From the IMG/VR virus record IMGVR_UViG_3300035183_000234, positions 1-23,913 of that record: a stretch of DNA of 23,913 bases. One strand, written 5' to 3'. Positions 1 to 23,913 of this stretch are shown piece by piece (the first letter of the stretch is position 1; every line of letters starts with the position of its first letter). The notes beneath the pieces are model-generated. The model searched no databases, was not told where the DNA came from, and worked only from the letters and a program-made list of their open reading frames with translations. The position numbers and the translations under genes were made by a program. This stretch comes from a virus.

Positions 1-1
1 C

Positions 2-517
2 TGGCACGGCCGCATCATCCGCTGGACGATGCCCAGCGACATCCGCGGCAAAACACTGCATCGCCTGCTGACCGGCAAACTGCCTGGGCTCCTGGAGCGC
101 GTCCACGCCGGGCACTCGGTCGAGTGGGATGGATCCAACCACGTCGGCCGGCTGGATGACGACGCGAGCGCGGCCCGGGACGAGATCGAGCGCATCCTCG
201 ACGGCCTGGACGATGACGACCGCGCGCAGGTTTGGGATGCCGATGACTGGGTGTTTGGCGTTGACGGCCTGCGCAGTGCATGGCCCGCCACCAAAACCAT
301 CGATGAGGCCGTTGCCGCGCTGACGGCCGAGGCGGAGCGTCAGGAGCGGCTGGAGGGTGTCATTGTCGACGGCGACATCCGCAGCGCTCTGATCGAGCGC
401 GCGGGGTCCGACTACGACCACGGGCGCCCGCTGGGCCGCGTGCATCTGCAGGCCCTGGTCGACGCCGGCGAAATCGACGAGGACGATGCCGCCGAATACG
501 AACGGATCGAGGACTGA
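2..517 (+). CDS. Acidic phage-type hypothetical protein, probably 5'-partial
   Basis: The frame is open from base 2 to the TGA at 515-517. The first ATG is at 29 (162 aa), but it has no Shine-Dalgarno sequence. The codons before it (Trp-His-Gly-Arg-Ile-Ile-Arg-Trp-Thr) read like real protein, so the true start is probably outside the window. The protein is strongly acidic, with Asp/Glu-rich stretches around residues 45-75 and at the C-terminus, and contains the phrase HSVEWDGSNHVGRL. I recognise no catalytic motif. From memory, similar short acidic proteins occur in betaproteobacterial prophages, but I cannot name a family. It lies on the opposite strand to the structural operon, so it belongs to a separate transcription unit. 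Function unknown. Confidence 0.6.
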   Translation, partial: WHGRIIRWTMPSDIRGKTLHRLLTGKLPGLLERVHAGHSVEWDGSNHVGRLDDDASAARDEIERILDGLDDDDRAQVWDADDWVFGVDGLRSAWPATKTIDEAVAALTAEAERQERLEGVIVDGDIRSALIERAGSDYDHGRPLGRVHLQALVDAGEIDEDDAAEYERIED

Positions 518-718
518 CGATCCCTACCCAGCGCGCGGCGCGGGGTCCGTGCCTTAGAGGGCTTGACACGGCACCGTGCCAACCGGCGCGGTGCCGGCTG
601 ACGACGAGTGCTCTCGACATGCCCGATCCATGACGACCCATCGCGCCGCCATCACCCGCCGACCAACATGCCCGGTCGGACCCGACCTCACCTGCCCGTC
701 AGCCTCCGGATCGCGCGC
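518..718. other. Intergenic region with overlapping inverted repeats
   Basis: This 200-bp gap separates the first two plus-strand genes. At 563-582 there is an imperfect palindrome beginning with a perfect -35-like TTGACA (563-568). CGGCACCG (569-576) and CGGTGCCG (589-596) can pair as an 8-bp stem with a 12-nt loop, and CCGGC (583-587) can pair with GCCGG (593-597). No T-run follows and no good -10 box is seen 16-18 bp after TTGACA. It may be an operator, an attenuator, or a terminator for the upstream gene. The open frame from 608 to 718 is His/Arg/Pro-rich and is not believed to be coding. Confidence 0.35.
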
Positions 719-1219
719 ATGTCCGCCGCCAGCTATGTACACCACCTCACGATCGACAGTGGCCACGCCCGGCGATCCTGGCGCCACGAGATCGAGCCGG
801 CCGCGCTCGCCGCGTCACGGGCATTGCTGCAGCGCGCGCTCACAGCGCCCGATGGCGCGCCTGTGCCGTTACCTGTACCGCTGCAGCGCTATCACATGGC
901 CGCCAGCGCGCCGGGCCGTTGCCTGGTGGCCGTCGTGTCAGCCGACGACGGCGGACAGCTACTGCAGCTGATCACCCTCGGAGTCGCGCCGCACTCGCGG
1001 TGCGGCGCCACGCTCTGGCGCCGCCTGATGCAGGGCGACGCCGCGCAACCCCCACCGCCGGCGCCGTGGTGTGCCGTGCGGCTGCATCCGCACCTGGCGG
1101 CAGAGCTCGACGCCGCCTATTGGCTGGGCGACTACGAGCGCTGCATCGCATGGGCCTGGTTGGACCTGCTGGCCCAGCGGCGCGCACAATCCGCCACCCC
1201 TGACGGGTCACACCCATGA
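719..1219 (+). CDS. Conserved-type phage hypothetical protein (166 aa)
   Basis: The frame is open from 608, but the ATG at 719 is preferred. The 37 residues before it look non-coding, and the protein from 719 begins MSAASYVHHLTIDSGHARRS, a convincing N-terminus. It ends with a Trp-rich segment (YWLGDYERCIAWAWLDLL). In between lies a short hydrophobic stretch (LVAVVSADDGGQLLQLITLG) followed by SRCGATLWRRL. The pattern resembles a small family I remember from Burkholderiales prophages, usually placed next to a tiny HTH protein, as here. That recollection is unverified. The stop overlaps the next start as ATGA at 1216-1219, indicating translational coupling. No catalytic residues are evident and the function is unknown. 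Confidence 0.65.
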   Translation: MSAASYVHHLTIDSGHARRSWRHEIEPAALAASRALLQRALTAPDGAPVPLPVPLQRYHMAASAPGRCLVAVVSADDGGQLLQLITLGVAPHSRCGATLWRRLMQGDAAQPPPPAPWCAVRLHPHLAAELDAAYWLGDYERCIAWAWLDLLAQRRAQSATPDGSHP

Positions 1220-1449
1220 GTGCGCTTGACCTCCTGCAATCACTGCCAACCCCCACGCCTGACCAGGTCCGCGCAGCACGCGATCGCGCTGGCCTCACGC
1301 TCGCGCAATGCGCCCAGCTGGCCGGTCTGGGTGCACACGCCCGCTGGTCAGAGTACGAGCGCGGCGCGCGCAGGATCGACCTGGCGCGCTGGGCGCTTTT
1401 TTTGCTGGCCACCGGGCAGCACCCCCGCGCGCGCGCTAGTACCCGCTGA
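1216..1449 (+). CDS. Small helix-turn-helix-like protein (77 aa)
   Basis: The ATG at 1216 overlaps the stop of the preceding gene by 4 bp, so the two are probably translated together. Residues about 17-60 have the spacing of an XRE/Cro-type fold: a helix (QVRAARDRAGL), TLAQCAQLAGLG as the possible helix-turn-helix, then SEYERGARRIDLARWALFLL. The putative recognition helix is not a strong match, so DNA binding is inferred. The pairing with the 166-aa gene suggests a small regulator or accessory factor co-produced with it. It ends about 90 bp before the convergent end of the structural operon. Confidence 0.6.
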   Translation: MSALDLLQSLPTPTPDQVRAARDRAGLTLAQCAQLAGLGAHARWSEYERGARRIDLARWALFLLATGQHPRARASTR

Positions 1450-1489
1450 TCTGGCCGCCAGGCTGCCACCCGGGGGGGCTCCCCTGCCC

Positions 1490-1534
1490 GTCCCGTGCAA
1501 AAGGCCGGGCACCCCCACCGGTCCCGTGCAAAAG
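1490..1534. repeat. 14-bp direct repeat between convergent genes
   Basis: GTCCCGTGCAAAAG occurs at 1490-1503 and again at 1521-1534, a 31-bp period, in the 93-bp gap between the convergent HTH-like gene and the DUF4376 gene. On the minus strand each copy reads as CTTTTGCACGGGAC. The proximal copy follows a 4-bp stem (AGCC-GCG-GGCT) that overlaps the DUF4376 stop, giving a weak terminator-like arrangement with TTTT. Other readings are paired protein-binding sites or part of a phage end. Confidence 0.5.
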
Positions 1535-1542
1535 CCCGCGGC

Positions 1543-2124
1543 TCACCACGCCACCTGCGCCAACGCCTCTGCGGACCCCGCCGCCAGGATCTCCAGCCGC
1601 AGCGCACGCGCCGTGGCGTGCACGGATGCAACATGCGCTCCTAGGGCCTGGCCGACCGCGATCATGTCGGCGGCGCTCAGCGTCACGACGCTGTTGTCGG
1701 CCAGCGTCCAGTCGATCGACCACGGCATCGAGCCTAGCTGCGCCATCAGCGCCAGCACTGCCGCCCCCTGAATGCGCTGCTGGCTCAACGTGTCGGAGTC
1801 GAAGGTCATGCCGCTCCAGGTGAAGCCGCCTTGCTCGGCCAGCTGGCGCTGCGCCCTTATCTCGGCCCACTTCGCATCCTTCAGCTGATCGAGGTTGCGA
1901 GGATCAACCCACGCCGCCAGTGTCCAGTCCCACACGTGGTGGATCGACGGTGTCGGCGGGATGGACACCAGCGATCCATCCACCACCCGCCACTGGGTAA
2001 TGTCGTCCACACTGCCGATCAGCTTCCCGAGGCCTGGCGCGGTGTCTGGCAGATCGTCCAGGAAGCTGCTGCCGGCTTGCTCGACGATGCGGCCGGTCGC
2101 CAGTTCATAGATCAGGTAGTTCAT
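1543..2124 (-). CDS. DUF4376 tail-fibre-associated protein (193 aa)
   Basis: The ATG at 2124 overlaps the TGA of the J gene by 4 bp (ATGA). This start is chosen over an upstream in-frame start because the extra 53 residues are Arg/Gly-rich and overlap J. The N-terminal half (about residues 1-75) has Trp/Asp-rich segments such as DDITQWRVVDGSLVS and VWDWTLAAWVD. Residues about 78-193 match the DUF4376 pattern: LKDAKWAEIRAQR, GFTWSGMTFDSD, SQQRIQGAA, WTLADNSVVTLSAADMIAVG and a helical C-terminus ending in LAQVAW. DUF4376 domains are typical at the ends of phage tail-fibre or fibre-assembly proteins. It is the last gene of the operon, directly after the host-specificity protein, so a fibre-tip or assembly role is inferred. 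Confidence 0.85.
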   Translation of the reverse strand: MNYLIYELATGRIVEQAGSSFLDDLPDTAPGLGKLIGSVDDITQWRVVDGSLVSIPPTPSIHHVWDWTLAAWVDPRNLDQLKDAKWAEIRAQRQLAEQGGFTWSGMTFDSDTLSQQRIQGAAVLALMAQLGSMPWSIDWTLADNSVVTLSAADMIAVGQALGAHVASVHATARALRLEILAAGSAEALAQVAW

Positions 2125-5100
2125 CTCTTGCGCACGAAGACAGTGAACGTCTTGAGGACACCCGCCGCGCCGCTGCAGTTGAAGTAGTAGTTTCCGGGGC
2201 CAAGGCCGAGCGGCCCGCTGACCGCAATGCCGGCGATGTGAGGCTGCAAGTCCTCCACCCCACCAACGTAGCCGCCGTTCCACGCAAACGTGCGGAACTG
2301 CGTGCTGCTGAAGCTGGTGCCTCCGTTGAAGCCGATGCTCAGCGTGCTCGATACGACGGAGCTACTGGTCCAGAAGCTCGCCTGGGTGGCAACCACCAGC
2401 ACCTCCCAGTATTCGCCGGCAGGTACATTGATGGTGATGGTGGTCAGATTCGCCGCCGTCCCCTGACCCCAGATCAGGCCGGTGGCAGCCAACCCGGCGA
2501 TTTTCAGCGTGTCGACCGCGGCATTGGCGATCTTGGCATTGGTGATGCTGCCGTCGGCCACCGTCAGCGCCCCGGCGGCCATCTTGTCGGCGGTCACCGT
2601 GCCGGCGATCAGCTTGTCCCCGGCGATCGTCCCATTCACGAACAGGTTGCCGTTCAGGTACTGACCGATCGCCGACCAGCCGCTGCCATTGAAGAAGCGC
2701 GTCTCGCTGTACCCGGCGGCTGTGTTGTACAGGGTGACCAGGTCGCGCAGGATCGGGTCCACGTAGCCGGCCGCCGCAATGGCCGCCAGTGCCTCTGAGT
2801 CCGACCAGAAGTTGAAGCTGATCGCCCGGCTCAGCTGCACCGTGCCCCGCGTTCCCTCCCGGTTTCGCGTCACCGTGAAGCGCTTCGTGAAAGAGGGGTA
2901 CCCCGCCCGGCTGGCGGTGATGTCGATGTAGGCCGAGTCGGCCGTGATGGCCGTCACCGTGACCGTATTGCCCGAGATGCTCGAGCTGATCCCTGCCGAG
3001 TCGGCTTTGCTGAAGCTCCACAGCGCCGACTCGTCAACCTGCCCGCGTCGGATGGTCATCGTGGTGCTGGCGCCAGCCAGCGTGATGACGGCCCCGTACC
3101 AGGTCACCGGCACCGCATGGCTCTCGTTGCTCAGCAGCGCAGTCAGACCGTCCGCACCCTGCACACCGGCCCGCGCCTTGCTGATGCTGAAGATGCGGTC
3201 GATCACCTGCCCGGTGCTCAGCGTCGCCCGCACCTTCACCGTGCCGCTGTCGGCGGCCAGGTTGCCGAACACCGTGTAGACCCCGGTCGAGCCGTCAACC
3301 TGGATGGCGCCGCCGTTCACCGACGTGCCCGGCGCCGCAAAGGCCGGCGGGCCGAAGCCCGTGAACCCTGCAATCGAGAAGCTCACCGATGGCGCCGTGC
3401 CCGCGCCCAGCTGCGTGGCGCCCTTGAAGATCAGCATCGTACCGGTGGCGCCGGCATAGCTGCTCACCACCCCCGCCGCGTCGGCAGGCACCAGGTGCGA
3501 CTCGTTGGTCAGGATCGCCGTCAGCGCGTCCGATCCGTCGTACAGCCTGAACAGGCTGATCTCGTCGGTCAGCGAGCCCCAGGTGACGCGAATGGTCACC
3601 AGGTCGGTCGTCATCTCTGCAAAGGCGATGGTGCGGCTGTTGCCCGTGCCGGTCAGCACACCGCCCACGGCGGTCGTCACCGTGCCGGCGATCACCTGGA
3701 AGACCGGCGAGCCGCCCAGGTTCTGGCCCTTGGCGGTGACCGTGATCGTGCCCGGCGTGGTGGCGCCGGAAGCCGTCACCTTGAAGAACTGCGACGAGGC
3801 GCCCACCGTCAGGATGCTCAGCAGGCTGGTGCCATCCCAGGCCACCACCACGTTCTGCGCGGTGGCGCTCTGCAGCGTGCCCGTCAGATCGAAGTGCTTG
3901 GCCCAGATGGTGTAGGTCCCCGCCGGCGGCGACACCCAGGTGTGCGAACTGGCCCGCCCGCGCCACAGCAACGTGCCGCCTCCCCAGCTGCCGCCTACGC
4001 GCAGCTCGGTCTCGCCGGCATTGGCTGCCGAATAGGGCGCCCAGCCGATGCGGATGCCCGCCGGCACCTGGTTGACGACCAGGTCCTGGACGTTCGGCGG
4101 CAGCTCGCCGAAGCCCGTCAGTGTGATGGCCGCCTCCGCCGGCATCGACAGCACACCCTGCGCGTTCTGCGCCCGCACCTGCACCTGCAGCGAGCCCGGC
4201 CGCAGCCCGTCGATGTCCACCGTGTTCGTCGCGGTGGCCGGCATCGACGTCCACGGCCCCTGGTTCAGCCGCCAGGCCACGATGTGGCTCAGGCCGGCCG
4301 CGCCCGGCGTCCAGCTCACGGTCGCCCGCACCCTCGGGGTGGCGCCGTCGAGAAACGATGTTTCCGCCAGTGAAAGCCCGGTGGGCTTGGGCGCGACATT
4401 GCGCAGCCGGCGCGTGGGCCGCGTCGTCAGCGGCTGGTCGGCCTCGATCAGCGCCCACTTGCTGGGCTCGTGGCGCACGCCCATCACCTCGTACTCTGGC
4501 CGGCCGTCGTCGCCCTTCACCTCGCTGATCGCCACGTAGCGCCACAGCGTGGGTGCCACGTCGCTGCCTTCCAGCAGCCACACCGTCTGCGCCACGGGCA
4601 CGGCGCTGAACGCCGGGCTCACCGTCAGCGCCTGAACCGTGCCCGCAGGCGTCGTCACGTTGCGGCTTTCCAGCACGAGGCGGCCCGGATCGCTGGCATG
4701 CGGCTGCGTCACCCACACGGTGTAGGTCTCGCCCGGCGCCAGCGTCACCGGCGCGTCCAGCTGGAGCGTCGTCAGCGTGGCCGATGCGATGCGCCCGCCA
4801 AGGCGCTCGCCGGCCTCCGACGGGTCGCTGATCTGGAACACCTCGCCCAGGCGCCGCACCGGCCCCTCACCGCCCACGCGGAAGACGACCGTCTGCTCCT
4901 CGTAGTGCGCGGTGTACAGCGCCCACTTGGCCATGCGCAGCGCCTGGCCCGGCGTGCTCACCCCGATGGGGTTGATCTCCATCGTGCGCAGCCCGTACCG
5001 GGCCACCAGATCGCGGTCGTCCCAGGTTACGGGCACGCGCTTGGCGGCCTGGCTGCGGTCGGTATACCAGCAGGTGCAGCTGGTTTTCTTGGCGGCGCTG

Positions 5101-6278
5101 CTGCCATCGGCATAGGTGAACAGGCCGTCCACCACGTTGGCCGGCGTGTAGCTGGCCACCGGGTCACCCGGGGCATCCCAGGTCAGGGTCAACGTCTGGC
5201 TGCCGTGCATCAGCACGCCGCGGAACACCGCGCAAATCTCCTGCAGCAGCCGCAGCGCCTCGCTCTGCTGGACGATCGCCACGTTGACCGAATAGCGCGG
5301 CTCGATACCGCCACGGCCGTCCGACAGGGGCTGGTCGCACCACAGCGCCAGCTGGTACAGCGTCCACTTGTCGGGCAGCTGGCGCACATACTGGCCCAGT
5401 CCGTAGCGCGGGTGCTTCACCAGGTTGTAGAGCACCCAGGCCGGGTTGTTGGTCCAGCCCTGCTTCCAAAGGCCGTTCCAGGTGCCGGCCACGGTGCGCG
5501 CGATGGGGTTGTAGTTGACCGGTATGTCCCAGTCGCTGATGCCCATCACGTCGTACCACCGCTGCGGGATGGCGCTGAAGTTCTTGGCGTCGAATGTCAG
5601 CCGCACCACCGCGCTGTTGCGGTAGCGCATCTTCACCCCGGTGATCAGCGTGTAGCTGGCCCAGGCGAAGGCGTCCTGCAGGTTGGTGCTGGTGCTGTCG
5701 GGCGTGACCCGCCGCACGCGGATGTCCCACGGCGCAGGCCCCATCTTGGCCAGCGGCACCACCACCGCGCGCGAATAGGCGCTCGACGCCTTGCCACTGA
5801 CCACCTCGGTATAGGCGGTCACATAGCCGCCGCCGTTGCTTTGCACGTCGATGGCGAACTGGACACTGGCGCCCACGCGGTCGCCTTCGCTGGTCACCGA
5901 CAGCAGCTGCGGCCACTGCAGCGTCACCCGGGCGCTATCCACGTAGGGGTCGGTCACCGTGCGCACCACCGGCACCGCAGCCAGCACCGTCACGCCCACG
6001 CCGATCTCGCTTTGCACGTCGCCGAACTCGTGCGCCGCCTCGCTGGTGGGCCCGCCCAGCGTCACCGTGCAGCCGAACTCGGCAAAGTTGCGCGAGCCGT
6101 CGGCGTTCTCCACCGGCACGCCGTCCAGGTAGATGCTCTTCAGCCCGTTGACCAGGCCGCCGATCTGGCCCTCGCCCAGCAGGTCGACGATGTCGGCGCG
6201 CTGGGTGCTCTTGAGCGTGTCGTCGGCCTCGATGGGCCGGCTGGCGCCCTTGGCACCCTGCAATACGGGTGCGGTCAC
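2121..6278 (-). CDS. J: Tail tip / host specificity protein J (lambda gpJ family)
   Basis: This 1385-aa protein forms the central tail tip and receptor-contacting fibre in lambda-type tails. It starts with GTG at 6278 in a GTGA overlap with the I gene stop. Residues 1-620 carry the conserved gpJ hub, with KGASRPIEADDTLKS and DIVDLLGEGQIGGLVNGLKS near the N-terminus and the NPAWVLYNLVKHPRYGLG block near 278-295. Residues about 625-812 look like two fibronectin-III-type domains. Residues about 815-1140 hold Ig-like repeats, including two related blocks beginning at 919 and 1045. FVNGTIAGDKLIAGTVTADK (1213-1232) and following residues match the tail-protein segment before the C-terminal domain. 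The last ~120 residues (TTITINVPAGEYWEVLV to FVRKR) look like a beta-rich knob and probably hold receptor specificity. Lambda gpJ is 1132 aa; the extra length is mostly Ig-like. Confidence 0.95.
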   Translation of the reverse strand: MTAPVLQGAKGASRPIEADDTLKSTQRADIVDLLGEGQIGGLVNGLKSIYLDGVPVENADGSRNFAEFGCTVTLGGPTSEAAHEFGDVQSEIGVGVTVLAAVPVVRTVTDPYVDSARVTLQWPQLLSVTSEGDRVGASVQFAIDVQSNGGGYVTAYTEVVSGKASSAYSRAVVVPLAKMGPAPWDIRVRRVTPDSTSTNLQDAFAWASYTLITGVKMRYRNSAVVRLTFDAKNFSAIPQRWYDVMGISDWDIPVNYNPIARTVAGTWNGLWKQGWTNNPAWVLYNLVKHPRYGLGQYVRQLPDKWTLYQLALWCDQPLSDGRGGIEPRYSVNVAIVQQSEALRLLQEICAVFRGVLMHGSQTLTLTWDAPGDPVASYTPANVVDGLFTYADGSSAAKKTSCTCWYTDRSQAAKRVPVTWDDRDLVARYGLRTMEINPIGVSTPGQALRMAKWALYTAHYEEQTVVFRVGGEGPVRRLGEVFQISDPSEAGERLGGRIASATLTTLQLDAPVTLAPGETYTVWVTQPHASDPGRLVLESRNVTTPAGTVQALTVSPAFSAVPVAQTVWLLEGSDVAPTLWRYVAISEVKGDDGRPEYEVMGVRHEPSKWALIEADQPLTTRPTRRLRNVAPKPTGLSLAETSFLDGATPRVRATVSWTPGAAGLSHIVAWRLNQGPWTSMPATATNTVDIDGLRPGSLQVQVRAQNAQGVLSMPAEAAITLTGFGELPPNVQDLVVNQVPAGIRIGWAPYSAANAGETELRVGGSWGGGTLLWRGRASSHTWVSPPAGTYTIWAKHFDLTGTLQSATAQNVVVAWDGTSLLSILTVGASSQFFKVTASGATTPGTITVTAKGQNLGGSPVFQVIAGTVTTAVGGVLTGTGNSRTIAFAEMTTDLVTIRVTWGSLTDEISLFRLYDGSDALTAILTNESHLVPADAAGVVSSYAGATGTMLIFKGATQLGAGTAPSVSFSIAGFTGFGPPAFAAPGTSVNGGAIQVDGSTGVYTVFGNLAADSGTVKVRATLSTGQVIDRIFSISKARAGVQGADGLTALLSNESHAVPVTWYGAVITLAGASTTMTIRRGQVDESALWSFSKADSAGISSSISGNTVTVTAITADSAYIDITASRAGYPSFTKRFTVTRNREGTRGTVQLSRAISFNFWSDSEALAAIAAAGYVDPILRDLVTLYNTAAGYSETRFFNGSGWSAIGQYLNGNLFVNGTIAGDKLIAGTVTADKMAAGALTVADGSITNAKIANAAVDTLKIAGLAATGLIWGQGTAANLTTITINVPAGEYWEVLVVATQASFWTSSSVVSSTLSIGFNGGTSFSSTQFRTFAWNGGYVGGVEDLQPHIAGIAVSGPLGLGPGNYYFNCSGAAGVLKTFTVFVRKR

Positions 6279-6961
6279 GCGTCGCTCCCGTCGCCGCCGC
6301 CAGGCGCGCTGAACCAGTCCGCCGGCTCGTCGGTCGGCCTCGGCGGCGGCGCCGGCACCGTCGACTGCACGGTTACGGCGTCGGTGCTCAGGCCGGCGCT
6401 GATCGTCACCGAACCAACCAGCATGCGGCCGATGATCAGCGGCACCGGGCCGCCGGCGCTTGTCACGTTCGCAGGGCCGCTGATCTGGCTGTTCACCTCC
6501 TGCTTGGCCTTGCTGTCGCTGCCCTTGGGCATCGGCGACAGCAGCGCGATCGCGCCCCCCAGCATCAGCGCGATGCCCGCGTTCAGCGTGTAGCCGCCAT
6601 CGTAGGGCGCGGTGAAGTAGCCGACGATCGCCACCACGGCACCCAGGATGACCTGGCCCCAGCCGTTGCGCTTGCGTCCGCTCAGTGCCGGCACGATGTC
6701 GACGCGCCGCGCCTCGCCCAGCCGCAGACCCAGCGTGCCTTCGTCCAGCCAGCGGGCGCTGTCGCCAGCGCCGACGCGCACGCGCCAGCCGGCGCCGCGC
6801 CAGTCGCGCACCACCTCCGCAAAGCCCTGCAGCTGCGACCGCAGCGCCACGAAGGCCTCGGCCGCGGTCTCGATCGCCAGCCAGTGCACGCGGCCGAAGC
6901 GCGTGGCCAGCACCCCGTGCAGCCGCACCTCCACCAGCTGCTGCATCGCCATCGCGGTCAC
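6275..6961 (-). CDS. I: Tail assembly protein I (lambda gpI family)
   Basis: This 228-aa protein sits between K and J, the lambda position for tail tip assembly protein I. Residues 1-95 are a compact beta-grasp-like region (VEVRLHGVLATRFGRVHWLA; later DEGTLGLRLGEARRVDIVPAL). Two Gly-rich hydrophobic segments follow (about 101-117 and 126-142), then SPMPKGSD. The 160-200 region contains GPANVTSAGGPVPLIIGRML, typical of gpI. The Pro-rich C-terminus ends ADWFSAPGGGDGSDA. The start is GTG at 6961 in a GTGA overlap with the K stop; ATGs at 6952 or 6946 are alternatives. gpI is needed for tip assembly but is thought not to remain as a major virion part. Confidence 0.92.
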   Translation of the reverse strand: MTAMAMQQLVEVRLHGVLATRFGRVHWLAIETAAEAFVALRSQLQGFAEVVRDWRGAGWRVRVGAGDSARWLDEGTLGLRLGEARRVDIVPALSGRKRNGWGQVILGAVVAIVGYFTAPYDGGYTLNAGIALMLGGAIALLSPMPKGSDSKAKQEVNSQISGPANVTSAGGPVPLIIGRMLVGSVTISAGLSTDAVTVQSTVPAPPPRPTDEPADWFSAPGGGDGSDA

Positions 6962-7713
6962 GCCGGGGCCCCCATGCGCGAGCGGTGCCGCACGATCAGC
7001 GTGGTGCGGCGCTGCCAGTTCCAGTCCCAGCGCTCACGCCGGCTCAGCTGCCCGTACAGGTGGTGCAGCATCATGCCGTCGCCCAGGTACACGGCGCCGT
7101 GGTTCTCGACCTCGCTCAGCACGCGCATCAGCAGCCCGTCGCCGCGCTGCGGCTCGATGGTGTTCACCACCTCGAAGCCGGCCGCCAGCAGGCCGTCGCG
7201 GTACAGGTTCAGGCCGCGCTCCCACCAGCCGTCCTCTCGCTCGAAGTCAGGCAGCTCCAGGCCCCATTCGCGGCGGTACCAGTCCTGCACCAGGGTGTAG
7301 CAGTCCAGCACGCCGTGGTGGAACTCACGGCCCTCCAGCGGTGCGCTCCAGCCGCTTGGCTCCAGCTGCACGATCACGCCCGACGGCCAGCCCACGATCA
7401 GCCAGGGCAGGCCCGATCGCTCGCACATCGCGCGGTCGGCCATGCTCGGGTTGGCGCTGGCGTGGGGGTGGCTGTGCACCACGGCCACCACCTCGCCCAT
7501 CTCCTCGGCATCCACCCAGGCCGCCGGGTCCAGCGCGAAACGGTCGTGCCCGCCGGGGCCTTCGGCCAGGTTGCGCGCCGGCAGGTAGTAGCCCGTACCG
7601 TCCTGCGGGTCGGCCAGCAGCAGCCCGCAGCATTCGCGCGGGGCTTCGGCTGCGGCATGGTCCAGCATGGCCTGGCGCAACTCGGGCGAAAGTCGGTCGA
7701 TCAGCTTCATCAC
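6958..7713 (-). CDS. K: Tail tip protein K: JAMM/MPN peptidase plus NlpC/P60 hydrolase
   Basis: This 251-aa protein joins two enzyme domains, as in lambda gpK. The N-terminal MPN/JAMM domain shows a Glu at 27 (RECCG) and the zinc motif HSHPHASANPSMAD at 80-93 (H80, H82, D93). The C-terminal NlpC/P60 domain has its catalytic Cys at 138 (LDCYTLVQDWY), His at 205 (NHGAVYLGDG) and a further His around 217. Both active sites look intact. The likely role is tail tip assembly and cleavage of peptidoglycan during DNA injection. Translation can start at GTG 7713 or ATG 7710, two bases after the L stop. The gene end overlaps I by 4 bp. Confidence 0.94.
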   Translation of the reverse strand: MMKLIDRLSPELRQAMLDHAAAEAPRECCGLLLADPQDGTGYYLPARNLAEGPGGHDRFALDPAAWVDAEEMGEVVAVVHSHPHASANPSMADRAMCERSGLPWLIVGWPSGVIVQLEPSGWSAPLEGREFHHGVLDCYTLVQDWYRREWGLELPDFEREDGWWERGLNLYRDGLLAAGFEVVNTIEPQRGDGLLMRVLSEVENHGAVYLGDGMMLHHLYGQLSRRERWDWNWQRRTTLIVRHRSRMGAPA

Positions 7714-7715
7714 GG

Positions 7716-8420
7716 TCAGGCCTGGCGCAGCCGCCCCACGCCCGGGAAGCCCCCGAACGGCAGCGGCTGGTTGTTCGGGAAGCGCAGCTTGCAGCCCGAC
7801 AGGCGCTTGCTGCAGCGGTCTTCGCCCATCGAGGCGGTGGGACTGTCGTCAGCCTTGGCCACCGGCGGGCCGGTGTAGCCGCAGTCGCTGCTGCGGTAGA
7901 CCCAGGGGCAGTAGTTCGGCTGCACCGTGCGTGCCGGCAGCATCACGCCGTCGAAGTCCAGCGGGTTTCGCAGTTCCCACTGCACCGTCAGCCGGTTGCG
8001 GCCCACGCACTGGTCCACCATCCACAGCTCGGGCGCGAACTCGGCCAATGGGTCGGCATCGGCGTTGCCGGCGGCGAAGTTCACCGCATCCAGAAACCGC
8101 GCCAGCGTGCGCCGGCGCACCAGCGTGGCGCCGCGCAGGTTGTCGAAGTCGCGGATCAGCTGACCCAGCGTGCCCAGCACGTTGCTGGCCTGCACGCGCG
8201 GCCGCGGGAAGGGGCCCGTCGACCGGCGCTCGAAACCCGTGGCCTCGATCGGCAGCGGCGCGTAGGCCTGGCCCTGCCACACGATGGCCTGGCCCAGTTC
8301 GTTGGTCTGGTTGGCGAAGCGGTGCACCGTGCCGCCCAGGTCCGTCAGGTCCAGCTCCCACAGTTCCACCGGCGCGCTCTGGCTCAGCAGCACGCACTGC
8401 AGCGCCACGCTGGCGGTCAT
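7716..8420 (-). CDS. L: Minor tail protein L, predicted Fe-S protein (lambda gpL family)
   Basis: This 234-aa protein occupies the lambda L position between M and K. Typical family blocks are visible: FERRSTGPFPRPRVQASN (about 63-80) and the C-terminal region NYCPWVYRSSDCGYTG. Four cysteines at residues 171, 180, 203 and 210 match the four-Cys arrangement that binds a [4Fe-4S] cluster in lambda gpL. That ligand role is established for the family and is inferred here from conservation. The ATG at 8420 overlaps the M stop as ATGA. The protein is expected in the tail tip complex beneath J. Confidence 0.93.
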   Translation of the reverse strand: MTASVALQCVLLSQSAPVELWELDLTDLGGTVHRFANQTNELGQAIVWQGQAYAPLPIEATGFERRSTGPFPRPRVQASNVLGTLGQLIRDFDNLRGATLVRRRTLARFLDAVNFAAGNADADPLAEFAPELWMVDQCVGRNRLTVQWELRNPLDFDGVMLPARTVQPNYCPWVYRSSDCGYTGPPVAKADDSPTASMGEDRCSKRLSGCKLRFPNNQPLPFGGFPGVGRLRQA

Positions 8421-8770
8421 GCCACGTGCTCCTGCACGAACACCGCGTCGATGCTGCTGGTGTTCGGGTCATCGTCCTGCACGCGGCGCCACTGGCGGCA
8501 CGTCACGCGGATGGCCACGGTCGACCACAGTGGCACCCAGCTGAAGGCCTCCAGCCCCTGCGTCGCGCTGACCCGGGCGGCCAGGAAGGCCACGATCTCG
8601 TCGGCAATGGCGTTGTCCACGCCCACGTGCCGCACCTGCCAGGTCTGGGTGATGGGGTTCAGCCCGGCCGGCGCCCGCTCCTCGTAGCCGTCGCCAAAGC
8701 GCGTGCTGCTGATGCGCGGGGCCACCTCCAGCGCGGTGGCGGCACTCTCTGTCCAGATGTAGTCGGCCAC
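8417..8770 (-). CDS. M: Minor tail protein M (lambda gpM family)
   Basis: This 117-aa protein follows the tape measure gene and precedes L, exactly the lambda M slot. It has the family layout: TRFGDGYEERAPAGLNPITQ near residues 24-43, a central FLAARVSATQGLEAFSWVP, then IRVTCRQWRR and a C-terminal strand ending VFVQEHVA. It is a tail tip baseplate component. The start is GTG at 8770, three bases after the tape measure stop codon; the stop overlaps the L start by 4 bp. No unusual features are seen. Confidence 0.93.
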   Translation of the reverse strand: MADYIWTESAATALEVAPRISSTRFGDGYEERAPAGLNPITQTWQVRHVGVDNAIADEIVAFLAARVSATQGLEAFSWVPLWSTVAIRVTCRQWRRVQDDDPNTSSIDAVFVQEHVA

Positions 8771-8773
8771 CGG

Positions 8774-11749
8774 CTACCCCCGCTTCACGTTCTGCAGCAT
8801 GCCGCCGGGGCGCATTTCGTCGGCCAGCTTCTGCTCGATCGCCCCACGCACCATCGCAGCCAGGCGGCGCGCCATCGCGGCGTCGCCTTCACCATTGCCC
8901 ACGCCGTCCATGCTCACGCTCACGTTCAGGTTGCCGATCAGCGGGCCGCCCACGCCGCGGCGCAGGTTGTTGCGGTGGCGCGGGTCGTCGGCGGTCAGCA
9001 CCTCCTCGCCCCGCTGCAGGATGGCCGGCACCTCGTTGGCCATCAGCCCGGCCAGGCCGCCGCTGTGCAGCACCTGCGCGCCCTGGAACACCCAGGGCGC
9101 CACCCGGCGCGCGTTGGTCAGCGCGCCATCGATCACGCCGCCGGTGTGCTTGGTGGTGACCAACAGTCCACCCAGCCAGCGGGCCACGGCGCTGAGCCAG
9201 CTGCCACTGCTGCCGCCAGAGCTTCCAGCCTGTTCCAGCGCCTTCAGCGCGTCGTTCACCAGCTTCTCGGCCAGGCGGCGGCTGATCAGGTCCAGCATCG
9301 TGCGGGCAAAGCCGGCGGCGAAGTCCTTCACGGCGTCCCCGGCCTTCTTGGCACCGGTCACGAAGTCGGTGAAAGCATTGGCCAGGCCGCTGGTGGCCGA
9401 GCTCTGCAGCGTGCGCTGAAGCTCGGTGGTGCGGTCGCCCAGCCGCTTGATTTCCTGCTCCAGCTGCTGCAACGCGGCGCGCTCGGCGTCGGTGCGGGCC
9501 AGCGCCTTCTGCAGCTCCAGCAGCCGCAGCAGCTGCGGCAACGCCTGCTCGCGGGCCGCAAAGACGCGGCGCTCGCCTTCCTCGCTGGTGATGACGCGGC
9601 GCTCCACCGCGTCGGCAATGGCCTGCTCGGCCAGCTTCAGCCGCTCCAGCTGGGTGGCCGATTGCTCGCGCAGCGACTGCAGGGTGGCATCGCGCGTCGC
9701 CTCGTTGACGGCCTTGGACGCCTCGGCCTGCAGCTCGGCCAGCAACCGCTCGAGCTCGGCACGCTGCCTCGGGTCGATGGCCAGGCTGATCTGCACCCGC
9801 AGGTCGCGCGAGGTGTCGTCGATGCTGCGTTGCAGGTCCTGCACGCGCACGCGGGCCACGGCTTCGGCGCGGCGCAGCGCGTCGGGTTCGTCTTGGGCAG
9901 CGGCAGCGGCGTTGTCGCGCGCCAGGTCGCGCACGCGCTCCGCAGCACGCAGCCACACCTCGGCCCAGGCCTGCGCCCGATCACGCGACTTTTCCAGGTC
10001 GTCAGCCTCGACGATGTTGCGCGCCTCGGCCACCACACCGGCCAGGCGCGAACGCGCGGCGATCAGCTGCGCCTCGGCCTCGATGGCGCGCGCCTCGGCG
10101 GCGCGGCGGTCCTCGGGCTTGGCCTCCAGGCCCACAGCGCCGCGCGCAGCCTGCGCCTGCTGCTGCTGCAGCTCGACCTGCGCGCGCAGGCGCTGCTGCT
10201 CGATGCGGTTGAGCGCCAGCGCCTTCTCGCGCGCGCTGATCAGGCCCTGCGCGTCGGCCAGCTCCACGGCCTGCTGCTGCTTGTCAAGCGCCGCCAGCTG
10301 CCCCTGCAGGCGCTTTTGCGCCTCGGCCAGCACCACCGCCGTGATGGACTGCTGTACCTCCTTGGACTGCTGGCGGATGTCCTCCTGGTTCTGGCGCGCC
10401 TGGGCTGCGCTTTCGGCGGCGCGCTGCTGGTCGCGCAGCAGCGTCTGCAGTTCGGCCTGCAGGTCGTCCACCTCCTTCTTGTCGGCCGACTTGCGCCGCC
10501 CTGCAAAAAGCGGTTGCGCCTGGCGCGCCGCGATCTCGGCCAGCTTCGTCTGGATCTCGGCGATGCGCTGCTCGGGCGTCTTGTCGCGCCCCAGCTCGCG
10601 CAGCTGGTCGATGAAGCCGCTCACCCCGCGCGTGACAGCGCTCCAGGCGCGCTCCAGCGTGCCTAGCGCCGGCGCGGTGCGCTGCACCAGGCTGTCGGCC
10701 AGCTGGTTGTTGACGAAGCGCACCGCCTCCTGCTGGCGGCCTTCGCTTTCCAGCCGGCGCACGTAGGCCACCTGCGCCGCGGTCAGGAAGTTGTAGGCGC
10801 GGTTGGCCTTCACGGCCCAGTCGGTGATGCCCTCGGCCTGGTCTTCGAAGGACTTGATGACCTCCTCGGCCGACTGCCCCGTCAGCTTGGCCAGCGCCGC
10901 GGCGGCGCGGCCGGTGGCGCCCAGCGTTACCTGCGTCTGCCCGCTCAGCGTCAGCAGCCTGGTGACCAGCTCGCGCGCGAAGCCGATGCTCGTCTGGGTC
11001 TCGGTGGCGATGCTGCGCGCCAGGCCGGCCACCTGGCCCTGGCTGGTGCCGATGGCGTTACCGGTCAGCGCCAGCGTGCGGCGCAGCTGCTCGCTCTGAC
11101 GGTAGCCTTCATGCAGCTGCGTCGCCCACAGCGCAAAGCCCGCGCCGATGCTGCCCACGATCACCCGCATGGGCGTGATGGTGTTCAGCAGCGCGCGCGC
11201 GGCGTTGCCGAAGCCGCCAAAGATGTCGCGCAGCTGGCCGCCCTGCTGAAGGGCCACCAGCGTCGGGTTCTGGCCACTGCCCAGGTCGGTGACGATGTCC
11301 GTCACCTGCGGGGCCAGCTGGGTGAGCTTGCGCTGCTCCTCAAGTTCGGCCCGCCGCTTGGCCGCGGTGGCGCGCAGCTCCTCGCGGTCGGCGTCTGCCT
11401 GCGCCTTGCGCCGTGCCCTGCGCTCCTGCTCTTCCTGCTCGCGGCGCTCCCGGGCGGCCTGGCGCTCGGCCTCGCGCTCGGCGCGCAGTGCGGCCTTGCG
11501 CTGTGCCAGCGCCTCGGCGTCGGCCTGGCGCTGCTGCTGGTTGCGGTTGCGGTTGGCCTGGGCCTGCTGGGCGGCGGCCGCGGCGGCGTCGCTGCCGGCG
11601 TCCTGCCTTGCCTGCCCGCCGCTGCCGCGCGTGGCGCGGGCCACCTCGGCGCTGGTGGCCTTGGACTCCTCGCGCAGCTGGCGCAGACCGGCCAGCCCGC
11701 CGGACACATCGGCCGCGATGCGGAGGATGGCCTCGATGGTCTTGGCCAT
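8774..11749 (-). CDS. H: Tail length tape measure protein H (991 aa)
   Basis: The long helical protein sets tail length and is ejected with the DNA. Residues about 55-145 are an intensely charged Ala/Gln/Arg/Glu coiled coil. Residues about 150-400 match the tape measure core domain (LAPQVTDIVTDLGSGQNPTL, then GYRQSEQLRRTLALTGNAIG). More coiled coils fill 420-790. The C-terminus carries the lambda-type segment GGVIDGALTNARRVAPWVFQ, LHSGGLAGLMANEVPAILQR and GEEVLTADDPRH. At 991 aa it is longer than lambda gpH (853 aa). At roughly 1.5 angstrom per residue this suggests a tail near 150 nm (inference). The ATG at 11749 shares one base with the TGA of the frameshifted T reading frame. The position directly after G/T is the canonical order. 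Confidence 0.96.
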   Translation of the reverse strand: MAKTIEAILRIAADVSGGLAGLRQLREESKATSAEVARATRGSGGQARQDAGSDAAAAAAQQAQANRNRNQQQRQADAEALAQRKAALRAEREAERQAARERREQEEQERRARRKAQADADREELRATAAKRRAELEEQRKLTQLAPQVTDIVTDLGSGQNPTLVALQQGGQLRDIFGGFGNAARALLNTITPMRVIVGSIGAGFALWATQLHEGYRQSEQLRRTLALTGNAIGTSQGQVAGLARSIATETQTSIGFARELVTRLLTLSGQTQVTLGATGRAAAALAKLTGQSAEEVIKSFEDQAEGITDWAVKANRAYNFLTAAQVAYVRRLESEGRQQEAVRFVNNQLADSLVQRTAPALGTLERAWSAVTRGVSGFIDQLRELGRDKTPEQRIAEIQTKLAEIAARQAQPLFAGRRKSADKKEVDDLQAELQTLLRDQQRAAESAAQARQNQEDIRQQSKEVQQSITAVVLAEAQKRLQGQLAALDKQQQAVELADAQGLISAREKALALNRIEQQRLRAQVELQQQQAQAARGAVGLEAKPEDRRAAEARAIEAEAQLIAARSRLAGVVAEARNIVEADDLEKSRDRAQAWAEVWLRAAERVRDLARDNAAAAAQDEPDALRRAEAVARVRVQDLQRSIDDTSRDLRVQISLAIDPRQRAELERLLAELQAEASKAVNEATRDATLQSLREQSATQLERLKLAEQAIADAVERRVITSEEGERRVFAAREQALPQLLRLLELQKALARTDAERAALQQLEQEIKRLGDRTTELQRTLQSSATSGLANAFTDFVTGAKKAGDAVKDFAAGFARTMLDLISRRLAEKLVNDALKALEQAGSSGGSSGSWLSAVARWLGGLLVTTKHTGGVIDGALTNARRVAPWVFQGAQVLHSGGLAGLMANEVPAILQRGEEVLTADDPRHRNNLRRGVGGPLIGNLNVSVSMDGVGNGEGDAAMARRLAAMVRGAIEQKLADEMRPGGMLQNVKRG

Positions 11750-12398
11750 CAGGCTTCCTCGGCCCTGCGGTGCAGATCCTGCAGCAGCTTCCTGGCGCTG
11801 TCGCCGCCGGCGAAGGCCTGGTTGACCACCACCAGGTCAGCTGCGCGGCGCTCGGCCTCGCGGGCGTTGGCCAGGCGCAGGTACTGCGTGAACTGCGCCC
11901 AGGTGTAGCCCATGATGTCGCCGTGCCGGTGCCCGGCCGCGATCAGCCGATCGAAGGCGCGGGCCCAGGCGTCGCGGGCGCTCGGTCCTTCAGCTGCTGC
12001 AGCACGCGACCCGCGGCGGCGAACGCGGGGGTCGCGCGGAAGAAAAAATCGGCGTTCACCTGCACCACCACGGCGAACAGGAAGGTGAATCGGTCCGGCG
12101 GCATGGCGGACACCTCGGCCAGGTCGAGCTCGGTGGCAATGGCCACCATCTCGATCAGCTTGGACGGGTGGCGCGACAGCAACTCGAACAGTTCGGCCAC
12201 CTCGGGCACACCCGGCCCGCCTTCGGCGCGCAAGGCGTCCAGCAGCTGCGGCGGCAGGGTCATGAGCGTGTTGACCACGGGTGCGGCCACCGTCAGCAGC
12301 CGGGCGATCTGGCCCACGCTGGCCGGCTTGACGACCAGCGTGCGGTCGCCCAACAGCAGGGTCACCTCCAGCGGGGCGGCGAAGTCGGGCGCCTGCAT
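11749..12398 (-). CDS. Tail assembly chaperone G-T fusion by -1 frameshift (216 aa)
   Basis: In lambda-type tails a small fraction of ribosomes slip -1 near the end of G to make G-T, which recruits tape measure and tube subunits. Here the -1 frame relative to G is open from the slippery site to a TGA at 11751-11749 that overlaps the tape measure start. Slipping at 12048-12042 yields 119 residues of G plus 97 T residues. The T part includes SARDAWARAFDRLIAAGHRH, then GYTWAQFTQYLRLANAREAE and ends in KLLQDLHRRAEEA, a helical and convincing sequence. No good independent start exists except an unsupported ATG at 11913. Without frameshifting, 11752-11942 would have no gene. Lambda G-T is larger (about 279 aa). 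Confidence 0.8.
11943..12398 (-). CDS. G: Tail assembly protein G (lambda gpG-like, 151 aa)
   Basis: This protein is the zero-frame product of the G/G-T chaperone pair. It lies between the tail tube gene and the tape measure gene, the fixed lambda position. It begins MQAPDFAAPLEVTLLLGDRT, a short beta region, followed by a mainly helical domain (GQIARLLTVAAPVVNTLMTL, VAELFELLSRHPSKLIEMVA). The last ~30 residues after FFF118-120 become Ala/Pro/Gly-rich. The size is close to lambda gpG (140 aa), but sequence identity is probably low, so the call rests on position, helical character and the downstream -1 frame. ATG at 12398 follows the tail tube stop by about 10 bases. It acts in the cytoplasm during assembly and is not expected in the mature virion. 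Confidence 0.85.
   Translation of the reverse strand: MQAPDFAAPLEVTLLLGDRTLVVKPASVGQIARLLTVAAPVVNTLMTLPPQLLDALRAEGGPGVPEVAELFELLSRHPSKLIEMVAIATELDLAEVSAMPPDRFTFLFAVVVQVNADFFFRATPAFAAAGRVLQQLKDRAPATPGPAPSIG
12042..12048 (-). promoter_or_regulatory. Predicted -1 ribosomal frameshift slippery heptamer
   Basis: The minus strand reads GAT TTT TTC in the G frame (codons 117-119), so the heptamer T TTT TTC is exactly in the X XXY YYZ phase required for -1 slippage. The -1 frame is the open T frame. A run of six T is conspicuous in such GC-rich DNA. Related T-run heptamers are, as I recall, used in phage P2-type tail chaperone genes. The site lies about 100 nt before the G stop, somewhat upstream of lambda's, so a second site nearer the stop cannot be excluded. 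Confidence 0.7.
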
Positions 12399-12408
12399 GG
12401 CCGGCGCC

Positions 12409-13167
12409 TCAGCCCTGCGCCTGGGTGATGCTGTAGAACTGGCCGCCAGCGCTGCTGGCCGAGCGCGTCAGGTCCGCCAGCGTCGCACCCACGAGCTCGA
12501 AGTTGGCGAAGTCGTCGGAGATGAAGTCGACCTGCCGCGCCGGGCTGAGGCGGCTGCGGAACACGTCCACGATCACACGGCTGTTGTCGTCGGTGTTGAT
12601 GCCGTCCAGGCGCACGTAGACCTCGGGCGCCAGCAGCTTGAAGCCGCCGATCACCGTCACCGCGCCCGGGGTGTAGTTCACCTTGAACGGCTGCACGTAG
12701 GGCCCGCCGGTGGTGATGTCATCCAGCGTGATGGTGCCCGCGAAGGCGTCCAGCGTGTACTGGCCGCTGGGCAGCGTCTTGGGCGAGCCGGAGGAGTCGA
12801 CCACCGTCACCGCGCTCACGTTCTTGTGCGGCAGCAGGATGCTGTCGCCGGCCATGAAGCCGGTGGGCGCCACCCAGCCGGTGACGGGCGAGCCGGCGGC
12901 CACGTCGGTGCTGGCGCCCAGCAACGACCAGGCGGCGCCCTCCTTGGTCCACTCGTCGAAGGTGATGCTCAGCTCGCCGCCCCGGCCGCGCGTCATGCGA
13001 CGGTTGGGCAGGCGGTTGCCGGTGTAGCTTTCCTTGCGCTCGACCGTGTCCTCGTTCTGGCTCAGCCGGAACACGCTGCAGTTGCCCAGCCAGCGCATGG
13101 GGCCGGGCAGGCCCGTCGACAGGCGCGAGCCGATGAGTACCTTGCCTTGACCAGAAAAACCGGGCAT
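12409..13167 (-). CDS. V: Major tail tube protein (lambda gpV-type, 252 aa)
   Basis: This is the main subunit that polymerises into the non-contractile tail tube. It begins MPGFSGQGKVLIGSRLSTGL, with NCSVFRLSQNEDTVERKESY (about 29-48) and LPNRRMTRGRGGELSITFDE following, a pattern of tail tube proteins that form a beta sandwich. The rest is beta-rich, with GTITLDDITTGGPYVQPFKV and YVRLDGINTDDNSRVIVDVF. It starts at ATG 13167 with a perfect AGGAGG five bases upstream, one of the strongest ribosome sites in the window, fitting a highly expressed structural protein. Its size matches lambda gpV (246 aa). Neighbours are the U-like gene upstream and G downstream. Confidence 0.88.
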   Translation of the reverse strand: MPGFSGQGKVLIGSRLSTGLPGPMRWLGNCSVFRLSQNEDTVERKESYTGNRLPNRRMTRGRGGELSITFDEWTKEGAAWSLLGASTDVAAGSPVTGWVAPTGFMAGDSILLPHKNVSAVTVVDSSGSPKTLPSGQYTLDAFAGTITLDDITTGGPYVQPFKVNYTPGAVTVIGGFKLLAPEVYVRLDGINTDDNSRVIVDVFRSRLSPARQVDFISDDFANFELVGATLADLTRSASSAGGQFYSITQAQG

Positions 13168-13172
13168 GTCTG

Positions 13173-13178
13173 CCTCCT
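13173..13178 (-). promoter_or_regulatory. Strong Shine-Dalgarno for the tail tube gene
   Basis: A perfect AGGAGG on the minus strand ends five bases before the ATG at 13167. Most other genes here rely on stop/start overlap, so this site fixes the start of the tail tube gene and suggests high expression. Confidence 0.8.
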
Positions 13179-13187
13179 ACAGGTGTC

Positions 13188-13637
13188 TCACAAAGTGAGG
13201 GTGATCTCGAAGCCCAGCGGGTAGACCGCCTTGCTCTCGGTGAAAGTCGGTTGCAGCGGTGCACTGGCACGCCGCAGCGGCCGGGCGGCGCCCGGCGGTG
13301 TCCAGCCGGCCAGGGCCTTGTGCACCTGGCTCAGCACCGGGCCGGCGGCCACGTTGCGGGCGTCGCCCGCCTTGGCCACGTTGTTCAGGCCCAGCATCAC
13401 CAGCCAGCGCTGGTGCAGCAGCTGGCTGGCGCCGCCGCTGGCGCGACTGGCCTCGCCATCGGCCACGCGGTCACCGGCCCACAGCACCAGCAGCACGCGC
13501 TGGCGCTTGTCGGCTTCCAGCACCTGCTTGGTCGTCTCGCACACATCCACCGGGATGTCGGGCACCTGGTCGAGCAGCCGCTGGGCGATCAGCGGCGCCA
13601 GAAACAGGTAGTCGGCGGCGAGTGCGGGCAGGCCCAT
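13188..13637 (-). CDS. Tail terminator/completion protein (lambda gpU-like, 149 aa)
   Basis: This 149-aa protein sits immediately upstream of the tail tube gene, where tail terminator (U-type) proteins lie. It has an N-terminal helix (LPALAADYLFLAPLIAQRLL), a strand and helix (IPVDVCETTKQVLEADKRQ), a hydrophobic strand (VLLVLWAGDRV) and a later RWLVMLGLNN, then a C-terminal strand pair (FTESKAVYPLGFEITLTL). This alternation fits the small alpha/beta fold of terminators that cap the tube and join it to the head. Identity with lambda gpU is not obvious; it may be closer to the phage Gp37/DUF1834-like group. The call is mainly positional plus fold-like pattern. Confidence 0.65.
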   Translation of the reverse strand: MGLPALAADYLFLAPLIAQRLLDQVPDIPVDVCETTKQVLEADKRQRVLLVLWAGDRVADGEASRASGGASQLLHQRWLVMLGLNNVAKAGDARNVAAGPVLSQVHKALAGWTPPGAARPLRRASAPLQPTFTESKAVYPLGFEITLTL

Positions 13638-13691
13638 GTGCGAGCGGTTTCTTCGGGCGTGGGCGGGACCGGCTCGGCGATCAGGCCGCGA

Positions 13692-13991
13692 TCACTCGGC
13701 GTCGGGCACCAGGGCGTCGACCACGCCCACCTGGGCAACCAGGGCCGCAAGCGCGGCGTCGACCTCGGGGGTGGTCTGCCCGGCGGCGGCCAGCGCGTCG
13801 GTCAGTTCGCCGATCTTGTTCAGCAGCGTGCGCGTCTCGCCGCCGATCTTCGTGACCTGGCCGGTCAGGGCGTTGAGGGTGGCGGCGAGTTCGTTTTGAG
13901 TGGCCATGATGTCTTGCATCCTCCTGAGCAGTTGGGCGGCATCGCCCTGGTGGTTGATCGTGACGATGTTGATCGTGGTGGGGCCTGTCAC
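13692..13991 (-). CDS. Small coiled-coil-like protein at the head-tail junction (99 aa)
   Basis: I do not recognise this protein. It starts at GTG 13991, overlapping the stop of the DUF1320 gene as GTGA; an internal ATG (residue 26) is less likely. After a short beta-like N-terminus (TTINIVTINHQG), residues about 18-98 are a long helix with regularly spaced hydrophobic residues (LLRRMQDIMATQNELAATLN, LLNKIGELTDALAAAG), compatible with an oligomeric coiled coil. It lies exactly where the Mu-type head genes end and the lambda-type tail genes begin. It may be a junction component, a linker gene, or a fibre/whisker-like protein. Function unknown. Confidence 0.7.
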   Translation of the reverse strand: MTGPTTINIVTINHQGDAAQLLRRMQDIMATQNELAATLNALTGQVTKIGGETRTLLNKIGELTDALAAAGQTTPEVDAALAALVAQVGVVDALVPDAE

Positions 13992-14419
13992 GCGCGGCCT
14001 CCGTAGGCCTCGCGGCCCATCACCTTGTCGCCGGCGCTGAACAACACCGACCCGGCGCCGGCGGGTGCGGCAGCCTGGTCGGGCGCGGTCAGCACGACGT
14101 CGCCCTTGGCCACCGCCATCAGGTACTGGCGCGCGGTCTTGTAGTCCTCGCGCTCCACCTCGCCGGCGGCACTGCCCAGCAGGCGGTAGTGCGCGATCGT
14201 CACCGCGTGCACTCGCAGCACGGCCGGCACCGGCGCGGCCAGCGGCAGCGCGTAGCGGCCCGCCAGGTAGCCATCGATCTCAGCTTCGGCGTCGTCCAGC
14301 GCCTTCTGCGCCACGGCCTGGTCGACCAGGCCCAGCGGCGGGTCCGCCAGGTCGGTCAACTGCACCAGCCGGGCTTCGCCCAGGCGGTCCTGCAGATCGG
14401 TGACGGTGGCGTATGGCAT
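13988..14419 (-). CDS. DUF1320 head-tail adaptor (Mu gp36 family)
   Basis: This 143-aa protein matches the DUF1320 family: an N-terminal MPYATVTDLQDRLGEARLVQ, a helix with ALDDAEAEIDGYLAGRYALP at about 40-60, and a further helix (VPAVLRVHAVTIAHYRLLG). The family includes Mu gp36 and proteins similar to head-completion or connector factors. The middle part (DYKTARQYLMAVAKGDV) and a disordered Ala/Gly tail complete it. It starts at ATG 14419 and its stop overlaps the next gene. It is the last recognisable Mu-type head gene before the tail module. Confidence 0.85.
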   Translation of the reverse strand: MPYATVTDLQDRLGEARLVQLTDLADPPLGLVDQAVAQKALDDAEAEIDGYLAGRYALPLAAPVPAVLRVHAVTIAHYRLLGSAAGEVEREDYKTARQYLMAVAKGDVVLTAPDQAAAPAGAGSVLFSAGDKVMGREAYGGRA

Positions 14420-14480
14420 AGGCGGGTGCTTGCTGCAGCGGGGCGTGCCCCTGGCGGCGCCTGGTCCCTGCGAGGGCGTA

Positions 14481-14696
14481 TCAGGGTGCGTTGAGGTCTT
14501 CGATGAGCTCGACCTGCAGCAGCTCGTGGCCCCTCAGGTCCTGCAGCTCGCGCTCGCTGAAATCGGCCGCAGGCACGCGGTTCTCGCCGGCCCAGAAGCG
14601 GCCGGCGCAGCTCACGCGCTCGGCGGTCTTGGTGGTCACGCGCAGGCCCGGCACGGGGCCGGCTGCGGGCTTGTCGGTGGTGGCGGTCCTGGCCAT
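14481..14696 (-). CDS. HI1506/Mu gp35-like small protein (71 aa), copy 2
   Basis: This 71-aa protein begins with a short Ala/Thr/Lys/Pro-rich leader, then GLRVTTKTAERVSCAGRFW and VPAADFSERELQDLRGHELL, ending in QVELIEDLNAP. The block 'GLxVT ... FW ... V ... Leu-Arg' is shared with the gene just upstream and with HI1506-type proteins of Mu-like prophages. It sits between the major capsid and gp36, where gp35 lies in Mu. Its function is unknown; a small structural role is inferred. The ATG at 14696 lies five bases after the upstream stop. Confidence 0.7.
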   Translation of the reverse strand: MARTATTDKPAAGPVPGLRVTTKTAERVSCAGRFWAGENRVPAADFSERELQDLRGHELLQVELIEDLNAP

Positions 14697-14700
14697 GTCG

Positions 14701-14934
14701 TCAGCCCTTCGGCGCCTCGATGGCGACCTCTTCCACCACCAGCTGGCCGCCGTCGCCCTCGGCGCGGATCGCGTCCGCCTGCTCGGGCGTCAGTTCGGCC
14801 AGCGGCAGCACGCGCGGTTCGCGCGTGAACTGCAGCCCGCCGCGCCAGAACGACTCCGGGCGCGACGTGACCTTCAGGCCGGTGCCGGCGGGGCCGGCCG
14901 CCGGGGCGGTGGTGCTTGACTTGCGGGACGGCAT
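14701..14934 (-). CDS. HI1506/Mu gp35-like small protein (77 aa), copy 1
   Basis: This 77-aa protein has a low-complexity N-terminus (Ser/Thr/Ala/Pro/Lys-rich), then GTGLKVTSRPESFWRGGLQF and VLPLAELTPEQADAIRAEGD, ending LVVEEVAIEAPKG. It aligns by eye with the next gene, suggesting an old tandem duplication. The FWRGG/F-W pattern and the 'Leu-x-x-Glu-Gln-x-x-x-Leu/Ile-Arg' helix resemble HI1506-related proteins of Mu-like phages. ATG 14934 lies about 40 bp after the major capsid stop, with no overlap. Function unknown. Confidence 0.7.
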   Translation of the reverse strand: MPSRKSSTTAPAAGPAGTGLKVTSRPESFWRGGLQFTREPRVLPLAELTPEQADAIRAEGDGGQLVVEEVAIEAPKG

Positions 14935-14972
14935 GCGTCGGCTCCTTGTCGGGTTGGCTCAGCTCAGACCGC

Positions 14973-15866
14973 TCAGGCCAGCCAGGGCGCCACCACCAGC
15001 TTGGCGGTGCCCACCATCACGTTGTCGGCGCCGTTGGTGGTACGCGCGGCGGTCAGTACCTCGGCACCGGCCTTTTCCAGGCTGGGCGGCACCACCAGGT
15101 GCGTGCCGCGAATGGCCAGCACCTTGCCACCGTCACCCTTCATGCTCCCAAGGGCGGCACGCGCGGCGGCGTAATTGGTGGCGTCCAGCGTCTGCTTGCT
15201 GGCGTAGGCCAGGTGCGGCAGGCCATAGCCCACGTTGCAGCGCGCGTCCACGCCGTACAGGAACTCGCTGCGGGCGAAGACGTTGTCGTCGTCCAGCTTG
15301 TCCTTGGCGGTCAGCGCGTAATCGCGGCGCTTCTGGTAGATCAGTGGCTTGATCGGGCGACTCAGGTCCAGCAGGTACCAGGCCGGGCCGCTGCCGCCGC
15401 CGAAGTTGCTGAAGGTGCCCATCGACCCATCGGCCAGCTTGATGGGGTGGTCGGTGTCGAAGAAAAACTGGCCGTCGAAGCAGGTGGTGTCGAAGCCGGC
15501 GGCCAGCAGGCCGAAGACCAGCTCGTCGGGATGCGTCTTGGCCTCTTGCCCGAGCATCTGGATCATCGGCGTGTAGATGCCGATGCGGTCGTCCTCGATG
15601 TGCTCGCGCTTGACGCCGACGGTCAGCTCGAAGGTCTTGTTCTTGATGGTGTAGTCACCGCTGGACAGCGACTGCACCACGCGGTCACCCAGCCATTCGC
15701 GGAAGCGGGGCATGGTGCCGAGCCAGGCGTAGTGCTCTTCCGAGCCCGTGCTCGGGATGACCGAGGCCAGCATGTCGTACATGCTGGGGGCCTGGCGCCA
15801 GGCGTCCTGGTAGATCGCCTGGAAGCCGCGGAACATGTCCGCGAGATTGGCGCGATTGATCAGCAT
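14973..15866 (-). CDS. Major capsid protein (Mu gpT family, 297 aa)
   Basis: This protein forms the icosahedral shell. It begins MLINRANLADMFRGFQAIYQ, continues with YAWLGTMPRFREWLGDRVVQ and NKTFELTVGVKREHIEDDRI, all hallmark blocks of Mu-like major head subunit gpT, and contains GQFFFDTDHPI mid-protein and SKQTLDATNYAAARAALG late. The length is close to Mu gpT (about 305 aa). A GGAG lies seven bases upstream of ATG 15866. Neighbours are a decoration-like protein upstream and gp35-like genes downstream, as expected. There is no sign of truncation. Confidence 0.95.
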   Translation of the reverse strand: MLINRANLADMFRGFQAIYQDAWRQAPSMYDMLASVIPSTGSEEHYAWLGTMPRFREWLGDRVVQSLSSGDYTIKNKTFELTVGVKREHIEDDRIGIYTPMIQMLGQEAKTHPDELVFGLLAAGFDTTCFDGQFFFDTDHPIKLADGSMGTFSNFGGGSGPAWYLLDLSRPIKPLIYQKRRDYALTAKDKLDDDNVFARSEFLYGVDARCNVGYGLPHLAYASKQTLDATNYAAARAALGSMKGDGGKVLAIRGTHLVVPPSLEKAGAEVLTAARTTNGADNVMVGTAKLVVAPWLA

Positions 15867-15900
15867 CGGTGTTCTCCGTGCAGGTGGTTGCGGGTGGCGG

Positions 15901-16308
15901 TCAGATCTCGACCCAGACGCCCGAGGCGTCCACGTCGCGCACGATGCCGGCGGCGCTGCGCGTGCCGCTGCCGTTGGTCTTGGCCACCGTCTGGTCGTCG
16001 ACGATGAAGCAGGTGCTGCCGATGTCGGCCAGCGCGATCTGGTCGCCCGCCGACGAGTTGGCGAAGAGGAACACGCCGCGCTCGACCTCGACGCGCATGG
16101 CGCCGGCGCCGCCGGCGCTGTTGTCGGCCTGCTCGATGGCCACGCCAGCGGCCTTGAGCGTGGTCGAGACGGCGCCCTTGACGGCGAGGCTCGCGCTGTT
16201 CACGCAGACGAGGCTGCCGGCGAACAGCTTGGTGGCGGCGGCCACCGGCAGCGACAGGCGTTTGCCGTCGCGGCGAGGGGTGGCACGGTCGGCGGTAAGT
16301 GCAGCCAT
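15901..16308 (-). CDS. Capsid decoration-like protein (135 aa)
   Basis: This 135-aa, beta-rich protein lies between the protease/scaffold gene and the major capsid gene. It begins MAALTADRATPRRDGKRLSL, then KLFAGSLVCVNSASLAV, VAIEQADNSAGGAGAMRVEV and a final AAGIVRDVDASGVWVEI. This 'parental value, then time-dependent/volume-like beta repeats' arrangement resembles DUF2190-type capsid cement proteins found beside capsid genes. The family match is by general pattern, not a diagnostic motif. It has AGGAGC seven bases before ATG 16308. Likely role: outer-surface stabilisation of the head. Confidence 0.7.
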   Translation of the reverse strand: MAALTADRATPRRDGKRLSLPVAAATKLFAGSLVCVNSASLAVKGAVSTTLKAAGVAIEQADNSAGGAGAMRVEVERGVFLFANSSAGDQIALADIGSTCFIVDDQTVAKTNGSGTRSAAGIVRDVDASGVWVEI

Positions 16309-16351
16309 GTGGGGTGCTCCTGGTGGGTGTGGTGATGCGCTGCGCGCTGGC

Positions 16352-16918
16352 TCAGGCGACTTCGGCCTGCAGCTGCTTCAGGTAGGCGTCGTGCGACAGG
16401 CCCAGCTGGTCGGCGATGAGCTTCTGCGTGGCGCTGAGCGCCGTCACCGCCTGGCCGGCGGCGCCGCCCTCGGCGCCTGCCTTGGCGGCAGCGGCCTGGC
16501 CCGCCAGCCCCGGGATCACCGGCGCGGCGGCCAGGATCGCGGTCAGCATGTCCTTGTCCTTCTTGCCCAGCTCGACGTACTGGTCGCGCTGCGCGGCGGT
16601 CAGCTTGCCGGCGGTGATGGCACCGTCCACAGCCTTCGCAACTTCGTCAGCTTGCAGCCTTGCGGTCAGCTGCGTGACCTGGGCCTGCAGCGTGGCCACC
16701 AGCTGCACGGTCTCGGTGCCCGGGGTTTTCAGCGCCGCCACGGCCGACAGCGCAGCCGCCTCGTCGGCGCCTGCCTGCAGGCCCAGCGCCGCGGACAGCG
16801 CCTCGGGCAGCGCGGCCTTGGGAGGCACGTAGGACTTGAGGGCCGCCACGGCGGCTGCCTCGTCGGCGAGCGCGGGCACTTTGAGGAAGGTGGCCAGTTC
16901 GGCAAGCAGCAGCTTCAT
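16352..16918 (-). CDS. Nested scaffold protein (Mu gpZ-like, 188 aa), internal start
   Basis: Within the protease gene, an in-frame ATG at 16918 (residue 172) is preceded by GGAG with six-base spacing, a good Shine-Dalgarno. Starting here gives MKLLLAELATFLKVPALADE and the complete Ala-rich helical C-terminal region. In Mu the scaffold Z is made from an internal start inside the protease gene I; the same arrangement is inferred here. The upstream segment (about 150-171) looks like a linker. Confidence 0.65.
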   Translation of the reverse strand: MKLLLAELATFLKVPALADEAAAVAALKSYVPPKAALPEALSAALGLQAGADEAAALSAVAALKTPGTETVQLVATLQAQVTQLTARLQADEVAKAVDGAITAGKLTAAQRDQYVELGKKDKDMLTAILAAAPVIPGLAGQAAAAKAGAEGGAAGQAVTALSATQKLIADQLGLSHDAYLKQLQAEVA

Positions 16919-17431
16919 GTCGGGCTCCGATGGGTCGTCGTTGAAGAGGGGGTGGGCGGTCATTGCCTGCACGGCATCCATGCCCAGCAGCGCGGGGTAG
17001 TTGGTCAGCGCGGCCATGTGCACGGCATTCACGTCGCCGGAGGCCTTGTCGAATTCGATGACTGGGCTGATGTAGCGGTACTCGCCGGCTGCGATCGCTG
17101 CGCGCGCGCGCTCGGTCCATTCCACGTCGGCCATCAGGCCCTTGCCCGACAACCAGACCACGCTGCGGATCCAGCCGGCGGCCGGCGCTGGCTGCCCGTT
17201 CTTGTTGGCCTGCAGCGTCTGGTGCTCGTAGTCGATGACGATCGGCGTGGCCGCGATGGTCGCGTTCATGGCCGCGGCCAGGCTCCGGCCCTTTTCGTCG
17301 CTCACGCGCCAGGTCTTGCCGGGCCCGGGGCGGCCGTCGCGGGCCGCGAACTCACCCGCCGGGAGCAGTTGCACCTGTCCAGTTGCGGCCAGCGGCAGCG
17401 TGGTGGTCAGCAGGGCAAGCTTCAAGCGCAT
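16352..17431 (-). CDS. Head maturation protease (Mu gpI family, 359 aa)
   Basis: The N-terminal half matches Mu-type gpI: VQLLPAGEFAARDGRPGPGK (about 20-39), PIVIDYEHQTLQANKNGQPA (63-82), AAGWIRSVVWLSGKGLMADV (84-103), and EYRYISPVIEFDKASGDV (117-134). It probably cleaves scaffold and capsid during procapsid maturation; the catalytic residues are not certain to me. The C-terminal half (from about 172) is Ala/Leu-rich, helical and scaffold-like. The start at ATG 17431 is chosen because family members start 15-20 residues before the LLPAGEF block. An 85-bp gap separates it from the gpG-type gene. This gap contains CTGAAG-AA-CTTCAG (17470-17483), a small inverted repeat of unknown role. Confidence 0.92.
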   Translation of the reverse strand: MRLKLALLTTTLPLAATGQVQLLPAGEFAARDGRPGPGKTWRVSDEKGRSLAAAMNATIAATPIVIDYEHQTLQANKNGQPAPAAGWIRSVVWLSGKGLMADVEWTERARAAIAAGEYRYISPVIEFDKASGDVNAVHMAALTNYPALLGMDAVQAMTAHPLFNDDPSEPDMKLLLAELATFLKVPALADEAAAVAALKSYVPPKAALPEALSAALGLQAGADEAAALSAVAALKTPGTETVQLVATLQAQVTQLTARLQADEVAKAVDGAITAGKLTAAQRDQYVELGKKDKDMLTAILAAAPVIPGLAGQAAAAKAGAEGGAAGQAVTALSATQKLIADQLGLSHDAYLKQLQAEVA

Positions 17432-17516
17432 GGGTCGCCACTTTGGGCGCCACGCGCGAGCCGCGGAAGCTGAAGAACTTCAGGAGCCAGGCCGTGGTCG
17501 GCAGGCCCGACCGGGG

Positions 17517-18038
17517 TCAGTCGAAGGCGCCCTCGATGGCGTCCTGCACCACCTGCAGGATGTCGGCCCGGTCCTCGGCGCCCAGCTCGCCGCGCTCGGG
17601 GTCGGCCGTCAGGATGCCGCGGCGCGGCATGGTGCGGGTGCCCCATTCGTGCAGCACGCCCACCTCCCAGTACGGCTGACTCTTGCCCGGCACGCGGCGG
17701 CTGGTGCCGATGTCGACCCACTGCGGCCCTACGTTGTATGCAAGGCTGTTGCGAAGCTGGCGCGTGCGCTCCAGCAGCGAGCCCGGTATGCCGCCCTTGA
17801 ACGCGGGGTTGCGCTCGATGAACCAGTCGCTCTCGTAGATGGCCTTGGTGGCCGGCGACAGCGGTGGCCAGGCGGTGCCCGCCGGGTCGGTCTTGGTGTC
17901 GAAACGCAGCTGCGCGTTGCGCTGCACGGTGGCGCCGATCTCTTCGAGCAGCCCTCGCGGCCTGGCCAGCAGCGCAACGGCGCTGTCGATCGCCCGCAGC
18001 AGCGCAGTGTCGTCCAGGGTGATGCGCATGCCGTCCAT
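17517..18038 (-). CDS. Virion morphogenesis protein (Mu gpG family, 173 aa)
   Basis: This 173-aa protein matches the phage virion morphogenesis family: FDTKTDPAGTAWPPLSPATK (46-65), then LLERTRQLRNSLAYNV (88-103), VGVLHEWGTRTMPRRGIL (127-143). In Mu this is gpG, needed for head assembly and possibly part of the tail-completion pathway. It begins ATG 18038 (MDGMRITLDD), seven bases after the DUF1353 stop. It follows gpF as in Mu apart from the inserted DUF1353 gene. There is no sign of damage. Confidence 0.9.
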   Translation of the reverse strand: MDGMRITLDDTALLRAIDSAVALLARPRGLLEEIGATVQRNAQLRFDTKTDPAGTAWPPLSPATKAIYESDWFIERNPAFKGGIPGSLLERTRQLRNSLAYNVGPQWVDIGTSRRVPGKSQPYWEVGVLHEWGTRTMPRRGILTADPERGELGAEDRADILQVVQDAIEGAFD

Positions 18039-18045
18039 GCCGTGC

Positions 18046-18432
18046 TCAGCCCCCTGTCAGCATGCCCCAGGCGCGCACGCCGGCATACATCAGCCAGCGC
18101 TGCAGGCTGGGCACGCCCAGCACCTGCATCGCTTCCAGGAAGATGCGGTCGGCCCGCGCGCGCGGCACCGCCGCCACGTCCAGCAGCCAGTCGTGCAATA
18201 CGGCGGCCTGCGCATAGCGGCCCGCTGGGTGCCCCAGTGGCGTCCACAGCAGCCGCGGGATGCTGGCCAGGTCGGTCAAGAAGCCCGCGGGCACGGTGTA
18301 GACGGTGGCACAGCGCACGGGCAGCGGCTGTTCGTCGCTGCCGCTGCAGTCGGTCCAGAAGCTCATGTCGCGCAGAGTGCGCCAGCGGTCGCCCACCTGC
18401 ACCAGCTCCAGCGGCTCGGTGAAGCTGCTCAT
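18046..18432 (-). CDS. DUF1353 protein between gpF and gpG genes (128 aa)
   Basis: The start at ATG 18432 is set by a perfect AGGAGG seven bases upstream; a longer in-frame start at 18594 is rejected because it adds Arg/Ala-rich residues that overlap gpF. The 128-aa product contains FLTDLASIPRLLW (51-63) and AAVLHDWL (76-83), the signature of DUF1353. The family is widespread in phages but its function is not established. In Mu the F and G genes are adjacent, so this is an inserted gene. It is not obviously structural and could be an accessory factor. Confidence 0.85.
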   Translation of the reverse strand: MSSFTEPLELVQVGDRWRTLRDMSFWTDCSGSDEQPLPVRCATVYTVPAGFLTDLASIPRLLWTPLGHPAGRYAQAAVLHDWLLDVAAVPRARADRIFLEAMQVLGVPSLQRWLMYAGVRAWGMLTGG

Positions 18433-18439
18433 GAAGATG

Positions 18440-18445
18440 CCTCCT
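18440..18445 (-). promoter_or_regulatory. Strong Shine-Dalgarno for the DUF1353 gene
   Basis: AGGAGG on the minus strand lies seven bases before ATG 18432. It partly overlaps the TAG stop of the gpF gene (18446-18444), so termination and reinitiation are coupled. It decides the short DUF1353 start. Confidence 0.8.
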
Positions 18446-19679
18446 ACAAAAGCTTGGCCAGCTCCGGGTAGCGCTGCGCGGCCTCGTCCACGCTCAGCGC
18501 GGCCAGTTGCTGCACGCGCCAAACCAGCATCCCGCGCTCGAGCTCCAGCACGTGCACGCGCCGATCGGCGCCACCGCCGCGCGCCCACCACCACAGCACC
18601 AGCCCGTTGCCCAGGTCCAGCCGCTGGCCGCGGTCGAGGATGGCCTGGGCCATTGCCCAGTCTGCGGCCTGCGTGGGCAGGCCAGGCGGGTAGTCGGCAT
18701 GCTCGGCCTGGCGCAGCAGATCGACGGCGCTCACGCTGGCCACCACCGGCTCGCTACCCACGCCCGGCACGGCTGCCACCGGCATGCCCACTCCCGGCAA
18801 TGGCGGCGGTGCGGCCAGGAAGTCCCTGAAGGCCTGCTCGCTGCGACCGCGCGCCACCACCGCACGGATCACGCGCAGCGCATCGGCGCCGCCAGCCGCC
18901 GCCGATGGGCGCAGGGCCGAGGCCTCGCGCACCAGGAGGTCGAGCCCCTGCTCGACATGCACCTGCCCGGGGTTGTAGGCAAAGCCTGGGTCGATGCCGC
19001 GCGGCACGCGCTCGGTCTGCCCGGTGGATCTGTTCACGAACTCCACCCACGTGGTGGGCGGCGGCTCGGTCTTGACCGTGGCGCCCGCGGCCTGCAGCCG
19101 GTCGATGCCCGCCTGGTTGATGCCGAAGGCGATGCAGCGGCAGCGCCAGCCGTTGGGGGGGAAGTGCGTGTGCCACCAGGGGTGGTCCTTGGGCAGGATC
19201 ACGTCGTCCCAGGGCTTGTGGCTGGCGCGCACGCGCTCGTCGCGCATGGTGCGGTACACGATGTGCGTGTCACTTCGGCTGCGCTGGATGCGCGCCCAGC
19301 GCCCGGCGGCGTTGCTCTGCCGCAGGTTGACGTCGAAGATGAGCGACAGGCGCCGGTCGTCGAAGCGGGTCTTGCGCACCTCGCCGGTGGCCGGGTCGGT
19401 CACCTCCACATTGCCCCAGAAGCCGCCCGCCACCAGCTGGCGGCGCATCGTGTCGCGGAACTCGCCGAAGGTGCTGCCGTTCGTCACGGCAGCGTCGAGC
19501 TGGTCGCGGATCAGCCGCAGGATCTCCATGCGCATGACCCCGGCCACGGCGAATGCCCGCGCATGCTCGGCCTGCCACACGTCCTGCCAGCGAAAACTGG
19601 GGCGCAGCAGGCCGCGGCGCTGGAAGGCTGCGATCGCATCTTCGGGGCGGATGGCGCCCAGGGTGACGGCGGCGGGCAT
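18444..19679 (-). CDS. Head morphogenesis/minor head protein (Mu gpF family, 411 aa)
   Basis: Residues about 40-215 match the Mu gpF/SPP1 gp7-type minor head protein domain, with the conserved segment HKPWDDVILPKDHPWW (154-169) followed by HTHFPPNGWRCRC (170-182). The N-terminus (IRPEDAIAAFQRRGLLRPSF) is also typical. gpF binds portal or capsid during head assembly and may be injected with DNA. Beyond residue 250 is an extra region; about 318-400 may be a separate domain (VDLLRQAEHADYPPGL, WAMAQAILDRGQRL, LVLWWWARGGG). The ATG at 19679 is five bases after the portal stop. The stop lies inside the DUF1353 ribosome site. Confidence 0.9.
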   Translation of the reverse strand: MPAAVTLGAIRPEDAIAAFQRRGLLRPSFRWQDVWQAEHARAFAVAGVMRMEILRLIRDQLDAAVTNGSTFGEFRDTMRRQLVAGGFWGNVEVTDPATGEVRKTRFDDRRLSLIFDVNLRQSNAAGRWARIQRSRSDTHIVYRTMRDERVRASHKPWDDVILPKDHPWWHTHFPPNGWRCRCIAFGINQAGIDRLQAAGATVKTEPPPTTWVEFVNRSTGQTERVPRGIDPGFAYNPGQVHVEQGLDLLVREASALRPSAAAGGADALRVIRAVVARGRSEQAFRDFLAAPPPLPGVGMPVAAVPGVGSEPVVASVSAVDLLRQAEHADYPPGLPTQAADWAMAQAILDRGQRLDLGNGLVLWWWARGGGADRRVHVLELERGMLVWRVQQLAALSVDEAAQRYPELAKLL

Positions 19680-19684
19680 GCGTG

Positions 19685-21373
19685 TCAGTCGGGGCGGGCG
19701 CCCAGGTCCATCCCTGCCTCACCCGCCAGCCTCGCGCTGAAGGCGCAACGCCCGACGGCCGTCGTCAATGGCTGCGCATCGAGCCTCGGGATCAGGTCCG
19801 GCAGCCGGGCCGCGAAGGACTCCAGCGTTTCGCCAGCCGCAAGCGCCTTGTCCACTTCGGCCAGCAGCGGCTCGACCATCGGGCCCAGCAACGGCTGCCA
19901 CTGCGCGGCCTGTTCGGCCACCAGCTCGTCGATGAGGTCAGGCGCGGGCTGGGCGGGCAGTGCGCCGGCCAGTGCTGCCTTGGCGGCCGGCTCGGGCTTT
20001 GGCTCGGGCTGGGCCTTGGCTCCAGGGGTCACGCCGGGCGCGGCACCCGGCGCGAGCGGCGCCGCGGTGCCGGTCAACACCTCCTCGCCGTCCTCGGCGC
20101 GCGGGATCCTCAGCTTATCGTGCACCCAGTCCACCGGGATGCGCAGACCGCGATCGACCAGCTTGGGCAGGTTCTCGGCGTACAGTGCCAGGTCCTCGGG
20201 CTCGCCGGTGTCGAAGACGAAGCGCGGCAGCCGGCGCAGGTTGGCACCGGCCTTGTTCAGCGTCACCAGCGGCGCGATCAGCTGGCGCGTGAGGCTCTGC
20301 GCGATCAGCTCGACGTCGGCGTCGCGGATGTCCATCCGCACCTCGTTGTGCACGTTGCCCAGCGCCTGGGTGCCGTGCTGGCCCTCGCTGGCTGTCAGCG
20401 TCTGCCCGAGGATGGCCTTGCTCTCGGCCGCGTCCATGCGGTCCCACATGGCCACGAATGGCACCTCGGTGCCGGCGGCGGCGGCCTGGAACTCCAGCGC
20501 CATGCTCTGCGGGATGATGCCCGCCGCGTTGTGCCCGATCTGCGTGACGGCCTGCAGCAGCTTGAGCTTCTCGGCGTCGCTGGCGCCAGCCGGGTATTTG
20601 CCCAGGCGCAGCGGCAGACCGTAGATCTCGAGAAACTCGGCCAGGTCGCGCACCGAGTAGTTCTTGAACAGGTAGGGCCAGAAGAGCACCCGCGCCAGGC
20701 TGCCGCGCGTGACGTAGCCGTTGCGCGCCGGGTGCACGTGCATCAGCCAGGCGAACGGGATCAGCTCCTCGCCCATCACCGGGCTCAGGTGCTCGGTGCC
20801 CTCGGTCATCTGCCGGCTGCGCAGCAGGAAGCGCCGGCGGTCGGCGCTGGTGGTGAACCAGCGCTGCGGCTGCCAGCTCAGGCGCGGCACCATCACCTTG
20901 CGGCCGCTGCCGTCGGGCAGATAGTCCCACACCATCTCTTGCGCGCTGTAGCCCTTGAGGATGGCATCGGTCATCGTGGCCAGCACCAGCGACATGCCGC
21001 CGCTCACGCCATTTGCGTCGGCCTGCACCATGTCCAGCCAGTCGCGCACCTGGTCGGCCAGCGCCTGTTCATCCGGCGTGGCGCGCTCGGGCGGCTCCAC
21101 GCTCCAGGCCAGCGCCGTGACCGCGCCGCGGCGCTTGCCCAGCTCGGCATAGATGTGCGCGTCGCGCTCCTCCATGTCTTCGGCCAGTTCGATCTGTCCG
21201 ACCAGGTCGCCACGCTCGGCGGCCAGCATCAGGCTGTGCAGCCGGGCCGGCGTGAGGCCGCGTGCCGGGTGCTCGTCGAACTCGCGGTGCAGGTGGCCCA
21301 CGCGTGCGGTTTGCGGCTCGCGGATGGCCCGCATGTCGATCGGGCGACCGTTGGCGTCGAGCAGCGTGGTCAT
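19685..21373 (-). CDS. Portal protein (Mu gp29 family, DUF935, 562 aa)
   Basis: This protein forms the dodecameric portal through which DNA is packaged. Family blocks are clear: LAEDMEERDAHIYAELGKRR (63-82), ALAWSVEPP, RVLFWPYLFKNYSVRDLAEF and EIYGLPLRLGKYPAGA, and AAAAGTEVPFVAMWDRMDAA mid-protein. From about 434 to 480 there is a Pro/Ala/Lys-rich linker followed by an 80-residue helical C-terminus (IDELVAEQAAQWQPLLGPMV). GAGG lies nine bases upstream of ATG 21373. The gene follows TerL after a 142-bp gap and precedes gpF, the Mu order. Confidence 0.95.
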   Translation of the reverse strand: MTTLLDANGRPIDMRAIREPQTARVGHLHREFDEHPARGLTPARLHSLMLAAERGDLVGQIELAEDMEERDAHIYAELGKRRGAVTALAWSVEPPERATPDEQALADQVRDWLDMVQADANGVSGGMSLVLATMTDAILKGYSAQEMVWDYLPDGSGRKVMVPRLSWQPQRWFTTSADRRRFLLRSRQMTEGTEHLSPVMGEELIPFAWLMHVHPARNGYVTRGSLARVLFWPYLFKNYSVRDLAEFLEIYGLPLRLGKYPAGASDAEKLKLLQAVTQIGHNAAGIIPQSMALEFQAAAAGTEVPFVAMWDRMDAAESKAILGQTLTASEGQHGTQALGNVHNEVRMDIRDADVELIAQSLTRQLIAPLVTLNKAGANLRRLPRFVFDTGEPEDLALYAENLPKLVDRGLRIPVDWVHDKLRIPRAEDGEEVLTGTAAPLAPGAAPGVTPGAKAQPEPKPEPAAKAALAGALPAQPAPDLIDELVAEQAAQWQPLLGPMVEPLLAEVDKALAAGETLESFAARLPDLIPRLDAQPLTTAVGRCAFSARLAGEAGMDLGARPD

Positions 21374-21515
21374 GGCAGAAAACCTCGGATCGAAAAATCG
21401 GGCCCAGGAGGCGACGAAGGGGCCGGGTGGCTATCTGCACCCTCCCTGGCCGCGACACCCCCGTTTTGAACGTTTAAAAACGGGTTCCCGGGGCATTGGC
21501 GATGAAGGGCGGCGT
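21374..21515 (-). other. Non-coding gap between terminase and portal with hairpin
   Basis: This is the largest gap inside the structural operon (142 bp) and no gene is seen. CCCGTTTT (21460-21467) and AAAACGGG (21477-21484) form an 8-bp inverted repeat around a 9-nt loop that itself contains AACGTT. The hairpin is AT-rich inside very GC-rich DNA and is not followed by a T-run on either strand, so it is not an obvious terminator. It may be an RNA processing, attenuation or protein-binding site between TerL and portal. Confidence 0.45.
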
Positions 21516-23159
21516 TCACCATCCCGCCTTTCGGTCGAAATCGGCCGCCGCCGGGTCGTCATCGACGTCGTTCGCCGGCCCGACGTCCCAACGGCTGGCA
21601 CGTGCCGGGGCGGGTGTCCAGTCGGTCTCGCCGGCTTCGCGGCTGAAGGCGTACTCGGCCAGGAAGAGCGCGATGGCGAAGTCACCATGCCGCTGCAGCT
21701 TGGCGCCGCCGTCGGCTGCCACCGCAGCCTGGCCAGCGCTCTGGCGCTCTTGCCGCGGCACCTTGGGCACGCCCTGCACCAGCTTGATGGCCCGCAGGTC
21801 GTCGCGCAGCTGCTCGTCGCGCGGGAGGTCGCGCAGCGTGCCATCCTGCAGCGCAGCCTTGAGCCTGGGCATGTGCGCCAGGTAGAAGCCATCGTTGAGC
21901 TTGACCTGCTCGATCATCTGCGTGCCGTAGCGCTGGGCCATCGCCTCGGCCAGCGCCGCGCCGTTGCCCGTGGCGTCCATCGCCCCGCCGCGAAAGCGCG
22001 GCAGCGCGTCCACCAGGTGCTCCAGGATCTGCTGCTGCGACGAGAAGGGGCAGTTGGCCAGCTCGAGCACGATGCGCGGGCGGTGCGTGAGGTCGGTGTC
22101 CTCTTCCAGGATCACCGTCACCGCCTGGTCACGGTTGCGCGCGAAGTCCTCGCCAAACACGTGCCGCCGGCCGGTGTGAAGCCGCGCCAGGTGAGGCTGC
22201 AGCGACTCGGCGATCCAGCCCTTGATGGCGAACCGGCGCACGTCCTCGGGCAGGTAGGCGAAGCCGTCGTCCCACTGGCCACGCACGATCACCGGGCCGC
22301 TGCCGTCGGCCGCCGCAGTCACCATGCGCTGCTCGATCAGCGCCAGGCTCAGATAGGCACCGGCGCTGGCGCTGGGGATGGCGTCGAGCTCCTCGCTGGC
22401 CGCGTCGCCATAGAAGCGGTAGGCCGCAGCCACCCAGGCGTCCTCACCGGCCTGCGTCCATGCCATGCCCTTGCGCAGGCACACGCGCCGGTACAGGCCC
22501 TGGGCAACGGCGTCCTTGAAGGTCACGCGGTGCACGCTGGCCTCCAGCGGGCCGCCGCGCTTGCCGGCGCGGATCTCCTGGATCAGTTCATTGAAGGGGT
22601 TCTCCACGCCGTCGTGCGTGGACCAGATGCGCACCTTGTCGCCCCACAGCAGCATCGCCAGCGCGGCCTTGAGCAGCTCGCGCAGGTTGGGGTGGTAGGC
22701 CGCCTCGTCGATGCCCACCGTGCCCTGCTTGCCGCGCAGGTTGGTGGGGCGGCTGCTCAGTGCCACGATGCGGTGGCCGCTGCGCGGGAAGGCGATTTCG
22801 AAGGTCTTGATGTAGCGCCGGTTGCCTTCGGCGTCGTCGCCGTCATCCCACAGCCCTTCGCCGATGGCGCCGGCCGTCACGTTGAAAGCACGCGACCACA
22901 GCGCGCAGGCCTCGACGAACTCGCGCGCCATGTCCTGCGTCGCGCTGATGTAGAAGTAGTTCGATCCGCCCTCGGCCGAGCAGATCAGCACCGCGTCGGA
23001 CGCCTCGCCCCAGCTGGCGCCGATGCGCCGGCTTTTCTCCATCACCTTGAGCTGCGCCTCGTCGGCCAGCCAAGCCTGCTGGTAGGGCAGCAGCGCTGGC
23101 GGCGGCGCGTCGGGGTCGAGCGCGTCGCTGACGAGCTCGAGCGTCGGGTTCGCGTTCAT
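21516..23159 (-). CDS. Terminase large subunit (Mu gp28 family, 547 aa)
   Basis: This ATPase and nuclease drives DNA packaging and cuts at the head-full stage. A Walker A-like KSRRIGASW is at 42-50, Walker B TVGIDEAA at 147-154 and a motif III-like STHDG at 180-184. The RNase H-like nuclease half shows acidic residues E337/D338 (VFGEDFAR), D395 (AMDATGNG) and D493 (HGDFAIAL). The ATG at 23159 overlaps the stop of the upstream repeat-containing gene as ATGA. The length matches Mu-like gp28. The C-terminus (VDDDPAAADFDRKAGW) is short and acidic. A small terminase is expected upstream, outside this window. Confidence 0.95.
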   Translation of the reverse strand: MNANPTLELVSDALDPDAPPPALLPYQQAWLADEAQLKVMEKSRRIGASWGEASDAVLICSAEGGSNYFYISATQDMAREFVEACALWSRAFNVTAGAIGEGLWDDGDDAEGNRRYIKTFEIAFPRSGHRIVALSSRPTNLRGKQGTVGIDEAAYHPNLRELLKAALAMLLWGDKVRIWSTHDGVENPFNELIQEIRAGKRGGPLEASVHRVTFKDAVAQGLYRRVCLRKGMAWTQAGEDAWVAAAYRFYGDAASEELDAIPSASAGAYLSLALIEQRMVTAAADGSGPVIVRGQWDDGFAYLPEDVRRFAIKGWIAESLQPHLARLHTGRRHVFGEDFARNRDQAVTVILEEDTDLTHRPRIVLELANCPFSSQQQILEHLVDALPRFRGGAMDATGNGAALAEAMAQRYGTQMIEQVKLNDGFYLAHMPRLKAALQDGTLRDLPRDEQLRDDLRAIKLVQGVPKVPRQERQSAGQAAVAADGGAKLQRHGDFAIALFLAEYAFSREAGETDWTPAPARASRWDVGPANDVDDDPAAADFDRKAGW

Positions 23160-23913
23160 GCCTGTCGCACGACCTTGACGAAGCCGGCGGCCAGCGCCAC
23201 GCGGCCCGAGCTGGACAGCGCCGTGACGCGGATCAGGTAGGTCACACCCACCACGCCCCGCGACCCCTGGATGCGCTGCCGCACCATCAGGCCGTGGATC
23301 TGCGGCAGGCCGAAGCGCAGCGGTGCCGCGCCGCCGTCGGTACCGACCCGGGCCTCGACGGTCACGTCCACCTGAATGGGCGGGTCAGTCAGCGGCAGCA
23401 CGGTGCTGAAGTCGGCGGTGAGGTTGTCGACCTCGGCCACGTCCAGCGGCACCAGCATCTGCGGCACCTGGCGGCCGGCATAGATCAGGCGGCGGCCCGG
23501 ATCGAGCGGCGGCAGCACGCCCGAGGCATCGCCGATGATCGTGCCGCCGAGCTCGACAGGCGCCAGGGGCACGTCGCCGGACAGGACGCCCGGCGGGCTG
23601 CTGCCCAGGCCGCCACCCGGCTGTGCGGGGTCGAGCGTCACGTCGCCGGACAGGTCGGACGGAGCGGCGCCGGAGAGGGTGCCGGCGGGGTCGATCGCGC
23701 CGAGCACAGCATCGCCCGAAAGCGTGGCGGGCGCGCCGCCGATCACGGCGCCAGCCGCAATGGCGGAATCGAGCACTGGCGACCCAGAGAGCGCCCCGCC
23801 GCTGCCGGCGCCGATGACGATGGTCTCGGTGGCCGTGCCGGCATCCACCCCGTCAACCCACAGGCGGTAGGTGTAGGTGACCGTCAGGTCGACCGTGCCG
23901 GGTGGCGGCGTGT
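23156..23913 (-). CDS. Repeat-containing phage protein, 5' end outside window
   Basis: The frame is open from the window edge, reading TPPPGTVDLTVTYTYRLWV before a GTG at 23848, so it likely starts beyond 23913. Counting from that GTG, residues 20-111 are four 23-residue units, each starting with LSG (LSGDAVL, LSGDVTL, LSGDVPL). Residues about 120-230 are a beta-rich C-terminal domain with VDNLTADFSTVLPL, GLMVRQRIQGSRGVVGVTYL and IRVTALSSSGRVALA. That region resembles small Ig-like or fibre-adaptor domains in some phage proteins, a weak match from memory. Its stop overlaps the TerL start, so it is coexpressed with the head genes. Function unknown; a surface or fibre-linked virion protein is possible. 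Confidence 0.65.
   Translation of the reverse strand, partial: TPPPGTVDLTVTYTYRLWVDGVDAGTATETIVIGAGSGGALSGSPVLDSAIAAGAVIGGAPATLSGDAVLGAIDPAGTLSGAAPSDLSGDVTLDPAQPGGGLGSSPPGVLSGDVPLAPVELGGTIIGDASGVLPPLDPGRRLIYAGRQVPQMLVPLDVAEVDNLTADFSTVLPLTDPPIQVDVTVEARVGTDGGAAPLRFGLPQIHGLMVRQRIQGSRGVVGVTYLIRVTALSSSGRVALAAGFVKVVRQA
23516..23791 (-). repeat. Four tandem 69-bp (23-residue) repeats in coding sequence
   Basis: Units are 23723-23791, 23654-23722, 23585-23653 and 23516-23584, with no indels. Each encodes 23 residues starting LSG and rich in Gly, Ala, Pro and Asp. The plus-strand string ACGTCGCCGG recurs exactly 69 bp apart (23571 and 23640), showing identity at DNA level for the two central units, with the outer ones more diverged. 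Confidence 0.85.

Follow-up and report, generated by a model that had tools for sequence, protein, structure and literature searches.

The slippery sequence of phage lambda is G GGA AAG, which differs from the T TTT TTC heptamer of the locus described here. The likeness between the two lies in their arrangement: in lambda, too, the pair stands directly upstream of the tape measure gene and a -1 shift near the end of gene G appends a T domain, G outnumbers G-T, and the G part binds the tape measure protein while T binds the major tail protein (PMC5009743). In the D3112-like phages (Casadabanvirus), GenBank lists gpG/gpGT for MP29 and a 'slippery sequence for -1' for MP22, and both T TTT TTC and a -1 shift have been reported for PaMx73 (PMC4378225). 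The dnaX gene of Escherichia coli shifts at A AAA AAG with about 50% efficiency to yield a shorter product (PMC5009743), its heptamer being flanked by an upstream Shine-Dalgarno-like sequence and a downstream hairpin (PMC3711429).

We describe a tail gene region on the minus strand of the window (the whole 23,913-nucleotide stretch of viral DNA that was analyzed) that very probably encodes a lambda-type tail assembly chaperone pair, G and G-T, through a -1 shift at T TTT TTC; slippage in this phage is inferred from conservation of the site. We favor this reading because the site is conserved, the T frame is coding, T has no conserved start codon, G matches a chaperone family, and MP22, MP29 and PaMx73 already carry such an assignment. 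Gene order, T TTT TTC at the aligned Phe-Phe, a -1 shift and a homologous G (PHROG 1442) are as in these three phages, whereas the window is distant from them in sequence and has 99 nt from the heptamer to the end of the G stop, compared to 129-135 nt in their group. The feature is thus a sequence-distant member of an already known class of tail-chaperone frameshifts.

Organization of the tail gene region

The genes for the major tail protein, G and the tape measure protein follow one another in that order (Table 1). The stop codon of G lies at 11945-11943, and its codons at 12050-12042 read GAT TTT TTC (D117 F118 F119), placing T TTT TTC in exact X XXY YYZ phase. Beyond the heptamer the -1 frame is open for 97 codons, for a G-T fusion of 216 aa, and its TGA (11751-11749) shares one base with the tape measure ATG (11749-11747). 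If T is not called, 193 nt (11942-11750) are left unannotated ahead of the tape measure gene, as in the record of phage VW-6B, with its 201-nt gap at the corresponding place. A first-pass annotation of this DNA had proposed the G/G-T pair with this phase, this open frame, fusion and overlap, a site about 100 nt before the G stop and a gap of about 190 bp, and recomputation returned the same picture. It had also called T unannotated, which holds for this contig, but the same feature is well known from relatives, and short T fragments already stand in PHROGs 13355, 8022 and 10839 as 'unknown function'.

Table 1. Features of the tail gene region and the evidence for each.
Feature	Position	Strand	Evidence
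Major tail protein	12409..13167	-	PHROG 807, E=4.1e-55
Gene G, tail assembly chaperone, 0-frame product, 151 aa	11943..12398	-	PHROG 1442, E=1.3e-18; position between major tail protein and tape measure
Shine-Dalgarno-like AGGTGA, possible 5' stimulator	12056..12061	-	7 nt upstream of heptamer; possible mechanism by analogy with dnaX
Slippery heptamer T TTT TTC, in phase with G	12042..12048	-	Kept in 27/29 HMM-found G homologues
T extension, -1 frame, 97 codons plus TGA	11749..12042	-	PHROG 14432, E=1.2e-7; conserved in relatives
Variable Arg-rich linker of T, T residues 1-21	11980..12042	-	Low pLDDT; without sequence conservation; overlaps C-terminal part of G
G+C-rich hairpin, possible 3' stimulator (weak evidence)	12005..12036	-	5 nt downstream of heptamer
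Helical T domain, T residues 22-96, from conserved Trp region	11755..11979	-	Four helices; conserved W, LI.AGH, YT..Q
Tape measure protein	8774..11749	-	PF06791 (TMP_2), E=4.3e-42; PHROG 24, E=1.5e-76

G belongs with the tail assembly chaperones of PHROG 1442 and also matches Pfam DUF6631 at 24.8 bits, below the cut-off of 27 bits. When its predicted structure was compared with a viral fold library, the best matches were the homologue from Stenotrophomonas phage DLP_5, tail proteins and proteins annotated as tail chaperones, together with the 'pre-tape measure frameshift protein G' of Xylella phage Sano, all with modest scores (E 2e-5 to 1e-2). In the PDB the HK97 chaperone 2ob9 was among the matches (Z 4.9, rmsd 7.1, 88 aligned), but unrelated helical proteins scored equally well and the comparison is not decisive. 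When the PDB was searched with a sequence profile of G, no known tail protein came up, the best match being a designed protein (E 3e-4) and the rest having E > 0.1.

Conservation of the slippery heptamer

TTTTTTC occurs once in the window, both strands counted, against 0.09 expected by chance, and 8 of 100 shuffles of the window contain one. Its mere presence is only mildly unusual; it is conservation in relatives that sets the heptamer beyond chance. The window DNA (blastn) and G (tblastn) had no match among 50,697 phage records, and relatives were reached via T, the major tail protein and HMMs. A first set of loci was partly found through the peptide VNADFF, with all codons allowed. Because that route might bias toward the site, G homologues were searched for a second time with the PHROG 1442 protein HMM, which is blind to codons, in 399 genomes of the order to which the Thiobacillus genome of locus L012 belongs. 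This search found 29 G loci in 19 of the genomes, and T TTT TTC or T TTT TTT stands at the same aligned Phe-Phe point in 27 of them. Those 27 loci make up 24 distinct sites, and adding the other loci brings the number of distinct heptamer-bearing sites to 42, in relatives that are not phylogenetically independent. Close relatives with either heptamer at the aligned residues are L003/L014, L005/L013, L011 and L015-L019; more distant carriers are L012, L020-L024, the Pseudomonas phages MP22 and MP29, VW-6B and DLP_5. The first-pass annotation had looked to an alignment of G-T regions as a check, and across relatives both the T-run heptamer and the helical domain of T are kept.

The two homologues without the heptamer are L046 and L052. 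L046 has G and T joined in a single open reading frame (L046:1489-2085, 198 aa) that has no slippery heptamer, and its sequence reads as a hard-wired G-T fusion. This frame is flanked by a tail-protein-like ORF and the following gene. L052 has GAG TTC TTC in place of the heptamer and no recognizable T in its -1 frame; it shares a genome with L040 and is an apparent second G copy beside a complete G/T pair. Phage B3 has C CCT TTC (L007:3130-3136) at the point where other relatives have the T-run. In the B3 record the G-T fusion is unannotated, and the end of the T stretch is listed as a separate hypothetical protein (B3ORF45).

Elsewhere in the relatives' genes, TTT makes up 18% of Phe codons and GAT 32% of Asp codons; in the rest of the window the values are 13% and 11%, respectively. 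Multiplied over the 42 distinct sites, such codon frequencies give a vanishing probability, of which no exact value is meaningful as the loci are related. Across 6143 codon steps of these genes there are only 8 further in-phase X XXY YYZ heptamers. At locus L043 a stop in the -1 frame abuts the heptamer and the G stop comes 96 nt further on, so the shift there must take place at or after the heptamer and before the G stop.

Possible stimulators of frameshifting

Upstream Shine-Dalgarno sequences are known stimulators of frameshifting (PMC4066793, PMC3711429). Ahead of the heptamer, AGGTGA is able to pair with the 16S rRNA 3' end; over 42 relatives the pairing energy peaks sharply at that position. 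Across 41 loci the mean anti-16S pairing energy upstream of the heptamer is -9.35 kcal/mol, compared to -7.32 kcal/mol with random synonymous codons, and 0 of 200 synonymous randomizations (protein fixed) paired as strongly as observed, a statistic that ignores relatedness. Codon choice thus appears to favor a Shine-Dalgarno-like element upstream of the heptamer. Lineages without a strong element of this kind are L012, L021-L024, DLP_5 and L040.

Downstream, the 45 nt starting 4 nt past the heptamer have on average the highest folding stability in the neighborhood, with a small excess over shuffles (mean z -0.52, SE 0.18, 42 loci). In the window itself hairpin stability gives z values of -1.1 to +0.9 against shuffles. 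Two-sided changes were seen for 4 of 12 hairpin pairs in seven relatives, a count reached by 22 of 500 shuffles, which is suggestive only of a paired structure. A role for the hairpin as a strong stimulator was rejected, the signal being weak compared with shuffles in G+C-rich DNA; the window is 70.6% G+C.

A Shine-Dalgarno-like element before the heptamer and a candidate hairpin after it recall E. coli dnaX, with the differences that the shift here would give the longer product and that stimulation is proposed by analogy. We tentatively suggest, as a real possibility that falls somewhat short of probable, that an internal Shine-Dalgarno-like sequence, lying 7-8 nt before the T-run, stimulates the tail-chaperone shift in this phage family, either alone or together with a downstream hairpin. 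If so, the ratio of G to G-T would be set in the fashion of dnaX and not by a bare slippery run.

A T6-T8 homopolymer could also act at the level of transcription, if RNA polymerase inserted one U too many there and ordinary translation of that mRNA entered the T frame. Slippage of bacterial polymerase on T-runs exists (PMC5009743), but the window has six T's where the described bacterial cases have runs of about nine, and C CCT TTC in B3 is a ribosomal-type heptamer that lacks a long run. The upstream Shine-Dalgarno-like element likewise fits slippage by the ribosome, and we regard transcriptional slippage as very unlikely.

The T frame

Downstream of the G stop codon, comparison of related T frames (44 pairs) gives 466, 466 and 1021 mismatches at T codon positions 1, 2 and 3, respectively, and this third-position excess indicates that T is coding. 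Inside the G/T overlap the corresponding counts are flat (397, 315 and 375), which is what some constraint on both frames would produce. PHROG 14432 matches the T frame over residues 23-78, and an independent HMM search for T with this family recovered 16 of the G-bearing genomes, with matches overlapping G. The T proteins of relatives share the tryptophan and the two motifs given in Table 1. The predicted structure of T is disordered over residues 1-21 (mean pLDDT 49-54) and then forms four helices, with pLDDT of 90-96 over residues 21-70; the model had no significant match in the viral fold library.

Conservation of T sets in only about 25 residues past the heptamer, which would suit a shift at another site nearer the G stop, where T begins to look protein-like. 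The first-pass annotation had raised an additional or alternative site of this kind, having found the Arg-rich residues after the heptamer less protein-like. This part of its proposal did not hold up, as G in the window has no other in-phase slippery heptamer and no second slippery site common to relatives was found across the aligned G genes, the conserved element being the heptamer itself. The Arg-rich stretch is best read, with the structure prediction, as a predicted disordered linker, variable in all relatives, whose sequence is dictated by G, and as such it is no sign of a wrong shift site. Given a variable, disordered linker and no second conserved site, we take the T-run as the shift site and consider one nearer the G stop extremely improbable.

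The T domain is matched by four PHROG families that carry the label 'unknown function'. Of these, 13355, 8022 and 10839 are short (42-58 aa) and are apparently truncated T calls from internal starts, whereas 14432 (191 aa) resembles G and T combined, although its G part matches weakly (E 0.15). The matches suggest that the first three are fragments of tail-chaperone T domains and that PHROG 14432 contains one. That T is instead an independent gene with a start codon of its own, its translation coupled to the G stop, is scarcely credible: there is a T-frame ATG at 11913-11911 and the short PHROG families match T fragments of such a kind, but this ATG, the first in the window's T frame, is T residue 44 inside the folded domain and a start there would lose the conserved Trp and the first helix, while no ATG, GTG or TTG precedes the conserved T core in the window, in L011, L013-L016, L018, L019 and L021-L024, or in most other relatives. 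Some relatives have scattered candidate T starts, which are not common to them. A conserved start of its own for T would have told against the shift that the first-pass annotation proposed, and none was found in the window and most relatives.

Proposed expression of G and G-T

With a -1 shift at T TTT TTC, the majority of ribosomes would translate G and terminate at 11943, and a minority would move one base back on U UUU UUC. In such a two-tRNA mechanism, the Phe-tRNAs in the P and A sites would re-pair from UUU UUC to UUU UUU. Slipped ribosomes would then read the T frame to give G-T, in which a flexible linker is predicted to carry the folded helical T domain. If lambda is a guide, the G part may coat the tape measure protein and the T part recruit the major tail protein, and both G and G-T would leave before the tail is completed. 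One point counts against frameshifting at this heptamer: A_AAA_AAG is far stronger in E. coli than U_UUU_UUU and U_UUU_UUA (PMC5009743), so that heptamers stronger than U UUU UUY exist in that bacterium.

The underlying biology is textbook, and the Shine-Dalgarno-like element may bear on how the family sets its G to G-T ratio. For this phage the annotation is corrected: the apparent gap ahead of the tape measure gene is occupied by T, which is a genuine coding region. More broadly, 8774-19679 of the window combines Mu-like head genes (F-like, protease I, gpT capsid and gp36) with tail genes of the D3112-like/B3-like siphophage kind. The 149-aa protein encoded at 13188-13637 matches PHROG 209, which is named 'portal', and Pfam PF23840 (E 5.4e-21), a tail terminator; the product is probably a tail terminator, which fits its position, and the PHROG name is probably wrong.
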